In this document: in pieces, positions 1 through 64,000 of the stretch
Layout of the letters: the number at the start of each line of letters is the position of its first letter
Position numbering within the stretch: the stretch's first letter is position 1
Assembly (NCBI RefSeq): GCF_900149705.1
Contig: NZ_LT703001.1
Coordinates: 1-64,000 of the forward strand
Length of the DNA stretch: 64,000 nucleotides
Direction: 5' to 3'
From: Sphingorhabdus sp. Alg231-15
GTDB lineage: Bacteria > Pseudomonadota > Alphaproteobacteria > Sphingomonadales > Sphingomonadaceae
The notes under the pieces: model-generated
Database searches by the model: none
The model's input: only the letters and a program-made list of their open reading frames with translations
What the model was told of the DNA's origin: nothing
Program-made: the position numbers and the translations under genes

Positions 1-1
1 G

Positions 2-199
2 GATTATGGAATACGTTATCAAGGTGAGTTACATACCCAAATCGTCGCCATCGAGAATATTGTATCATTTGCTATTGTAACCGGCTTAGCGATCTACGCA
101 CATTTGAGAAAAATTCGAACTGGAACTCTTCTGGCGAACTTCTCCCTCTTTACACTGTTGTCTTGGTGCGCGTTCCCCTACTTAGGTGAACTGCCTTAA
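2..199 (+). CDS. C-terminal end of a membrane protein (5' end outside window)
   Basis: An open frame enters from the left edge and ends at TAA 197-199, giving 65 residues with no start inside the window. Two hydrophobic stretches (about residues 27-42 and 50-63) look like membrane helices, separated by a short basic loop (HLRKIRTG). The protein ends in GELP. The fragment is too short to name a family. It is followed directly by a palindromic repeat rather than another gene of the same operon. Confidence 0.5.
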   Translation, partial: DYGIRYQGELHTQIVAIENIVSFAIVTGLAIYAHLRKIRTGTLLANFSLFTLLSWCAFPYLGELP

Positions 200-266
200 T
201 GCTAACGTAGCAGCTGATCTAAGTTCTCAAAGTCGAATATCCTATCGTCCGCATTTGCGTCTCAAC

Positions 267-300
267 AGTCATGGCCGCTTTATCCCGAAAGCGGACACTA
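267..300. repeat. Palindromic intergenic repeat, copy 1
   Basis: The stem is CCGCTTT (275-281) pairing with AAAGCGG (288-294), followed by ACACTAG. The second half, AAAGCGGACACTAG, recurs identically at 808-821. The two copies flank the small gene at 312-719. It looks like a REP-type dispersed palindrome. Confidence 0.55.
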
Positions 301-311
301 GTAGGAATGCA

Positions 312-719
312 TTAATCATCCATAAGAGCTTTGAATTTTTCAATAGCATCTGGGTCGTCATCCAAAACCCGTTCGTAGACACTTGAGTCTTCCGCCCAAA
401 ATTCTGGAAGGATTGAAGTCTCGAAGCGATATATATCAAGTTGCCGAACAACCATGCGCCAATTTGAAGGAATGGCTAACTCCGTCGGTTTAAAATAGTG
501 AAATGGGTAAGGTGTTGGATACCCCGAGCTATCGGCATCCAAATAGTACCACGGAACATTGTCCCGAAATACCAATCCAAATACCTGATAAGTCTTGCCA
601 ACATCAAGACCTTGCAATTCAGCATTTTCATAGTGGATGTGCCGGAGAAGGTCTGCTTTCCGTTCGTAGGACAAGTCATTGGAATTATTTCTCACACACG
701 TCACAAACATGCTGTCCAA
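312..719 (-). CDS. Hypothetical protein of unknown function
   Basis: This is a 135-residue, acidic, probably cytoplasmic protein with no signal peptide or membrane helix. It is rich in aromatic residues (FRDNVPWYYLD, YPFHYFKP) and ends in a charged helix (DDDPDAIEKFKALMDD). An internal methionine at residue 4 is an alternative start. I do not recognise a family. It stands alone, with flanking genes separated by palindromic repeats on both sides, which suggests a stand-alone cassette. The reading frame is intact over its full length and the protein composition is credible, so I take it as a real gene of unknown role. Confidence 0.6.
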   Translation of the reverse strand: MDSMFVTCVRNNSNDLSYERKADLLRHIHYENAELQGLDVGKTYQVFGLVFRDNVPWYYLDADSSGYPTPYPFHYFKPTELAIPSNWRMVVRQLDIYRFETSILPEFWAEDSSVYERVLDDDPDAIEKFKALMDD

Positions 720-790
720 CTCCCAATAGCTTTAGAATATGTTGTTGGCAGAGTTAAATCTTGGCAGCAACGACAAATGCATTTTCTTAA

Positions 791-820
791 TGTCCGCTTT
801 TGCGCCCAAAGCGGACACTA
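791..820. repeat. Palindromic intergenic repeat, copy 2
   Basis: This is a perfect 10-bp inverted repeat: TGTCCGCTTT (791-800), loop TGCGCCC, AAAGCGGACA (808-817), then CTAG. It shares AAAGCGGACACTAG with copy 1. It lies just beyond the stop of the methyltransferase gene that reads toward it (TAG 831-829). It could act as a terminator or an mRNA 3' stem, although there is no T-run. Confidence 0.65.
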
Positions 821-828
821 GCAAAATA

Positions 829-1500
829 CTATCGCCGCGTCGCCAGCCAGATTATATGATGCGCCCCGCGTTTGCCTCGCGCGCGGACGGGGGCTTCCTC
901 AACCATGAATCCGACGTCTGCCAATCGTCTGGTGAATTTTGCATCCGGTGCGGATGACCAGACTGCCAGTATCCCGCCAGGGCGCAGCGCCCTTTGCGCG
1001 GTTTTTAAGCCGGCCGCTGTGTATAATCTGTCGTTCGACGCATGGGTAATGCCATCGGGGCCATTGTCCACATCCAGAAGGATCGCGTCATATGACCCGT
1101 TATTTTGAGAGATTAGATCAAACACATCTGCGGTTTCGATGGTAACGCGCGGGTCGTCGAGGCTGCCATCGAATATCTCTGCCATCGGCCCCTGAGCCCA
1201 TTGAACGACGGCGGGCACCAGTTCTGCCACGATGATCTCTGCCTTTGCGCTCAATAAAGGCAAGGCGGCTCTTAGGGTAAAGCCCATGCCCAGGCCGCCA
1301 ATCAAAATGCGTGCGCCGGTGCGGTCGGTCAAACGTTGGCAGGGCAGGGTGGCGAGCGCTTCTTCCGAACCGCTCAACCGGCTGTTCATCAGCTCGTTGC
1401 TGCCCAGCATGATCGAAAATTCCTGTCCCCGCTGGAAGAGCCGAAGCTCGCCCCCGCCATTGGGGATATTCGCTGTGTCTAAAAGAACGCGCGGTGTCAC
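829..1500 (-). CDS. Spermidine synthase-like methyltransferase
   Basis: This is a 223-residue Rossmann-fold enzyme of the spermidine synthase-like family. The nucleotide-binding glycine motif is ILIGGLGMGFT, followed by an acidic strand end (IIVAELVPAVVQWA). Next come DDPRVTIETADVFD, the catalytic-loop-like YDAILLDVDNGPDG and RALRPGGILAVWSS. The start is GTG at 1500, overlapping the upstream SDR stop in the four bases GTGA (1500-1497), so the pair is translationally coupled. The frame is open for 97 codons further upstream, but that part is the shadow of the SDR gene. At 223 residues it lacks the N-terminal beta domain of true polyamine synthases. The substrate is unknown. Confidence 0.8.
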   Translation of the reverse strand: MTPRVLLDTANIPNGGGELRLFQRGQEFSIMLGSNELMNSRLSGSEEALATLPCQRLTDRTGARILIGGLGMGFTLRAALPLLSAKAEIIVAELVPAVVQWAQGPMAEIFDGSLDDPRVTIETADVFDLISQNNGSYDAILLDVDNGPDGITHASNDRLYTAAGLKTAQRALRPGGILAVWSSAPDAKFTRRLADVGFMVEEAPVRARGKRGAHHIIWLATRR

Positions 1501-2216
1501 CGGACGAAGCTCGCACCATTGGCATCGAGCACCGCGCCGGTCATCGATGGCGGTGCATCCAGCGCGCAATATTTGGCCATGGACGCAATTTCCTCTGGCT
1601 GCGCGACGCGGCCCAAGGGGATATCCCGCAACAGCTTCTCTCCACCGCGGCTTTCCAGATAATCCTCCGCCATCCCGGTCATGGTGAAGCCGGGGCAGAT
1701 GGCAAAGGCCAATATCTCTTCGCTGGCGTAGGCGCGGGCTATGGTCTTGGTCATCGCCACCATCCCGCCTTTTGATGCCGCATAATGCCAATGGTCTGGG
1801 CTATCCCCGCGATAGGCGGCACGGCTGGCGATATTTACGATACGGCCTGTCCCCTCACGTTCCTGGAAATGCTGCACCGCCAATCGGCAAAGCTGCGCTG
1901 AGGCCGTGAGATTGATTTGCATCGTCCGGCTCCAGTTTTCCAGCCAGTCCGTGTCGCTATCGGCAATGGGGTTGGGATCAAAAATACCAGCATTGTTGAT
2001 CAGGACATCGATCCGGCCATCCAGCCGTGCCAATGCATCCTGCCAGAGCTGCGGGGCCTCTTCTGAGACTGCAAAATCCGCCTTCAGAAGACCGGTTTCG
2101 CCGGAAGTGCTGTGCCCCAAAGCTTTGGTTTTATCCGGATCAAAACCGTCCAATATCGCCTTGCCAATACCGCGGCTGGCGCCGGTTACCAAAATATGTG
2201 TTTTTGTATCTGCCAT
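1497..2216 (-). CDS. SDR family NAD(P)-dependent oxidoreductase
   Basis: This is a classical short-chain dehydrogenase of 239 residues. TGASRGIG near the N-terminus binds the cofactor, LINNAG is the central motif, and YAASKGG carries the catalytic Tyr and Lys with an IASRA serine upstream. ICPGFTMTGM follows, then a C-terminal GAVLDANGASFVR. The ATG at 2216 places the cofactor motif at residue 11, as is usual. The longer frame would need a TTG at 2267 and adds a non-conserved hydrophobic tail. It is coupled by GTGA overlap to the spermidine-synthase-like gene downstream. Substrate specificity cannot be read from the sequence. Confidence 0.85.
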   Translation of the reverse strand: MADTKTHILVTGASRGIGKAILDGFDPDKTKALGHSTSGETGLLKADFAVSEEAPQLWQDALARLDGRIDVLINNAGIFDPNPIADSDTDWLENWSRTMQINLTASAQLCRLAVQHFQEREGTGRIVNIASRAAYRGDSPDHWHYAASKGGMVAMTKTIARAYASEEILAFAICPGFTMTGMAEDYLESRGGEKLLRDIPLGRVAQPEEIASMAKYCALDAPPSMTGAVLDANGASFVR

Positions 2217-2456
2217 ATTGCGCACGAATAGGGCGAGGATCGCCAAAGGTCCAACAAGAGATGTCAAAAGCCTGATAAATTTGACAGCACTTTTGTGATT
2301 TGCAGCTGCCGGGTGGCATTTTGCATCTAAAAACCTGACGGATAAGCTATAAAAACCCTGCTATCCTGTTTGCATGATGCCGTGTTTTCGCTAAAGCACT
2401 GGTTCGTTTACAAAGACTCCGAACAAGATCCGGGGTCCGTGATCAGGGGACAAAAA

Positions 2457-2855
2457 TTGGTTAAGCCAACGAACCGGCCATTATCGCCGCATTTGGGAAT
2501 ATATAAATGGGGTCCGCACATGCTGGTCTCCATCCTGCACCGTGCCACCGGTGACGCACTTGCGCTGCTGGGCGCGCCAATTTTGGTGTGGTGGCTGTAC
2601 AGCATTTCTGCTGGACCAGAGGCCTATGAGTTTTTCGTTGGTATCATGACAACTATCCCCGGTTTCATTGTCATGATCGGTATGACCTTTGCCCTGTTCG
2701 AACATACATATTCTGGCCTTCGCCATTTCGTGCTTGATGCAGGCGCAGGTTATGAACTCCAGACCAACAAGCTCTGGTCCGCAGTGGTGCCCGTGCTGGC
2801 ATTGCTTTCGACCGCTGGGCTCTGGGCTTTCATCTCTTCAAAGCTGATTGGATAA
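2457..2855 (+). CDS. sdhC: Succinate dehydrogenase cytochrome b556 subunit SdhC
   Basis: This is a membrane anchor of complex II that carries haem b and the quinone site. Family signatures are RPLSPHLGIYKWGPHMLVSI followed by LHRATG, three membrane helices, and HTYSGLRHFVLDAG holding the haem-ligand histidine region. I choose TTG 2457 because AGGGGA (2445-2450) sits 6 bases upstream and gives 132 residues, close to the family length. GTG 2439 and TTG 2370 are also in frame. It is first of sdhC-sdhD-sdhA, and its stop lies 4 bases before the sdhD ATG. Confidence 0.9.
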   Translation: MVKPTNRPLSPHLGIYKWGPHMLVSILHRATGDALALLGAPILVWWLYSISAGPEAYEFFVGIMTTIPGFIVMIGMTFALFEHTYSGLRHFVLDAGAGYELQTNKLWSAVVPVLALLSTAGLWAFISSKLIG

Positions 2856-2859
2856 GACG

Positions 2860-3249
2860 ATGGGATCAGGAACAAATATTGGTAAGGTTCGCGGTCTTGG
2901 CTCTGCTCAGGAAGGCGCCCATCATTGGATCATTCAGCGGGTTACCGCCGTCGGTAATCTCGCGCTAATTGCATGGCTGCTGATCTCTTTGCTGAGACTG
3001 CCCAATTACGAGCATGAGCTGCTGATCGGCTGGCTGTCCTCACCGCTGGTTGCGGTTCCGATGATGTTGATGCTGGTCAGTATCTTCTGGCACTTGCGGC
3101 TTGGTCTGCAGGTTTTGATTGAGGATTATGTTCCCGATCATGGCCTGAAATTCGGCCTCATCATCTTGCTTAACTTTTTCGCCATTGGTGGAGCAGCGCT
3201 AGGAATTTTCGCTGTCGCCAAGGTCGCCTTTACCGGAGTGGTCGCTTAA
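2860..3249 (+). CDS. sdhD: Succinate dehydrogenase membrane anchor subunit SdhD
   Basis: This 129-residue second membrane anchor of complex II has an N-terminal [18 protein letters not shown] segment typical of alphaproteobacterial SdhD. Three hydrophobic helices follow, with [14 protein letters not shown] containing the helix II histidine and the conserved acidic DY. The start is ATG 2860, just after the sdhC stop. The end overlaps sdhA by one base (TAATG). The function in the TCA cycle and respiratory chain follows from family membership and operon position. Confidence 0.9.
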
Positions 3250-5081
3250 TGACTGACACAGATTCAAAACCCGCTTACAAGATTATCGATCACACGTTCG
3301 ACACAGTCGTCGTGGGCGCCGGTGGGTCCGGTTTGCGCGCGACCATGGGTTCTGCCGAAGCCGGCCTGAAAACCGCGTGTATTACAAAGGTTTTCCCAAC
3401 CCGTTCACACACGGTTGCGGCGCAAGGCGGTATTGCCGCTTCGCTGGGTAACAATACGCCGGATCACTGGTCCTGGCATATGTATGACACGGTAAAGGGC
3501 TCTGACTGGCTGGGTGACCAGGACGCGATTGAATATCTTGTTCGCGAAGCGCCGCAAGCGGTTTACGAACTGGAACATGCGGGCGTGCCATTCTCACGCA
3601 ATGAAGACGGCACCATCTACCAACGTCCCTTTGGCGGTCATATGCAGAATATGGGTGATGGTCCTCCGGTACAACGCACCTGCGCAGCGGCTGACCGCAC
3701 CGGTCATGCGATGCTCCATGCGCTCTATCAACAGAGCCTGAAATATGACGCGGATTTCTTCATCGAATATTTCGCCATCGATCTAATCATGGAAGACGGC
3801 GAGTGTCGCGGTGTCATCGCAATCTGTCTGGAAGACGGTTCTATCCATCGCTTCCGCGCACATGCAGTTGTTCTCGCAACCGGCGGCTCTGGCCGCTGCT
3901 ATTATAGTGCGACCTCTGCCCATGCTTGTACTGGTGACGGCGGCGGCATGGTATTGCGCGCTGGCCTGCCTTTGCAGGATATGGAATTTGTTCAGTTCCA
4001 CCCCACAGGCATTTACGGTGCGGGCGTGCTGATTACCGAAGGCGCACGCGGGGAGGGCGGTTATCTGACCAACTCCGAAGGCGAACGTTTCATGGAACGC
4101 TATGCGCCAAGCGCAAAAGATCTTGCGTCTCGCGACGTGGTATCGCGCTGCATGGCAACCGAAATTCGCGAAGGCCGTGGTGTTGGGCCAGAGAAAGATC
4201 ATATCTATCTTCATCTCGATCATATCGACCCCAACGTATTGGCAGAACGCCTGCCGGGCATTACCGAAACCGGCAAGATTTTTGCGGGTGTTGATCTGAC
4301 GCGTCAGGCGCTACCCGTGGTGCCAACGGTCCATTATAATATGGGCGGCATACCCTGTAACTATCATGGCGAAGTCGTAAATCCGACCAAGGATGATCCC
4401 GATGCTGTGGTCCCGGGACTATATTCGGTCGGTGAAGCGGCCTGTGTTTCCGTCCATGGTGCAAACCGACTGGGTTCCAACTCGCTGATCGATCTTGTGG
4501 TCTTTGGCCGCGCAACCGGCCTGCGTCTCAAAGAGAAGCTGAAGCCGGGTGAATCCCACAAGCCATTGCCGAAGGATTCAACTGATCTGTCCCTGTCCCG
4601 TCTGGACCATTTCCGTTATGCGAAAGGCGGCACAACGACCGCTGCTCTGCGCACGGAAATGCAGAAAACAATGCAGAAAAACTGTGCTGTGTTCCGCGAT
4701 GATGAATTGCTGTCCGAAGGCGTGACGGCAATGCGGGCGGTGAATGAAAAATTGAGCGATGTCAGCGTCACTGACCGCTCGTTGATCTGGAATACCGATC
4801 TCATCGAAACGCTGGAGCTTGATAACCTGATGGCACAGGCGGTTGTGACCATGGAAAGCGCCGCCAACCGCAAGGAAAGCCGCGGTGCCCATATGCAGGA
4901 AGATTATGAAGATCGGAATGACAAGGAATGGATGAAGCACACGGTTGCGACATTTGACGGCTGGGGTGGCCCCGATAAGGCGCGCGGCACCGGCAAAGTC
5001 GATATCGACTATCGCCCGGTTCATGACTTTACACTGACCGATGAAGCGGAATATGTGAAGCCGAAGAAGCGGGTCTACTGA
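3249..5081 (+). CDS. sdhA: Succinate dehydrogenase flavoprotein subunit SdhA
   Basis: This is the 610-residue catalytic subunit of complex II, which oxidises succinate to fumarate. Visible signatures are [12 protein letters not shown] (residues 20-31) for FAD binding and [10 protein letters not shown] with His54 as the expected covalent FAD site. Also present are HPTGI, the active-site HYNMGGIP, and [18 protein letters not shown]. The C-terminus KPKKRVY is typical. The start overlaps the sdhD stop by one base. The usual next gene, the iron-sulfur subunit sdhB, does not follow. A methyltransferase does, so sdhB must lie elsewhere. Confidence 0.97.
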
Positions 5082-5153
5082 TTGGCTGCCTTCGCTACAA
5101 CCTGATGCACTAGTCGCCGTCTTCACCTACCTTAACGGAGTTTCGCACCTGTC

Positions 5154-5969
5154 ATGTCCAATGAAGAGCAGATCGAATATTGGAATGACAATGCCGGTGT
5201 GAAGTGGACAGAACAGCAGGATGTCATGGATGCCTTGCTGGCACCGGTGACCTCGCTGTTGATGGATGCTGCCGCGATTGCGTCGGGCGAACGTGTTTTG
5301 GATATTGGTTGTGGCACCGGTGAGACGTCGATAATTGCGATGGATGCAGGCGCCGATGTCACCGGTGTAGATGTGTCTGAACCGATGTTGGAACTGGCGC
5401 GGTCAAGGGCAAATGGGCGTGGAAAGCTTGTGCTGGCTGATGCCGCCGAATATCGGTCTGACGAAGGTTTCGATCTCATCATGTCGCGCTTTGGAGTGAT
5501 GTTTTTCGAAGACCCGGTTGCGGCCTTTACCAACATCAAAGCCAATCTGAAGCCCGGCGGCAGGATGGTCTTTGCTTGCTGGCAGAGTCCGAAGGTGAAT
5601 TCGTGGGTGATGGTCCCGATGGCGGCGATCAAACCATTATTGCCTGAAGCGCCGGAAACGGATCCGCATGCGCCCGGTCCCTTCGCATTTGCGGATGACG
5701 CGCGGCTGAAAGGAATTTTGACCGAAGCGGGTTTTGATGATGTCTCGATGACATCGCATGCGGTTGAAATATGCATGTCTCAATCGGGCGGGGTCGACGA
5801 TGCGGTCTATTTCTCATCCCAAATCGGACCGGCATCAAGGGCGCTAGGCGAGGTCGATGATGAACTGCGGTCCCAGCTTCTGATTGCCTTGAAGGATGCG
5901 CTTGCCCCTCATGATGATGGCGGTCGGGTTGCATTGCCCGGGGGTATCTGGATTGTGCGGGCGCGCTAA
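5154..5969 (+). CDS. Class I SAM-dependent methyltransferase
   Basis: This is a 271-residue methyltransferase with SAM motif I VLDIGCGTGETS (about residues 48-59) and the acidic residue of motif II in VTGVDVSEPML. Further motifs are MSRFGVMFF and LKPGGRMVFACW. It resembles ubiquinone/menaquinone-type and other small-molecule methyltransferases, but the substrate cannot be assigned. It follows sdhA by 72 bases and carries its own GC-rich hairpin at the end, so it may be transcribed with sdhCDA or alone. Confidence 0.8.
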   Translation: MSNEEQIEYWNDNAGVKWTEQQDVMDALLAPVTSLLMDAAAIASGERVLDIGCGTGETSIIAMDAGADVTGVDVSEPMLELARSRANGRGKLVLADAAEYRSDEGFDLIMSRFGVMFFEDPVAAFTNIKANLKPGGRMVFACWQSPKVNSWVMVPMAAIKPLLPEAPETDPHAPGPFAFADDARLKGILTEAGFDDVSMTSHAVEICMSQSGGVDDAVYFSSQIGPASRALGEVDDELRSQLLIALKDALAPHDDGGRVALPGGIWIVRAR

Positions 5970-5980
5970 GCGCCCGGCCT
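5958..5980 (+). terminator. Possible terminator after the methyltransferase
   Basis: The stem is CGGGCGC (5958-5964), loop GCTAA, GCGCCCG (5970-5976), followed by a weak GCCTTT. The stop codon TAA lies in the loop. The stem is strong but the T-tract is poor. Confidence 0.4.
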
Positions 5981-6027
5981 TTGCGTTACCATTCTCCGAA
6001 CCAGCTCTTTGCTCTCGTTAGGTTAGC

Positions 6028-6543
6028 CTAAGGACGGGCAGGGGCTTTGCAACCTCGTTCCCGGCCAACACCTTTCAGGAATCCGCGCCGGACAACACCG
6101 GCATAAACCGCTGCATTATATTTGCGTTCATCGCCTGCCGCGCCAGATATTTCGCGTACTACACCGCGAAAGGGGATTAGCCCGCCCAGAAGGCCGCCGC
6201 CGACACGGCCCGCAGTTTCCTCACGTTTTTCAGCTCTCGACTTGTCGACTTCCTCATTGACATCGGCCGCGAGCACAGCATTGAGTTCCTTGACCTCCTT
6301 GATGATCGCAGCACAGCGACGCAGACCGTCGAGCGAATAGGGATCATCTTGAATGGCGATAAGCTTTGCGGGAATTTTGGTCTTTTTCAGGCCGACATCT
6401 TTGGCCGGAGTAGTTGCTGCATCCTCTGCATGTTCTTCCGCTGATTGATCGGGATCGGCTCTTTGCGCTTGAGCAGGTGCCGTCAGGAGAAGCGCAGCTG
6501 CCGCTGAACCTATTGCCAATTTCGTTGAGTTTCGCATCATCAT
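6028..6543 (-). CDS. Exported hypothetical protein
   Basis: This protein of about 171 residues begins with a clear Sec signal peptide (MRNSTKLAIGSAAAALLLTAP followed by AQAQ). A charged, Asp/Glu/Ala-rich mature start follows, then a helical segment around SLDGLRRCAAIIKEVKELNA, and a glycine-rich patch VGGGLLGGLIPFRG that could touch or cross a membrane. Start choice: three consecutive ATGs (6543, 6540, 6537) follow an AGGAACAGGGA stretch, and the in-frame TTG at 6561 is less likely. It lies just downstream of the 2-hydroxy-acid dehydrogenase, perhaps in one transcript. I recognise no family. Confidence 0.6.
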   Translation of the reverse strand: MMMRNSTKLAIGSAAAALLLTAPAQAQRADPDQSAEEHAEDAATTPAKDVGLKKTKIPAKLIAIQDDPYSLDGLRRCAAIIKEVKELNAVLAADVNEEVDKSRAEKREETAGRVGGGLLGGLIPFRGVVREISGAAGDERKYNAAVYAGVVRRGFLKGVGRERGCKAPARP

Positions 6544-6557
6544 TTCCCTGTTCCTGT

Positions 6558-7721
6558 TCAAGTCCGGTACCGCAAATTGTCACGGTTCAATTGGTCAAGG
6601 GATGTCACGCCCATCAGTTTCATGTCCCGTTCGATCTCAGCTTGCAACAAGCTGAGGCTCCGTTCAACCCCTGCCTGTCCGGCGGCTGCCAGCGCATAGA
6701 GATAAAGCCGACCTCCGGAGCAGGCTTTGGCACCGACGCTAAGAGCTTTCAGGACATGGCTGCCCCGTGTGATGCCGCCATCGCAAATCACATCAATCTT
6801 GTCACCCACTGCGTCGCAAATTTCAGCAAGCTGATCGAATGGAGCGCGGGAGCCATCCAATTGTCGACCGCCGTGATTGGAGACCATGATGGCGGTGGCA
6901 CCGATATCGACAGCACGTCTGGCATCCTCAACCGACATAATTCCTTTCAGGCAAAATTCACCGCCCCAGTCCTTGCGAATATCTTCTGCCATCGTCCAGT
7001 CGAGCGCCTGATCAAGCATGGTTGAGAAATATTCCGCCACCGACAGAGCGACATTGGTGCCCTCAGCCACATGATCCTTAAGGTTGGACAATTCGAAATT
7101 CTCGCGAAGCATATAGTTGAGCGCCCAGGCTGGTTTGGTTGCATAGCTTAGGAAACTGGCGGGCGTGATCTTGGGTGGGCTGGTGAATCCAGAGCGCAGG
7201 CAGCGTTCACGATTGCCGCCGACAATAGTGTCGACGGTCAGGGTAATCGCATCAAACTTTGCTGCCTTACAGCGCTCGACCATCGACTTGTTAAGTCCTT
7301 TGTCTTTGTGGACATAGAGCTGGAACATTTTTGGCGAACTGATGCTTTCGCCGATCTCTTCGATACTAACCGTGGCCAGCGAGGATATCCCGAAAAAGGT
7401 TCCGAACTTCTCGGCCGCTCTCGCTACACCGCGTTCGCCCTGCCAATGAAAAAGTCGCTGCAGGGCAGTGGGAGACAGGAACAGCGGCATTGCGAGTTTT
7501 TGCCCCATGACCGAAATAGTCATGTCGATATCCTCGACCCCGGCAAGGACATTGGGTACAAGATCGCATGCTTCATAAGCTTCGGTATTGCGCCGTCGGG
7601 TGATCTCATCGTCAGCCGCACCGTCAATATAGTCGAATATTGGAAAAGGTAGACGCTTTTTGGCCAAAGAACGGAAGTCGTTCACGTTATGGCAATCCGC
7701 AATTGTGGTAATTCGTCGCAC
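6558..7721 (-). CDS. FMN-dependent alpha-hydroxy-acid dehydrogenase (LldD-like)
   Basis: This 387-residue member of the L-lactate dehydrogenase/glycolate oxidase family oxidises 2-hydroxy acids with FMN. Landmarks are FPIFDYIDGAADDE near the N-terminus, FLSPTALQRLFH, FQLYVHKD and LTVDTIVGGNRERCLRSGF. The active-site histidine lies in SNHGGRQLDGSRAP, and FMN phosphate binding in DGGITRGSHVLKALSVGAKA. GTG 7721 is chosen because CGAGG lies 5 bases upstream and the protein then begins close to the conserved DFRSLAKKRLP. The longer frame to 7799 has no support. The exact substrate (lactate, mandelate or other) is not decided by the sequence. Confidence 0.85.
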   Translation of the reverse strand: MRRITTIADCHNVNDFRSLAKKRLPFPIFDYIDGAADDEITRRRNTEAYEACDLVPNVLAGVEDIDMTISVMGQKLAMPLFLSPTALQRLFHWQGERGVARAAEKFGTFFGISSLATVSIEEIGESISSPKMFQLYVHKDKGLNKSMVERCKAAKFDAITLTVDTIVGGNRERCLRSGFTSPPKITPASFLSYATKPAWALNYMLRENFELSNLKDHVAEGTNVALSVAEYFSTMLDQALDWTMAEDIRKDWGGEFCLKGIMSVEDARRAVDIGATAIMVSNHGGRQLDGSRAPFDQLAEICDAVGDKIDVICDGGITRGSHVLKALSVGAKACSGGRLYLYALAAAGQAGVERSLSLLQAEIERDMKLMGVTSLDQLNRDNLRYRT

Positions 7722-7837
7722 GTAAGCCTCGATTCGTCGCTCTGATGGAAGAGCTTGGGGTTTATGATTAGAGCAATGGCCACGGCTTGCAAGAGCCACG
7801 GTCCAGCAAATACAGGGATTTAGAGGGAAAATTCATT

Positions 7838-9253
7838 ATGACTGAAACCGACGAAGACAATCTACAACCGCAGCGGCCGGAACGGTCGCCAGGCGCCAAG
7901 TTCCTGTTGGTGCTGTTGACGGGCTTTTTGCTGGCAATTCCGCTGTTCGCAAGTTGGTTGCTTATTTATGATCGGCAAAACCAAAGTAATCAGGCCGAAC
8001 AGTCCATCGTCACCGGTTGGGGCGGCAAGCAGGTTTTTGCCGGGCCCAAAATTGTTCTGCCTTACAAAGCAAAAGTGCAGGAATCGGTGGAGCAGGACGG
8101 TAAAACGGTTACCCGCACCAATGTTGTGACAAGAGAGCTTTATGTCTCACCGGAAGTCATGACTTTCGACAGTGATATCCAGACAGAAGTCAAAAGCCGT
8201 TCCATCTATGAGGTGGTTATCTATAATACCAATGTGACGGGTTCGGCCTCCTTCAAGCTGCCGGAAGATTTTGATCGGTCTGGCATTGATAGAGCGGATA
8301 TTGATTTTGCCCGCGCGGAGATTCGGTTCGGTTTGTCGGATGCGAGGGGTCTGTCAGCAGATAACAAGCTAACGGTTGATGACCAGTCCTTGGTTCTGCA
8401 GCCCGGTAAAGGATTGGGTGAAACCGGCAATACCGGCTTTTTCTCATGGCTGGATGCAACCGCACTGGAAGACGGTGAAATCGCGGTCAAATTTGACGTG
8501 AAGTTCCGCGGAACCGAAAGTCTGACAATGGTACCAGATGCGGGACAAACCAATTGGTCCGTCACCTCAAAATGGCCACATCCCAGTTTCACTGGCGGTT
8601 TCCTCCCTGACAATGAAGTGAAAGAAACCGGCTTTACTGCGAAATATGGAATCTCCAATCTGGCGCTGGGAACTTCGCTGACCTCGACGCAACCTGGGCA
8701 ACAAATCTATCCAGAGAGCGGAGATCGGTCATACAACTCCTATGATGGCGGCAGTGTTGGCAGTTCTTCCAGCGTGACCGTGAACCTGATTCAACCAGTT
8801 GATCTTTACGATCAGGTTAGTCGGGCGACCAAATATGGCTTTCTGTTCATAGGATTTACCTTTGTCGCCTTTTTGCTGTTCGATCTGATCGGCGGCGTGC
8901 GTATCTCTTCCGTGCAGTATATTCTGGTTGGTGTTGCACTGGTGTTGTTCTTCATCCTGCTGCTCGCCTTTGCCGAAATTATCGGCTTTGCACTGGCCTA
9001 TGTCGTTGCATCGATAGCAACAATCGGATTGATTACCGCTTATGCGGCATCGGTTCTGTCCAGTTGGCGAAGAGCGTCGATCATCGGCGGCTTACTCGCC
9101 GCGCTATACGGGGTGATCTATATCCTACTGAGCCTAGAGGCATATTCGCTGCTCATCGGATCATTGTTGATCTTCGCTGCTCTGGCCGGGGTGATGTTCG
9201 TCACCCGGCGGCTGGACTGGTCGCGGTCATTGCAGAAAGAACCTGCAACCTAA
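7838..9253 (+). CDS. creD: CreD-like inner membrane protein
   Basis: This 471-residue protein has the CreD layout: an N-terminal membrane helix after a short charged tail, a large periplasmic domain with WPHPSFTGGFLPD, and a block of about six C-terminal helices (from roughly residue 330). In enterobacteria CreD belongs to the CreBC regulon and affects colicin E2 tolerance and envelope integrity. No creBC neighbours are visible here. ATG 7838 follows AGAGGG and precedes the conserved start. An in-frame codon at 7787 is upstream but unlikely. Confidence 0.85.
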   Translation: MTETDEDNLQPQRPERSPGAKFLLVLLTGFLLAIPLFASWLLIYDRQNQSNQAEQSIVTGWGGKQVFAGPKIVLPYKAKVQESVEQDGKTVTRTNVVTRELYVSPEVMTFDSDIQTEVKSRSIYEVVIYNTNVTGSASFKLPEDFDRSGIDRADIDFARAEIRFGLSDARGLSADNKLTVDDQSLVLQPGKGLGETGNTGFFSWLDATALEDGEIAVKFDVKFRGTESLTMVPDAGQTNWSVTSKWPHPSFTGGFLPDNEVKETGFTAKYGISNLALGTSLTSTQPGQQIYPESGDRSYNSYDGGSVGSSSSVTVNLIQPVDLYDQVSRATKYGFLFIGFTFVAFLLFDLIGGVRISSVQYILVGVALVLFFILLLAFAEIIGFALAYVVASIATIGLITAYAASVLSSWRRASIIGGLLAALYGVIYILLSLEAYSLLIGSLLIFAALAGVMFVTRRLDWSRSLQKEPAT

Positions 9254-9262
9254 GCGAACCGG

Positions 9263-10174
9263 CTAACGAACCGCGCCGCGTGCAAAAGTATCGCACGCGG
9301 CCGGATCGCCGGTTTGCATACCTTTTTTCAACCAAGCCATCCGCTGTTCGGAGCTACCATGGGTAAACATGCTTTCCACCGGTCGCCGTCCTGCGCCGCG
9401 CATCAAAGTATCATCGCCAATAGCATGGGCGGCCGTCAGACCTTCCTCGACATCACCGGGTTCCATGCGATCCGCATTTTGTGCGGCCCAGACACCGGCA
9501 TAACAATCTGCTTGTAATTCCATCCGCACTTGAAGCGCGTTGCCTTCCGCCTTGCTAGCCCGGCCCTGTGCTTGACGGACCTGACTGGAAACGCCGCTTA
9601 AAGTCTGGATGTGATGGCCGACCTCATGTGCAATGACATAGGCTTTGGCAAAATCTCCGCGCGCACCCATTTTGGTTTCCAGCTCGTTGAAAAAGGATGT
9701 GTCGAGATATATCCCCTTATCGGCCGGGCAATAAAATGGTCCTGCGGCAGAACTGGCTGAGCCACAGCCATTGGAGCTGACCCCGCCTTGATAGAAGTTG
9801 ATTGTTGTCGGTTGATAGCGCGAACCATTGGCCTGGAACAGTTTTGACCACGTCTGTTCGGTAGAAGCAAGAACCTGACCGGCAAAGCGTTCTTCCTGAG
9901 TATCATAAGCAACGGCATTGCCGGAACCGCCAGCCTGTGTCCCGCCGCCCGTCAACATCCCCGCGCCGCCACCAAAATACATGAAGGCCAGAGCCGCGCC
10001 GCCAATGAGCAAGATAGTTCCGCAACCCATTTTTCGGCCTAGCAACATGGGCAGAAAACTGAGGAGCAGACCAAGTCCGCCTCCTCCACCACCGCCGCCG
10101 CCAAATCCTCTGCGGCCACCTCCACGTCCGTGGTCGCGGGCATTTTTGCTGGGATCCAGATCATCTAAACGCAT
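9263..10174 (-). CDS. Neutral zinc metallopeptidase (YpfJ family)
   Basis: This 303-residue membrane-anchored metallopeptidase starts at ATG 10174, with AGGAGA 7 bases upstream. The N-terminus has MRLDDLDPSKNARD typical of the family, then a glycine-rich linker, a membrane helix (about residues 50-75) and a periplasmic zinc-peptidase domain. Its HEVGHH motif supplies two zinc ligands and the catalytic Glu. CPADKGIYLD and the C-terminal MFTHGSSEQRMAWLKKGMQ are family signatures. The longer frame to 10351 antisense-overlaps the promoter side of the next gene and is not supported. Its physiological substrate is unknown. Confidence 0.88.
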   Translation of the reverse strand: MRLDDLDPSKNARDHGRGGGRRGFGGGGGGGGGLGLLLSFLPMLLGRKMGCGTILLIGGAALAFMYFGGGAGMLTGGGTQAGGSGNAVAYDTQEERFAGQVLASTEQTWSKLFQANGSRYQPTTINFYQGGVSSNGCGSASSAAGPFYCPADKGIYLDTSFFNELETKMGARGDFAKAYVIAHEVGHHIQTLSGVSSQVRQAQGRASKAEGNALQVRMELQADCYAGVWAAQNADRMEPGDVEEGLTAAHAIGDDTLMRGAGRRPVESMFTHGSSEQRMAWLKKGMQTGDPAACDTFARGAVR

Positions 10175-10301
10175 GGCTTCATCTCCTATTCGACCCCAAT
10201 TCGCCTGAAATGAAGAAAAGCGCAAGCATCCAGCATTTCTTTTACAAAAATCCGTTGCAGTCATTCCGGACTGTTTTAAGGTTACCGAAAGGAGAAAATG
10301 C

Positions 10302-11087
10302 ATGTTTCTGAAGGGTAAAATCGCTCTTGTGACCGGGTCGACCTCTGGCATTGGCGGTGGCTACGCAAAAGCGCTGGCTGCAGAGGGCGCTGCCGTCATG
10401 ATCAATGGCTTTGGCGATGAGGGTGAAATTGAATCGCTGAGGCAGGAACTCGAAAAGCTGAGCGGAGCGAAGGCCGCCTATAGCAACGCTGACATGACCA
10501 AACCCGATGAAATTCGGCAAATGGCAACAGACTGTGCCGAGCAATTGGGAGAAGTTGATATTCTTGTTAACAATGCAGGAATTCAACATGTTGCCCCGGT
10601 CGATGAGTTTCCCGAAGACAAGTGGAACGCGATCATGGACATTATCTGCAACAGTGCTTTTCACACCACCAAAGCGGTTTTGCCGGGGATGAAAGCGCGT
10701 GGTTGGGGGCGGATCATTAACACAGGATCCATGCACAGCAAGGTCGCTAGCCCTTATAAATCTGCGTATAATGCCGCAAAACATGCGATTGCCGGATTTT
10801 CCAAGACGGTCGCGCTTGAGGTTGCGCAACAGGGAATTACGGTGAACACAATATCGCCTGGTTATGCGTGGACGCCGCTGGTGGAAAACCAGATTCCCGA
10901 TACCATGAAAGCGCGGAATATGACCCGCGAACAGGTTATGAATGATGTGCTTCTGGCCGGGCAACCGACAAAACAATTTGTCCAGATCGATCAGATCGCG
11001 GCGCTAGCGGTTTTCCTGTGCAAGGATGAAGCCAGTGCGATTACTGGCGCTAATCTCTCCATTGATGGCGGGTGGACGGCGCAGTGA
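10302..11087 (+). CDS. bdhA: 3-Hydroxybutyrate dehydrogenase
   Basis: This is a 261-residue SDR with TGSTSGIG, ILVNNAGIQHVAPVDEFPEDKW and YNAAKHA, all characteristic of 3-hydroxybutyrate dehydrogenases, which interconvert (R)-3-hydroxybutyrate and acetoacetate in polyhydroxybutyrate turnover. It also has SPGYAWTPLVENQIP and the C-terminal GANLSIDGGWTAQ. AGGAG precedes the ATG by 7 bases. The downstream DUF4893 gene starts at or overlaps its stop codon, so they probably form an operon. I see no PHB synthase or depolymerase nearby. Confidence 0.9.
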   Translation: MFLKGKIALVTGSTSGIGGGYAKALAAEGAAVMINGFGDEGEIESLRQELEKLSGAKAAYSNADMTKPDEIRQMATDCAEQLGEVDILVNNAGIQHVAPVDEFPEDKWNAIMDIICNSAFHTTKAVLPGMKARGWGRIINTGSMHSKVASPYKSAYNAAKHAIAGFSKTVALEVAQQGITVNTISPGYAWTPLVENQIPDTMKARNMTREQVMNDVLLAGQPTKQFVQIDQIAALAVFLCKDEASAITGANLSIDGGWTAQ

Positions 11088-11089
11088 GC

Positions 11090-11710
11090 ATGTCATCTGC
11101 CAAAGCAGTAATAGGCCTGATTCTATCCGGCCTAGCATCGATCGCGTTGGCGGCAGACGTATCCCACCCGGAATCACAGTGGCGCGAACAGGCTACTGCG
11201 GCGGACCAAAAGCGAATCGATGACTGGCAAAAAGCCCTGCAGGAAGGCGTTGTCGGCGCCGTTCGAGGAGGTGAGGGTGACAAGCTGGCTACAAGAAAAC
11301 GGCTATTCGACAAGGATGCTTCTTTGCCGGACAGCACGGTTCCGGCGGGGCTCTACGCCTGTTCGGTTACAAAACTTGATGGCGATGCGAGCGGCGGTTT
11401 GCCTTATATAGCCTATCCGGCTTTTCGATGCCGGATCACCGTCGATGGCAATCGGCGCCATTTCACCAAATTGACGGGCTCACAACGCACGGCGGGTTGG
11501 CTGTACGAGGCGGGCACGCGCCATTCCATTTATCTCGGTACATCATTCTATGGCTATGAAGATAAGGTCATGTCCTATGGAAAAACCAAAAAGCGAGATC
11601 AGGCAGCGGTTGTAGAGCGCATTGGGGCCAAGCGTTGGCGAATGGTTTTTCCCTATCCCTATTATGAGTCGGTTGTGAATGTCATGGAGCTGACACCGAT
11701 TGGTGATTAG
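11090..11710 (+). CDS. DUF4893 family exported protein
   Basis: This protein of about 206 residues has an N-terminal signal peptide (AVIGLILSGLASIALA). The layout I associate with DUF4893 follows: WREQATAADQKRI, a YACSVTKL strand, FRCRITVDG, FTKLTGSQRTAGWLYE, IYLGTSFYG, and RIGAKRWRMVFPYPYYES ending in ELTP. An alternative GTG start at 11084 would overlap the bdhA stop as GTGA. The function is unknown, but the family is common in sphingomonads. The domain call is from memory of the family pattern. Confidence 0.75.
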   Translation: MSSAKAVIGLILSGLASIALAADVSHPESQWREQATAADQKRIDDWQKALQEGVVGAVRGGEGDKLATRKRLFDKDASLPDSTVPAGLYACSVTKLDGDASGGLPYIAYPAFRCRITVDGNRRHFTKLTGSQRTAGWLYEAGTRHSIYLGTSFYGYEDKVMSYGKTKKRDQAAVVERIGAKRWRMVFPYPYYESVVNVMELTPIGD

Positions 11711-11777
11711 ATTGTGCCTGACAAGCGGTGATTGAGCAGTTAGGTTCACAGTCACGTGAAATAACTCGGGGATAGTG

Positions 11778-13106
11778 ATGCGTATGATTTCGAAAGCCGC
11801 TTTGATTGCGGCCAGTACGGTTTTGTTTTGGACACCAGCGCAGGCTGACTCTCTAAAAGATGCGATCAAGGCAGACCTGCCATCTCTGATGGAAATATAT
11901 CGTGATCTGCACGCCAATCCTGAACTGAGTGGTGAAGAAGTACGGACGGCAGCAAAGCTTGCCGCCGAAGCCAGGCGACTTGGCTTTGATGTAACCGAAA
12001 AGGTCGGTGGCACCGGGGTGGTCGCTGTGATGAAAAACGGTGCTGGCCCCACAGTGATGATCCGGGCGGATATGGATGGCTTGCCATTGGTTGAGAAAAC
12101 CGGATTACCTTTTGCTTCAAAAGTGCGTGCCAAAACCCGGGAAGGCAATGACACGGGCGTAATGCATGCTTGTGGCCACGACACCCATATGACCGGCTGG
12201 GTCGGAACGGCCCGCCAGCTGGCTGCGCGCAAGGACGATTGGTCGGGCACGTTGGTGATGATCCTGCAGCCGGCTGAAGAAACCGGCGAGGGGGCCAAGG
12301 CAATGTTGGAAGACGGTCTTTACACCCGTTTTCCTAAGCCGGACTATGTGATGGCCTTTCATGATGCGGCCGGCGTGCCTGCTGGTTTTATCGGATATGC
12401 GCCAGGTTATGCGCTTGCCAACGTCGACAGCGTGGACATTGAAGTTAAGGGTGTGGGTGGTCATGGCGCCTATCCGCACACAACCAAGGATCCCATTGTG
12501 GTCGCATCGCGTATTGTTGGCGCCCTGCAGACCCTGGTCAGCCGTGAGATTGATCCGCAGGATCCCGCGGTAGTGACCGTTGGGAGCTTTCAGGCCGGTT
12601 ACAAGCATAATATCATTCCCGACAAGGCGAACCTTTTGCTGACGGTGCGCAGCTATTCCGACGAAACCCGCGCTAAACTTCTCGACGGGATCAAGCGGAT
12701 TGCCAAAGGGGAGGCGGTAACCGCTGGCCTTCCGGAAGACAGGATGCCGGTCATCCGGGTGCGCGACGACGAGTTTACCCCATCAACCTATAATAGTCCG
12801 GAATTCAGCATGGAAGTGGCGAAGCTGTTTGAGGCGCGATTTGGCAAGGAGCGGGTTGTTCAATCCAAGCCGGTTATGGGTGGTGAGGATTTCAGCCGCT
12901 ATCGCCGGGCTGATGAAACGATAAAAAGCATGATCTTCTGGGTTGGCGGTGTTCCGATGGACGAGTATCAGGAAGCCAAAAAAGAGGGAAAGAAATTGCC
13001 ATCACTCCATAGTCCGCTTTGGGCACCAGATGCGGAAAAAGTCGTGGCAACAGGTGCAGAAGCGCTCACAGCTGCAGCGCTCGATATTATGAAAAAGGGC
13101 GGTTAG
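11778..13106 (+). CDS. Exported M20-family amidohydrolase/peptidase
   Basis: This 442-residue zinc hydrolase of the M20D type (hippurate hydrolase/IAA-amino-acid hydrolase-like) has a Sec signal peptide ending near PAQADS, so it is probably periplasmic. Metal-binding motifs are HACGHDTHM and QPAEETGEGA, and the C-terminal ligand lies in MGGEDFSRY. VGGHGAYPHTTKDP is the dimerisation-domain signature. The start is ATG 11778; the adjacent GTG 11775 is possible. The sequence around the start (GGGGATAGTGATGCGTAT) recurs at the unrelated amidohydrolase starting at 44792. The substrate is probably an N-acyl amino acid or peptide. Confidence 0.85.
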   Translation: MRMISKAALIAASTVLFWTPAQADSLKDAIKADLPSLMEIYRDLHANPELSGEEVRTAAKLAAEARRLGFDVTEKVGGTGVVAVMKNGAGPTVMIRADMDGLPLVEKTGLPFASKVRAKTREGNDTGVMHACGHDTHMTGWVGTARQLAARKDDWSGTLVMILQPAEETGEGAKAMLEDGLYTRFPKPDYVMAFHDAAGVPAGFIGYAPGYALANVDSVDIEVKGVGGHGAYPHTTKDPIVVASRIVGALQTLVSREIDPQDPAVVTVGSFQAGYKHNIIPDKANLLLTVRSYSDETRAKLLDGIKRIAKGEAVTAGLPEDRMPVIRVRDDEFTPSTYNSPEFSMEVAKLFEARFGKERVVQSKPVMGGEDFSRYRRADETIKSMIFWVGGVPMDEYQEAKKEGKKLPSLHSPLWAPDAEKVVATGAEALTAAALDIMKKGG

Positions 13107-13109
13107 TAG

Positions 13110-13493
13110 ATGGCTGAGACCAAGGCAATCTGCGCCGTCGGTGTTGCTGTCGCAGCAACCGTGTCTATTGCCAATGTCGAAGTACCGCGGTTCAGAGAGA
13201 CTGTTGAAGCTTCATATTTCGAAGGGCGCTGGGCCTTTTCGGAAGAAACCTGCGATCAACCGACAAACTGGACGCTATTGGCTGGTGGCAATTTCATATC
13301 GGAAGACTTGACCGGCATTTGGCAATGGATGGCTGGTCAGTTGAAACTCAATTTGACTGATTTGGCGGAAGATGAAGAAACAGGCGAAGCAGGAGGCCGT
13401 TTCCAGATGGAGGGACCTGTTATGATATCTGGACCAGACCAGTTCATCCTGAATATAGAACCTGATAGCTATATCATGAAACGCTGCCAATAA
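13110..13493 (+). CDS. Hypothetical exported protein
   Basis: This 127-residue protein is encoded 3 bases after the M20 amidohydrolase stop. The N-terminus (AICAVGVAVAATVSIA) is a weak signal or anchor. The mature part looks like a small beta-barrel-type domain: GRWAFSEETCDQPTNWTLL, then GIWQWMAGQLKLNL, ending in IMKRCQ. Two cysteines (in EETCD and at the penultimate residue) may form a disulfide. I do not recognise a named family. Position suggests co-transcription with the hydrolase. Confidence 0.55.
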   Translation: MAETKAICAVGVAVAATVSIANVEVPRFRETVEASYFEGRWAFSEETCDQPTNWTLLAGGNFISEDLTGIWQWMAGQLKLNLTDLAEDEETGEAGGRFQMEGPVMISGPDQFILNIEPDSYIMKRCQ

Positions 13494-13521
13494 AACGTTA
13501 ATGTGTCTCAGTTTACAATGC

Positions 13522-13944
13522 TTAAGGCTTGGACGGCGGTGGTGTCCTGCCACTTGGCGGTGTCATATCGATCGGATTGTCCTTGCTGCCTAGCTCACCG
13601 GGTTTGGGCGCTTTCGAGTAGACGGCCGGACTGATATAGTTCGTTCGAGCAATCGGCCTTTTAGGTTCGCTGAGTGTTGGTCCCGGAGCTCCCGCAACTT
13701 CACCATTGTTGCCGACTGGAGCGTCATCATCGTCTGAATATGCCAGTGGTTCTCCAAAAACAAACTCGTCGGACCCCTCGTCATCGTCATAACTCCATTG
13801 ATCGGAAGCATCCGCGTCGACTGCGGGCTTCGTCGTGGAAGTCTCTTCTGGAATCGGTTCCGCAGCTTTCTCGTCATCAACGGGCGTGATGAAGTAGATG
13901 AGTGTTCCAGTGGAAACAACGAAAAGAATTGCCTTTTTAATCAT
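13522..13944 (-). CDS. Hypothetical membrane-anchored acidic, Pro-rich protein
   Basis: This 140-residue protein has a single N-terminal hydrophobic helix (KKAILFVVSTGTLIYFI) and an acidic, disordered-looking body rich in Asp, Glu and Pro, ending in MTPPSGRTPPPSKP. ATG 13944 follows AGGTG by 6 bases; the in-frame GTG 13953 is an alternative. It looks like a bitopic protein with a periplasmic tail, but I cannot name it. It is convergent with the preceding gene (28-base gap). Confidence 0.5.
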   Translation of the reverse strand: MIKKAILFVVSTGTLIYFITPVDDEKAAEPIPEETSTTKPAVDADASDQWSYDDDEGSDEFVFGEPLAYSDDDDAPVGNNGEVAGAPGPTLSEPKRPIARTNYISPAVYSKAPKPGELGSKDNPIDMTPPSGRTPPPSKP

Positions 13945-14019
13945 CAAGAGCACCTAGTTTTAGATTTTCATATGATTGCTTTACTGGCTTGCCCTTAAAA
14001 TATGCTTACACCTTGGGCA

Positions 14020-14059
14020 CAAAAAATCCGCCGGAGCGGCAAGGCTCCGACGGATAGCT
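14020..14059. terminator. GC-rich hairpin, possible leftward terminator
   Basis: The stem is ATCCGCCGGAGC (14026-14037) with GCTCCGACGGAT (14044-14055), 11 of 12 pairs, loop GGCAAG. An A-run (14021-14026) on its left makes a U-run for leftward transcripts, and AGCTTTTCC follows on the right. No annotated gene reads into it, so it could end a short leftward RNA starting near the regulator promoter at about 14200. Confidence 0.45.
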
Positions 14060-14137
14060 TTTCCTCCCCAGGAAACTTACTATTAATCTCTGATATCCTC
14101 TCGGCTAGCGCAATTGGGCAGTTTCACGCTACAAAAA

Positions 14138-14208
14138 TTTACAGAAAAAGTTGTAAATTAGCTGAGCAATGCACTATTTTGTTGTAATTTTGTAAATTAG
14201 TTTACAAA
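14138..14208. promoter_or_regulatory. Operator-like inverted repeats upstream of the ScfR-type regulator
   Basis: A perfect inverted repeat TTTGTAAA (14189-14196), spacer TTAG, TTTACAAA (14201-14208) ends 10 bases before the regulator ATG. A second, TTTACA (14138-14143) with TGTAAA (14152-14157), lies upstream. These resemble the A/T-flanked TTTGCAAA-type sites reported for RamB-like regulators of short-chain fatty acid metabolism. I infer autoregulation. Confidence 0.6.
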
Positions 14209-14218
14209 AAGGCTCACT

Positions 14219-15610
14219 ATGACGGACAGAAAGCTCTTTGTAGGTGCGGCTATAAGGCGTCTGCGGCGCGGGGCAAATATGACTCAAGTGGCCCTGGCTG
14301 ATGCGCTCGATATATCCCCATCCTATCTGAACCTGATCGAACGCAATCAACGTCCGTTAAGTGCACGATTGATGCTATTGCTGGCGGATCGATTTGATTT
14401 CGATCCACGTCAATTGGTTGCGGATGAACCCGGAGGCGGGTTGGCTGGAATAAGACGACGGCTGGCGGATCCGATGTTTGATGACCTGACAATTGATAAA
14501 TCAGAGTTAGAGGAATGGCTCACGGCTTCGCCCAATACAGCGGCGGCGTTTGTGAGGCTTTTTGACAATCGACCGGCGAGCCAGTTTCCAGGTGAACAAG
14601 AAATGGTAGATCCGATTGAGTTCGTTCGAAGAGAGATCGATCGTTGGCAAAACCATTTTGCCGATCTGGACTCTATGGCCGAAACGTTGGCCGACGAATT
14701 GCGACTAATATCTGCCGATCTCTATGGTGCCATTGGCGAGAGACTGAGAAGTAAGCACCAGCTGATGATACGGGTCCTGCCTGAGACGGTACTGCCAGGA
14801 ACTCTTCGGCGCTTGGATTTACACGCACGCCAGCTGCAACTGTCGGAAACACTGGATCCGGCCTCTCGCACGTTTCAGGCGGCATTGTTGCTTGCTGAAA
14901 TAGAGGCTCGAGCAGAAATTGACGGGCTGGTCTCTGGTGCGCACTTCAAGGATGACGCCGCACGCTCCTTTTACCGGCGATATCTCTCGAGCTATTTTGC
15001 CGCTGCTTTGATGATGCCTTACGCCCGGTTTTTGAGATCATGTGAGCAAACAGGTTACCAGTTCAAGGTTATTGAACGCCGGTTCGGTGCTAGTTTCGAA
15101 CAGGTTGCTCATCGTTTGACGACATTACAGCGTGTTGGAGCGCGTGGCTTGCCGTTTTTCATGATCCGCATCGATCGTTCCGGATTGGTGTCGAAACGTT
15201 TCTCGGGTGCCAGTCACTCACCGATGGTCGAAAGTGCAGACCGCTGCTCTTTCTGGAATATTCATCGGGTTTTTGATCGTCCATTCGAGTTGGACACACA
15301 ATTGGTTGAGTTGGAAGACAATTCAATGTGGTTCACTTTTTCGCGCGCAATTCAAGGCATAGGTACCGGACTTGCTGGGGAGACGTCCGAGTTTGCTGTC
15401 GGTCTTGGACTGTCTGCAGATCACGGAGCCTCTCTCTATCATGCAAGAGGGCAGGATATTTCTCCCGATAATGCGGTTCCAATTGGCTTGGGTTGTCCGG
15501 TATGCACCAGAGATCAATGTCCTCAAAGATCAATGCCTCCCAAAAACAGGACCTTAAAGTTTGATGAGCGGGAAACCGGCTTGACTGCCTATAAATTTGT
15601 CCGGGATTGA
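14219..15610 (+). CDS. XRE-family short-chain fatty acid regulator (ScfR/RamB type)
   Basis: This 463-residue regulator has an N-terminal Cro/XRE helix-turn-helix (IRRLRRGANMTQVALADALD then ISPSYLNLIERNQRPLS, residues about 12-50). A long middle region resembles the ImmA/IrrE-like sensor domain. The C-terminal domain (DUF2083 type) carries a cysteine cluster CPVCTRDQCPQR. Such proteins sense acyl-CoA and control the glyoxylate, methylcitrate or acetate pathways. ATG 14219 has AAGG 6 bases upstream. No target enzyme gene lies alongside, so the regulon must be elsewhere. The inverted repeats in front suggest it binds its own promoter. Confidence 0.85.
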   Translation: MTDRKLFVGAAIRRLRRGANMTQVALADALDISPSYLNLIERNQRPLSARLMLLLADRFDFDPRQLVADEPGGGLAGIRRRLADPMFDDLTIDKSELEEWLTASPNTAAAFVRLFDNRPASQFPGEQEMVDPIEFVRREIDRWQNHFADLDSMAETLADELRLISADLYGAIGERLRSKHQLMIRVLPETVLPGTLRRLDLHARQLQLSETLDPASRTFQAALLLAEIEARAEIDGLVSGAHFKDDAARSFYRRYLSSYFAAALMMPYARFLRSCEQTGYQFKVIERRFGASFEQVAHRLTTLQRVGARGLPFFMIRIDRSGLVSKRFSGASHSPMVESADRCSFWNIHRVFDRPFELDTQLVELEDNSMWFTFSRAIQGIGTGLAGETSEFAVGLGLSADHGASLYHARGQDISPDNAVPIGLGCPVCTRDQCPQRSMPPKNRTLKFDERETGLTAYKFVRD

Positions 15611-15743
15611 TCGTCAAACTGTCGGAAAACTGAACATTGATCATGAATTCGTGGGATTTTTTCAATTCCAAGGTGTAAAATTAACCGACAGCTTACGAAT
15701 TATGTCTATCGCGTAGGCGCACTACCGAAAGATTGCGCGCTTA

Positions 15744-17132
15744 ATGATCAGACTGTTTAAACATTATATCCCTTATCCACTCCTTTTCCTTGGGGTCTTG
15801 GATATGTTTCTGCTGGTTGTTGCCGCAGAGATTAGTTGGGTTTTTCGTGCCAGCCAGATTGGAATGAGCGCCGGTTCGATTTTTGATCGTCCCGCGCCGA
15901 TTATCAGTTTTGCCATTGCGCTTGAAGTAGCTCTGATTGCCGTAGGCGTTTACGGAACAGAAGCCCTTCAATCGCTACGCTTTGCGGCTGCACGGATACT
16001 GGTTGCCATTTCATTGGGCGTTATATTTCTGTCTATCACAGCCTTCATTCTGCCAGGAATAACCCTTTGGCGATCCAATTCCCTATATGCGATGCTTCTC
16101 TCCATCTGCCTACTTATGATCCTTCGGGTCATGCTTGGTACATTGTTGGACAGCGACGTTTTCAAGCGTCGTCTGTTGATACTTGGCGCGGGTGCAAGGG
16201 CCAATCGTATAGCGGAGCTTGCCGCTAAACCGGAAAGCGGTTTCGTTGTGCGGGGTTATGTCAATATGAACGAAGGTCCGGCCGCGGTGAAAGCAGCGGT
16301 TAAGCGGTCTGATATCGATGATCTGCCGCAGCATGTTATCAATCTTGAGGTCAGCGAAGTTGTTCTCGCACTTGAGGAACGAAGAAATTCATTACCCGTG
16401 ACGGACCTGTTGACGATCAAAACAACAGGTGTCCATGTGAATGATATGTCCAGCTTTCTGGAGCGCGAAACAGGGCGGGTTGATCTGGATAGCGTCAACC
16501 CAAGCTGGTTCATCTTTTCGGACGGGTTTTCAGCCGGGCGCCGGATATCAACGGTTTTCAAACGCAGTTTCGATATTGCCCTAAGTTTGCTCATGCTGAT
16601 CTTTACCGGGCCTATCATCTTGATCTTTGCCGCATTGATCAAATTGGAAAGCCGTGGTGGTGCCTTTTTCCGGCAGGAACGGGTTGGTCTCTATGGTCAA
16701 AAATTCAATATTCTGAAGTTGCGATCAATGCGTGCTGATGCTGAGATTGGCGGCAAAGCAGTCTGGGCCAGTGAAAACGATCCGCGGATCACCAAAGTTG
16801 GCAACTTCATTCGAAAAGTCCGTATCGACGAGCTTCCGCAAGCTTGGAGCGTATTAAAAGGCGAGATGAGTTTCGTCGGTCCTCGCCCGGAACGGCCGCA
16901 ATTTGTTGATGATCTCCAGACCAAAATGCCATTCTATGCAGAGCGGCATATGGTAAAGCCTGGCATTACCGGTTGGGCGCAGATCAACTATCCCTATGGT
17001 GCGTCGATTGAAGATAGTCGTCATAAGCTGGAATATGATCTCTACTACGCCAAAAACTATACGCCGTTTCTCGATATCTTAATTTTGCTTCAGACTATTC
17101 GCGTTGTTCTTTGGCCGGAAGGTGCGCGGTAA
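15744..17132 (+). CDS. PEP-CTERM/XrtA-system sugar transferase (TIGR03013 type)
   Basis: This 462-residue polyprenyl-phosphate sugar transferase starts exopolysaccharide repeat-unit synthesis at the inner membrane. Four or five N-terminal helices are followed by a nucleotide-binding-like segment (LLILGAGARANRIAELAA), a further helix, and the bacterial sugar transferase domain: KRSFDIALSLLMLIFTGP, FFRQERVGLYGQ, FNILKLRSM, RIDELPQAWSVLKGEMSFVG, KPGITGWAQINYPYG. The prsK gene follows after one base, which supports assignment to the XrtA (EpsH1) locus family rather than a generic WcaJ. Confidence 0.9.
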   Translation: MIRLFKHYIPYPLLFLGVLDMFLLVVAAEISWVFRASQIGMSAGSIFDRPAPIISFAIALEVALIAVGVYGTEALQSLRFAAARILVAISLGVIFLSITAFILPGITLWRSNSLYAMLLSICLLMILRVMLGTLLDSDVFKRRLLILGAGARANRIAELAAKPESGFVVRGYVNMNEGPAAVKAAVKRSDIDDLPQHVINLEVSEVVLALEERRNSLPVTDLLTIKTTGVHVNDMSSFLERETGRVDLDSVNPSWFIFSDGFSAGRRISTVFKRSFDIALSLLMLIFTGPIILIFAALIKLESRGGAFFRQERVGLYGQKFNILKLRSMRADAEIGGKAVWASENDPRITKVGNFIRKVRIDELPQAWSVLKGEMSFVGPRPERPQFVDDLQTKMPFYAERHMVKPGITGWAQINYPYGASIEDSRHKLEYDLYYAKNYTPFLDILILLQTIRVVLWPEGAR

Positions 17133-17133
17133 G

Positions 17134-19248
17134 ATGTTGGCACTATTGGCTCAGATTAGTACCTTTGGACATGGCCTGGCCGCCGTCCTTTTTGCGATGA
17201 TTGCCATCTGGCAATTCCAAAGAAAGGGAGAGCGAAACGGCGTTCAAATTTCATTGGTGATCGCTCTGGCGATGACCAGTTTTTGGGCGCTCACAGTTTC
17301 CGTGGAAGGCGCGTTCTCGGCAATTTCCAATTTCAGCGAATCCCTTCGAAATCTGGGGTGGCTGACGTTCATGTTTGTGTTGCTCAGAACCGGCGAAGGC
17401 CGCAACGAACCAAAATCGATCAATGTGATCTACGTAGCTCTCGCGCTGGTGTTGATCAGTCAGGTTGGTGTGGATTCTCTGATCCCGATTTTTGAGGGCA
17501 GCCCGCGCCTTGGCAGCATGGCTGCCTATACCTCGCTGGTGCTTCGCATGCTATTCGCGGTCGGTGCCTTGGTCTTGGTGCACAATCTATATTCCATTTC
17601 AGCGCCGGAGACCCGTTGGGGAATCCGTTTGCCGATGGCCTCACTGGCGGCCATCTGGACCTATGATCTGAACCTTTTCACCATCACCTATCTGACCCAG
17701 CAATTTTCCGTTGAGCTGACCGCCATGCGCGGTCCCGCTATGGCCTGTATCGCACCTATTCTTGCCCTGGCGTCCGTCCGCAACACCGAGTGGAAATTGA
17801 AACTGTCGCGCAGCGTCGCGTTTCGCTCCTTATCACTGGTCGCAATTGGCGGTTATTTGTTGATGATGATCGTCATAGCGACTGCGCTGGAAATTATTGG
17901 TGGTGATTATGCAAGACTGGCGCAAATCAGTTTTCTGTTCGGGACTTCGATAGCTGCGCTGTTGCTACTGCCGTCAGGGAAGTTCCGCGCGTGGTTTAAG
18001 GTAAAGCTTGCAAAAAATTTCTTTCAGCATCGCTATGACTACCGGGCAGAATGGGTAAGATTTACTGATACCATTGGTCGCCCGGGCAATGATAGCGCTC
18101 CCTTTCACGAGCGGGTTGTCAAGGCGATTGCAGATATCACGGATTCTCCAGCTGGCATATTGTTGATGCCCGATGACTCCGGTCGACTAGCCTTGCAATC
18201 GCGATGGAACTGGCCAACCATTCAGGTCCCTGCTCGCGCTTGCACCTCCCGTACTGTGCCGTTCTTTGAAGAAACCGGTCATATCATCGAGTTTGATGCC
18301 TTGCGTGCAGACCAGTCAGACCTGGCAGAGCAGATCGATCTGGGCGCGATTCCGGAATGGATGACCAACGACCCGCAAACTTGGGCAGCAGTGCCGCTGG
18401 TTCATTTTGATCGGCTTGCCGGAATTGTGTTGCTGGCAAGGCCGCGAGTCAACCGTACCTTGGATTGGGAAGATCTCGATATGCTTCGCGTAGTGGGTCG
18501 TCAGGTGGCAAGCTACCTGGCTGAGGCACGCAGCCAGGAATCCTTGTCGGAAGCGCAGCGGTTTGACGAGTTTAATCGCCGCATGGCCTTCATCATGCAC
18601 GACATTAAAAACCTTGTCAGTCAGCTGAGTTTGCTGGCTCGCAATGCCAAAAAACACGCGGATAATCCAGAATTTCAAACGGATATGATCGCCACATTGC
18701 AGGATTCTGCGGACAAAATGAACGGCCTGCTTGAGCGCCTGTCCCAGCATAATAAAGCCAAGCCGGAAGAGCCGAAACCCGTGAAAGTAGCGGCCTTGCT
18801 CCAGTCGATCATTGAGAAAAAGCGGCTACTACACGCCATTGAAAGTACCCAGATTGATGATCTGACTGCGATGGCGGATCCCGCACGTGTTGATCAGATA
18901 TTGGGACATCTGATCCAGAACGCAATTGATGCCAGCCCGGATGGGCAGCCGATTTTATTAAACGCCCGCCGCCGCGATCTTAGCGTTGCCATCGAAGTTC
19001 TCGATCGCGGTGAAGGCATGTCGAGTGAATTTATACGCAGCCAGCTGTTCAAACCCTTTGCGTCGAGCAAGGATGGTGGGTTCGGCATTGGTGCATTTGA
19101 AGCGCGATCATTGGCAATGGCAATGAACGGGCGATTAGAGGTGGAGAGCAAAGAGGGTTCGGGCAGCCGCTTCACCCTCATATTGCCGCTCGCCAGCCAT
19201 TTGTCAGAAGATGAAACCGAAGAAGAAAGGGCCGCACAAAATGCCTGA
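17134..19248 (+). CDS. prsK: XrtA/PEP-CTERM system histidine kinase PrsK
   Basis: This is a 704-residue membrane histidine kinase. About eight N-terminal helices (residues 1-300) are followed by a GAF domain and the kinase core. The phospho-acceptor is His489 in FIMHDIKNLVSQLSLLARNA; the N-box is LIQNAIDASPDG and the G-box FGIGAFEARSLAMAM. The start is ATG 17134, one base after the upstream stop. The response regulator prsR overlaps its end by 8 bases, so the pair is translationally coupled. It probably senses envelope or polysaccharide status and drives sigma-54-dependent expression of the exopolysaccharide/sorting genes; this role is inferred from the family. Confidence 0.9.
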   Translation: MLALLAQISTFGHGLAAVLFAMIAIWQFQRKGERNGVQISLVIALAMTSFWALTVSVEGAFSAISNFSESLRNLGWLTFMFVLLRTGEGRNEPKSINVIYVALALVLISQVGVDSLIPIFEGSPRLGSMAAYTSLVLRMLFAVGALVLVHNLYSISAPETRWGIRLPMASLAAIWTYDLNLFTITYLTQQFSVELTAMRGPAMACIAPILALASVRNTEWKLKLSRSVAFRSLSLVAIGGYLLMMIVIATALEIIGGDYARLAQISFLFGTSIAALLLLPSGKFRAWFKVKLAKNFFQHRYDYRAEWVRFTDTIGRPGNDSAPFHERVVKAIADITDSPAGILLMPDDSGRLALQSRWNWPTIQVPARACTSRTVPFFEETGHIIEFDALRADQSDLAEQIDLGAIPEWMTNDPQTWAAVPLVHFDRLAGIVLLARPRVNRTLDWEDLDMLRVVGRQVASYLAEARSQESLSEAQRFDEFNRRMAFIMHDIKNLVSQLSLLARNAKKHADNPEFQTDMIATLQDSADKMNGLLERLSQHNKAKPEEPKPVKVAALLQSIIEKKRLLHAIESTQIDDLTAMADPARVDQILGHLIQNAIDASPDGQPILLNARRRDLSVAIEVLDRGEGMSSEFIRSQLFKPFASSKDGGFGIGAFEARSLAMAMNGRLEVESKEGSGSRFTLILPLASHLSEDETEEERAAQNA

Positions 19249-20623
19249 TAAAGGTAAAGAACCTCTAGAAAAACTTCTGATCGTTGAAGATGATCCGGGG
19301 CTGCAGAAACAACTCAAATGGGCCTATGAGGACTTTGAAGTGATCGTCGCCGGTGATCGCGAGACCGCAATCAATATGTTGCGCGCCGAGGAACCAGATG
19401 TGGTTACACTTGACCTTGGATTGCCGCCTGATCCGGATGGTACGACTGAGGGTTTTGCAACGATGGACGCAATACTCAGCCTGAAACCTGATACAAAGGT
19501 CATCGTCGCATCCGGGCATGGTGAGAAAGACAGTGCGCTGCGGGCCATTGCAAGCGGCGCTTGGGATTTTTACCAGAAGCCGGTTGATATTGACGAACTT
19601 GGATTGATTGTCCGCCGTGCATTTCATGTCCGGAAGCTGGAGATCGAAAACTCGGTTCTTTCGGCGAAACATGATGATAACCATCAGGTGCTCGGCCAGA
19701 TCATCACCGGTGCTCCGGAAATGCTCAAGGTTGCACAAATGATCGAACGGGTTGCCGATACAAATGCGTCGGTGATGTTGTTGGGAGCGAGCGGTACCGG
19801 CAAAGAGCTGCTTGCACGCGGACTACATGATTCCAGCAATCGCCGAGACAATGCGTTTGTGGCAATCAACTGCGCCGCAATCCCTGAAAACCTATTGGAA
19901 TCGGAACTGTTCGGTCATGAGAAGGGCGCCTTTACCGGAGCCGTGAAAACCACGGAAGGCAAGATCGAGCAAGCCAATGGTGGCACATTATTCCTTGATG
20001 AAGTGGGCGACATACCACTTCCGCTTCAGGTTAAATTGCTGCGCTTCATTCAGGAGCGGGTGATCGAACGGATCGGGGGGCGTAAAGCCATTCCCGTGGA
20101 TACGCGGATCGTGTGCGCCACGCACCAAAATCTGGACGAAATGATCGCCGACAATAGTTTCCGAGAAGATCTATATTACCGCCTTGCTGAAATCGTGATC
20201 AAGATACCGGCCTTGGCCGAGCGATCAGGCGATGCCAGTTTGCTCGCGCGTCATTTCCAGAAGAAATTCGCCGAGGAAATTAACCCAGCGGTCAAAGGTA
20301 TTGCCCCCGATGCGCTGGCGGCTCTCGAGGCGTGGGATTGGCCAGGTAATGTAAGAGAACTGGAAAATCGCATAAAGCGCGCCGTCATCATGGCAGACGG
20401 GAAGATGATCGCTGCCAAGGATCTGGATATGGGCGAAAGCGATGAAGAGACGACCGATCTTCTGAACCTGAAAGCGGCGAGAGAAGCAGCGGACCGGGCT
20501 GCCATTATCCGAGCGATCTCTCAAACAGACGGCAATATTTCAAATGCCGCCAAGCTTTTGGGTATTAGCAGGCCAACACTTTATGACTTGCTGAAACAAT
20601 ATCAGTTGCAACAAGCCAGCTAG
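19241..20623 (+). CDS. prsR: Sigma-54-dependent response regulator PrsR
   Basis: This 460-residue NtrC-type activator has a receiver domain with VEDD near the N-terminus and phospho-acceptor Asp58 (VVTLDLGLPPD). The AAA+ domain has Walker A GASGTGKE, the sigma-54-contacting loop GAFTGA (about residues 228-233), GGTLFLDEVGDIPLPLQ and WPGNVRELENR. The C-terminal Fis-type HTH is NISNAAKLLGISRPTLYDLLK. ATG 19241 lies inside prsK with AAGG 10 bases upstream. It acts with PrsK as a two-component pair. Confidence 0.93.
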   Translation: MPDKGKEPLEKLLIVEDDPGLQKQLKWAYEDFEVIVAGDRETAINMLRAEEPDVVTLDLGLPPDPDGTTEGFATMDAILSLKPDTKVIVASGHGEKDSALRAIASGAWDFYQKPVDIDELGLIVRRAFHVRKLEIENSVLSAKHDDNHQVLGQIITGAPEMLKVAQMIERVADTNASVMLLGASGTGKELLARGLHDSSNRRDNAFVAINCAAIPENLLESELFGHEKGAFTGAVKTTEGKIEQANGGTLFLDEVGDIPLPLQVKLLRFIQERVIERIGGRKAIPVDTRIVCATHQNLDEMIADNSFREDLYYRLAEIVIKIPALAERSGDASLLARHFQKKFAEEINPAVKGIAPDALAALEAWDWPGNVRELENRIKRAVIMADGKMIAAKDLDMGESDEETTDLLNLKAAREAADRAAIIRAISQTDGNISNAAKLLGISRPTLYDLLKQYQLQQAS

Positions 20624-20627
20624 GTGG

Positions 20628-22631
20628 ATGCGGTCGCTGATGCGGATATTGCGAATATATAGACCCGGAATAGTCGGGCTGGCCGCCTTGCTTGGTGTGT
20701 CGTTCATCGGGCTGTCCTCCGCAACCTACGCAACCAGCGGCGGTAACGAAGACGCGCAAAATTCGCTGGCAAAAGCTGTAGAGCATCGTTCACGCGGCGA
20801 TGCCAGGTCTGCCCGGATAGAGCTGATGAATGCGATCAAAGCCGATCCTCAGTGGGTCAAGGCGAGGGTCATGCAAGCCGAGACTCTGCTGAAGCTGCGG
20901 GACGGGATGGGCGCTGAGGCGGAGTTGCAGCGCGCTTTCGAACTCGGTCTGGAGCGGGCCGAGGTGCGGCATCTATATGGTCATGCCCTGCAACTTCAGG
21001 GCAATTGGAATGCCGCCAAGAATGAGCTTCTTGCTTCTGATATAGCAGGGGCTCATCAGGCTTATGCTGCCCGGATACTGGGCCGGGTGGCTTTGCAAAC
21101 CGGTGACGATGCCTTGGCAACCCGGGCATTTGATCGTGCTATTCAACTGGATTCCAGCGATGCTGATCTTTGGGTGGACATCGCGCGTTTTCGCTCTGGA
21201 ACAGGTGATCAGGCGGGCGCGATCGCCGCCGTTGACGAAGCGGTAAAGTTAGATCCCAATAATATCCGGGCCTTGCAATATCGCGGTGAGCTGCTGCGTT
21301 TTCAATTTGGCCTGGGAGCAGCTTTGCCATGGTTTGAAAGAGCCTTGCAGATCGATCCCAATGATGTTGCGGTCCTCACGGAATATGCGGCGACGCTTGG
21401 CGATATGGGCCGAATGACCGACATGCTGACAATCGCTCGCAAGATTATTTCGCTTGATGGGCGAAACCCGCGGGCTTTCTTCATGCAGTCGGTATTGGCC
21501 GCTCGTGCCGGTAAATATGATCTTGCCCGTGTGCTGATGCAAAAGACAGAGGGGCAATTGGACGACGTGCCAGCGGTTCTGTTGGTGCAAGCTATCATCG
21601 AACATGGTGATGCGAACTATAATGCTGCGATTGACAAATTTCAGCGTCTGGTGTCGCTGCAGCCCAATAATCGGCAAGCGCAGAACCTTCTGGCAAGATC
21701 CCTATATCTGGCGGGTGATGCTGAGGAGGCGGTTGATTTACTGAAGCCTCAGGTCAACAGAAGCGGGGCTGATCCCTATGCGCTCTGGTTGGCTGGCCGT
21801 GGACTGGAAGCCATTGGTGAGCGCCGACAGGCCGTTCGCGTGCTCAATCGTGTGGCCCATCATGATATAGGCAAGAAAACTGCTTTTGCTCCTGCCATAC
21901 CTTTGGGAGTGTTGCGCGCTGAAGCCGAACGGGCACCAAACAGCGCGCCGGTTGTTATCCCCTATATCCGGGCACTTTATGACAATGGCGACATTGCGAA
22001 TGCCTTTGTGAAAGCCAAACGTCTGCAAGCCGGAAACCCCGGAGCGAGCGATGCCCACATTCTGGTTGCTGATACGGCAATGGCTCTGGGTAATTATGAC
22101 GAGGCTTTGGCAGCGCTTCGGCTGGCAAAGCAAATCCACTTTTCGGAATCGGTAATGCTTCGTCTCGTTGAGGCCTTTCGAGCCAAAGGAGCGTTGCAGC
22201 AATCAGGCGAGGTGCTCGCGGAATATCTGAACTATAATCCCAACAACGTGGCCGGGTTACGGTGGATGGCTTATGAACATCTTGAGACAGAAAACTGGGA
22301 TATTGCGAGGCGGATATTGGAAAGTCTGCGCAAGCGGATCGGTGAAAATGACGCGCTGATCATGGCCGGTCTCGCGCAGGCCTATACCGGACTGGGGCAA
22401 TCGGAAAAAGCTATCAGGGCAGGGCGTATCGCCTATCGGGTGCAACCGTCCAGTCCGGTCGTATCACACCTCTATGGTCTCGCTTTGCTGGCCGATGGCT
22501 CGCGCAACAAAGATGCTTATGATCTGATCAAGAAAGCTGTGACAATCACACCGGACAGTGGTCTCTATCGCAGAAGTCTGGCAAAAGCGCGGCAGGCCCT
22601 TGATCAAGAAAAGGGAACCAAAGAGTCCTAG
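20628..22631 (+). CDS. Exported TPR-repeat protein of the Prs locus (PrsT-like)
   Basis: This 667-residue protein has an N-terminal signal or anchor (IVGLAALLGVSFIGLSSATYA) and then tandem tetratricopeptide repeats over nearly the whole length (for example ATRAFDRAIQLDSSDADLWVD and ALPWFERALQIDPNDVAVL). It follows prsR by 4 bases, and its place matches the TPR protein PrsT often found beside prsK and prsR. It is shorter than the long PrsT proteins I know of, so the name is tentative. A likely role is periplasmic scaffolding in polysaccharide export. An alternative start is ATG 20640. Confidence 0.75.
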   Translation: MRSLMRILRIYRPGIVGLAALLGVSFIGLSSATYATSGGNEDAQNSLAKAVEHRSRGDARSARIELMNAIKADPQWVKARVMQAETLLKLRDGMGAEAELQRAFELGLERAEVRHLYGHALQLQGNWNAAKNELLASDIAGAHQAYAARILGRVALQTGDDALATRAFDRAIQLDSSDADLWVDIARFRSGTGDQAGAIAAVDEAVKLDPNNIRALQYRGELLRFQFGLGAALPWFERALQIDPNDVAVLTEYAATLGDMGRMTDMLTIARKIISLDGRNPRAFFMQSVLAARAGKYDLARVLMQKTEGQLDDVPAVLLVQAIIEHGDANYNAAIDKFQRLVSLQPNNRQAQNLLARSLYLAGDAEEAVDLLKPQVNRSGADPYALWLAGRGLEAIGERRQAVRVLNRVAHHDIGKKTAFAPAIPLGVLRAEAERAPNSAPVVIPYIRALYDNGDIANAFVKAKRLQAGNPGASDAHILVADTAMALGNYDEALAALRLAKQIHFSESVMLRLVEAFRAKGALQQSGEVLAEYLNYNPNNVAGLRWMAYEHLETENWDIARRILESLRKRIGENDALIMAGLAQAYTGLGQSEKAIRAGRIAYRVQPSSPVVSHLYGLALLADGSRNKDAYDLIKKAVTITPDSGLYRRSLAKARQALDQEKGTKES

Positions 22632-22639
22632 CTTGAAAT

Positions 22640-22984
22640 TCAGCTATTATTTTCGAGCAACTCATCCAGTTGGATGTCGAGCCGTTTCATTTGACGCTCC
22701 ACTGGAGGCCAGACATTTTTGATGAAATCGGCACGCTGTGCATCACGCAACTTGGCTTTTGCTCCGCTAGCCACGAACATCCCGACACCGCGCTTTACCG
22801 TGACCAGGCCATCTTCCTGAAAGCCCTGATATGCTTTGGCAACCGTCAAGGGGTTGGCGCCCTGTTCAACCGCAAAAGCACGGACTGATGGAAGCATGTC
22901 ACCTTCGGCATATTCACCATCAAGGATTGATTCGGAGATAATATCCCGTAATTTCAAATAGACAGGTTTGCTTGCGTTGTTCAT
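22640..22984 (-). CDS. GntR-family regulator (short YtrA type)
   Basis: This 114-residue protein is a GntR winged helix (VYLKLRDIISESILDGEYAEG, MLPSVRAFAVEQGANPLTVAKAY, QEDGLVTVKRGVGMFVASGA) followed only by a short helical tail. That is the architecture of the YtrA subfamily, which usually controls ABC transporter genes. No such transporter adjoins it here. It is convergent with the TPR gene and its stop lies 8 bases away. The ATG 22984 start gives the standard N-terminus. Confidence 0.85.
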   Translation of the reverse strand: MNNASKPVYLKLRDIISESILDGEYAEGDMLPSVRAFAVEQGANPLTVAKAYQGFQEDGLVTVKRGVGMFVASGAKAKLRDAQRADFIKNVWPPVERQMKRLDIQLDELLENNS

Positions 22985-23061
22985 ACTGCATCACTGCCAT
23001 AATACAGCGATGCAGGCAAGGGAAAGTCTGTTTTTTCTTATATTTACTCATTCAAACGCCG

Positions 23062-23658
23062 CTATTCGGCCGATTGAATTTTCCATTTGGTCAAAATTTG
23101 CGCCAACTCAGGCCGTGGTCGTTCGGTGAGTTCGCCATCTGCGGTGCCGGCAAATATAAAACCAGCAATCCGCTCGGGTGCCTTTCCAAACAGATCGCGG
23201 ACATCATCATTATATGATGGCCAGCCCGTGATCCATCCGCCGACATAATTCTGCGCGTGAATGGCGTGCATGATATTCATGCAAAAGGCACCGCAGCTAA
23301 GTTCCTGTTCCCAGACGGGTATTTTCGTCGAGCTGACCGGTGAGAACAACACCACCAGCAATGTTGGTGCCTGATGCGCCATGAGTTCCAATGCCTCCAG
23401 CTCGAGCCGGCCAGCATCGGGTTTTTCCTTCAGATAGGCTTGCACCAATTGCGCCGCCAGGGTGCCTCGCTGTAATGTGTCTACCGAGACGACCCGCCAC
23501 GGCGCCAGCTTACCATGATCCGGCGTTCGCAGCGCGGTTGCGACGATATCCTCTATTTGTTCGTCGGTTGGGCCGGGTGCCGTCATATTGCGCGGCCGAC
23601 CGGAGCGGCGAGAAGGCAGGTAGCTATTCAGGCTGGAAAGGTCATTGAACATCGACAT
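23062..23658 (-). CDS. Nitroreductase family protein (YdjA-like)
   Basis: This is a 198-residue FMN-dependent nitroreductase fold protein. Signatures are RRSGRPRNMTAPGPTDEQIE, ATALRTPDHGKLAPWRVV, ELSCGAFCMNIMHAIHAQNYVGGWITGW and KAPERIAGFIFAGTADGE, all close to the compact YdjA branch. The start is ambiguous between ATG 23658, ATG 23652 and ATG 23682; I use 23658. It is divergent from the peptide transporter gene. The physiological substrate is unknown. Confidence 0.85.
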   Translation of the reverse strand: MSMFNDLSSLNSYLPSRRSGRPRNMTAPGPTDEQIEDIVATALRTPDHGKLAPWRVVSVDTLQRGTLAAQLVQAYLKEKPDAGRLELEALELMAHQAPTLLVVLFSPVSSTKIPVWEQELSCGAFCMNIMHAIHAQNYVGGWITGWPSYNDDVRDLFGKAPERIAGFIFAGTADGELTERPRPELAQILTKWKIQSAE

Positions 23659-23813
23659 TATCTTGTGTGGCCTATCGGTCATTGCAAGCGGCATTTGCCC
23701 ATAAACCGGTCACAAACGCAACAATATGCTTCACACGCGACATTTTTTGACTAGGGTGCGGTTCAATAGGGCCGCATTGGACGGCCTACATCTATATCGG
23801 GGAGGCCGTTGTA

Positions 23814-25409
23814 ATGGCTAGTGCGTATCAAGAATCCGGAGATGCCAAAGGGACATTCCTTGGTCATCCCAAAGGTTTGTTTGTCCTGTTTTTTGCGGAA
23901 ATGTGGGAGCGTTTCTCCTACTATGGCATGCGGGCTCTGCTCATATTTTATCTTACGAAGCACTGGCTGTTTTCTGACAGCGAATCCGGGATAATTTATG
24001 GCGCTTATACGGCATTGGTCTACATCACCCCGGTCGTTGGTGGTTATTTAGCCGACAAATATCTGGGACAGCGAAAAGCTGTTCTTTTTGGGGCCGTATT
24101 GCTCACCTTGGGGCACTTTTTTATGGCTTTCGAAGGTGATGCAGGGATCGGCCATGTTGATAATCCTGTCATCAGTATTTTCTGGCTAGCCCTCGCCTTG
24201 ATCATTGTCGGATCGGGCTTCCTGAAAGCCAATATCTCGGTGATTGTTGGTCAACTTTACCCTCGGACAGATGTCCGCCGGGATGGTGCTTACACCATAT
24301 TCTACATGGGTATTAACCTCGGCGCGGCGCTAGGCTCTTTGCTCTGCGGTTATATTGGTGAGACCTATGGCTGGGCCTATGGCTTTGGTCTTGCCGGCAT
24401 CGGTATGCTGCTTGGTCTGATCGTTTTCATCTGGGGCAAACCTCTTTTGCTCGGTCGTGGCGAACCATCAGATCCCGAAAAGCTGAAGCAACCTGTGGCG
24501 GGTATCAAGCTGGAATGGTGGATGTACATTGCAGGTCTTGCGATGGTTGGAATCTGCTGGCTGGCGATTCAGTTCCAGGATCTCGTCGGCTATGTCTTGG
24601 GGATCTTCGGCGGCGGACTAGTCATCTACGTTCTTTATACCGCAGTTTCTAAGCTCTCATCTGAAGAGCGGGATCGCATCTTTGCTGCGATGTTCCTGAT
24701 TGTCACATCGATTATCTTTTGGGCGCTGTTTGAGCAGGCGGGTTCGTCTCTGAATCTGTTCACCGACCGGCATGTTGATCGGGCCGGTGTGCCTGCTTCG
24801 ACTTTCCAGTCGATCAATGCGATCTATATCATCTTGCTTGCTCCAATATTTGCAACTGTCTGGACGACACTTGGGCGGAAGGGCATGGAGCCGTCCGCTC
24901 CATTCAAATTCGGTCTTGGTGTTGTGCAGGTTGGACTGGGCTTTCTTGTCCTTGTCTGGGGTGCGCAAGCGGCTGGACTTGAAAATGCTACGCCAGTCAT
25001 CTTTATCTTCCTGATCTATCTGCTGCACACCACCGGCGAACTCTGTCTTTCGCCAGTTGGTCTGTCGGCGATGAACAGGTTAGCACCGGCTCACATGGCC
25101 AGCCTGATCATGGGCACATGGTTTTTCGCTTCGGCAACCGGTAACTTCGCTGCCGGTCTGATCGCCTCGGCGACGGGCGCAGAAGGCGTGGGAGAAGAGG
25201 CTGGAAAACAGGTTGTTCTCGACGTCTATTCCACTGTTGGTTGGGTGGCTGTTGTCGTCGGAGTCGGTGTTCTGGTCATTTCACCCCTAATCAAGAAGCT
25301 GATGCATCTCGACACGCTTCAGGACGACAATGTCGGTGATGATCTTGAAGGTCAGCGTGAAATTGGTGAACCAGCAGCTGCCGGTATTCACCCGACAACA
25401 AAATCTTGA
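23814..25409 (+). CDS. Proton-dependent oligopeptide transporter (POT family)
   Basis: This 531-residue, roughly 14-helix peptide:proton symporter has the POT signatures FFAEMWERFSYYGMRALLIFYL (an ExxERFxYY motif), GGYLADKYLGQRKAVLFGA, FYMGINLGAALGSLLCGYIGE and, near the C-terminal end, GELCLSPVGLSAMNRLAP. GGGGAGG lies upstream of ATG 23814. It is followed, 29 bases on, by two exported amidohydrolases on the same strand, which suggests a dipeptide or cyclic-amide processing and uptake unit. Confidence 0.93.
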   Translation: MASAYQESGDAKGTFLGHPKGLFVLFFAEMWERFSYYGMRALLIFYLTKHWLFSDSESGIIYGAYTALVYITPVVGGYLADKYLGQRKAVLFGAVLLTLGHFFMAFEGDAGIGHVDNPVISIFWLALALIIVGSGFLKANISVIVGQLYPRTDVRRDGAYTIFYMGINLGAALGSLLCGYIGETYGWAYGFGLAGIGMLLGLIVFIWGKPLLLGRGEPSDPEKLKQPVAGIKLEWWMYIAGLAMVGICWLAIQFQDLVGYVLGIFGGGLVIYVLYTAVSKLSSEERDRIFAAMFLIVTSIIFWALFEQAGSSLNLFTDRHVDRAGVPASTFQSINAIYIILLAPIFATVWTTLGRKGMEPSAPFKFGLGVVQVGLGFLVLVWGAQAAGLENATPVIFIFLIYLLHTTGELCLSPVGLSAMNRLAPAHMASLIMGTWFFASATGNFAAGLIASATGAEGVGEEAGKQVVLDVYSTVGWVAVVVGVGVLVISPLIKKLMHLDTLQDDNVGDDLEGQREIGEPAAAGIHPTTKS

Positions 25410-25438
25410 ATGGATAAATCATAGATTAGAGGACAATT

Positions 25439-26839
25439 ATGGAATTGAAGGACTTGCTGGCAGTTGTCGCTGCCGGAGCGCTTGTGACGGGCTGCGCGGC
25501 GACCGCAGCTGAAACCGAAACGGTCAGTGCATCGGCAAGCAGCGCGAGTAAAAGCCCGGCAAAGACGGCTTTTCCTTCAACCTATAAAGCCTATCCTGCG
25601 GATAATGTCGTGATCACAGGCGCCACGATATTTGACGGTGAGGGGCAGCGTTTTGATAATGGCGTTGTTTTCATGTCAGCTGGCAAGATCGTGTCGGTTG
25701 GTGGCTCGGAAACGGTGATACCCACGGACAGCACGATCATTGACGGAACCGGTAAATATGTGACGCCGGGGATTATCGATATCCACAGCCATCTGGGTGA
25801 CTATCCAACGCCAAGTGTCGCGGCGCATAATGACGGTAACGAGGCGACGTCGCCGGTGACACCGGAAGTCTGGGCGGAGCATAGTGTCTGGCCGCAGGAT
25901 CCGGGTTTCTCGCGGGCCTTGGCCAATGGCGGGGTGACTGCGCTGCAAATCCTTCCCGGCTCGGCCAATCTGTTCGGCGGACGGGCGGTGACCCTAAAAA
26001 ATGTGCCGGCACGTACGGTCCAGGCGATGAAATTCCCCGGTGCGCCTTATGGGATGAAAATGGCCTGCGGTGAAAATCCCAAGCGGGTCTATGGCGGACG
26101 CAACAGAAAGCCGTCCACACGGATGGGCAGCCTGTCTTTGACCCGCCAGACATGGATTAATGCGCAAGATTATCAGAAAAAGCGGAACGGTGCGAAGCCA
26201 CCCAAACGTGATCTTGGCAAGGACACGCTGGTTGGTGTTCTGGAAGGTGATATATTGGTGCACAACCATTGTTATCGGGCGGACGAGCTGAACCAGATTA
26301 TCGATATGTCGAAGGAATTCGGCTATAAGGTGACCGCATTCCACCATGCTGTCGAAAGCTACAAGATTGCCGACATATTGGCCAAGGAAGGCATTTGCTC
26401 GGCAATCTGGGCGGACTGGTGGGGTTTCAAGATGGAAGCCTATGATGCGATCCCCGAAAATGCAGCACTGTTGCAGCAGGCCGGTGCCTGCGTGATCATC
26501 CATTCCGATGACGAGAACCAGATACAGCGGCTCAATCAGGAGGCCTCGAAGGCGCTCGCCGATGGCCGCGCTATGGGGATCGAAATCAGCGATGCCCAAG
26601 CGATCCAGTGGATCACCTATAATCCCGCCAAAGCGATGGGCATTGCCGATCAGACCGGTAGCCTGAAACCCGGCAAGATGGCCGATGTGGTTCTTTGGAA
26701 CGATAATCCGCTGAGCGTCTATTCCCGTCCCGAAAAGGTCTGGATCGACGGGGCGATGATGTACGATAGCAATGATCCAAGCCGCCGGCCGGTTAGTGAT
26801 TTCGAGCTCGGCCAACCCGGTGAAGGAGACGTGAAATGA
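25439..26839 (+). CDS. Amidohydrolase family lipoprotein
   Basis: This 466-residue metal-dependent hydrolase is exported as a lipoprotein (lipobox LVTGCAAT, Cys at about residue 19). The imidazolonepropionase/prolidase-like fold is shown by VVITGATIFDGEG, the metal-binding HSH in VTPGIIDIHSHLG, the second metal region HNH in ILVHNHCYRADEL, FHHAVESYKIAD, and the catalytic Asp region VIIHSDDENQ. The usual C-terminal GSLKPGKMADVVLWNDNPL is present. Its stop overlaps the next amidohydrolase by ATGA, so the two are translationally coupled and may form a heteromer. The substrate is unknown, perhaps Xaa-Pro dipeptides. Confidence 0.88.
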   Translation: MELKDLLAVVAAGALVTGCAATAAETETVSASASSASKSPAKTAFPSTYKAYPADNVVITGATIFDGEGQRFDNGVVFMSAGKIVSVGGSETVIPTDSTIIDGTGKYVTPGIIDIHSHLGDYPTPSVAAHNDGNEATSPVTPEVWAEHSVWPQDPGFSRALANGGVTALQILPGSANLFGGRAVTLKNVPARTVQAMKFPGAPYGMKMACGENPKRVYGGRNRKPSTRMGSLSLTRQTWINAQDYQKKRNGAKPPKRDLGKDTLVGVLEGDILVHNHCYRADELNQIIDMSKEFGYKVTAFHHAVESYKIADILAKEGICSAIWADWWGFKMEAYDAIPENAALLQQAGACVIIHSDDENQIQRLNQEASKALADGRAMGIEISDAQAIQWITYNPAKAMGIADQTGSLKPGKMADVVLWNDNPLSVYSRPEKVWIDGAMMYDSNDPSRRPVSDFELGQPGEGDVK

Positions 26840-28131
26840 AGCATCTTGCAACAGCTCTCGTTTCTGCCCTTGCTCTGATGGCTAATTCAGCTGGCGCCGA
26901 AACCATCGCCATTACTGGCGGTAAAGTTGTCATCGGCGACGGCAGTGCGCCGATGGATGGAGCAACCGTGGTCCTTCGCAATGGCCGTGTGGTCGCCGCC
27001 GGCACCAACGTCACCGTGCCAGCCAATGCGCGTCGGATTGACGCGTCGGGCAAATGGGTAACGCCGGGTGTTTTCGCCGGTTTCAGCCGGATTGGCCTGA
27101 TTGAGGTCAATGCCGTCCGAGCGACCAACGATACCAATGCGGCCGACTCTGTTTTCTCAGCAGCGCTGGACGTCCAATATGCGGTGAACCCGTTCGCAGC
27201 GCCCGTCGCGGTGAACCGGGCGGCCGGTGTCACCCGTGCGGTGGTATCGCCAAGCACTGCCAAGTCTATCTTTGGCGGCTATGGCGCGATTGTCGATCTC
27301 GGCCAGGACAGCAATCCGATCACCAAGGCGCGCGCTTTTCAGTTTGTCGAACTGGGCGAAACCGGCCATCGCAGGGCAGGGGGCAGCCGTGCGGCAGCCC
27401 ATATAATGTTTCGGGCGATGCTGAACGAAGCACGGACCTATTCCCGCAATCCTTCATTGTTCGACAGCGATCTGATGAAGGCATCGGATGCCAAGGCGCT
27501 ATTACCGGTAATCAATGGTTCCACCCGGCTGCTGGTGCATGTCGAAAGTGCCAATGATATTTTGAAGGTGCTCGATCTCCGCAAGGACTTTCCGTCCCTG
27601 AAACTGGTACTGGTCGGGGTTAATGAAGGCTGGCGTGTTGCCAATGCCATTGCCGCAGCGAAAGTTCCGGTATTGGCTTCTGCTTTGAGTGATTTGCCGT
27701 ACAGCTTTGAAGATCTGGCTGCGACGCAATCCAATATCGGCCGGATGAAGCAGGCCGGGGTCGAAGTTGCAATTGGCATGATCAACGACCGTGATGCCCA
27801 CCAATTACGCTATTCCATGCAATATGCGGGCAATCTCGTGGCGCTGAACAAGGTCCCACGCGCAACCGGTCTGAGCTGGGACGAGGCGTTTGCCGCGATC
27901 AGCTCGAAGCCGGCTGAGATCATGGGCATGGGCGCGCAGCTCGGCTCGCTAAAGGCAGGCCGGAGAGGCGATGTGGTCATCTGGACGGGCGATCCGTTGG
28001 AGCTTTCCACGCGGGTCGAGAGCGTGTTTATCGATGGTGTGGAGCAGTCGCTTACCAACCGTCAGCAACGGCTGCGCGAACGCTATCGCAATCCCGCTCC
28101 CGGCGCATTGCCGAAAGCCTATGATCGGTAG
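26836..28131 (+). CDS. Exported amidohydrolase-like protein lacking the HxH metal motif
   Basis: This 431-residue protein has a Sec signal peptide (MKHLATALVSALALMANSA) and the same fold markers as its upstream partner: ITGGKVVIGDGSAP, SGKWVTPGV, and C-terminal GSLKAGRRGDVVIWTGDPLE. Where the partner has DIHSHLG, this one has AGFSRIG, so the N-terminal metal ligands are gone. Of the second metal region only LLVHVESAND remains, and the HSDD equivalent is MINDRDAH. I infer a non-catalytic or altered-metal subunit partnering the preceding enzyme. ATG 26836 overlaps the upstream stop. The frame is intact, so it is not a pseudogene. Confidence 0.8.
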   Translation: MKHLATALVSALALMANSAGAETIAITGGKVVIGDGSAPMDGATVVLRNGRVVAAGTNVTVPANARRIDASGKWVTPGVFAGFSRIGLIEVNAVRATNDTNAADSVFSAALDVQYAVNPFAAPVAVNRAAGVTRAVVSPSTAKSIFGGYGAIVDLGQDSNPITKARAFQFVELGETGHRRAGGSRAAAHIMFRAMLNEARTYSRNPSLFDSDLMKASDAKALLPVINGSTRLLVHVESANDILKVLDLRKDFPSLKLVLVGVNEGWRVANAIAAAKVPVLASALSDLPYSFEDLAATQSNIGRMKQAGVEVAIGMINDRDAHQLRYSMQYAGNLVALNKVPRATGLSWDEAFAAISSKPAEIMGMGAQLGSLKAGRRGDVVIWTGDPLELSTRVESVFIDGVEQSLTNRQQRLRERYRNPAPGALPKAYDR

Positions 28132-28256
28132 AGCAGCCGGCTCGTCGGGATATTGTGTCTTGATGGCCGAGCCAAAGTTCACACAATTCACACCCCATTT
28201 TAGAGGGACATGAAACGCGCGCAACGAAACCTAAAAACCGATATTCAACACCGAGA

Positions 28257-28306
28257 AAAACCGCAATAACCATGGACTATCAGGGGCCTTGTAGAAAAGC
28301 GGTTTT
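28257..28306. terminator. Possible bidirectional terminator between convergent genes
   Basis: AAAACCGC (28257-28264) and GCGGTTTT (28299-28306) are exact inverted repeats with a 34-base loop, in the 195-base gap between the converging amidohydrolase and aldo/keto reductase genes. The long loop makes this uncertain. I see nothing else in the gap. Confidence 0.3.
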
Positions 28307-28326
28307 GGGTCTGAACTGGTGCGCGT

Positions 28327-29296
<970 letters not shown>

Positions 29297-29319
<23 letters not shown>

Positions 29320-30724
29320 CTTGGGTCTCCGACTCTTGCTTCTCCGCTTGGCGCTTCAGATACCCATATAGCTCTCGTTTGATCTCTGGTGCAAAGAGAT
29401 AAAGGGCTATGACGTTGGGAATGGAGGCTAGGAAGAAGGCACTATCGACGAGATCTATGACCGTTGCTATTTCCAGCAACGCTCCAACGGGTAATATTCC
29501 GATATAGACGACTTTGTATATCATCGCCCGGATTGGCCCTTCGCCAAACAGATATTCATAAGCCTTTTGTCCGTAAAAGCCGACCGAGCATAAGGTACTA
29601 TGCGCGAAGAGCAGCACCGCGATGGTCAACAGCCACGGGAACCAGTCTGAGATTTGTGCAAAAGCGGCGGCTGTTATCCGTATATCCTGATCGACACCCT
29701 GCCATGTGCCCGCAAGAACTATTGCAATAGCGCCGAGTGAACAGATGATAACGGTGTCCAGCATGGGCTCCAGCAAGGCAACGAGGCCTTCCGAGGCAGG
29801 GTCTTTCGTCCGCGCTTGGGAATGGGCGATAGCAGCTGAACCGACACCTGCTTCTGACGAGTAGACGGCGCGTTGCATGCCGATAATAAAAGCACCAATC
29901 AAACCTCCGCCAGCGGCCTGTCCGGAAAAGGCATCGCCGACAATCAAAGCGATGGCGTCGGGAATTTGCGCGAAGTTGAAAGCGATTATAGTCAAAACGC
30001 CGGACAGATAAACTATCGCCATGAGCGGCACCATTATGGATGTAACACGGCCCAGCCATTTGACACCGCCAATGACGACGAGCCCAACGAAAAAGGCCAT
30101 AATGACGCCGAATGTAAGGTTGTTATCGAAATTGGATCGAAACCCGGAAACTTCACTGACAGTCGCAAGGCTTTGGTTTACCTGCACCATGGGTATGGCA
30201 ATAAACATGACAAGGACAGCGTAAATGCCACCAAGGACAAGTCCCAATTTTGGCCATCCTTTTTGCTTGAACCCGTTTTTCAGATTGTACATCGGGCCGC
30301 CCCGCACGGCACCCGATGGATCGACTTCGCGAAACATCAAGGACAAGGTGACTTCCACACATTTCAGCGTCATGGCGAAAAATCCGATTATGAACATCCA
30401 GAATGCTGCTCCCGGTCCGCCAGTAGCAATGGCTATTGCTACTCCAGCGATGTTTCCCAGACCCACAGTCCCAGAAAGCGCTGTCGTCAGTGCAGAAAAC
30501 TGGGAAATTGTCCCGGGCGCATCCGGGTCATCATATTTGCCGCGGACAATCCGGATCGACAGCGGCAATGCGCGGATATTTATAAAACCCATCCACAGCG
30601 TAAAAAGCACCATTGGAATCGCAAGCCAAAGAACGATCCAGGGAATTTCAGCGCCAAAAAATGGTATTTTAGAGAAAACGAGCGTAGCGATACTGCCGAT
30701 CAAGTCGCTTAAAAAATCTATCAT
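29297..30724 (-). CDS. Alanine/glycine:cation symporter (AGCS family)
   Basis: This 475-residue sodium- or proton-coupled amino acid symporter has about ten helices. Family signatures are FSALTTALSGTVGLGNIAGV followed by AIAIATGGPGAAFWM, GGPMYNLKNGF and MQRAVYSSEAGVGSAAIAHS. It starts at ATG 30724 and is divergent from glmM across 98 bases. It overlaps the downstream aldo/keto reductase. I found no glycine riboswitch in its leader. Confidence 0.92.
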
Positions 30725-30822
30725 GTGCGCTTAATCCCCCTTGGACTTCACTGTGCCTAGTGTAAGGTTCGATCAAAACCAAATTCTATTTTAATGTGAC
30801 TAGTTTTATTGATCGGTAGAGT

Positions 30823-32163
30823 ATGACAAAAAATTTCTTTGGGACCGACGGAATACGCGGACTAACCAACCAGCGTCCGATGACCGCTGAAATAGCAATG
30901 AAAGTCGGGCAGGCGGCGGGCCGTCACTTCTTACGGGGCGATCATCGCCACCGGGTTGTTATTGGCAAGGATACCAGACTGTCGGGCTATATGATGGAAA
31001 ATGCCTTGGTCGCAGGATTTACCAGCGTCGGAATGGATGTCGTGCAGGTTGGTCCTATGCCGACACCCGCCGTTGCATTGCTCACGCGCTCGATGCGCGC
31101 GGATCTCGGGGTAATGATCTCTGCCAGTCATAATCCCTATTATGACAATGGGATCAAGCTGTTCGGTCCTGATGGATTCAAACTGTCGGATGAGGATGAA
31201 CTTAAGATTGAGGGGTATCTTTCGGAAGATGCCAAGCTGGCGCCTGCCGAGGATATCGGCCGCGCAAAACGGTTCGAAGACGCACGCGGCCGCTATATTC
31301 ACGCGATCAAGATGTCTCTGCCTGATCACATCCGTCTCGATGGACTGAAGATGGTGGTCGATTGCGCCAATGGTGCCGCTTATCAGGTCGCACCTTCGGC
31401 TTTATGGGAACTGGGTGCGGAAGTGATCACCATTGGTGTCGATCCCAATGGCAAAAATATCAATCACAAATGCGGGTCTACGGATGTTGCAGCGTTGCAA
31501 GAAAGCGTCGTGGCAAGCGGTGCGCATATCGGGATTGCGTTGGATGGTGATGCGGATCGGCTGATTGTGGTCGATGAAAAGGGCAAGATTGTTGATGGTG
31601 ACCAGCTGATGGCGCTGATCGGTTCAAGCTGGAGCCGCAATGGTCTGCTCCGCGGTGACGGGATTGTTGCAACGGTGATGTCGAATCTGGGGCTGGAACG
31701 CTTCCTGGCATCACAGAAACTTGATCTTGTCAGGTCCAAAGTGGGTGACCGCTATGTGCTGGAAGAGATGAAGAAGGGCGGCTTTAATGTCGGCGGCGAG
31801 CAATCGGGCCATATGATCTTGCTGGATCACGGCACAACTGGTGATGGCACAATCGCCGCGTTGCAGGTCTTGCGTGAATTGGTCGAGAGCGGAAAGCCGG
31901 CCAGCGAGCTTTTGCATCTCTTTGATCCAGTCCCGCAATTGCTTAAAAATGTCCGGTATTCCAGCGGAGCCCCGCTGGATCACGAAAGCGTCAAGTCGGT
32001 CATTGCCGAGGCAGAGAAAGAGCTGAACGGCTCCGGTCGGCTGGTCATCCGGGCCTCGGGCACTGAGCCGTTGATACGGGTCATGGCAGAGGGCGATAAT
32101 AGCGACCAGGTCCATCAAGTCGTCGACCGCATCTGCAATGTAGTCGAAGAGGTTGCCGCCTGA
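30823..32163 (+). CDS. glmM: Phosphoglucosamine mutase GlmM
   Basis: This 446-residue enzyme converts glucosamine-6-phosphate to glucosamine-1-phosphate for peptidoglycan and LPS precursors. Visible are FFGTDGIRG at the start, the phosphoserine loop [13 protein letters not shown] with Ser102, the magnesium-binding DGDADR, the sugar-binding GGEQSGHM and the phosphate-binding [13 protein letters not shown]. Length and Ser102 position match the family. It begins a tight operon: the DUF1272 gene starts at its last base. Confidence 0.97.
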
Positions 32164-32390
32164 TGCTCGACATGCGCCCCGATTGTGAAAGCTGTGGCAA
32201 GGATTTGCCCGCTGATCTGAGCGGCGCGCATATCTGTTCATTCGAATGCACTTTTTGTGATGAATGCAATGCGACCAGTCATAACGGCACATGCCCGAAT
32301 TGCGGTGGTATCTTGCTCCTCAGGCCGACACGTTCAACCGAACTGCTTCAGAAATTTCCGGCCTCTACGGAGCGCAAATATAAGGGATGA
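32163..32390 (+). CDS. DUF1272 zinc-ribbon-like small protein
   Basis: This 75-residue protein has eight cysteines in four CxxC-like pairs (Cys8/11, 25/29, 32/35, 44/47), the layout of DUF1272: MRPDCESCGKDLP, ICSFECTFC, CPNCGG. Zinc binding is very likely. The function is unknown. Its start shares a base with the glmM stop, and its end overlaps the next small gene by ATGA. Confidence 0.85.
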   Translation: MLDMRPDCESCGKDLPADLSGAHICSFECTFCDECNATSHNGTCPNCGGILLLRPTRSTELLQKFPASTERKYKG

Positions 32391-32575
32391 TCATGGGTGT
32401 GATATTTCTGGCTATCGTCGTAATGATATTATTTATTCCGATTGCGGTCGGATTGATGATATTTTTTATTGCGCCGGATTGGTTCCAGGCCAATCGCAAT
32501 GCTGTAATTATAGGCGTGGGCATTGCTGACTTTCTGATGTTCGCGGCGATAGCCGTTCTGTTCCTGGCTGTATGA
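32387..32575 (+). CDS. Small two-helix membrane protein
   Basis: This is a 62-residue, very hydrophobic protein with two predicted helices (residues 3-27 and 39-61) linked by a short polar loop (PDWFQANRN). It overlaps both neighbours by four bases (ATGA at each end), so it is embedded in the glmM operon. I know no family name for it. Its tight coupling argues that it is really translated. Confidence 0.65.
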   Translation: MIMGVIFLAIVVMILFIPIAVGLMIFFIAPDWFQANRNAVIIGVGIADFLMFAAIAVLFLAV

Positions 32576-33324
32576 CGGCCAATTGCCCGCGTGTCCTGTC
32601 CATAGCCGGTTCCGACAGCGGCGGCGGGGCAGGGATTCAGGCGGATATCCGTACGATCACCAATCTGGGTGGTCATGCGATGACCGCGATAACCGCTGTA
32701 ACAGCCCAGAATAGTGCGGGTGTCACGGCGGTGGAGCTGATGACGCCTGATATGGTGCTGGCCCAGATATGGGCGGTGATGGACGATTTCGGCGCAGATG
32801 CGATCAAGATCGGCATGTTGGGATCGCCGGAAATTGCGTTGGCCGTTGCCAGTTTCTTGAAATCTCTGCGCAACACACCGATTATCTTCGACCCGGTGAT
32901 GGTGGCGACCAGCGGCGCGACACTGGCAGATGATCGCACCGTAACAGCCTTCCAGAAAATCATTCCGCTAAGCAGCCTGGTTACGCCCAATCTCGATGAA
33001 ATGGAGCGGCTGGGAGGGGAAGAAGATCTTTCCCGCTATGATGTGCCGTTTCTCGTCAAAGGTGGCCATGGCCAAGAGGATATGCTGATCGACCGGCTTG
33101 TGGGCCCCGATGGCGAACTGGAACGCTGGGAAGGGCGCCGGATTGATACACGGCACAGCCATGGCACCGGCTGTACCCTGTCGGCTGCGATTGCCACTTA
33201 TCTTGCCGGTGGTGACAGCTTAAGCATCGCGATTGGCAAAGCGCGCAACTATGTAAGAGCCAGTCTCGAAGCTGCACCAGGCTATGGCGCAGGACATGGT
33301 CCTATGGGTGTACCGAAAGCATGA
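32572..33324 (+). CDS. thiD: Hydroxymethylpyrimidine/phosphomethylpyrimidine kinase ThiD
   Basis: This 250-residue ribokinase-fold enzyme phosphorylates HMP and HMP-P in thiamine synthesis. Signatures are [20 protein letters not shown] at the N-terminus, [34 protein letters not shown] and the anion hole/catalytic [16 protein letters not shown]. It overlaps the neighbours on both sides by ATGA. No TPP riboswitch is visible, as expected for an internal operon gene. Confidence 0.95.
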
Positions 33325-33890
33325 CGACGCAAATCATTGCCGGTATTGATGAGGCGGGCAGGGGGCCGCTTGCTGGGCCGGTGGTCGCGGCAGCGGTGAT
33401 TTTGCCCGATGGCCACAAGATCCAGGAGCTCGATGACAGCAAGAAACTCACCGCGAAAAAGCGGGCGATGCTTGAAACCGAAATACTAGAAAAAACTATA
33501 TATAATATAGCACTATGCGATCAATCTGAGATTGATTCTATCAATATATTGCAGGCAACCATGACCGCGATGACACGCGCTGCGGAAGGATTATCGCAAG
33601 AGCCAGATCATATCTTGGTCGACGGCAATCGCTTGCCCCAATGGAGCTTTCAGGCCCAAGCCGTGATCGGCGGAGATGCCATCCATCCGTGTATTTCAGC
33701 AGCCTCGATTCTGGCCAAGGAATATCGCGATCGCATGATGATCGCTGCGGCGGAGAAATATCCCGAATATGGTTGGGAACGGAATAAGGGCTATGGAACA
33801 GCAGAGCATATGGCGGCGCTCAGAAAATATGGACCGACGCCATTGCATCGCAAAAGCTTTGCACCCGTGGCGCAGTTTTCCTTGCTTTAG
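33321..33890 (+). CDS. rnhB: Ribonuclease HII
   Basis: This 189-residue RNase HII removes RNA from RNA-DNA hybrids. The catalytic [13 protein letters not shown] (Asp10, Glu11) and [11 protein letters not shown] are visible, as are [24 protein letters not shown] and [11 protein letters not shown]. The start overlaps thiD by four bases. The stop TAG shares bases with the convergent desaturase stop (33887-33890). A short A/T-rich patch (about 33480-33550) breaks the otherwise moderate-GC coding sequence. Confidence 0.95.
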
Positions 33891-34966
33891 GCGGCTTGTT
33901 TTCCGCTTGTCGCGGGTTTTTCCTGCACCCACTCGCCATTATCATTCTTGGTATAGCGCGGCGCCCATTTAACGTTCCAGACCAGTCCCATTTTTTCCCA
34001 CATGCGGATGATACTGGCGCAGAGATCAAATTCCCACCAGACCACACCAGAGGTCGCCGAACGCGGGTGCTGATGATGGTTGTTATGCCAGCCATCCCCC
34101 ATGGTCAGAATGTTGATCAGCAGGTTATTCTTCGCTGTGCCATGGTCATGAAAGCGCTGCGTGCCGAAAAGATGGCAGATGCTGTTTACGCTTTGCAACA
34201 CCGTTAGCACGACAAAAATCCGCAACAATCCAGCGATCAAAATCGTCCCGATAATGGCTTCGGGGCCAGCAAAGGCCAGCGCCCATAGGGTTGGGAAAAC
34301 AATGGCGGAAACAAAGTACCAGAACCAGCGTGTGCGATGCGCGAACATCACAATCTCGTCATCAACCAGGCCCTTGCCATAAATACTGAGATCGGTCGTC
34401 GTGCGGTCAAACAGCCAGCCGACATGGCTGTGATGGAATTTTGCAAAACCTTTTAAGGGTTTGCCATAGCCGTCAAAATGCGGGCTGTGGGCGTCTCCGA
34501 CTTTGTCTGTCATCGCGTGATGGCGGCGGTGATTGGCTGCCCAGTGCAGCGCAGAGCCTTGCGCCGCCGACTGGGTCAATATCGCAATGAATATGCCCAT
34601 CGGCTTGGATGTTTCAAAGGCGCGGTGCGAGAAATAGCGGTGATAGCCGACGATACAGCCAACCATCGAGAGGAAATAGCCGACCAGAAAAGCCGACCAT
34701 TCCACCCAACCGGATCCATATGCGAACATCCAGTATATCGCTGCGATCGAGCCGCCGATTTTGGTGGTCGACAAAATCGCATGTTCGCGGAGCTTGGCCT
34801 TAGCGGCCCTGCCTCCAAATTTCGCCCCAAAAGGTACGGTTATCGAAGTATCTTCAGTCTTGAGGAGTTCGGTTTCGCTTACGCTGGCTGTTGCCTCGAA
34901 GAGATTTTTTTCAGCCTGTGCTTGGCCAGTCTCGGTTAAATTCTCAACATTGGTGTCGATTGTCAT
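33887..34966 (-). CDS. Acyl-CoA/fatty acid desaturase
   Basis: This 359-residue membrane di-iron desaturase of the delta-9 type has three histidine boxes: HRYFSH, HRRHH and HNNHH. Pairs of helices flank them. It probably introduces a double bond into acyl-CoA or membrane lipids at the inner membrane. ATG 34966 is chosen; a further ATG at 34996 and a longer frame to 35044 exist but precede a non-conserved tail. It is tail-to-tail overlapped with rnhB. Confidence 0.9.
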
Positions 34967-35130
34967 TACGCGCCCCGTACGATCAAATGCCAGCATCCGC
35001 TGAAATACTGGGCAGACATAACCATATTCTGCGAAATCCGGCAATCAAGTTAACCAATGCGCAACCAAAATTGGCGGTTAGTCTTTGTGAAATACGAAAA
35101 TTTTATTTTGTCCAAATTGGGTCGACAAGC

Positions 35131-36479
<1,349 letters not shown>

Positions 36480-36489
36480 GAAAACGGAC

Positions 36490-37608
36490 ATGGTGGATGC
36501 TGTCGGCCCGGATGCAAAACTCTATCTGAAGCCTGTTGGGTTTCTCGACAGCCCACAATATTTTGATGACCAGAATAAACATTTAAACAATAGTTTAATA
36601 TGGTTTTCTCAGATTGAATATACGATATTTGATGGCGATGGACCGGCGATCAGAAACCTCGTTCCGGTGGAACAGTGGGACAAGATTGCATCGCAATTGC
36701 CGGAACCCTTGCAAGAACGCGCTGCGGTTCTGATTGCCAATCTCGCCAAGGACCATGCGCCACTGCAATGTGGCGACCGGGTGCTTCGTTTTGATCAACC
36801 CCATGTGATGGGTATCCTCAACATGACGCCGGACAGTTTCTCCGATGGCGGCAAACATGAGGGCGACCCACAAATCGCGGCGGATGCCGGTTTTAATATG
36901 GCGACAGCAGGGGCATCGATCATCGACATAGGTGGCGAGTCAACGCGCCCGGGTGCCGAGGCCGTATGGGAAGGCGATGAGATCAAACGGGTTGTGCCGG
37001 TGATTGAGAAACTCACGCAATGTGGTGCAGCCTTGTCGATCGACACGCGCAAGGCAGCGGTGATGGAGGCTGCAATTGCAGCGGGCGCGCATATTATCAA
37101 TGATGTATCGGCGCTGCTGCATGACAAACGCGCGTTGGAAGTGGCTGGCGTGTCGGGCAGGCCAGTGGTGCTGATGCACGCCCCATCAAGTGGCAAGGAT
37201 CCGCATAAGGGTAACGGTTATGGAAATGTCGTTACCGATACATTTGACTGGCTGGAACAGCGTATTTCTGATGTTGTTGAAGCAGGTTTTGAACGGGAGA
37301 AAATTATCGTCGATCCCGGTCTTGGTTTCGGTAAGTCACTGTCCGACAATCTGGCATTGATGAACAATATCGCGGTGTTCCACGCCCTGGGGCAACCTTT
37401 GCTTATCGGTGCCAGCCGCAAGCGAATGATCGGGGCGTTGTCCAAGGAAGCGCCGGTGGATGAACGGCTTGGTGGTTCGATTGCCTTTGCACATCACGCG
37501 ATCCAGCAGGGCGCACAGATTGTGCGAGTGCATGATGTGCCAGAAACTGTTCAGGCGGCGCAAATCTGGCGCGGTATGCGTGATGCCGGAGTGACGGCGC
37601 GGGTTTAA
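36490..37608 (+). CDS. folP: Dihydropteroate synthase
   Basis: This is a 372-residue folate-pathway enzyme. The synthase core starts near residue 98 with RFDQPHVMGILNMTPDSFSD, then IIDIGGESTRPGAE, SIDTRKAAVMEAA, HIINDVSAL and DPGLGFGKSLSDNL, and GASRKRMIGAL. The roughly 98-residue N-terminal extension (with WFSQIEYTIF and PLQERAAVLIANLAKDH) is outside the usual domain and its role is unknown. It is 10 bases downstream of ccrM, so likely co-transcribed. Confidence 0.93.
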   Translation: MVDAVGPDAKLYLKPVGFLDSPQYFDDQNKHLNNSLIWFSQIEYTIFDGDGPAIRNLVPVEQWDKIASQLPEPLQERAAVLIANLAKDHAPLQCGDRVLRFDQPHVMGILNMTPDSFSDGGKHEGDPQIAADAGFNMATAGASIIDIGGESTRPGAEAVWEGDEIKRVVPVIEKLTQCGAALSIDTRKAAVMEAAIAAGAHIINDVSALLHDKRALEVAGVSGRPVVLMHAPSSGKDPHKGNGYGNVVTDTFDWLEQRISDVVEAGFEREKIIVDPGLGFGKSLSDNLALMNNIAVFHALGQPLLIGASRKRMIGALSKEAPVDERLGGSIAFAHHAIQQGAQIVRVHDVPETVQAAQIWRGMRDAGVTARV

Positions 37609-37657
37609 ACCAACTGGTCGGCGCTATCTTACAAGCAAGCTAGAGAAAAGCCTCGAT

Positions 37658-38113
37658 CTAGAGATCTCCGGCCGCTTCCTTGATGGCGCGGCGTATGCTC
37701 ATATAAGTGGCACAGCGGCAGATATTCCCGCTCATCGCTGCATCGATATCCTCATCGCTTGGGTTGGAGTTTTCATCCAGCAATGCCGTTGCCGCCATGA
37801 TCTGGCCTGACTGGCAATAGCCACATTGCGGTACGTCATTTTTAATCCACGCCGAACGGATCGCGTCTGCTGCGCCGCCCGTCACCCCTTCGATGGTTGT
37901 GATTTTTGAACCTTCCAGCGTGTCGTGCGGGGTAATACAGGCACGGGTTGGTGCATCATCAACATGGACCGTACATGCGCCGCATTGCGCAATACCGCAG
38001 CCAAATTTGGTCCCGGTCATTTTCAGATGATCACGCAAAACCCAGAGCAGCGGCGTGCCGGCAGCCGCATCCACGGTTTCGTCTTTTCCATTGATATTAA
38101 GTGTTATGGTCAT
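37658..38113 (-). CDS. 2Fe-2S subunit of a molybdenum hydroxylase (IorA-like)
   Basis: This 151-residue electron-transfer subunit has two [2Fe-2S] motifs: the plant-ferredoxin type CGIAQCGACTVHVDD with a fourth Cys in TRAC, and the helical CGYCQSGQIMAATALL with CRCATY. This is the small-subunit layout of isoquinoline 1-oxidoreductase/aldehyde oxidases. It follows the large subunit after 14 bases. No cytochrome c subunit is visible beside it, so the electron acceptor is unclear. Confidence 0.9.
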   Translation of the reverse strand: MTITLNINGKDETVDAAAGTPLLWVLRDHLKMTGTKFGCGIAQCGACTVHVDDAPTRACITPHDTLEGSKITTIEGVTGGAADAIRSAWIKNDVPQCGYCQSGQIMAATALLDENSNPSDEDIDAAMSGNICRCATYMSIRRAIKEAAGDL

Positions 38114-38127
38114 GACCTGTTCCTGAC

Positions 38128-40512
38128 TTATGCGGTTTCTTCAGTGGGCAAAGACAACCGGCTTCCCGATGCCCCGATTATCGGTAGCTTCCGGATCCGG
38201 TGACCGGTTGCATTGAATATCGCGTTGGTGAGCGCCGGCGCTGCAGGCGGTGTGGCGGGTTCGCCAACGCCGGCAGGGGCACTGTTTGACGGGACAATCT
38301 GTACTTCGAAAGCGCGCGGTGCTTCGCCCATGCGCAATACCCGCCATGACGGGAAATTATCTTGCACAACAGCGCCATTTTTCGCGGTGATTTCGCCAAA
38401 TAGGGCGTTGGAGAGGCCATAAATTGTTCCGCCTTCCATCTGCGCCCGTGTGTGGCGCGGATTTATAACCGTTCCAGCATCGACGGCCAGCCAGACGCCC
38501 GGGATAGTCAACGCTCCTTCCGGGCTGACCGCTACTTCGACCACCGTGGCAATATAGGATAGAAATGATCGATGGACGGCGATGCCCAATCCATGACCCG
38601 AAGGCATGGATCGGCCCCATTTGGCCATTTCCGAAGCGACATTGACGACATTGGAAAGCCGCGCCGTTTCAATCGGATATTCCTCGATTGATGCATCATA
38701 ATTGGGATATGTTGCCCCTTCGTCAGCGGGGTCTATGTTGCGCGCGTTACCGATCAGCTCTAGCAAATAGTCTTTCTGATCCCGGCCAGCAGCATGCGCC
38801 ATTTCTGCGGCAAAGCTCTGCACCGCAAATGCGTGATAGATGTTGGAAACCGATCGCAGCCAGCCGATCCGCAAATGGCCCTTGGCATTGCCGGACTCAA
38901 CCTGCAGGTTCGGCATGTTGAATGGCACATCGGTCGCGCCCAGTCCCATTTCGCCATCGGTCGGAACATCCATTCCCGGCGCGAATGTCGACGCTATTGG
39001 CGGAAAGACCGTGCGATGAAGATAGGATGTGCATTTGCCATCTGCATCCAGTCCGGCTTCCATTCGTTGTGCGCTAACCGAGTGATAATAGCCGTGGCGA
39101 ACCTCGTCTTCGCGGGTCCAGGTCACCTTGACCGGGCGGCCCACTTCCTTGGCGATAATTGCCGCCTCCACCACGAAATCCGGTTTTGACTTGCGACCAA
39201 AAGCGCCGCCCAGCCAGGTCGCGTTTACGGTGATATTTTCCTTGTCGATCTCGAGCAAGTCCGACAGGGTTTGCCGCGTTGCCTGAGGGTCCTGTACGCA
39301 GGCCCAGCATTCAAGCTTGTCACCATCCCAACGAGCCGTGGCGGCTGGTGGCTCCATCGGTGATTGCGATAGGTGCGGCGCATAATATTCCGCCTCCACA
39401 CGGCTGTCGGCGCCGGATAATCCGGCAGCGACGTCTCCACGCTTCCGTCTGACCGTTCCAGACCGTTTGGCCGTTTGGATCATCTGGTCGGCAAATGTCT
39501 CGGAATCATAGCCGGCATTGGGGCCGTCGACCCAATCAATCTCCAGAGCATTGCGCCCCTGAATGGCGGCCCAGGTATCAGATCCAATGACCGCCACGCC
39601 GCCCAGTGCCTTGAACAGGGCAGGTGGGGTTGCATCCGGCAATTTTACGGTTTGCATGACACCCGGAATGGCCAGTGCCTTCTCGTCACGCACCGCTCCT
39701 GTCTTGCCGAACAACTGCGGCGGTCTGGCGATGACGGCGTAGACCATTTCTGGGATATCGACATCAATGCCGAACGTGCCTTCGCCGCGGGTGATCTTGG
39801 GGATGGTGAGAGAGGCGATTTCCTTGTTGATGTAGCGCCAGTCTTTGGGATCTTTGACCGCAATATCTTTTTCTTCGGGAACTTGCAGTTTCGCTGCTAC
39901 CTTTGCCAGATTGCCATAGGATAACGTATCGCTATTCTGGCTGTTGCCAACTTTGCCGAGTGACGCTTCGCATTCGGATGGCTCCATCTTCCAGTAAATT
40001 GCAGCGGCTTGTTCCAACATTTGTTTCATCGCGGCGCCGGCCAGACGCAAACGATGGAAGTTATAACGCACGGATCGCGATCCATCGGTATTCTGATCGC
40101 CATAACGTTCATGGCCAACCGCTTGGACAATCTCGACATTTTCCCAATCGGCGTCCAACTCATCGGCCACGATCTGGGCCATGGAGGTCCAAACCTGCTG
40201 GCCCATTTCGGAGCGATGGCAGGTGATCTTGACCGTGCCATCTTCTTCAATAGCTATCCACAAGGCGGGAGTCGCATCACCGCCCTTCACCTCGGTCAGT
40301 GGGCTGGGTCCAGCAGCGGGCAAATCGAGACTATCAGGATCGATCTTGGGTTCTTCATATCGGGAACAACCGGCAAGTGTAACACCAACCACAAACAGGC
40401 TTGATCCCACTACAAAACCGCGCCGTGTCAAATTGGTGATTTTGGAAGCATCCGGATTGGGTTCCGATTTATTATCTCCACCAGGAATGATCCCAATATC
40501 ATGCAGAAACAT
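38128..40512 (-). CDS. Molybdopterin-binding subunit of a xanthine-dehydrogenase-family enzyme (IorB-like)
   Basis: This 794-residue catalytic subunit has a twin-arginine signal LTRRGFVVGSS followed by a lipobox-like LAGC (Cys at about residue 49), so it is probably exported folded and perhaps lipid-anchored. Molybdopterin-domain motifs are CHRSEMGQQVWTSMAQIVADELD, SPMEPPAATA, GGAFGRKSKPDFVVEAAIIAK and the C-terminal GVGEPATPPAAPALTNAIF. It pairs with the downstream 2Fe-2S subunit. It likely oxidises an aldehyde or N-heterocycle; the substrate is unknown. Confidence 0.88.
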   Translation of the reverse strand: MFLHDIGIIPGGDNKSEPNPDASKITNLTRRGFVVGSSLFVVGVTLAGCSRYEEPKIDPDSLDLPAAGPSPLTEVKGGDATPALWIAIEEDGTVKITCHRSEMGQQVWTSMAQIVADELDADWENVEIVQAVGHERYGDQNTDGSRSVRYNFHRLRLAGAAMKQMLEQAAAIYWKMEPSECEASLGKVGNSQNSDTLSYGNLAKVAAKLQVPEEKDIAVKDPKDWRYINKEIASLTIPKITRGEGTFGIDVDIPEMVYAVIARPPQLFGKTGAVRDEKALAIPGVMQTVKLPDATPPALFKALGGVAVIGSDTWAAIQGRNALEIDWVDGPNAGYDSETFADQMIQTAKRSGTVRRKRGDVAAGLSGADSRVEAEYYAPHLSQSPMEPPAATARWDGDKLECWACVQDPQATRQTLSDLLEIDKENITVNATWLGGAFGRKSKPDFVVEAAIIAKEVGRPVKVTWTREDEVRHGYYHSVSAQRMEAGLDADGKCTSYLHRTVFPPIASTFAPGMDVPTDGEMGLGATDVPFNMPNLQVESGNAKGHLRIGWLRSVSNIYHAFAVQSFAAEMAHAAGRDQKDYLLELIGNARNIDPADEGATYPNYDASIEEYPIETARLSNVVNVASEMAKWGRSMPSGHGLGIAVHRSFLSYIATVVEVAVSPEGALTIPGVWLAVDAGTVINPRHTRAQMEGGTIYGLSNALFGEITAKNGAVVQDNFPSWRVLRMGEAPRAFEVQIVPSNSAPAGVGEPATPPAAPALTNAIFNATGHRIRKLPIIGASGSRLSLPTEETA

Positions 40513-40707
40513 CAATAATCTCCCAATCGCTTGTTTGGCATGATTGCCTCAGTTTTGATCGAGAAGCAATCGAAGGTGACATGGCCCGATAACATATCAC
40601 CATGATTCACAACACAGACTAAATGGCAGCAATGCCCATCGGGAGCTCCGAAGCAATAACATCGCGGGGCAATTGTCAAAGCAGCTAACTTCTGCAATCA
40701 CAGTCGT

Positions 40708-41547
40708 ATGTCGCAAGCCTCCGCAAATTCCTTCACGCATTCCCATATCGTATTGAAGGACGGGACGGTCGCTTTCAGATGTTCGTCGGATAAAGATCTA
40801 TGGCCGTGGTTGGCGCTGCCTGCATTTGATCCGATTGTGGTCCAGACGATAAATTTCTGGACCTCGGTGGAGACCGGCGCGGCGCGCGGCACATTTGATC
40901 CCACGAAATGGTCCGCTCTGACTCAGACCGAATGGACCTGCGGAGAGCCGGGAGCGGGTCATGCAACCCATGGCGTCGCTAGTGTGATGGGCGAAGAGGG
41001 TGCGCCCCGTTTCGGACTGACCTTTTTCGATAGCGATGGCGCGCTGGTCTATAGCATGAGCGGTGTAGGCGTGGTGTTTCAGACCAGAGATTTTGAAGCC
41101 TGGCGGGAGAAAGCAAAGAAGGGGATGGCGGAGCTGCCTGACACCAGTGATTTCCAGTTTGCGCCTGCAAGTGCGGTCGGTGTGGCGACGCAGGGACAGA
41201 GCTTTCTCTCTCCGTTGATCGGCCATGATAATCCCTGCGCGCTGGCTTTGATCACAAAGGAAAGCGGCTTTCCGCCCGTGCACCCCAATCTCAGTGGCTC
41301 CGGTGATCATGTGAATTCCACCCATCTTGCCGACGTCGCACGACAATTTGTCCATCTCTTGACTGGCGCAGAATCGCTGACGGTCAGTGGCGGTGAAATG
41401 CAATTCAAGCGCTATGTCGAACTGGGACACCCGTTTCTTATCGAGCTGGAGCAGCAGGACCGATCGGACAATACGGTCTCGATGGCGATTCAACAGGCAG
41501 ATCGGCTGTGCGCGAATGTGACGCTAAAATATCAAGCTGGGTCATGA
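40708..41547 (+). CDS. Hypothetical protein, possibly hotdog-fold
   Basis: This is a 279-residue soluble protein without a signal peptide. The C-terminal half (HVNSTHLADVARQFVHLL, then GGEMQFKRYVELGHPFLIELE) recalls hotdog-fold acyl-thioester proteins, where an HxN-type segment starts the central helix, but this is weak. The N-terminal part (LWPWLALPAFDPIVVQTINFW) is unfamiliar. It is divergent from the molybdenum hydroxylase across 195 bases. I cannot assign a function. Confidence 0.6.
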   Translation: MSQASANSFTHSHIVLKDGTVAFRCSSDKDLWPWLALPAFDPIVVQTINFWTSVETGAARGTFDPTKWSALTQTEWTCGEPGAGHATHGVASVMGEEGAPRFGLTFFDSDGALVYSMSGVGVVFQTRDFEAWREKAKKGMAELPDTSDFQFAPASAVGVATQGQSFLSPLIGHDNPCALALITKESGFPPVHPNLSGSGDHVNSTHLADVARQFVHLLTGAESLTVSGGEMQFKRYVELGHPFLIELEQQDRSDNTVSMAIQQADRLCANVTLKYQAGS

Positions 41548-41615
41548 TCCGTTAGACCGGCCAGCTTTACTCTTTGGAGATCATGTGCCAGCTTAGCCTG
41601 CTAAAGGAGACGAAG

Positions 41616-42548
41616 ATGATCCAAAAATGGCATATGGCAAAACTCTGCGGCGCGATAAGTGTGGCGGTACTGCTACCAGCAACAGCGCTTGCAACCTTCA
41701 CTGATCCGCGAACGGACAATGAAGAGATCATCGTCACCGGTAATAAGACAACCAAGGCCGCCATTGCCGATATCATCAATATCACTATAGCGCGTCCGGC
41801 GGGTGGGCGCTTTGTCGGTCAGCATGCGCGCCTGACAGCACCAGTTTGCCCGAAGATCGTAGGGCTTTCCGACGAAAATAAGCGTCAGGTTGAAAAACGG
41901 ATGCGCGGTGTCGCGCTGGCTGCCGAACTGAAGCTGGCGGGTGAGATGTGTGAACCCAACATACTGGTGATGGTTGTAGAAAACGGCGAGGATGCAATTT
42001 CCTCGTTACGCCAAAAGCGACCGCGATTGTTTGGGAATATGACGAAATATGAGAGAGCCCGTCTCGCCGAAAGCGACGGACCTGCATATGCTTGGAAACG
42101 CATCCAAACTGGGTCTGCTGAGACCGGAGCGTTGCAAAACTCGGATCAAACAACAAAAATCACTTCGAATACTGAGGTGCCAGTCATGTATTCGCAGGTC
42201 AATTCCAAGGTGAAGCGCACCATCCGCATGAACGTTACCCACAGTTTTCTGTTGCTCGAAAAGGAGAAGCTGAAAGATCTCACTACGGTGCAGATTGCAG
42301 ACTACGCGGCCATGCGGACGCTCCTGGACACGCGTGATGGTGCAAACAAAAAAATTCCGGTCAATTCAATCTTGACACTATTTGACCAGCCGGATGATGA
42401 CGATCTGGCGCCGCAATCGGTGAGCGAGATGGATCTGATGCTGTTAAGTTCACTCTACCACACCATCAGCGATGTCTCAGCATCCGCTCAAACATCGGCA
42501 ATGGCAAGCCGCATTGCGTCAGAAATCAGCGGCAAGGTGAAGGACTAG
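41616..42548 (+). CDS. Exported hypothetical protein
   Basis: This 310-residue protein starts at ATG 41616, with AAGGAGACGAAG just upstream as a strong ribosome site; the longer frame from 41574 is not needed. The signal peptide is MAKLCGAISVAVLLPATALA. A TDNEEIIVTG segment follows, then RPAGGRFVGQHARLTAPVCP, ELKLAGEMCEPNILVMVVEN and a helical C-terminus. The paired cysteines may form disulfides. Similar exported proteins are, to my knowledge, common and unnamed in sphingomonads. No function can be assigned. Confidence 0.7.
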   Translation: MIQKWHMAKLCGAISVAVLLPATALATFTDPRTDNEEIIVTGNKTTKAAIADIINITIARPAGGRFVGQHARLTAPVCPKIVGLSDENKRQVEKRMRGVALAAELKLAGEMCEPNILVMVVENGEDAISSLRQKRPRLFGNMTKYERARLAESDGPAYAWKRIQTGSAETGALQNSDQTTKITSNTEVPVMYSQVNSKVKRTIRMNVTHSFLLLEKEKLKDLTTVQIADYAAMRTLLDTRDGANKKIPVNSILTLFDQPDDDDLAPQSVSEMDLMLLSSLYHTISDVSASAQTSAMASRIASEISGKVKD

Positions 42549-42568
42549 AATAAACGCGGCCCAGTCTT

Positions 42569-43810
42569 CTAGTCCGCCAATTCCACCTGCCGGACATCAT
42601 AGCCTTCTTCATTGAGGTCAGCGATCAGGCCATCCAGTTGTGCTTTGTCCTTCGCTTCACACTCAATATCTGTGATCAAACCTTTTGCCGGCAAATTGGT
42701 GAACACCCGTTGATGGTAGACTTCGATAATATTGACTTCATGCTCGGCAAACTGCTTCACGACATTATAAAGTGCGCCTGGCTGATCGCGCAGATGCAGT
42801 CTGAGACGGGCGAGGCGACCGGACCGTGCCAGATCACGCAGAAGCACATTGGCCAATAGCCGCGTGTCGATATTGCCGCCACATAGGACTAGCCCGACTT
42901 TTTCTCCGGCAAATTTATCCTTGTTACCGAGCAGAGCCGCGAGACCAGCAGCGCCGGCACCTTCAACGACAGTTTTCTCTATTTGAAGCAACAGGCTAAC
43001 CGCGCCTTCAAGCTGTGCTTCGCCAACCAGCAGAATCTCGTCGACATATTGCTGGATGATCGCTGCGGTAAACTCGGACGGGTTACGCACCGCAATACCT
43101 TCGGCCAAAGTGTCACCGCCAGGCGTAACATCCTTGCCATTGAGCTTGCCATACATGCTCGGATAAAGTGCGGCTTGCACGCCGGTCATTTTGATGTCCG
43201 GCTTCATCGCATGCGCCGCCGTTGCCATACCGGAGAATAGACCACCGCCGCCAATGGGTATGATCAGGCGATTGAGATCCGGCACAGCTTCGAGCATCTC
43301 GATCGCGACCGTACCTTGCCCGGCCGCCACATGCGGATCGTCAAACGCGTGGATATAGGTGAGGCCCCGCTGGCTAGCGAGTTCCATGGCGTGCGAATAG
43401 GCTTCATCATAATTGCCGCCTGCCATGACAATCTCCGCCCCATGACCGCGTGTCTGCTCTACTTTTACCATCGGAGTTGTGGTCGGCATTACGATGGTCG
43501 CGGGAATGTTCAGATTTCTCGCATTATAAGCAAGGCCCTGTGCATGGTTGCCAGCCGAGGCCGCGATCACGCCGGCAGACCGTTTGTCTTCATCCATCAA
43601 CAGCAACGCGTTTAGCGCACCGCGCTCTTTATAGGCCGCAGTAAACTGAAGGTTTTCGAACTTTAGGAAAACTTCCGCACCCGCCATCTCGGACAAGGTA
43701 ATACTCTTCAATGTCGGCGTTTGCACAACGCGGTCGCGAATGCGGGCGTGTGCAGCACGGACATCGGCATAGGTGAAGGATGGAAGCGAGCTGGTATCTT
43801 GGTCTGTCAT
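42569..43810 (-). CDS. ilvA: Threonine ammonia-lyase
   Basis: This 413-residue PLP enzyme deaminates threonine to 2-oxobutyrate. The PLP lysine is Lys61 in FTAAYKERGAL; SAGNHAQG and the phosphate-binding GGGGLFSG are present. A C-terminal ACT domain (LRLHLRDQPGALYNVVKQF, VNIIEVYHQR) suggests allosteric control. It has the single-ACT, about 400-residue form, which fits either biosynthetic or catabolic (TdcB-like) enzymes; I keep ilvA with some reserve. Confidence 0.88.
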   Translation of the reverse strand: MTDQDTSSLPSFTYADVRAAHARIRDRVVQTPTLKSITLSEMAGAEVFLKFENLQFTAAYKERGALNALLLMDEDKRSAGVIAASAGNHAQGLAYNARNLNIPATIVMPTTTPMVKVEQTRGHGAEIVMAGGNYDEAYSHAMELASQRGLTYIHAFDDPHVAAGQGTVAIEMLEAVPDLNRLIIPIGGGGLFSGMATAAHAMKPDIKMTGVQAALYPSMYGKLNGKDVTPGGDTLAEGIAVRNPSEFTAAIIQQYVDEILLVGEAQLEGAVSLLLQIEKTVVEGAGAAGLAALLGNKDKFAGEKVGLVLCGGNIDTRLLANVLLRDLARSGRLARLRLHLRDQPGALYNVVKQFAEHEVNIIEVYHQRVFTNLPAKGLITDIECEAKDKAQLDGLIADLNEEGYDVRQVELAD

Positions 43811-43870
43811 AATGCCAGAGGCCCTAACCCATCTGGTCTTTCAGGGAAACAATGATTATGCGAGTAAGCT

Positions 43871-44746
43871 ATGGCAAAAATTGCATTTATCGGAATTGGC
43901 GTAATGGGTGGGCCTATCGCGGCGCATCTCGCCCGGGCTGGGCATGATCTGACAGTCTATAATCGGACCAGATCAAAAGCTGAGAATTGGGTGTCTGAAC
44001 ATGGCGGAACATTTGCACCTAGTCCTGCAGAGGCGGCCAAAGACGCGCAAATTGTTATCACCTGTGTCGGCAATGATGATGACTTGAGTGCGGTGACAAT
44101 GGGCCGCGATGGTGCTTTTGGAGCGATGCAGAGCGGGAGTCTTTTCATCGATCATACAACCGTGTCGGCCCAGATTGCGCGGCAATTGTCGGTGGAGGCG
44201 CAGGCGCGCGGTATCCATGTCGTCGATGCGCCGGTATCGGGCGGACAGGCCGGTGCCGAAAATGGCAAGCTGTCGATCATGTGTGGCGGTAGCAAGGAGG
44301 CCTTTGCCGCTGCAGAGATCATCATGGATGTCTATGCTGCACGTATTGTGCATGTTGGCGGACCCGGGGCAGGGCAAACGACAAAGATGTGCAATCAGAT
44401 TGCAATTGCAGGAGTATTGGAAGGATTGTCTGAAGCCCTGCGCTTTGCGCAGGCCAGTCGATTGGACCTTGATAGAGTCTACGAATCGATTTCCGGAGGG
44501 GCAGCGCAAAGCTGGCAAATGGATAATCGCTGGGCCACCATGGCAAAGGATGAGTTTGATTTCGGTTTTGCGGTGGACTGGATGCGCAAGGATCTGGGGT
44601 TGGCGCTCGAAGAAGCACGGACCAATGGATCAACCTTGCCGGTAGCCGCTCTGGTCGATCAGTTTTACGCAGAAGTGCAAGCAGCCGGGGGCGGCCGCAA
44701 TGACACCAGCTCGCTGGTGTCGCGATTGCCCAAGAGCAAAACATAG
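43871..44746 (+). CDS. 3-Hydroxyisobutyrate dehydrogenase-family oxidoreductase
   Basis: This 291-residue beta-hydroxy-acid dehydrogenase has the NAD(P) motif IAFIGIGVMGGPIAAHLARAG, the substrate-binding VVDAPVSGGQAGAENGKLSIMCGG, the catalytic lysine in GAGQTTKMCNQIAI, and KDLGLALEEA. The family includes 3-hydroxyisobutyrate, tartronate semialdehyde and glyoxylate reductases; the context does not decide between them. Confidence 0.87.
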   Translation: MAKIAFIGIGVMGGPIAAHLARAGHDLTVYNRTRSKAENWVSEHGGTFAPSPAEAAKDAQIVITCVGNDDDLSAVTMGRDGAFGAMQSGSLFIDHTTVSAQIARQLSVEAQARGIHVVDAPVSGGQAGAENGKLSIMCGGSKEAFAAAEIIMDVYAARIVHVGGPGAGQTTKMCNQIAIAGVLEGLSEALRFAQASRLDLDRVYESISGGAAQSWQMDNRWATMAKDEFDFGFAVDWMRKDLGLALEEARTNGSTLPVAALVDQFYAEVQAAGGGRNDTSSLVSRLPKSKT

Positions 44747-44791
44747 GGCGCTTTGCGGAAGTCTGAAGTAAAGAGAGTTTAGGGGATAGTG

Positions 44792-46459
44792 ATGCGTATT
44801 TTTTCAACGATGAAAGCGGCGATGGTTCTTGGGGCGGCATTGCTGTTTGTCGAGATGCCCGCCGCCGCTGATAGCCTGATTGAGAATGTCAACGGCATGA
44901 CCCTTAATGATGGGGGCAAGCTTGTCCGCTTCACCGCCATGGTTATTGATGATGAAGGTCGGGTAAAGAAGCTTCTGGATCGCAAAGACAAGCGGCCAGA
45001 AGGTGTCGAATTCCAATTTGATGGTAAAGGCAAGACGCTGATACCCGGGTTCGTTGATGCACATGGTCACGTTATGGGATTGGGTTTCTCTGCACTAACC
45101 CTGGATCTATCCGGGACAAAGTCGCTCGCTGAAGCGCAAGCGGCACTAAGCGCATATGCTGCAAAATATCCCAATCGCCCATGGATTATCGGCGGCGGAT
45201 GGAATCAGGAAATCTGGGGGCTCGGTCGTTTTCCGACTGCGGCTGAACTGGATGCGGTTATCCCTGACCGCCCGGTATATCTGGAGCGGGTTGATGGTCA
45301 TGCTGCGTGGGTCAATAGCGTTGCAATGAAAACCGCAGGTATCACTGCTGCAACAAAGGCTCCATCAGGCGGAGCAATTGAGAAGAGCGGTGGCAAACCG
45401 AGCGGCATCTTTGTCGACAAGGCGCAAGGTCTGTTTGCCAAGGCAATTCCAGCACCACGCCCGGTAGAAAATGATCTTGCACTGATGAAAGCGCAGGAAA
45501 TATTGTTGTCGCAAGGCGTGACGACCATAGCCGACATGGGAACGTCCATTGAACAATGGCAGAGCTTTCGTCGGGCCGGCGATAAGGGACAGTTGAAAGT
45601 CCGGATCATTTCCTATGCCGGTGAAATAGATAATATGATTGCCATTGGTGGACCCGGGCCTTCGCCATGGCTCTATGATGATCGCCTCAAGCTGGCTGGT
45701 GTGAAGCTTTACATTGATGGGGCATTGGGATCACGCGGTGCGCTTTTGAAAGAGCCCTATGCCGATAGGCCAGGTGAGAAGGGGCTGGCTCTGCTGACTT
45801 CTGCACAACTGAAGAACAAGATGAGCCGAGCGGCGATGGATGGTTTTCAAACCGCGGTTCATGCGATCGGTGATAAGGCCAATGACGAGATTCTATCCGC
45901 TGTGGAAGAACTGCAATATACGTTCAAGGGCGATCGGCGCTGGCGGATAGAGCATGCGCAAATTGTTGATCCAGCAGACTTGCCCAGAATTGCGCAGACG
46001 GGAACGATTGCATCAATGCAGCCGGTCCATCAGACATCAGATCGCCTGATGGCTGAAGCAAGGCTGGGTCCTGATCGTCTGGATGGTGCTTATGCATGGA
46101 AGTCGATACTCGAATCGGGCGCGAAATTGGCCTTTGGAACGGATGTTCCCGTCGAATCGTCCAATCCTTTCGCCGGATTGGCCGCGGCTGTAACGCGAGA
46201 AGATGCGAATGGAGAACCATTTGGTGGTTGGCTCCCCGGCGAACGTCTGACCCGTGAGGAGGCGTGGCAGGCTTATACCATAGGTGCCGCTTATGCCTCC
46301 TTTGCCGAGGACAGAATTGGCAGTCTGACAAAGGGAAAACGGGCGGATTTCTTGATCATTGATGCTGATATCATGCTTGCATCACCGCAAGCGCTTCGCG
46401 AACTCATTGTGGAGCAGACATGGATTGCCGGACGACCGGTCTATGTAAAGGCGGATTGA
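44792..46459 (+). CDS. Exported amidohydrolase (YtcJ-like)
   Basis: This is a 555-residue metal-dependent amidohydrolase of the YtcJ/exoenzyme regulatory type. The signal peptide is AMVLGAALLFVEMPAAADS. Motifs are the metal-binding VDAHGHVMGLG, YIDGALGSRGALL, HAIGDKANDEIL, RIEHAQIVDPAD and the terminal Asp in FGTDVPVESSNPF. The C-terminus has GSLTKGKRADFLIID. ATG 44792 is preceded by GTG 44789 and GGGGA. Its start sequence matches that of the M20 gene at 11778. It is probably periplasmic, with unknown amide or ester substrate. Confidence 0.88.
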   Translation: MRIFSTMKAAMVLGAALLFVEMPAAADSLIENVNGMTLNDGGKLVRFTAMVIDDEGRVKKLLDRKDKRPEGVEFQFDGKGKTLIPGFVDAHGHVMGLGFSALTLDLSGTKSLAEAQAALSAYAAKYPNRPWIIGGGWNQEIWGLGRFPTAAELDAVIPDRPVYLERVDGHAAWVNSVAMKTAGITAATKAPSGGAIEKSGGKPSGIFVDKAQGLFAKAIPAPRPVENDLALMKAQEILLSQGVTTIADMGTSIEQWQSFRRAGDKGQLKVRIISYAGEIDNMIAIGGPGPSPWLYDDRLKLAGVKLYIDGALGSRGALLKEPYADRPGEKGLALLTSAQLKNKMSRAAMDGFQTAVHAIGDKANDEILSAVEELQYTFKGDRRWRIEHAQIVDPADLPRIAQTGTIASMQPVHQTSDRLMAEARLGPDRLDGAYAWKSILESGAKLAFGTDVPVESSNPFAGLAAAVTREDANGEPFGGWLPGERLTREEAWQAYTIGAAYASFAEDRIGSLTKGKRADFLIIDADIMLASPQALRELIVEQTWIAGRPVYVKAD

Positions 46460-46606
46460 TGACCGTCTGAATATCTTGCGGCCAAAACAGTTAGTCGAGA
46501 TTTACCGTTTAATACTTGCGTTTAGCGCTCGTCAAACGTATTGAATTGACAATAGCGGATGCAACCATAAAGAGTCGCGCGGCGTTATTGCCCTGTCAGG
46601 GGGGTA

Positions 46607-46622
46607 AAGCTAATTTTAGCTT
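46607..46622. promoter_or_regulatory. Perfect inverted repeat upstream of the small membrane protein gene
   Basis: AAGCTAA, spacer TT, TTAGCTT lies 40 bases before the ATG at 46662, in a 202-base intergenic region. It could be an operator or a promoter-proximal stem. The rest of that region has one GAGTC (46572-46576) and no gene. Confidence 0.35.
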
Positions 46623-46661
46623 GTTCCTTGATATCGATTAATATTCTGATTGGAGTATATA

Positions 46662-46904
46662 ATGAAGTTCAACAAGTTGGCCGCCTCCGTAGCAGCCGTT
46701 TCCCTCATGACTGCCCCTGCAATGGCGCAAGCCGTTCAGAGCACAGCTCCAGTTGCAGATCGCATTGGCGCGACAGTCGATACAGAAGCTGAGAAGCTCG
46801 AAGGCAGCACCGGTATCATCATCGGTGTATTGGCTGCAGCAGCAGTTATCGCTGGTATTATCATCATTGCTGATGATGACGATGACGAGCCTACAAGCCC
46901 TTGA
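46662..46904 (+). CDS. Small exported/membrane protein with Asp-rich tail
   Basis: This 80-residue protein starts at ATG 46662, with GGAG 6 bases upstream. A signal peptide (LAASVAAVSLMTAPAMAQA) is followed by a short polar stretch, one hydrophobic helix (GIIIGVLAAAAVIAGIIIIA) and an acidic tail DDDDDEPTSP. It is monocistronic, with its own palindrome in front and a strong terminator behind, suggesting abundant expression. I recognise no family. Confidence 0.7.
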   Translation: MKFNKLAASVAAVSLMTAPAMAQAVQSTAPVADRIGATVDTEAEKLEGSTGIIIGVLAAAAVIAGIIIIADDDDDEPTSP

Positions 46905-46928
46905 GGTTTGAAGAGATATTAAAAAGAG

Positions 46929-46955
46929 CGGGGCGTTTATCGTCCCGTTTTTTTT
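46929..46955 (+). terminator. Rho-independent terminator
   Basis: The seven-pair stem CGGGGCG (46929-46935), loop TTTAT, CGTCCCG (46941-46947) is followed by eight T. It is one of the clearest terminators in the window and ends the small membrane protein gene. Confidence 0.9.
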
Positions 46956-47084
46956 GCCTGAACAAATGATTTGTGATGAAAATCGTAGCACTTTTACATC
47001 GTGGTAAATTGACTTTTCATTACTGCTGACAAGAGGCATATTGCGTTTACTGATTCTTAGTTATCAAATATAAGGCGTTCATCT

Positions 47085-47843
47085 GTGACTGCACCGGTCC
47101 GTTTTCCAAGATTTTTTGTGACAAATCCAAGTCCGTGCCCTTATTTGCCAGGTAAGAGCGAGCGAAAGGTTTTCACGGAACTAAGCGGTCCGCATACGGA
47201 TGAACTGAATGATGCACTGGGGCGCATAGGGTTTCGTCGCAGTCAAAATGTGGCCTATCGGCCAAGTTGCCTCGACTGCAAAGCCTGCGTGTCGGTCCGC
47301 GTTATGGTCGACGAATTCAAGCCCAATGCCACCCAGCGCAAATTGTTGCGGCGCAATCAGGACCTAGTCGTCGAAGCTTGCGAGCCTTGGGCGACAGAGG
47401 AGCAGTTTTCATTGCTGCAGAAATATCTCTCCAAACGGCATCCCGGCGGCGGTATGACCGAGATGGACGAGATGGACTATTCCGACATGATCGAGCAATC
47501 GCCGGTCAAGAGCTATGTGGTTGAATATCGTGAACCGTCTGTCAACGGTGTTAAGGGCCGCTTGGTTGGTGCATGTTTAACCGACCAGCAAGGTGACGGT
47601 CTGTCGATGATTTACAGTTTTTTTGATGCCGATCACCCCAATCGGGCCGGTCTTGGCAATTTCATCATTATGGATCACATCCTGCGCGCGCGCAAAGCCG
47701 GATTGCCTTATGTCTATCTCGGCTATTGGGTCAATGGATCGAGCAGGATGGAATATAAAATCCGTTTTCAGCCGCTCGAACAATTGGGGCCAGAAGGATG
47801 GCGGCGATTTGATCCGAAAGTTGATCTGAAAACGCCGGAGTAA
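47085..47843 (+). CDS. bpt: Aspartate/glutamate leucyltransferase (Bpt)
   Basis: This 252-residue aminoacyl-tRNA-protein transferase of the ATE/Bpt family tags N-terminal Asp/Glu for N-end-rule degradation. Signatures are [63 protein letters not shown] and [18 protein letters not shown], with cysteine pairs in the N-terminal domain. The start is GTG 47085. A hairpin terminator follows. Confidence 0.93.
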
Positions 47844-47901
47844 TTTCCCTCACGGTCCTTGTCCGACCCAGACCAGCCGAGACCAAATCACAAACAAAAA
47901 G

Positions 47902-47931
47902 CCCGCCGATCATCTCCGATCAGCGGGTTTT
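47902..47931. terminator. Bidirectional hairpin terminator between bpt and the convergent gene
   Basis: CCCGC (47902-47906) pairs with GCGGG (47923-47927) and GATC (47908-47911) with GATC (47918-47921), followed by TTTTA on the right and preceded by an A-run on the left. It can serve both converging genes. Confidence 0.75.
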
Positions 47932-47949
47932 ATTAAGTGTCTCTGCTAC

Positions 47950-49368
47950 TCAATCGCAATAGAGGCAGCATTCCTGTTGGCAGCCCTTGACCGGTGCCGG
48001 AGCATGCCGTTTCGGCTTTGGCTTCCAGACTCTCTTCGGAGCTGGCTTCCAGCGTTTTTTGGCCGGTTTCGCTTTGGTGTAGATGACCTCCTCATCAATA
48101 TATGTCGTCGTGGTGGTCGTCGTTACTGGCGCTGACTGAATGACAATGGTTGTCACAGCCGGCTGGTAATAGGCAGGATAGTAATATCCGCCTTGCCACC
48201 CGCTCGGATATCTTTGCTGAGTCCGATAGTGGCGGCGCGGAGCTGGTGCGCGATAGTCCACGCCTGGTGCTTGGGTGTAGTCGCCATGTGCCCGCTCATT
48301 CTGGCCGTATTTTTTGAGCAATTTGCGACACCGGTCGGTGCCTTGGTCAATTGCTGCTCCGGCCAGGGCGCCAACGCCGCCGCCGATCAGAGAGCCGCCC
48401 AACCGGTTTCCGCGTCCTGCAATCCGATTGCCAGCCAATGTACCAATGGCACCACCGACAACGGCGCCGCCAATGCCGCTGCTTTTCTTGCAGCGTTCCA
48501 GATAGGCGAGCTCTTCGTCGCGTTCGCTATAGCGTCGATCTTGGTAGCGTGGGGCCTCGCGCACCGGGGCTTCATTGCTCCAATGTGGTGCGCTGTCGGC
48601 ATAGCTGGCACCGACCTGAGACGCATTGCCGTCGCCGATGAAAGTGCCCGAATATTGGCCTTCATAAACTTTGCCTTCGGCATCGCGATAGGTGCCCTGC
48701 CAATCGCCTTTATAGCTGCCATCTTCACGATAGGCACCGTTCCAGTCGCCCTGATAGGTTGATGAACCGCCATGTGCTCCCGAGGGGGTAGCGATAACCT
48801 GGTCATCTTCCATGAACACGCTGTCATCATATTTGGCCTGACCAGCGCGATAACCGTCATTATAGCCCTGATTATAACGATCCCAATCGAGATTATTGAC
48901 GCTGTCGTAAACCACGCCACGGCGGTCGGTCAGCACAGCGTCATTATAATAGCGGGACCAGCCATAGCCGACGGAGGGTCGGCTCAGGCCGTAATTGCCA
49001 TAGTTCGCGATGAAGAAGCTCGGCTGGATAAAGGTGCGGGGCAGACGGAAACCCCGGTGCGGCCGCTTGTAACCGCGCCGATTGTGAATGCGCCCCATGC
49101 GAACTCTGGCGCCATCACGGAAGTGCCGCCCGCCGCGCATTGCATGGCGCATATGTTTACCGCCCATGCGGTGTATCTTTTGGCCACCCATGCGCGTCAT
49201 CTTTTTTGCGCCTTCCACACCAGACACGAGCGCTGCTGCGGAAACAAAAGACATATCTACCAGTGTCTGGTCTGCAGCGCTGCCCGGCACCGAGTCGATG
49301 GCTGCGGATGCCGCTGCCGGCATCATCGCCAAAGCGCCAGTCAAGCCAGCAAGTAAAAGGGTCTTCAT
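47950..49368 (-). CDS. Exported glycine-zipper protein with repeat motifs
   Basis: This 472-residue protein starts at ATG 49368, with GGGAG 9 bases upstream. The signal peptide is LLLAGLTGALAMMPAAASA. Domains in order: a His/Arg/Gly/Met-rich segment (KMTRMGGQKIHRMGG), a Tyr-rich region, MORN-like repeats (YQGDWNGAYREDG, YKGDWQGTYRDAEG, YEGQYSGTFIG), and a glycine-zipper hairpin (IGGAVVGGAIGTLAG to LIGGGVGALAGAAID). A Thr/Lys/Pro-rich tail follows, ending in a cysteine cluster CQQECCLYC. Glycine zippers insert in the outer membrane. The combination is unfamiliar, and the function is unknown. Confidence 0.75.
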   Translation of the reverse strand: MKTLLLAGLTGALAMMPAAASAAIDSVPGSAADQTLVDMSFVSAAALVSGVEGAKKMTRMGGQKIHRMGGKHMRHAMRGGRHFRDGARVRMGRIHNRRGYKRPHRGFRLPRTFIQPSFFIANYGNYGLSRPSVGYGWSRYYNDAVLTDRRGVVYDSVNNLDWDRYNQGYNDGYRAGQAKYDDSVFMEDDQVIATPSGAHGGSSTYQGDWNGAYREDGSYKGDWQGTYRDAEGKVYEGQYSGTFIGDGNASQVGASYADSAPHWSNEAPVREAPRYQDRRYSERDEELAYLERCKKSSGIGGAVVGGAIGTLAGNRIAGRGNRLGGSLIGGGVGALAGAAIDQGTDRCRKLLKKYGQNERAHGDYTQAPGVDYRAPAPRRHYRTQQRYPSGWQGGYYYPAYYQPAVTTIVIQSAPVTTTTTTTYIDEEVIYTKAKPAKKRWKPAPKRVWKPKPKRHAPAPVKGCQQECCLYCD

Positions 49369-49528
49369 GGTTAACAACTCCCTGTTATGACCCGTGCGCC
49401 AGGCACGGTCACCGTGTAATGGTTAACCAATAGTTATCATTTTGAGGGGTGATTGGCCATTAGCAGCTTGTAAAATAGGGGAGTTTCCGAGGACTGTCTC
49501 GAAATGGGGCAATCTGGTTTACGGCCTG

Positions 49529-50014
49529 TTAACCAAGCTTGTTCGCAATGGCTGCGACCAGTTTCGTCATGCCGGCTTCATCGTCGGCTGAGAAACGATT
49601 GGGCAGGGGGCTGTCGAGATCAAGCACGGCTATGACCCGTTGATCCGCGCAAACCGGGGCCACCAGTTCGCTCCGACTATCAGCGTCGCAGGCGATGTGC
49701 CCCGGGAAAGCATGAACATCAGCCACACGTTGTACCTGATTGGTTGCCGCAGCGGCTCCGCAAACCCCTTTGCCCATTGCGATCCGGATACAGGCACTCT
49801 TGCCCTGAAACGGGCCGAGAACCAGTTCATCATCCATCACCCGGTAAAATCCCGCCCAGTTAAGATCTGGGATATATTGCCAGATCAAGGCCGAAATATT
49901 GGCCATATTGGCTATAGCATCAGGCTCGCCATCGGTCAGCGCAAGTGCAGCTGTGATGAGGTCGCCATATAAGATATCCGGAGACTGATCGGTTGAGATT
50001 GAGAAATCATACAT
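49529..50014 (-). CDS. msrC: Free methionine-(R)-sulfoxide reductase (GAF domain)
   Basis: This 161-residue single-GAF enzyme reduces free methionine-R-sulfoxide. The three cysteines at 75, 85 and 109 (SACIRI, GVCG, HIACD) keep the spacing (10 and 24) I recall for fRMsr active-site cysteines, and NWAGFYRV and SELVAPV are family motifs. The start is ATG 50014. It stands apart from neighbours. Confidence 0.9.
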   Translation of the reverse strand: MYDFSISTDQSPDILYGDLITAALALTDGEPDAIANMANISALIWQYIPDLNWAGFYRVMDDELVLGPFQGKSACIRIAMGKGVCGAAAATNQVQRVADVHAFPGHIACDADSRSELVAPVCADQRVIAVLDLDSPLPNRFSADDEAGMTKLVAAIANKLG

Positions 50015-50140
50015 AATAAGCCCGCTACCAGTTCTTAGGGGCGACGTTCAAGCCGATTTCTTTGCAGATCGATCCAAAAGAGGTGGGCATATGTTTGCGC
50101 TAGGAAACGTAAAGGGCGCAAAAGCAGGTGTTGGTAATGT

Positions 50141-50168
50141 CAAAAAAAAGGGCGTTGGGAGAACGCCC
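50141..50168 (-). terminator. Rho-independent terminator of the TonB receptor gene
   Basis: The stem GGGCGTT (50150-50156) with AACGCCC (50162-50168) is followed in the leftward direction by eight T (A-run 50142-50149 on the plus strand). It lies 25 bases beyond the receptor stop. Confidence 0.88.
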
Positions 50169-50192
50169 CTTCTCTTCGCGAAGAAGACTTGA

Positions 50193-52433
50193 TTACATGT
50201 CAAAGCCCAATGTGATCCCCCAGCGTCGAGGTGGACTGATATTATGGAAGCTGAACAATCCGCCAACCGGTGTGAAGGATACCTCATATAGTTCATTGTT
50301 GAGGTTCTTGACGAAGACCGAGACATAGAATTGATCTCCCGGAACATCCCATTTCACGCTGGCATCGATCACATCATAGGATGAGATACGGCCATTCGGC
50401 GTGCCGGCGGTCAGCAGATTTTGCTTGCCAACATGGGTCCAGTCGCCCCGGAAGGTCAAAAGTCCGGCATCACCGAGGTCGGCGGCGTAGCTGATGCCTC
50501 CACCCAAGGTCCACTTTGGCGCCCTTGATATATCGCGATCCGCATTGTCTGTGATTATACCATCACCATTCAGGTCGGCTGAATATTCATCATAGCTGGC
50601 ATTATTATACCCGGCTGAAAAATCGAGGTTCAAACCATCGATCGGAACTGCGGAAACTTCCAGCTCAAACCCTCTGACGGTCGCGCTGGCGGCATTGTCG
50701 GTCACAGTCTCTTGGTTATTGCCGCCCGTTTGGTTCTCTAGCGTCCGAATGACCGTGCGCTGGAGATCATCATATTTGTTATAATATACTGCGAGATTGG
50801 TCCGCAAACGGTTGTCAAACCAGTCCGCCTTGATGCCACCTTCAAATGCATCGACGCTTTCTTCATCAAATGGTCCCAGAGCACCCGGAGTGCCTCCGCG
50901 TCCGTTGAATCCACCGCTTTTGAAACCTTTCGAATATTTGGCATAGATCAGAATATCATCGCTGGCCTGATAGTCGATACCCACGGATGGTCCAAAATTT
51001 GACCAGCTTTCATCCAGCTCAAACACAGGGCCAAGATTGGGGAAAGGTGTGAACAGAGTCGCAAAAAAGTCTTTCTTTTCTGTCGTAAAGCGTCCGCCAA
51101 GCGAAATCCGCAATTCGGGAGTAATATTATATTCCGCCTGACCGAAAATCGCGAAATTCTTGTGGGTCTGGCCAGTAATGGCGTTGTTTCTTGCGGTTAC
51201 AGGACCATTGGTAATGTTCAGAAACGTGTCCCTGCGGAGGAAATATTTCTGACGGAAATAATAGAGACCGGCAATGACGTTCAGATCGTCTGTGACGTCA
51301 GCATTATACCGAAGTTCACTCGAATATTGCTCATGTGGTTGATCACGTAATGTCTCGAAAAACGGAGCCGTTGTTCCGTCCGTGTCGTTATTGTTGATAT
51401 CTTTTGTCGTCTCCCGATAGTTGGATACTGACGTCAGGGTGCCTGGCCCAATTTGCCAGTTTGCCTCTGCAGTCACACCCCAGACATCAATATCGCTGCG
51501 ACCCGGCACATTAAAGGCAAATGACCGGACATTTTCATCCCTTCCGAAGGAAGGAACATCGTAGAAAACCTGCAAAAGCTGGTTTGGTGGCGAAACGTTG
51601 ATCGACGGGAGATTTTCGCTCCGCTCACGGCTATATTCGCCGATTATCGTCAGCTCGAAATTGTCTGTCGGTGTGAAAAGCAGCGAAGGACGAAACGTAA
51701 ATGTATTGCTCTCACCAGCGGAAGTAGATCCTCTTCTGCCAGGAATTCCGGTAAATGTGTTGGTGTAGAAGCCATCAAGATGCTGCGAAAACGCGGCTAC
51801 CTTGAACGCCAGAACATCATCGATCAGCGGGGCTTCGGCTGCGAAGCGGATATCTCTTTGGCCATAATCGCCAAGTGTCACGGCTCCGCGAATATCGAAA
51901 TCGCCAGTGGGTCGCTTCGTGCGATAATTTACTGCACCACCGGTTGTGTTCCGGCCAAATAATGTGCCCTGGGGACCACGCAGTATCTCGACTTGCTCAA
52001 CGTCAAACAGATCGAGTGAACTGTTTGCGGTTCGCGGAATATAGACACCGTCGACATAAATGCCGACCGATGGGTCCACAGTGGAGTCGGGGTCGCCATT
52101 GCCGATGCCCCGAATGAAGACCGAGACGGAACTTCCAAAATTACCGATAGTGTTGATGGTCACATTGGGCGCCCGGCCACTCAGATCGGAAAGGTCAGTG
52201 GCATTGATCCGCTCGAGACTTTCGCCGCCGAGGGCTGTCACCGCAACTGGTGCTTCTTGCAATCGTTCCGTTTTTTTTCGGGCGGTAACAACGATTTCCG
52301 CATTACCGGAACTTATCCTTGAATCTTCATCACCGGATTGTGCCATCGCTGGTACGGTAAATCCGCCCAAGATCCCAATCGCCGTCCCTATTGCAAGTTG
52401 TCGTCTGAATCTTAGACACACCTGTCCCATCAT
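50193..52433 (-). CDS. TonB-dependent receptor
   Basis: This 746-residue outer-membrane receptor has a signal peptide (IGTAIGILGGFTVPAMAQ), a TonB box-like EIVVTARKK, a plug domain (APVAVTALGGESLERI, VFIRGIG, VGIYVDGVYIPR, VEILRGPQGTLFGRNTTGGAVN) and a beta barrel. It ends in an aromatic strand RRWGITLGFDM. It resembles the large sphingomonad receptor family for organic substrates rather than a siderophore receptor with a known ligand. It is divergent from the DUF3604 gene across 170 bases; a TetR gene follows that, so common control is likely. Confidence 0.93.
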   Translation of the reverse strand: MMGQVCLRFRRQLAIGTAIGILGGFTVPAMAQSGDEDSRISSGNAEIVVTARKKTERLQEAPVAVTALGGESLERINATDLSDLSGRAPNVTINTIGNFGSSVSVFIRGIGNGDPDSTVDPSVGIYVDGVYIPRTANSSLDLFDVEQVEILRGPQGTLFGRNTTGGAVNYRTKRPTGDFDIRGAVTLGDYGQRDIRFAAEAPLIDDVLAFKVAAFSQHLDGFYTNTFTGIPGRRGSTSAGESNTFTFRPSLLFTPTDNFELTIIGEYSRERSENLPSINVSPPNQLLQVFYDVPSFGRDENVRSFAFNVPGRSDIDVWGVTAEANWQIGPGTLTSVSNYRETTKDINNNDTDGTTAPFFETLRDQPHEQYSSELRYNADVTDDLNVIAGLYYFRQKYFLRRDTFLNITNGPVTARNNAITGQTHKNFAIFGQAEYNITPELRISLGGRFTTEKKDFFATLFTPFPNLGPVFELDESWSNFGPSVGIDYQASDDILIYAKYSKGFKSGGFNGRGGTPGALGPFDEESVDAFEGGIKADWFDNRLRTNLAVYYNKYDDLQRTVIRTLENQTGGNNQETVTDNAASATVRGFELEVSAVPIDGLNLDFSAGYNNASYDEYSADLNGDGIITDNADRDISRAPKWTLGGGISYAADLGDAGLLTFRGDWTHVGKQNLLTAGTPNGRISSYDVIDASVKWDVPGDQFYVSVFVKNLNNELYEVSFTPVGGLFSFHNISPPRRWGITLGFDM

Positions 52434-52603
52434 GTTCCTCCCCAGTTGCCGGCCTATTGAATTTGGCCGTTTGCTTTTTTAATTAAATGAACATACGTTT
52501 AAATAAATTTGTACTCCATAGTCAAAACTGACAGGCTGCAAACTATGGCTGGCTCAGGCATGTTTCTGACAAATACCCCTGGGCATCGGGTGAAAGAAAG
52601 AAT
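52434..52603. promoter_or_regulatory. Divergent promoter region, TonB receptor / DUF3604
   Basis: This A/T-rich intergenic region of 170 bases contains AATGAACATACGTTTAAAT-like dyad sequence near 52485-52505 and no gene. It probably carries both promoters and an operator; the exact site is not clear. Confidence 0.4.
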
Positions 52604-54535
52604 ATGAAAATGAACTACTTATCCAATGAAAATGGACCACATGCCGCCAGATTGAAAAGAATCTGGGTTCGCATTTCAGCGAGCTTCCTATTGGCATCTG
52701 CGGTTCTTATCACTGGCTGTTCCGGAGCGCCTTCATCTGACAATGAAAGGGGTGACGACAGTTCCGTTACGCTCACTGAATATCCCGAACAGGTCTATTG
52801 GGGCGATTTGCACCTCCACACGCTTTATTCATTTGATAGCTATAATTTTGGTAACAAAACACTGGGGCCGGACGAGGCCTATCGCTTTGCACAGGGTGAA
52901 GAAGTCGATGCCCATGGGGGCAGGAAGGCGAAGCTGGAACAGCCACTGGATTTTCTAATGGTCTCCGACCATGCCGAGTTTACCGGCGTGTTTCTTGGAA
53001 TGGAAAAGGGTAATCCGGACATTGCCGACACGCCTTTGGGCAAAGCCTGGGCCGCCATGAATGAAGCCGGGGATACGGTTGGCCCGATGAACGAGGTTGT
53101 GGCATCGTTACAGGAAGGAAATGCCAAAAGACAGCCGCCTGAAAAGTTCCGGAGAACAATCTGGTCGGAACTTGTGGAAGCCGCAGAGCGGCATAATAAG
53201 CCCGGAAAGTTCACAACTTTTGCCGGCTATGAATGGACGTCCATGCCCGGCGGTGGCAACCAGCATCGGGTCGTTGTTTTCAAAGATGACAAAGACAAGA
53301 CGCTCCAAACCATCCCATTTTCTGCCGCTGACAGCAATAATCCGCTCGACCTGTGGCGTTATCTGGCAAATTATGAGGAAACTACAGGCGGTGAGGTGCT
53401 GGCGATTGCCCATAATGGTAATGTGTCCAACGGCAACATGTTCGGCGACATCCAAAGTGATGGGACACCCTTTGATCAGGAATATGTCGATCTGCGTGCG
53501 CGCTGGGAGCCGCTTTACGAAACGACTCAGGTTAAAGGAGATGGTGAGGCCCATCCGTTACTCTCCCCTGACGATGAGTTTGCTGATTTTGAAACATGGG
53601 ATGATACCAATATTTCTATGGTACCCCGGCCCACTGATCCGGATAAAAAGCGGGAGGTCATGCGTGGTGAGTATGCGCGTGAAGGCCTGAAGCAGGGTCT
53701 CGAATTGCAAGAACGTTTTGGCGTCAATCCATATCAATATGGATTAATTGGCAGCACCGACACCCATACTGGCCTGGCGACCGCCGATGATGATAATTTT
53801 TGGGGCAAGTTTGTTGAATCAGAGCCAGGCAAGGAGCGGATCACATCAAAAATGGGCGGGCGACTATGGGATAACTGGCGGCTGACCAGTTCCGGATATG
53901 TCGGTGCGTGGGCACGCGCGAATACCCGCGCAGAATTGTTTGCCGCTTTCAAACGCAAGGAGGTTTATGCAACCACGGGACCACGCATGGCGGTCCGTTT
54001 CTTTGGCGGATGGGATTACAAAAAAAGCGATATAGAAAAATCAGATTTTGCCGGCCTTGGATATGCCAAGGGTGTTCCCATGGGCGGTATCCTGAAACCG
54101 GGAGCAGGTTCGCCTAGCTTCATGGTTACAGCGGCCAAAGATCCCAACGGTGCCAATCTTGATCGCGTCCAGGTGATAAAAGGCTGGCGCAGTAGCGATG
54201 GCCAACTGCACGAAAAAATCTATGAAGTCCGTTTCGCCGGGGAACGCATAGTTGATCCTGCAACGGGTAAAATTCCGGCCATCGGTTCAACGGTTAACTT
54301 GACCGATGCCACTTATACCAACGATATCGGTGAGCCGTTTTTGGCCACGGTCTGGAGTGATCCCGATTTCAATCCCAAAGTTGCCGCGTTCTATTATGTC
54401 CGTGTACTGGAAATTCCAACGCCTCGTTGGACTCTTTACGATGCCGTTCGATACAAGGTGAAACCGCCAAAGGAAGTTCCATTGATCACTCAGGAGCGGG
54501 CCTATAGTTCTCCGATCTGGTATAGTCCATCATAA
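52604..54535 (+). CDS. DUF3604 lipoprotein (PHP-like hydrolase)
   Basis: This 643-residue exported protein has a lipobox LITGC (Cys near residue 39) and a DUF3604 domain: VYWGDLHLHTLYSFDSY at the start resembles the PHP-phosphoesterase HxH metal motif. MVSDHAEFTG, TFAGYEWTSMPGG, AIAHNGNVSNG and GSTDTHTGLA add further His/Asp metal ligands. The family is frequent next to TonB receptors in sphingomonads. It is likely a periplasmic metal hydrolase acting on a substrate taken up by the adjacent receptor; the reaction is unknown. Confidence 0.88.
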   Translation: MKMNYLSNENGPHAARLKRIWVRISASFLLASAVLITGCSGAPSSDNERGDDSSVTLTEYPEQVYWGDLHLHTLYSFDSYNFGNKTLGPDEAYRFAQGEEVDAHGGRKAKLEQPLDFLMVSDHAEFTGVFLGMEKGNPDIADTPLGKAWAAMNEAGDTVGPMNEVVASLQEGNAKRQPPEKFRRTIWSELVEAAERHNKPGKFTTFAGYEWTSMPGGGNQHRVVVFKDDKDKTLQTIPFSAADSNNPLDLWRYLANYEETTGGEVLAIAHNGNVSNGNMFGDIQSDGTPFDQEYVDLRARWEPLYETTQVKGDGEAHPLLSPDDEFADFETWDDTNISMVPRPTDPDKKREVMRGEYAREGLKQGLELQERFGVNPYQYGLIGSTDTHTGLATADDDNFWGKFVESEPGKERITSKMGGRLWDNWRLTSSGYVGAWARANTRAELFAAFKRKEVYATTGPRMAVRFFGGWDYKKSDIEKSDFAGLGYAKGVPMGGILKPGAGSPSFMVTAAKDPNGANLDRVQVIKGWRSSDGQLHEKIYEVRFAGERIVDPATGKIPAIGSTVNLTDATYTNDIGEPFLATVWSDPDFNPKVAAFYYVRVLEIPTPRWTLYDAVRYKVKPPKEVPLITQERAYSSPIWYSPS

Positions 54536-54578
54536 GGATGTTCATTTGTTCACAGGCAATTGTCTTTGTTGACCAATG

Positions 54579-54596
54579 TGTTCGTAATTGCGAACA
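54579..54596. promoter_or_regulatory. Operator-like palindrome upstream of the TetR gene
   Basis: TGTTCG, TAATTG, CGAACA form an 18-base dyad (one central mismatch) ending 7 bases before the TetR start, where an autoregulatory TetR operator would sit. A related TGTTCA half-site lies at 54539-54544. Confidence 0.6.
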
Positions 54597-54603
54597 GTAA
54601 CCG

Positions 54604-55242
54604 ATGAATACGAGACAAGATAACCCAAAGCCGGCCGTCAAAAGGGGACGCCCTTTCGGCAGCAATGCTGAGGACACGCGCAGGCGTTTACTTCAGGCAG
54701 CCGAGAAACATTTTAATGACAACGCCTATGCGGATGTGAGTATGGCGAAGGTTGCCAAATCTGCAGGCATGACCGGCGCGGCTATTTATAATTATTTCAG
54801 CTCGAAAGATGAGCTGTTCCAAGAAACCATTGCAAGCCGGATTCGCCTCTACAACGAAACCATCGCTGATGCTGTCTCTGGCTCTGGTTCGTGGAAAGAC
54901 AAGTTCAATCGATTGGTTGATGCCGTTACTCCGATGCGGCGTGCTTCCTACGGTTTTCCTATGATCGGCAGCGTCGTCATAAATCGGTTGCAGCGGGAAC
55001 CCGATAAATTCCAGGAGATCCGTGATTTGCGCGACGAATCTGCGAAAATATTCCGATCGCTTGTTGCCGAAGGCGTGGATTGCGGTGATCTGCCGGAAGA
55101 TACAGACATTGCCATAACCGGCGACCTGTTGATGGCGATAACAGCAGGTGCGATGAACACAGTCTCATTTTATCATCCGTCGCTGGATAACATGGGGCCG
55201 ATTATCGATTCCGTCAAAACGTTGCTTGGAACGAAGCGCTAG
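54604..55242 (+). CDS. TetR/AcrR-family regulator
   Basis: This 212-residue repressor has an N-terminal HTH (TRRRLLQAAEKHFNDNAYAD, VSMAKVAKSAGMTGAAIYNYF) and a helical ligand-binding C-terminal domain. A basic N-terminal tail ends in KRGRPFG. It lies 68 bases after the DUF3604 gene, and its promoter carries a palindrome. It probably controls the divergent receptor and hydrolase and itself; the inducer is unknown. Confidence 0.9.
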   Translation: MNTRQDNPKPAVKRGRPFGSNAEDTRRRLLQAAEKHFNDNAYADVSMAKVAKSAGMTGAAIYNYFSSKDELFQETIASRIRLYNETIADAVSGSGSWKDKFNRLVDAVTPMRRASYGFPMIGSVVINRLQREPDKFQEIRDLRDESAKIFRSLVAEGVDCGDLPEDTDIAITGDLLMAITAGAMNTVSFYHPSLDNMGPIIDSVKTLLGTKR

Positions 55243-55299
55243 TATCAATTCTTTGTAAGGAAGTTCGAGTTGTTCTTTCGCATTCGGCGTTCTGCGTGT

Positions 55300-55701
55300 T
55301 CAATCCAGGCTTGGCTTGCCGCGCATCTTTTTGACATTAGATTTCTTCTTCTTTGAATCCACTCGCCGCGCTTTGGCGGCTCGGCTCGGCTTGGTCTTGA
55401 TCCGGCGGGCGTCGCGCTGATGGGCCTCGACTAGCATGTCCTCGATCCGTTTGCGCGCTTCTGCACGATTGGCTTCACGGGTGCGATGTTCCCGAACCGT
55501 TATGATTAGTTCCCCATTGCTGGTCATTTTGCGCCCGGCCAGCGAGCGGAGTTTACGAAACGCAAAAGGAGGCAGACGCAGCGCATAAATGTTAACGCGC
55601 ATCTGAACGGCCGTCTCGACTTTGTTAACATTCTGACCGCCGGGACCAGAGGCCGCCAGAAATGTCTCGCTGATCGCGCTAACGGGAATGTTGAAGGTCA
55701 T
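55300..55701 (-). CDS. arfB: Alternative ribosome-rescue factor ArfB
   Basis: This 133-residue peptidyl-tRNA hydrolase of the class I release-factor fold (YaeJ/ICT1) has the catalytic GGQ at residues 21-23 (ASGPGGQNVNK) and the basic C-terminal tail (RRVDSKKKKSNVKKMRGKP) that enters the empty mRNA channel of stalled ribosomes. Length and tail fit the family. It is divergent from ctrA over 362 bases. Confidence 0.94.
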   Translation of the reverse strand: MTFNIPVSAISETFLAASGPGGQNVNKVETAVQMRVNIYALRLPPFAFRKLRSLAGRKMTSNGELIITVREHRTREANRAEARKRIEDMLVEAHQRDARRIKTKPSRAAKARRVDSKKKKSNVKKMRGKPSLD

Positions 55702-55881
55702 AAGATATCTTTAGTCGATGAAAAAGGAACGGCATAGAGGCTGTTCGCTCAGTCTCAAATCGTTTGTCATGATAAGCGCAGTTCTGAAATTTTGATGGAA
55801 AAAATGGTTTGAAAAACCATGCGAGCATCATTTTTGGGCTATTTGCATGACAAAAAGTTAAATTTTTTTCGTCGCTTATCA

Positions 55882-55947
55882 GAGTCTTGAAACGACTCAT
55901 TTCTGCGGCTTACAGAGTCAGAGGCCTCCCGCGACTCGTGCTGAATC
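55882..55947. promoter_or_regulatory. Cluster of five GANTC sites upstream of ctrA
   Basis: GANTC pentamers lie at 55882-55886, 55894-55898, 55915-55919, 55933-55937 and 55943-55947: five in 66 bases. In Caulobacter, CcrM methylation of the ctrA P1 promoter delays its firing until the fork passes; the density here suggests similar control. Confidence 0.85.
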
Positions 55948-55952
55948 CTAGA

Positions 55953-55968
55953 TTAATCTAAAATTAAC
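55953..55968. promoter_or_regulatory. CtrA box (autoregulation site)
   Basis: TTAA (55953-55956), seven bases, TTAAC (55964-55968) is an exact match to the CtrA consensus TTAA-N7-TTAAC. It lies about 95 bases upstream of the ctrA ATG and directly after the GANTC cluster. Confidence 0.8.
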
Positions 55969-56063
55969 CTTTTACGTTCATCTGTCTTATGGTTAATAAA
56001 TGATCGAGGGGCTTCGGGAGTGTACTCGATGCTAATGCGTAAACTAAGAAAAGGGGCTGCCCA

Positions 56064-56771
56064 ATGCGTGTGCTGCTGATTGAAGATGAGCCAACAACTG
56101 CAAAGGCTATTGAGCTGATGCTGACGACCGAAGGCTTTAATGTATACACAACGGATCTGGGTGAAGAAGGCCTCGATCTGGGTAAGCTATATGATTATGA
56201 CATTATATGTCTCGATCTGAACCTGCCCGACATGCATGGTTATGATGTCCTCAAAAAACTGCGTGTCGCCAAGGTGCAGACACCGGTTCTCATTCTTTCC
56301 GGTATCAGCGAAATGGACAGCAAAGTGCGTTCATTTGGATTTGGTGCCGATGATTATGTGACCAAGCCTTTCCACCGGGAAGAGCTGGTTGCTCGTATTC
56401 ACGCTGTTGTGCGCCGTTCGAAGGGCCATTCGCAGTCGGTCATTCGTACCGGCAAGCTTGCGGTGAACCTGGATGCCAAGACTGTTGAAGTCGATGGTAA
56501 CCGCGTGCATCTGACCGGCAAGGAATATGCGATGCTTGAGCTGCTTTCACTGCGCAAAGGCACGACGCTCACCAAGGAAATGTTCCTCAACCATCTTTAT
56601 GGTGGCATGGATGAGCCCGAACTCAAGATTATCGACGTGTTTATTTGTAAGTTGCGTAAGAAACTGGCTCTTGCTTGCGGTGGCGAGAACTACATCGAAA
56701 CCGTATGGGGCCGTGGCTATGTTCTTCGTGATATGGAAGAAGAAGCCGGACATGAGGTACAGGTCGCTTAA
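56064..56771 (+). CDS. ctrA: Cell-cycle response regulator CtrA
   Basis: This 235-residue OmpR-type master regulator has receiver domain acceptor Asp51 ([16 protein letters not shown]), [22 protein letters not shown] and the DNA-binding winged helix with near-invariant CtrA blocks [39 protein letters not shown] and FICKLRKKL. Its C-terminus is Val-Ala, where Caulobacter CtrA ends in the Ala-Ala degron used by ClpXP. It controls division, motility and methylation genes. The promoter carries GANTC and CtrA sites. Confidence 0.97.
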
Positions 56772-56801
56772 GACTTTTAGTTCACTACCCAGAAAAATAT
56801 C

Positions 56802-56831
56802 GGCGGGACCCGCGGGTTCCGCCGTTTTTTT
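56802..56831 (+). terminator. Rho-independent terminator of ctrA
   Basis: CGGCG (56802-56806) pairs with CGCCG (56820-56824), enclosing a smaller CCCGCGGG dyad, and is followed by seven T. The last T bases overlap the stop codon of the convergent phosphatase gene. Confidence 0.85.
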
Positions 56832-57600
56832 ATGCTATGGCAGTGTCCAGATACCAGCGCTGTTCCCCTTCTAGCGCAAGGGCTGTCAGCTTTTCGGTAT
56901 AATAGGCTCCGGTATCAATCCCGATACGGTTCCCCTTTTCGACCACGTCATCATTAATCGTGTGACCATAGACAATCACTTTTTCATGCGGTTCATCAAT
57001 TGACAGAAACTCGTCCCGTATCCATCGCAAATCCTTTGGCTTTTGCTCATCAAGAGACACGCCTGGACGAATGCCAGCATGCACAAAAGCATAGTCACCG
57101 ATGACAATTTGATTTTCAAAGGCTTTGACAAAATCGATATGATGCGACGGTATGAGATCCGGTAATCGCTCCGCCAATGCGGCGTTGTCGAGATCCATAT
57201 ATTCCCGCATGCTGATTTCGTAGCTGAGAATGGTTTCCTTACCCCCGATGCGATTGAAAAAGCGCGTGGCCTTTTCGCTGCCAGTAGCGGCGGCCAGATA
57301 GACTTCCTCGTGATTGCCCATCAGGAAACGGACATCGCCCAATTCATTCTTGAGCTGAATCGCAGTTTCGAGGACGCCAGCGCTGTCCGGTCCGCGATCG
57401 ATCAGATCGCCGAGAAAGATAATCTCACTGTTGATATCACCGCGTTTCGCATCATCATCGATGATTTTCTCGATCAGCTGTTGCAGCAAATCATTGCGGC
57501 CATGGATGTCGCCAATGGCATAGATGCGACGGCCTTCTGGCACAGCTGCGCTGTCCAGGGGGCGGGGGGGAGTTTTTTTGCTAAATAGGCGCTTCAACAT
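56830..57600 (-). CDS. Metallophosphoesterase, serine/threonine phosphatase type
   Basis: This 256-residue PPP-family phosphatase has metal-binding motifs IGDIHGRNDLL, GDLIDRGPDS and GNHEE, the later histidine in FVHAGIRPG and YGHTIND. It resembles bacterial PrpA-like or diadenosine tetraphosphatase-like enzymes. Its stop (56832-56830) lies in the ctrA terminator T-run. The substrate is unknown. Confidence 0.88.
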   Translation of the reverse strand: MLKRLFSKKTPPRPLDSAAVPEGRRIYAIGDIHGRNDLLQQLIEKIIDDDAKRGDINSEIIFLGDLIDRGPDSAGVLETAIQLKNELGDVRFLMGNHEEVYLAAATGSEKATRFFNRIGGKETILSYEISMREYMDLDNAALAERLPDLIPSHHIDFVKAFENQIVIGDYAFVHAGIRPGVSLDEQKPKDLRWIRDEFLSIDEPHEKVIVYGHTINDDVVEKGNRIGIDTGAYYTEKLTALALEGEQRWYLDTAIA

Positions 57601-57709
57601 CGTGCCGGCGTATTTCGTTTCATTTGCTCATAGTTCAAGAGTCGGACGCCATTATCGGCGCCTGCCTCTTTCCTATATAGTTTTTTGGATGAATGGGTAG
57701 TTTAGAATA

Positions 57710-58891
57710 TTAGCTTTCAACCGTGAAGCTGAGGCCCGCACTGGCTTCCAGCCTTTTGGTGAGCTTTTTCCCCATCAAGGCGCCGGGCGTCCATACGCCG
57801 CCACCATGTTTGTTGCCGTCCAAGGCAATACACAAGGCGGACTCGGCGATCATTTTACACGTTGAGCCATAGCCAGGATCCTTGTCGCCCTTCACGCAAA
57901 GGGTTGCGGTTTCACCATCCGCTGTTTCGCCCAGAAACAGTACATCATAAAAGCCGTTTTCGCGCTCTTCCTTGGTCGGACCTTCACCGGGTTTCGGCGC
58001 ATCATCACCCCCCATTGGATTGGCCTTCGCTAGCATTTCCGCGGCCTGCTTGCCCAATTCACCGGGGCTGGTGACGACCATTTCGTCATATCGGAAGTCT
58101 TCACCATAAGGAAAATCGAGCAGGAAATTGGTGCGGTGGACATTTTTGGTGTTGATCGGTGCCATGATGAAAGGTGCGACCCAGCTATCCAGTGCCTTGT
58201 CCTTTTTCGGGATCATCATATTAGGCTGATCTGGCCCTTCAAATCCAGGTGTGAGACCAAAGCTGCTCGCCAGAATCTTCACAAGACCGGGGTTTTTGGC
58301 AATGGCTTTCATGGTTTCCTTGAGGCTCGCTGCCGTGCCGCCGGAGAAGGTGCCTTCCATTGCACGTACCCGGCCTTTTACGCGGGTTGCTGGCTTGCCA
58401 AAGCATTTCTTCATCTCTTTCTGCAGTGCCAGAACACCCAGATCGAATGGAATGGAGTCAAAGCCACATGAAAAACAAATCTGCGCACCAGATTTCTCGG
58501 CGGCTTCCTGATGCTCGTCAATCTTCTCACGCATCCAGCCAGGTTCACCGCACAGATCGACATAGTGGGTGCCATGCTGAACACAGGCTGCGACCAATCC
58601 ATCACCGTAAAGCTGGTATGGGCCCACAGTGGTCAGAATAACGCTGGCCCGGCTTGCCAGCATATCAATGGAGGCCGCATCATCGGAATCCGCCACAACC
58701 AATGGCGTTTCCTTTGGCGCGCCGATGAGGTCCCGAACTTCTTCGAGCTTTTCCTGGGATCGACCGGCCATTGCCCATTTCGGAGCATCTCCACCAACGC
58801 CATATTGCTGCGCCATATATTCGGCGACCAGACGGCCTGTATAGCCTGTTGATCCGTAGATTATGACATCAAATTCCCGTGCGTCGGACAT
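57710..58891 (-). CDS. Saccharopine dehydrogenase-family / trans-acting enoyl reductase-like protein
   Basis: This 393-residue NADP-binding oxidoreductase begins with FDVIIYGSTGYTGRLVAEYM (Rossmann motif) and has ILTTVGPYQLYGDGLVAACV, YVDLCGEPGWMR, CFSCGFDSIPFDLG and FSGGTAASLKET. These match the mycobacterial trans-acting enoyl reductase and saccharopine-dehydrogenase-like family. It probably reduces a lipid intermediate; the exact role is unknown. It is monocistronic, 46 bases upstream of dcd on the same strand. Confidence 0.88.
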   Translation of the reverse strand: MSDAREFDVIIYGSTGYTGRLVAEYMAQQYGVGGDAPKWAMAGRSQEKLEEVRDLIGAPKETPLVVADSDDAASIDMLASRASVILTTVGPYQLYGDGLVAACVQHGTHYVDLCGEPGWMREKIDEHQEAAEKSGAQICFSCGFDSIPFDLGVLALQKEMKKCFGKPATRVKGRVRAMEGTFSGGTAASLKETMKAIAKNPGLVKILASSFGLTPGFEGPDQPNMMIPKKDKALDSWVAPFIMAPINTKNVHRTNFLLDFPYGEDFRYDEMVVTSPGELGKQAAEMLAKANPMGGDDAPKPGEGPTKEERENGFYDVLFLGETADGETATLCVKGDKDPGYGSTCKMIAESALCIALDGNKHGGGVWTPGALMGKKLTKRLEASAGLSFTVES

Positions 58892-58937
58892 AGCGCCCCT
58901 CCTGATTTTCGGTTTTGTTTCGAAACGGTCTTATGAC

Positions 58938-59492
58938 TTAGAGTTTTGGCAGAGTCACGCCTCTTTGCCCCATATATTTGCCCGAGCGCTCGGCATAGCT
59001 GGTCTCACAGGGTTCGTTGCCCTTTAGAAACAGGAACTGGCAGGCGCCTTCATTGGCATAGATTTTTGCGGGCAGGGGTGTGGTATTGGAAAATTCGAGC
59101 GTGACATGACCTTCCCAGCCCGGCTCGAGAGGCGTTACATTCACAATGATACCGCAGCGGGCATAGGTTGATTTGCCAAGGCAGATGACCAGAACATCGC
59201 GCGGGATTCGGAAATATTCAACCGTACGGGCCAGGGCAAAGCTGTTCGGCGGGATGATACAGCAATCGGTTTTCCGGTCGACCAGGCTGTTGGCATCAAA
59301 TTGTTTGGGATCAACCACTGCGCTGTTCACATTGGTGAAAATCTTGAACTCGTCGGCAACCCGGGCGTCATAGCCATAGGAGGAGAGGCCATAGCTGATA
59401 CAGCCATCGCGCTTCTGGCCTTCCACAAACGGTTCGATCATTCTGCTTTGATTGGCTTCCTGGCGGATCCATTTGTCGGAAAGTATGCTCAT
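58938..59492 (-). CDS. dcd: dCTP deaminase
   Basis: This 184-residue enzyme converts dCTP to dUTP for dTTP synthesis. Family motifs are [47 protein letters not shown] (catalytic region), [21 protein letters not shown] and [13 protein letters not shown]. The length is typical of the homotrimeric form. Confidence 0.95.
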
Positions 59493-59536
59493 GTCTGTCT
59501 TTCTTTTGGAATTATGCCCGCTTCATGCCAGCAAGA

Positions 59537-60229
59537 TTAGGGCCGCACAACATTCCAGTTAACCGGCCCGTCAATGCCGCTGACCCGGCGCATGTCTGAT
59601 GCCCGCCACATAACCCATGGCTTGGTTGCGTAGTCGGGGGGAAAGAAATTGCTTTCGAGCCAGAACGTGCGCCTGATCCCGCTGCTGATATTATAGTCTT
59701 CCTCAAACTCCTGAGAGATGATGATGACCGCCGGTTTGCCACTATGGCCCTCAATCTGGTTCAGGAATGTGTTCAGTTCGCTGAGAACCAAGGCTCGTCC
59801 CGGTCTGTCCTTGCAGCCATTATCAAAGGCAAGCCGGACGGCTGGGGGAAGGATATTTTCTTCCCGGGGCACCGTAGTGACAAATATTGTAGCCTGATCC
59901 GTGGCCAGGCGACACAAGCTATATTCATGGACCGCGCCATAGCGAATACCTGCGTCGCGCGCGCCTTTGATATTGGCAGCGAATGCCGGGTCGCGATCTT
60001 CAGCGCCGTTGGTTGCCCGAATATAGGCGAAATCAACACCAGTTGCGCCAGCCACATGCCAGGTAATGTCACCATGGCTCGCATCCACTGAGATGCCCTG
60101 AACCGGATATTGATCGCGTGGCGGAGCCCATCCTATGGCGAGATTGCGAAGGACAAAGGCGATGATCATCAAGGCGATGATGATCAGGCCGACCCGCAGC
60201 ACGGTTTTTTTTCTGTTTTGACTGGCCAC
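59537..60229 (-). CDS. GH25-like membrane-anchored protein with altered active site
   Basis: This 230-residue protein has a single N-terminal helix (VGLIIIALMIIAFVL) and a periplasmic domain recognisable as glycoside hydrolase family 25 by VDFAYIRATNGAEDRDPAF, AGIRYGAVHEYSL and the C-terminal layout. But the acidic residues differ: the start strand reads QGISVDASHG instead of GIDVSxxQG, the DxE strand reads RLAFDNG, and the C-terminal VDLN motif reads VNWN. Peptidoglycan binding without lysis is plausible. GTG 60229 with AGGGA upstream is chosen; GTG 60247 is an alternative. Confidence 0.7.
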   Translation of the reverse strand: MASQNRKKTVLRVGLIIIALMIIAFVLRNLAIGWAPPRDQYPVQGISVDASHGDITWHVAGATGVDFAYIRATNGAEDRDPAFAANIKGARDAGIRYGAVHEYSLCRLATDQATIFVTTVPREENILPPAVRLAFDNGCKDRPGRALVLSELNTFLNQIEGHSGKPAVIIISQEFEEDYNISSGIRRTFWLESNFFPPDYATKPWVMWRASDMRRVSGIDGPVNWNVVRP

Positions 60230-60294
60230 CCTATTTCCCTGACGCACTCATCAACTACTCAATTAGCAAACTGCTCTTTCTGGCAGAGAATCGA

Positions 60295-60777
60295 CTAATT
60301 CTTGATATGCAATACACAGATCAATGTGAAGAGGCGACGGGCGGTTTTGAAATCGACTTCGATTTTTCCTTCGAGCCGGTCGGTGAGCAACTCCGCACCA
60401 TGATCATGCACGCCGCGACGCGCCATATCGATCGTCTCAATCTCCTGTGCTGTGGCCTTGCGAATGGCTTGGTAATAACTGTCACAAATCGCGAAATAGT
60501 CGCGGATCGGGCGGCGGAATCGGCCCAATGCCAGGATCAGGGTTTCAAGTGGCTCACCATTTTCACGGGAAATGGAAATGACCAGTCGGCCTTCCTGCAC
60601 ACTTAGGTGAAGATTATAGGGGCCGACATAGCCATCTTCGTGTTCCCGTAGGGGTTTAAAGTGATTTTCCTCGATCAGATCGAAGATCGCAATGCGCCGC
60701 TCCTGCTCAATATCGGCATTGCGCCACAAGATGGTGGCCTCGTCTAGTTCAACATTTATGATGCGCGGTTCCGACAT
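60295..60777 (-). CDS. UPF0262 family protein
   Basis: This 160-residue protein matches the alphaproteobacterial UPF0262 family: [71 protein letters not shown] and a helical C-terminus. It is soluble, with no signal. Its function is unknown. It is divergent from dnaB. Confidence 0.9.
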
Positions 60778-60933
60778 TCAGGCTCTGTTGCCGCAGCACT
60801 GGGGCTAGGACAAGTTTTTTTGCAGTGCGGTAGAAAAACAAAAGTCATTTATCCACAAGTCTGTCCCCGCTTGTTTGAGAAAATTACCGGAACGCCCCTT
60901 GCTCAGAATCGTTTGAGCGTGAATGATGCAGCC

Positions 60934-62433
60934 ATGGCCGAGTTAGTTCGATTTGATGCAGTTGAAGAAGAATCCCAGCGCCTGCCCCGCAATGTCGAGG
61001 CAGAGGCGACATTTCTGGGCGCGTTACTGATTGATAACCGCGTTGCTGAGGATGTGCAGATCAAATTGCGGCCAGAACATTTCTATGAACCGTTGCATGG
61101 CCGGATCTACGAACAGGCACTAAAGCTGCTCGACCGAAATATGGTCGTCACACCGGTCACGTTAAAGCCGTATTTTGAAGCCGATGAGGCGATGAAGGTC
61201 CTCGGCGGCCCATCTTATCTTGCCAAATTGACGGGTGATGGAGCCGGATTAATTGGTGCGCGAGATTTTGCGGATCAGATTTATGATCTTGCGCTGCTGC
61301 GGGAACTGGTCAATGTTGGCCGAACCTTGGTGGATAATGCGCTGGATACCAGCGAAACGGTCGATCCAAAAACCCAGATTGAGGAAGCCGAATCGTCGCT
61401 CTACCGCGTCTCTGAAGGTGAAGCGCAGGAAGGCGGCGTCAAATCCTTCCTGGCCGCGTCGACCGAAGCGCTGAACAATGTTGAACGCGCTTTTAACAGC
61501 GGCGGCAAAGTATCTGGGATTACCACGGGCCTGACCGATCTCAATGCCAAAATGGGCGGCCTGCACCGGTCTGACTTGCTGATTTTGGCGGGCCGTCCAG
61601 GCATGGGTAAAACCTCGCTTGCCACCAATATCGCTTTCAATGCCGCGAACCGCTATCGCCGCGATGTTCAAGATGGGATAGCGCCTGAAGATACGTTGGG
61701 TGCCAAAACCGCTTTTTTCAGCCTTGAGATGTCGGCGGACCAGCTGGCAACGAGAATCCTGTCCGAGCAGGCAGAGATTAGCTCGGAAAAACTGCGTATG
61801 GGTGCGATCAGTCGAGATGAAATGCACCGCCTGGCGCTAGCGTCCCGGGAATTGCAGGATTTGCCGCTTTACATCGATGACACGCCCGGCTTGACCATTG
61901 CAGCCTTGCGCACGCGGGCACGGCGCTTGCAAAGGCGCAGTGACATCAACTTGATTGTCGTCGATTATCTTCAGCTACTGCAGGGTTCGGGCCGGGCTAA
62001 TGATAACCGCGTTAACGAGATTTCGGAGATTAGCCGAGGTCTCAAGACTCTCGCCAAGGAACTCAATTGTCCGGTGGTTGCTCTCTCCCAGCTTTCTCGC
62101 CAGGTGGAGAGCCGCGAAGACAAACGTCCGCAGCTGTCCGATTTGCGTGAGTCCGGTTCGATCGAGCAGGATGCCGATATTGTGATGTTCATTTATCGCG
62201 ACGAATATTACCACCTCGCCGTGAAACCGGACGATCCTGACGAAAATTCGACCGAGGAACAAAAAGCCAAATATCTTGCCTGGGAAACCGACCATCAAAG
62301 CAAGGTCGGAAAAGCGACCGTGATCGTTGCCAAAAACCGCCAAGGTTCAACCGGCAATATCCAACTGAGCTTCCTGAGTGAGTTTACCAAATTTGGTGAT
62401 CTGGCCTATGGCGATGGACCCGAGGAATATTAG
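60934..62433 (+). CDS. dnaB: Replicative DNA helicase DnaB
   Basis: This 499-residue hexameric fork helicase has an N-terminal DnaG-interaction domain (RLPRNVEAEATFLGALLIDN, LRPEHFYEPLHGRIYEQ) and a RecA-like core. The core has Walker A GRPGMGKTSLATN (about residues 221-233), FFSLEMSADQLATR, Walker B LIVVDYLQLL, and SQLSRQVESREDKRPQLSDLRESGSIEQDAD. ATG 60934 gives the normal N-terminus; the frame is open to 60820 but that part is not family-like. No intein is present. Confidence 0.97.
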   Translation: MAELVRFDAVEEESQRLPRNVEAEATFLGALLIDNRVAEDVQIKLRPEHFYEPLHGRIYEQALKLLDRNMVVTPVTLKPYFEADEAMKVLGGPSYLAKLTGDGAGLIGARDFADQIYDLALLRELVNVGRTLVDNALDTSETVDPKTQIEEAESSLYRVSEGEAQEGGVKSFLAASTEALNNVERAFNSGGKVSGITTGLTDLNAKMGGLHRSDLLILAGRPGMGKTSLATNIAFNAANRYRRDVQDGIAPEDTLGAKTAFFSLEMSADQLATRILSEQAEISSEKLRMGAISRDEMHRLALASRELQDLPLYIDDTPGLTIAALRTRARRLQRRSDINLIVVDYLQLLQGSGRANDNRVNEISEISRGLKTLAKELNCPVVALSQLSRQVESREDKRPQLSDLRESGSIEQDADIVMFIYRDEYYHLAVKPDDPDENSTEEQKAKYLAWETDHQSKVGKATVIVAKNRQGSTGNIQLSFLSEFTKFGDLAYGDGPEEY

Positions 62434-62531
62434 CTAATATCACCGGCTTTCGGCATCAAGGCTGCTCTCACGCCAGTCCTTCGGGAAATCCATGACGGAG
62501 CACCGGTAAGTGATCGGGAAGTGACCTCTCG

Positions 62532-64000
62532 TCAAACGGCGCCGCTTTGGGTTTTCAGCATGGAATATTCTGACATCAGGCCTTTGAACAGACTGTAGCA
62601 ACATACCAACAAAACCAGCGTAAAGGGCAAGCCGCTGGCAATCGTGCCCGCCTGCATTGCCCCAAGCGCGCCGGCACCTCCACCAACCAGCAGCGCGGCT
62701 GCGGCCAGTCCTTGCAATATGGCCCAGAAAATACGCTGCGCAACAGGCGCATCTGTTCTGCCGCCAGCGGTTATGGCGTCAATGACCAAAGATCCGGAAT
62801 CAGATGATGTGACAAAGAACACGATCAACAGAATGATGGCGAGCGACGAGGCAATATAGGGAAAAGGCATGTTCTCCAGCATCTGGAACAATACAAGCGG
62901 GGCTTCGCTGATGCCCGCTGGCAGCTGGCCGATGCCATCCTTTATCTGTTCTATTGCGGTCACACCGAATGTTGTGAACCATATGATTGCAACAATCACC
63001 GGGACCACCAGCACCACCGTCAAAAACTCACGGATGCTGCGGCCTTTGGAAATGCGGGCGATAAACATGCCAACAAAAGGTGACCAGCTCACCCACCAAG
63101 CCCAATAGAAGATCGTCCAGCCGTGATACCAGGCTTTGTCCTCGCGCCCCGTCCAATCGCTTAATGGAACCGCATATTCAGCATAGCTTGCGATAGCCGC
63201 ACCAAAGCCGCTCATTATCTGTAACGTTGGACCCGCTACAAAAACAAAGGCGAGCAGCGATGCCGCCAAAACCATATTGATGTTGCTCAGCAGTTTGATG
63301 CCACCATCCATTCCGCGCACGACCGAAACGGTCGCAAGTCCGGTAATGACTGCAATGAGCAAGAGTTGTGAGGTTAAATTGGCCTCAATTCCAAAGAGAA
63401 AAGACAGGCCGGTTGCGGCTTGCTGTGCGCCAAGTCCCAAAGACGTTGCCAATCCAAAAATAGTGGCAATGACTGCAAGAATATCAATGAGATGACCGGG
63501 CCAGCCCCAAATGCGTTCGCCCAACAAAGGATAAAATGCAGACCGAATGGTGAGCGGTAGCCCCTTGTTAAATGCAAAAAAGGCAAGGGCTAGGCCGATT
63601 ACGGCATATATTGCCCAGGGCGTCAGGCCCCAGTGAAAGACTGTCGCGCCAAGCGCCAGATTCATCGCTTCCGGTGTGCGCGGTTCAACATTGAGCGGGG
63701 TTCCGCCCCAGTTCGTATAATAAGCCACTGGCTCTGCCGACCCATAAAAGACCATGCCAATCCCAATGCCTGCAGAAAACAGCATGGCGATCCACGAGGC
63801 AGTTCCGAATTCGGTTTTGGCGTCTGATCCACCCAGGCGGATTTTGCCCAATGGCGAGATCGCGACTGCGACGCAGAAAAGCAGCACGAAATTGGATGCA
63901 ATTACGAAGAACCAGTCAAAATGCTCAAGTGTCCACGCTTTGGTTGCTTCTAGTCCGGTATTGGCGGTTTCTGGAAAGGCCAGAGCCAAAACCACAAATG
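62532..64000 (-). CDS. BCCT-family transporter, N-terminus cut by window edge
   Basis: This is a betaine/choline/carnitine-type secondary transporter; 489 codons are visible and the 5' end lies beyond base 64000, since the frame runs open to the edge and the GTG at 63995 is not a convincing start. The BCCT signatures are WIAMLFSAGIGIGMVFYG, the substrate-site aromatic segment WTIFYWAWWVSWSPFVGMFIARIS, and SSDSGSLVIDA. It lies convergent with dnaB, 98 bases apart. Likely an osmolyte or quaternary-amine importer. Confidence 0.9.
   Translation of the reverse strand, partial: FVVLALAFPETANTGLEATKAWTLEHFDWFFVIASNFVLLFCVAVAISPLGKIRLGGSDAKTEFGTASWIAMLFSAGIGIGMVFYGSAEPVAYYTNWGGTPLNVEPRTPEAMNLALGATVFHWGLTPWAIYAVIGLALAFFAFNKGLPLTIRSAFYPLLGERIWGWPGHLIDILAVIATIFGLATSLGLGAQQAATGLSFLFGIEANLTSQLLLIAVITGLATVSVVRGMDGGIKLLSNINMVLAASLLAFVFVAGPTLQIMSGFGAAIASYAEYAVPLSDWTGREDKAWYHGWTIFYWAWWVSWSPFVGMFIARISKGRSIREFLTVVLVVPVIVAIIWFTTFGVTAIEQIKDGIGQLPAGISEAPLVLFQMLENMPFPYIASSLAIILLIVFFVTSSDSGSLVIDAITAGGRTDAPVAQRIFWAILQGLAAAALLVGGGAGALGAMQAGTIASGLPFTLVLLVCCYSLFKGLMSEYSMLKTQSGAV

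Follow-up and report, generated by a model that had tools for sequence, protein, structure and literature searches.

A conserved array of GANTC sites upstream of ctrA, and a second upstream of ccrM, in Sphingorhabdus sp. Alg231-15 and its relatives

Replication-coupled control of ctrA is textbook knowledge in Caulobacter, where one GANTC in promoter P1 is involved, and a ctrA leader with five closely packed GANTC raises the question of whether such a cluster is an accident of sequence, how far it is kept among relatives, and whether the passage of the replication fork could be read from it. We followed this question in the window, by which we mean the whole stretch of DNA analysed (bases 1-64000 of the main contig of the 3.62-Mb genome of Sphingorhabdus sp. 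Alg231-15), and in related genomes.

Layout of the ctrA leader and the odds of its array

The gene at 56064-56771 on the plus strand is assigned to ctrA by the NCBIfam equivalog NF045991 (422 bits, cut-off 350) and is the best of 24 matches in its own genome, the runner-up having 41% identity. A divergent RF-1-domain gene (arfB-like; 55300-55701, minus strand) bounds the 362-bp intergenic region before it, and here, as the sequence-only reading had described, five GANTC occupy the 66 bases from 55882 to 55947. These sites, given without strand, are site A (GAGTC, 55882-55886), site B (GACTC, 55894-55898, whose context CGACTCA is YGAKTCK on the opposite strand), site C (GAGTC, 55915-55919), site D (GACTC within CGACTCG, 55933-55937) and site E (GAATC, 55943-55947). 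They begin at -71, -59, -38, exactly -20 and -10 from a putative CtrA box, TTAATCTAAAATTAAC, recognised by its TTAA-N7-TTAA motif at 55953-55968 on the plus strand. The exact TTAA-N7-TTAAC claimed to follow the array is thus in place, and the gap that separates it from site E is five bases (55948-55952) rather than the six first given. TTAATCTAAAATTAAC is the sole TTAA-N7-TTAA within the window, but as shuffled windows are expected to hold 0.41 and 32 of 100 shuffles held at least one, the box is by itself unremarkable. No RNA element of an Rfam family scored above threshold in the 64-kb window, and no tRNA was found there.

Two further features of the leader bear on where its promoters might lie. 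The core that is conserved across the order, TTAACCTTT..TTCA..TGGTTAAT (55964-55997, plus strand), likely holds a CtrA-dependent promoter. It contains the inverted half-sites TTAACC and GGTTAA, which are 21 bp apart and scarcely vary among 108 ctrA leaders; the GGTTAA possibly acts as another CtrA half-site lying over the promoter. Further upstream, TTGAAA (55887-55892) and TTACAG (55910-55915) form a candidate GcrA-type promoter (55887-55915, plus strand) in which the 17-bp spacer encloses site B and TTACAG touches site C. The element is similar to the TTGAC-GANTC arrangement before ccrM described below, though its -35-like letters TTGAAA are variable within the genus. As a separate observation, the block GACTC-ATTTCTGCGG-TTACA-GAGTC (55894-55919) recurs in inverted orientation, complete or partial, in front of ctrA in related genera (L004, L006, L010).

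GANTC is depleted in the 64-kb window, which has 120 sites (1.9 per kb) where shuffled sequence would be expected to give 281. When 120 sites were placed uniformly, five fell within 66 bp in 4 of 5000 placements; the same density was reached in 1 of 20000 simulated 362-bp leaders of equal dinucleotide make-up, and in 3 of 200 first-order Markov sequences of 64 kb, which hold a mean of 284 sites each. For seven rearranged control motifs the densest 66 bp held no more than 2 copies within the leader and 2-4 over the window as a whole. In a genome sample made up of the window and 60 stretches of 20 kb (1,264,000 bases, 35% of the genome, with 2312 GANTC), four GANTC in 66 bp occur in the ctrA leader alone, and at least four in 80 bp only in the leaders of ctrA and ccrM, which lie 20 kb apart; five in 170 bp are found in these two leaders and in two coding stretches. 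Four other intergenic regions of this sample have 5-7 GANTC, spread over 448-4440 bp, and the neighbours of two of them are by eye an integrase and an ABC transporter (L223) and an acetyltransferase-like gene (L218). The earlier claim that the cluster lies beyond chance is thus borne out alike by the simulations, the control motifs and the genome sample, and on these grounds, as far as sequence can show, a chance origin of the array was rejected.

Conservation of the ctrA array in the genus and across the order

We found ctrA in each of the 32 genomes of the genus that we covered and compared the 31 uncut leaders, that of G015 ending at a contig end and being counted for site E only. In the 31 leaders the GANTC offsets from the box are fixed at -72/-71, -60/-59, -39/-38, -20 and -10, with site A intact in 29, and sites B, C and D in all 31; site E is intact in 23 of 32, as GAATC, GAGTC or GACTC. 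The middle base of site C is G in 26 leaders and C in 5, and by reading the rows we find that 21 of the 31 carry all five sites. The mean minor-letter fraction is 0.027 in the 20 GA_TC columns and 0.070 at the five middle bases, against 0.227 in the other 55 columns between -80 and the CtrA box, and shifting the comb of sites by 1-8 bp makes the fit worse at each shift, with a one-base shift doubling the variation. This is the pattern that selection on the methylation motif would leave, with the caveat that conservation also extends beyond the GA_TC columns in parts of the block, for example at ACTCATTTCTGCGG. Some species have additional GANTC at -79 and -30, and the leaders of the genus hold 3 to 7 GANTC in 300 bp.

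For the wider comparison a titled set was made up of the best 80 of at least 584 confirmed ctrA stretches, and since only these were kept it leans to close relatives. Together with an order-wide set of 40 genomes it gave 108 leaders anchored on the CtrA box, 107 of them distinct (G097 repeats L010). L007 has only 86 bp upstream and could not be anchored, and L014 offers only 228 bp; nine ctrA leaders from other families were left out of the anchored set, as were G120 and G130, and G061 (ctrA at the contig start) and G164 (no ctrA match) were dropped and G161 and G140 added. Within the 108 leaders the 3' half of the box, TTAACCTTT, is nearly invariant and ranks with the best-kept positions of the order's ctrA leaders, and TTCA and TGGTTAAT after the box are conserved as well; TTTA or TTAG frequently replaces the 5' half, both outside the genus and in some of its members.

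Five GANTC of the ctrA promoter region are conserved in the genus, and one of these reaches further: 41 of the 107 distinct leaders have a GANTC at exactly -20 from the box. The next commonest offsets are -12 (10 leaders) and -11 (7), and every other offset has at most 5. The -20 site reads CGACTCG in every leader that bears it and fits YGAKTCK in 42 of 42 leaders having it, against 41 of 130 for other GANTC. As its middle base and flanks are invariant, site D may be more than a methylation site. The control motif TCNGA, which alone among the seven controls has a sharp peak, likewise peaks at +25 in 37 of the 108 leaders, inside the conserved TTCA; an offset peak therefore marks a conserved element and does not by itself show a methylation role.

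The whole array is much less widespread. Of 78 titled ctrA leaders, 6 hold at least four GANTC in 80 bp. One of them (L001) is of the same leader type as the window's genus, and the other five belong to two Sphingobium, a Sphingorhabdus MAG, Allopontixanthobacter and Sphingomonas kyeonggiensis. In these five the -20 site is retained and most remaining sites lie at other places, which suggests that arrays probably arose on more than one occasion around one old site. No GANTC is found within 300 bp in 14 of the 78 titled Sphingomonadales leaders (L015, L016, L027, L036, L040, L041, L042, L051, L057, L058, L060, L065, L076 and L080), the mean in the 40-genome order-wide set is 1.20 per 300 bp (control motifs 0.65-1.43), and the nine leaders from the order's other families have a mean of 0.2 per 300 bp. 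Conservation of the array in orthologous leaders, which the sequence-only reading had proposed to count, therefore holds within the genus and was rejected for the order, and as the array is missing from most of the order it is not needed for ctrA control in general.

Published counts bear on the same point. In the passage concerned, Tomasch 2021 (PMC8116508) counts as many as five GANTC in the 300 bp before ctrA in Sphingomonadales and six in Caulobacterales, with at least one in every such promoter. A five-site ctrA promoter as such is on that account not new; the universal presence of a site fails in the present larger sample, given the 14 leaders above. That passage gives counts only, and the positions and their conservation come from the present analysis, which adds to the published counts a conserved and fixed geometry, purifying selection and a link to ccrM.

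A second array upstream of ccrM

The window holds a second array, absent from the sequence-only reading, in front of ccrM (35331-36479, plus strand; N6_N4_Mtase and RAMA domains). Its five GANTC start at 35131, 35160, 35180, 35199 and 35288 (35131-35292, no strand assigned), and with them lie a CtrA-like box TTAA-N6-TTAAC at 35250-35264 and, at 35269-35292, a -35-like element TTGACC followed by GACTC, the only site behind TTGACC in the window (both on the plus strand). The spacing of 29, 20 and 19 is kept in 27 of 28 ccrM leaders of the genus; at the level of the family all four comb positions are found within one base in 10 of 30 genomes, against 0.01 by random placement, and at least three in 24 of 30, against 1.0.

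Beyond the family we took 40 of the 144 genomes of the order with a ccrM match, from 39 genera; in this set and the class sample below, upstream stretches were counted from the start of the match, which may fall inside the gene. None of the 40 leaders has fewer than three GANTC in 300 bp, and the mean is 5.95 against 0.40-1.40 for seven rearranged controls; at least three lie within 80 bp in 35 of the 40, where controls reached at most 2, and at least four in 26, where controls gave 0. TTGAC with a GANTC no more than 20 bp after it occurs in 39 of 40 leaders (control motifs 1-9 of 40), and TTGAC followed by a GANTC pair 9-13 bp apart in 27 (0 of 40 for each control), and of the 10 genomes outside the family 9 carry the pair. 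For the wider class 153 genomes were drawn, 40 of which had no ccrM match, and from 110 ccrM-bearing genomes outside Sphingomonadales we chose 20, one per family. Here 19 of 20 leaders have at least one GANTC in 300 bp, with a mean of 4.3 against 0.55-1.05 for controls, and in 360 bp we find three GANTC in 80 bp in 16 of 20, TTGAC with GANTC in 14 (controls 0-3) and the pair behind TTGAC in 11 (controls 0). The ccrM pattern is thus stronger than that of ctrA. It has the appearance of an ancient promoter design, with the target of CcrM inside the enzyme's own promoter, and the TTGAC-GANTC array is possibly the larger finding here. Use of TTGAC-N1-4-GANTC throughout the genome was not supported, with 28 instances in the sampled genome against 21 and 24 in two controls. 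GANTC sites in the Caulobacter ccrM leader were reportedly described in the 1990s, so a ccrM promoter with its own target may as such not be new.

Within the family, adjacent spacings in the ccrM leader peak near a period of 10 (resultant 0.71 at 9.8, n=143). As most of these spacings are common by descent and the resultant falls to 0.31 when each is counted once, helical phasing is only a lead; in other families the value is 0.35 near 10 and is higher at 15. Where a third site lies inside a gap of 18-22 bp it is 8-11 bp from the first in all nine family cases, and 12-15 bp in the four cases from other families. At oriC of E. coli, arrays of GATC bound by SeqA are clustered adenine-methylation sites whose state reports the passage of the fork. 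The likeness lies in the clustering and in spacings near whole helical turns; enzyme and motif differ, and the comparison made here is of spacings only. A broader reading, which we hold tentatively and consider rather less probable than its negation, is that Alphaproteobacteria use helically phased GANTC arrays as platforms for sensing hemimethylation, with an ancestral copy at ccrM (TTGAC with one or two GANTC and, in Sphingomonadaceae, upstream sites in steps of about 10, 20, 29 and 40 bp) and a second at ctrA in some lineages, above all in this genus. If true, the genes of CcrM and CtrA would respond to one and the same signal of fork passage, each through many sites at once, in the way that SeqA arrays serve Dam.

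Other elements of these leaders deserve mention in their own right. In the window a near-invariant CACACCACTAGGGATTGAGTC, some 15 variable bases and then GACTCCATATCTGGTG occupy 35144-35195, the two conserved parts being imperfect inverted repeats (CACCA..GAGTC and GACTC..TGGTG). Moreover, in the ccrM leaders of several genera (L244, L253, L256, L261, L262) CCCTGTGGATAA stands directly 3' of the GANTC pair; TGTGGATAA reads as a perfect DnaA box, and this suggests a possible DnaA input on ccrM in these genomes.

A candidate methylation-responsive promoter and its rivals

The regulators that such control would call for are encoded in this genome, CcrM in the window and GcrA at C1:263453-264064. 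Across the genus we found GcrA in 30 and CcrM in 29 of 32 genomes, the misses being drafts rated 67-97% complete; the stretch upstream of gcrA has no array, with GANTC at -157 and -474 from the start of the match within 500 bp. The earlier proposal of both CcrM control and CtrA autoregulation is in part supported by this comparison, through the presence of ccrM and gcrA, the GA_TC columns held in the genus and the conserved CtrA half-site, all of which are consistent with it. We consider it fairly probable that the ctrA array belongs to a promoter of the GcrA/CcrM type, one that responds to methylation as it changes with replication and that CtrA switches.

In outline, the 86-bp stretch of array and box would be the methylation-responsive half of the ctrA promoter. 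Its GANTC would be targets of CcrM, hemimethylated from the passage of the fork until CcrM is made, and GcrA, preferring methylated GANTC, would recruit RNA polymerase to a promoter that lies inside the array or immediately after it; this would probably work by way of the conserved CGACTCG at -20, a match to the extended motif YGAKTCK. CtrA~P on the box would then block the GcrA-dependent promoter and drive the downstream one, several sites might make the response steeper or less reliant on any single site, and the ccrM array would close the loop, as the promoter of the enzyme holds its own target. If an early promoter had the box at its -14, sites D and E would come to lie near -34 and -24, in the range of GcrA; the same box could also serve a later promoter, with TTCA and TGGTTAAT following it.

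Several parts of this outline have counterparts in Caulobacter crescentus. Both organisms have CtrA, CcrM and GcrA, and in both GANTC lies upstream of TTAA-N7-TTAA before ctrA (passages of PMC4287350 and PMC3667746). According to the former, the GANTC of P1 sits at -29 and its CtrA half-site at -14, and the full box falls at -39 relative to P2 and -14 relative to P3; the latter, in the part concerned, has GcrA protecting -35 to -10 of fully methylated P1, and less when the plus strand alone is methylated. The arrangements differ in that Caulobacter has a single GANTC at P1 and another past the start of P2, with a half-site at P1 and the full box at P2/P3, and here five sites in 66 bp precede a single full box; among the Sphingomonadales leaders compared, the exact -20 spacing occurs only in Sphingomonadaceae. 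The mipZ promoter, as described in a passage of PMC3667746, is like the array here in that juxtaposed GANTC are bound and activated by GcrA, and unlike it in having two sites and serving a cell-division gene. YGAKTCK is given in a passage of PMC7987155 as an extended motif tied to GcrA activation in Caulobacter, with no similar preference found in Brevundimonas; it is fitted by the ctrA sites at 55894 and 55933, not by the other three, and by none of the five ccrM sites. GANTC is named the most abundant m6A motif of a Sphingomonas in a portion of PMC8067484. In the open-licence literature searched, and as far as the accessible parts of it go, we found no account of a tight conserved ctrA array, of CGACTCG at -20 or of a class-wide ccrM array with its TTGAC-GANTC layout.

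Some findings count against our reading. Gonzalez 2014 (PMC3973325) cites, in the passage concerned, a Caulobacter strain whose unmethylatable ctrA promoter gave no abnormal phenotype, and a part of PMC8116508 reports that loss of ctrA is harmless to growth in Sphingomonas melonis. With the former result, and with multi-site promoters already reported (PMC8116508), the assertion that five sites make a stronger arrangement than the model system found no support. The middle base counts against our reading as well, because neither CcrM methylation, nor plain GANTC, nor YGAKTCK predicts a bias. It is G or C in 9 of the 10 sites of the two window arrays as compared with 31% genome-wide (binomial P 0.0002, for sites picked after being seen), and at ccrM in 83% of sites in the family as compared with 31% (A or T 69%) in other families of the order, where the middle base is free. 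A family-specific reader preferring GASTC would explain this bias, and for this reason we leave some weight, if a minor one, to the rival that a methylation-blind regulator recognises GAGTC/GACTC (perhaps GACTC-N-TTTCTGCGGG) at ctrA and ccrM and that the overlap with GANTC is incidental. Such a regulator would also suit the unvarying CGACTCG of site D, the TTTCTGCGG that adjoins site B in the genus and the TTTCTGCGGG that lies between site D and the box in Sphingopyxis L021. It fits poorly with the ccrM sites of other families, which lack the bias yet are dense in GANTC (5.9 per 300 bp), with the A, G or C in the middle of site E, with Sphingobium ctrA arrays that mix GACTC with GATTC and GAATC, and with TTTCTGCGG.TT occurring at only 4 places in 1.26 Mb. 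Control through methylation and a GASTC reader could both hold.

A local switch, in which CtrA~P or another protein on the box excludes CcrM nearby and the promoter takes on a heritable state rather than a replication timer, appears unlikely, somewhat more so than the methylation-blind regulator. Ardissone 2016 (PMC5172544), in the section concerned, built a promoter whose GANTC overlapped CtrA boxes and were only partly methylated, and sites D and E do begin close to the box; here no GANTC overlaps the box, and the one closest to it, site E, is also the least well kept of the five. Chance or mutational clustering without function we regard as very improbable indeed: GANTC is somewhat denser outside mechanical ORFs than inside (2.5 vs 1.75 per kb) and the first-order model does give the cluster in a few runs, but the remaining simulations, the control motifs and the genome sample speak against it, as do GA_TC columns that are held across 31 genomes where the flanks diverge.

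Taken together, the preserved ctrA array and the similar array before ccrM suggest that the copying of DNA can probably time both genes. What the comparison offers is a lineage whose ctrA promoter, under selection, has gained and retained five sites at fixed spacing, together with a ccrM promoter with an array of its own target that recurs across the order and in most of the 20 other alphaproteobacterial families sampled. It makes testable whether a cell-cycle switch owes its sharpness and timing to how many methylation sites it has and how they are phased, and whether CcrM senses its own product, and the leaders of the genus, with their differing numbers of GANTC, are natural variants for such a comparison.
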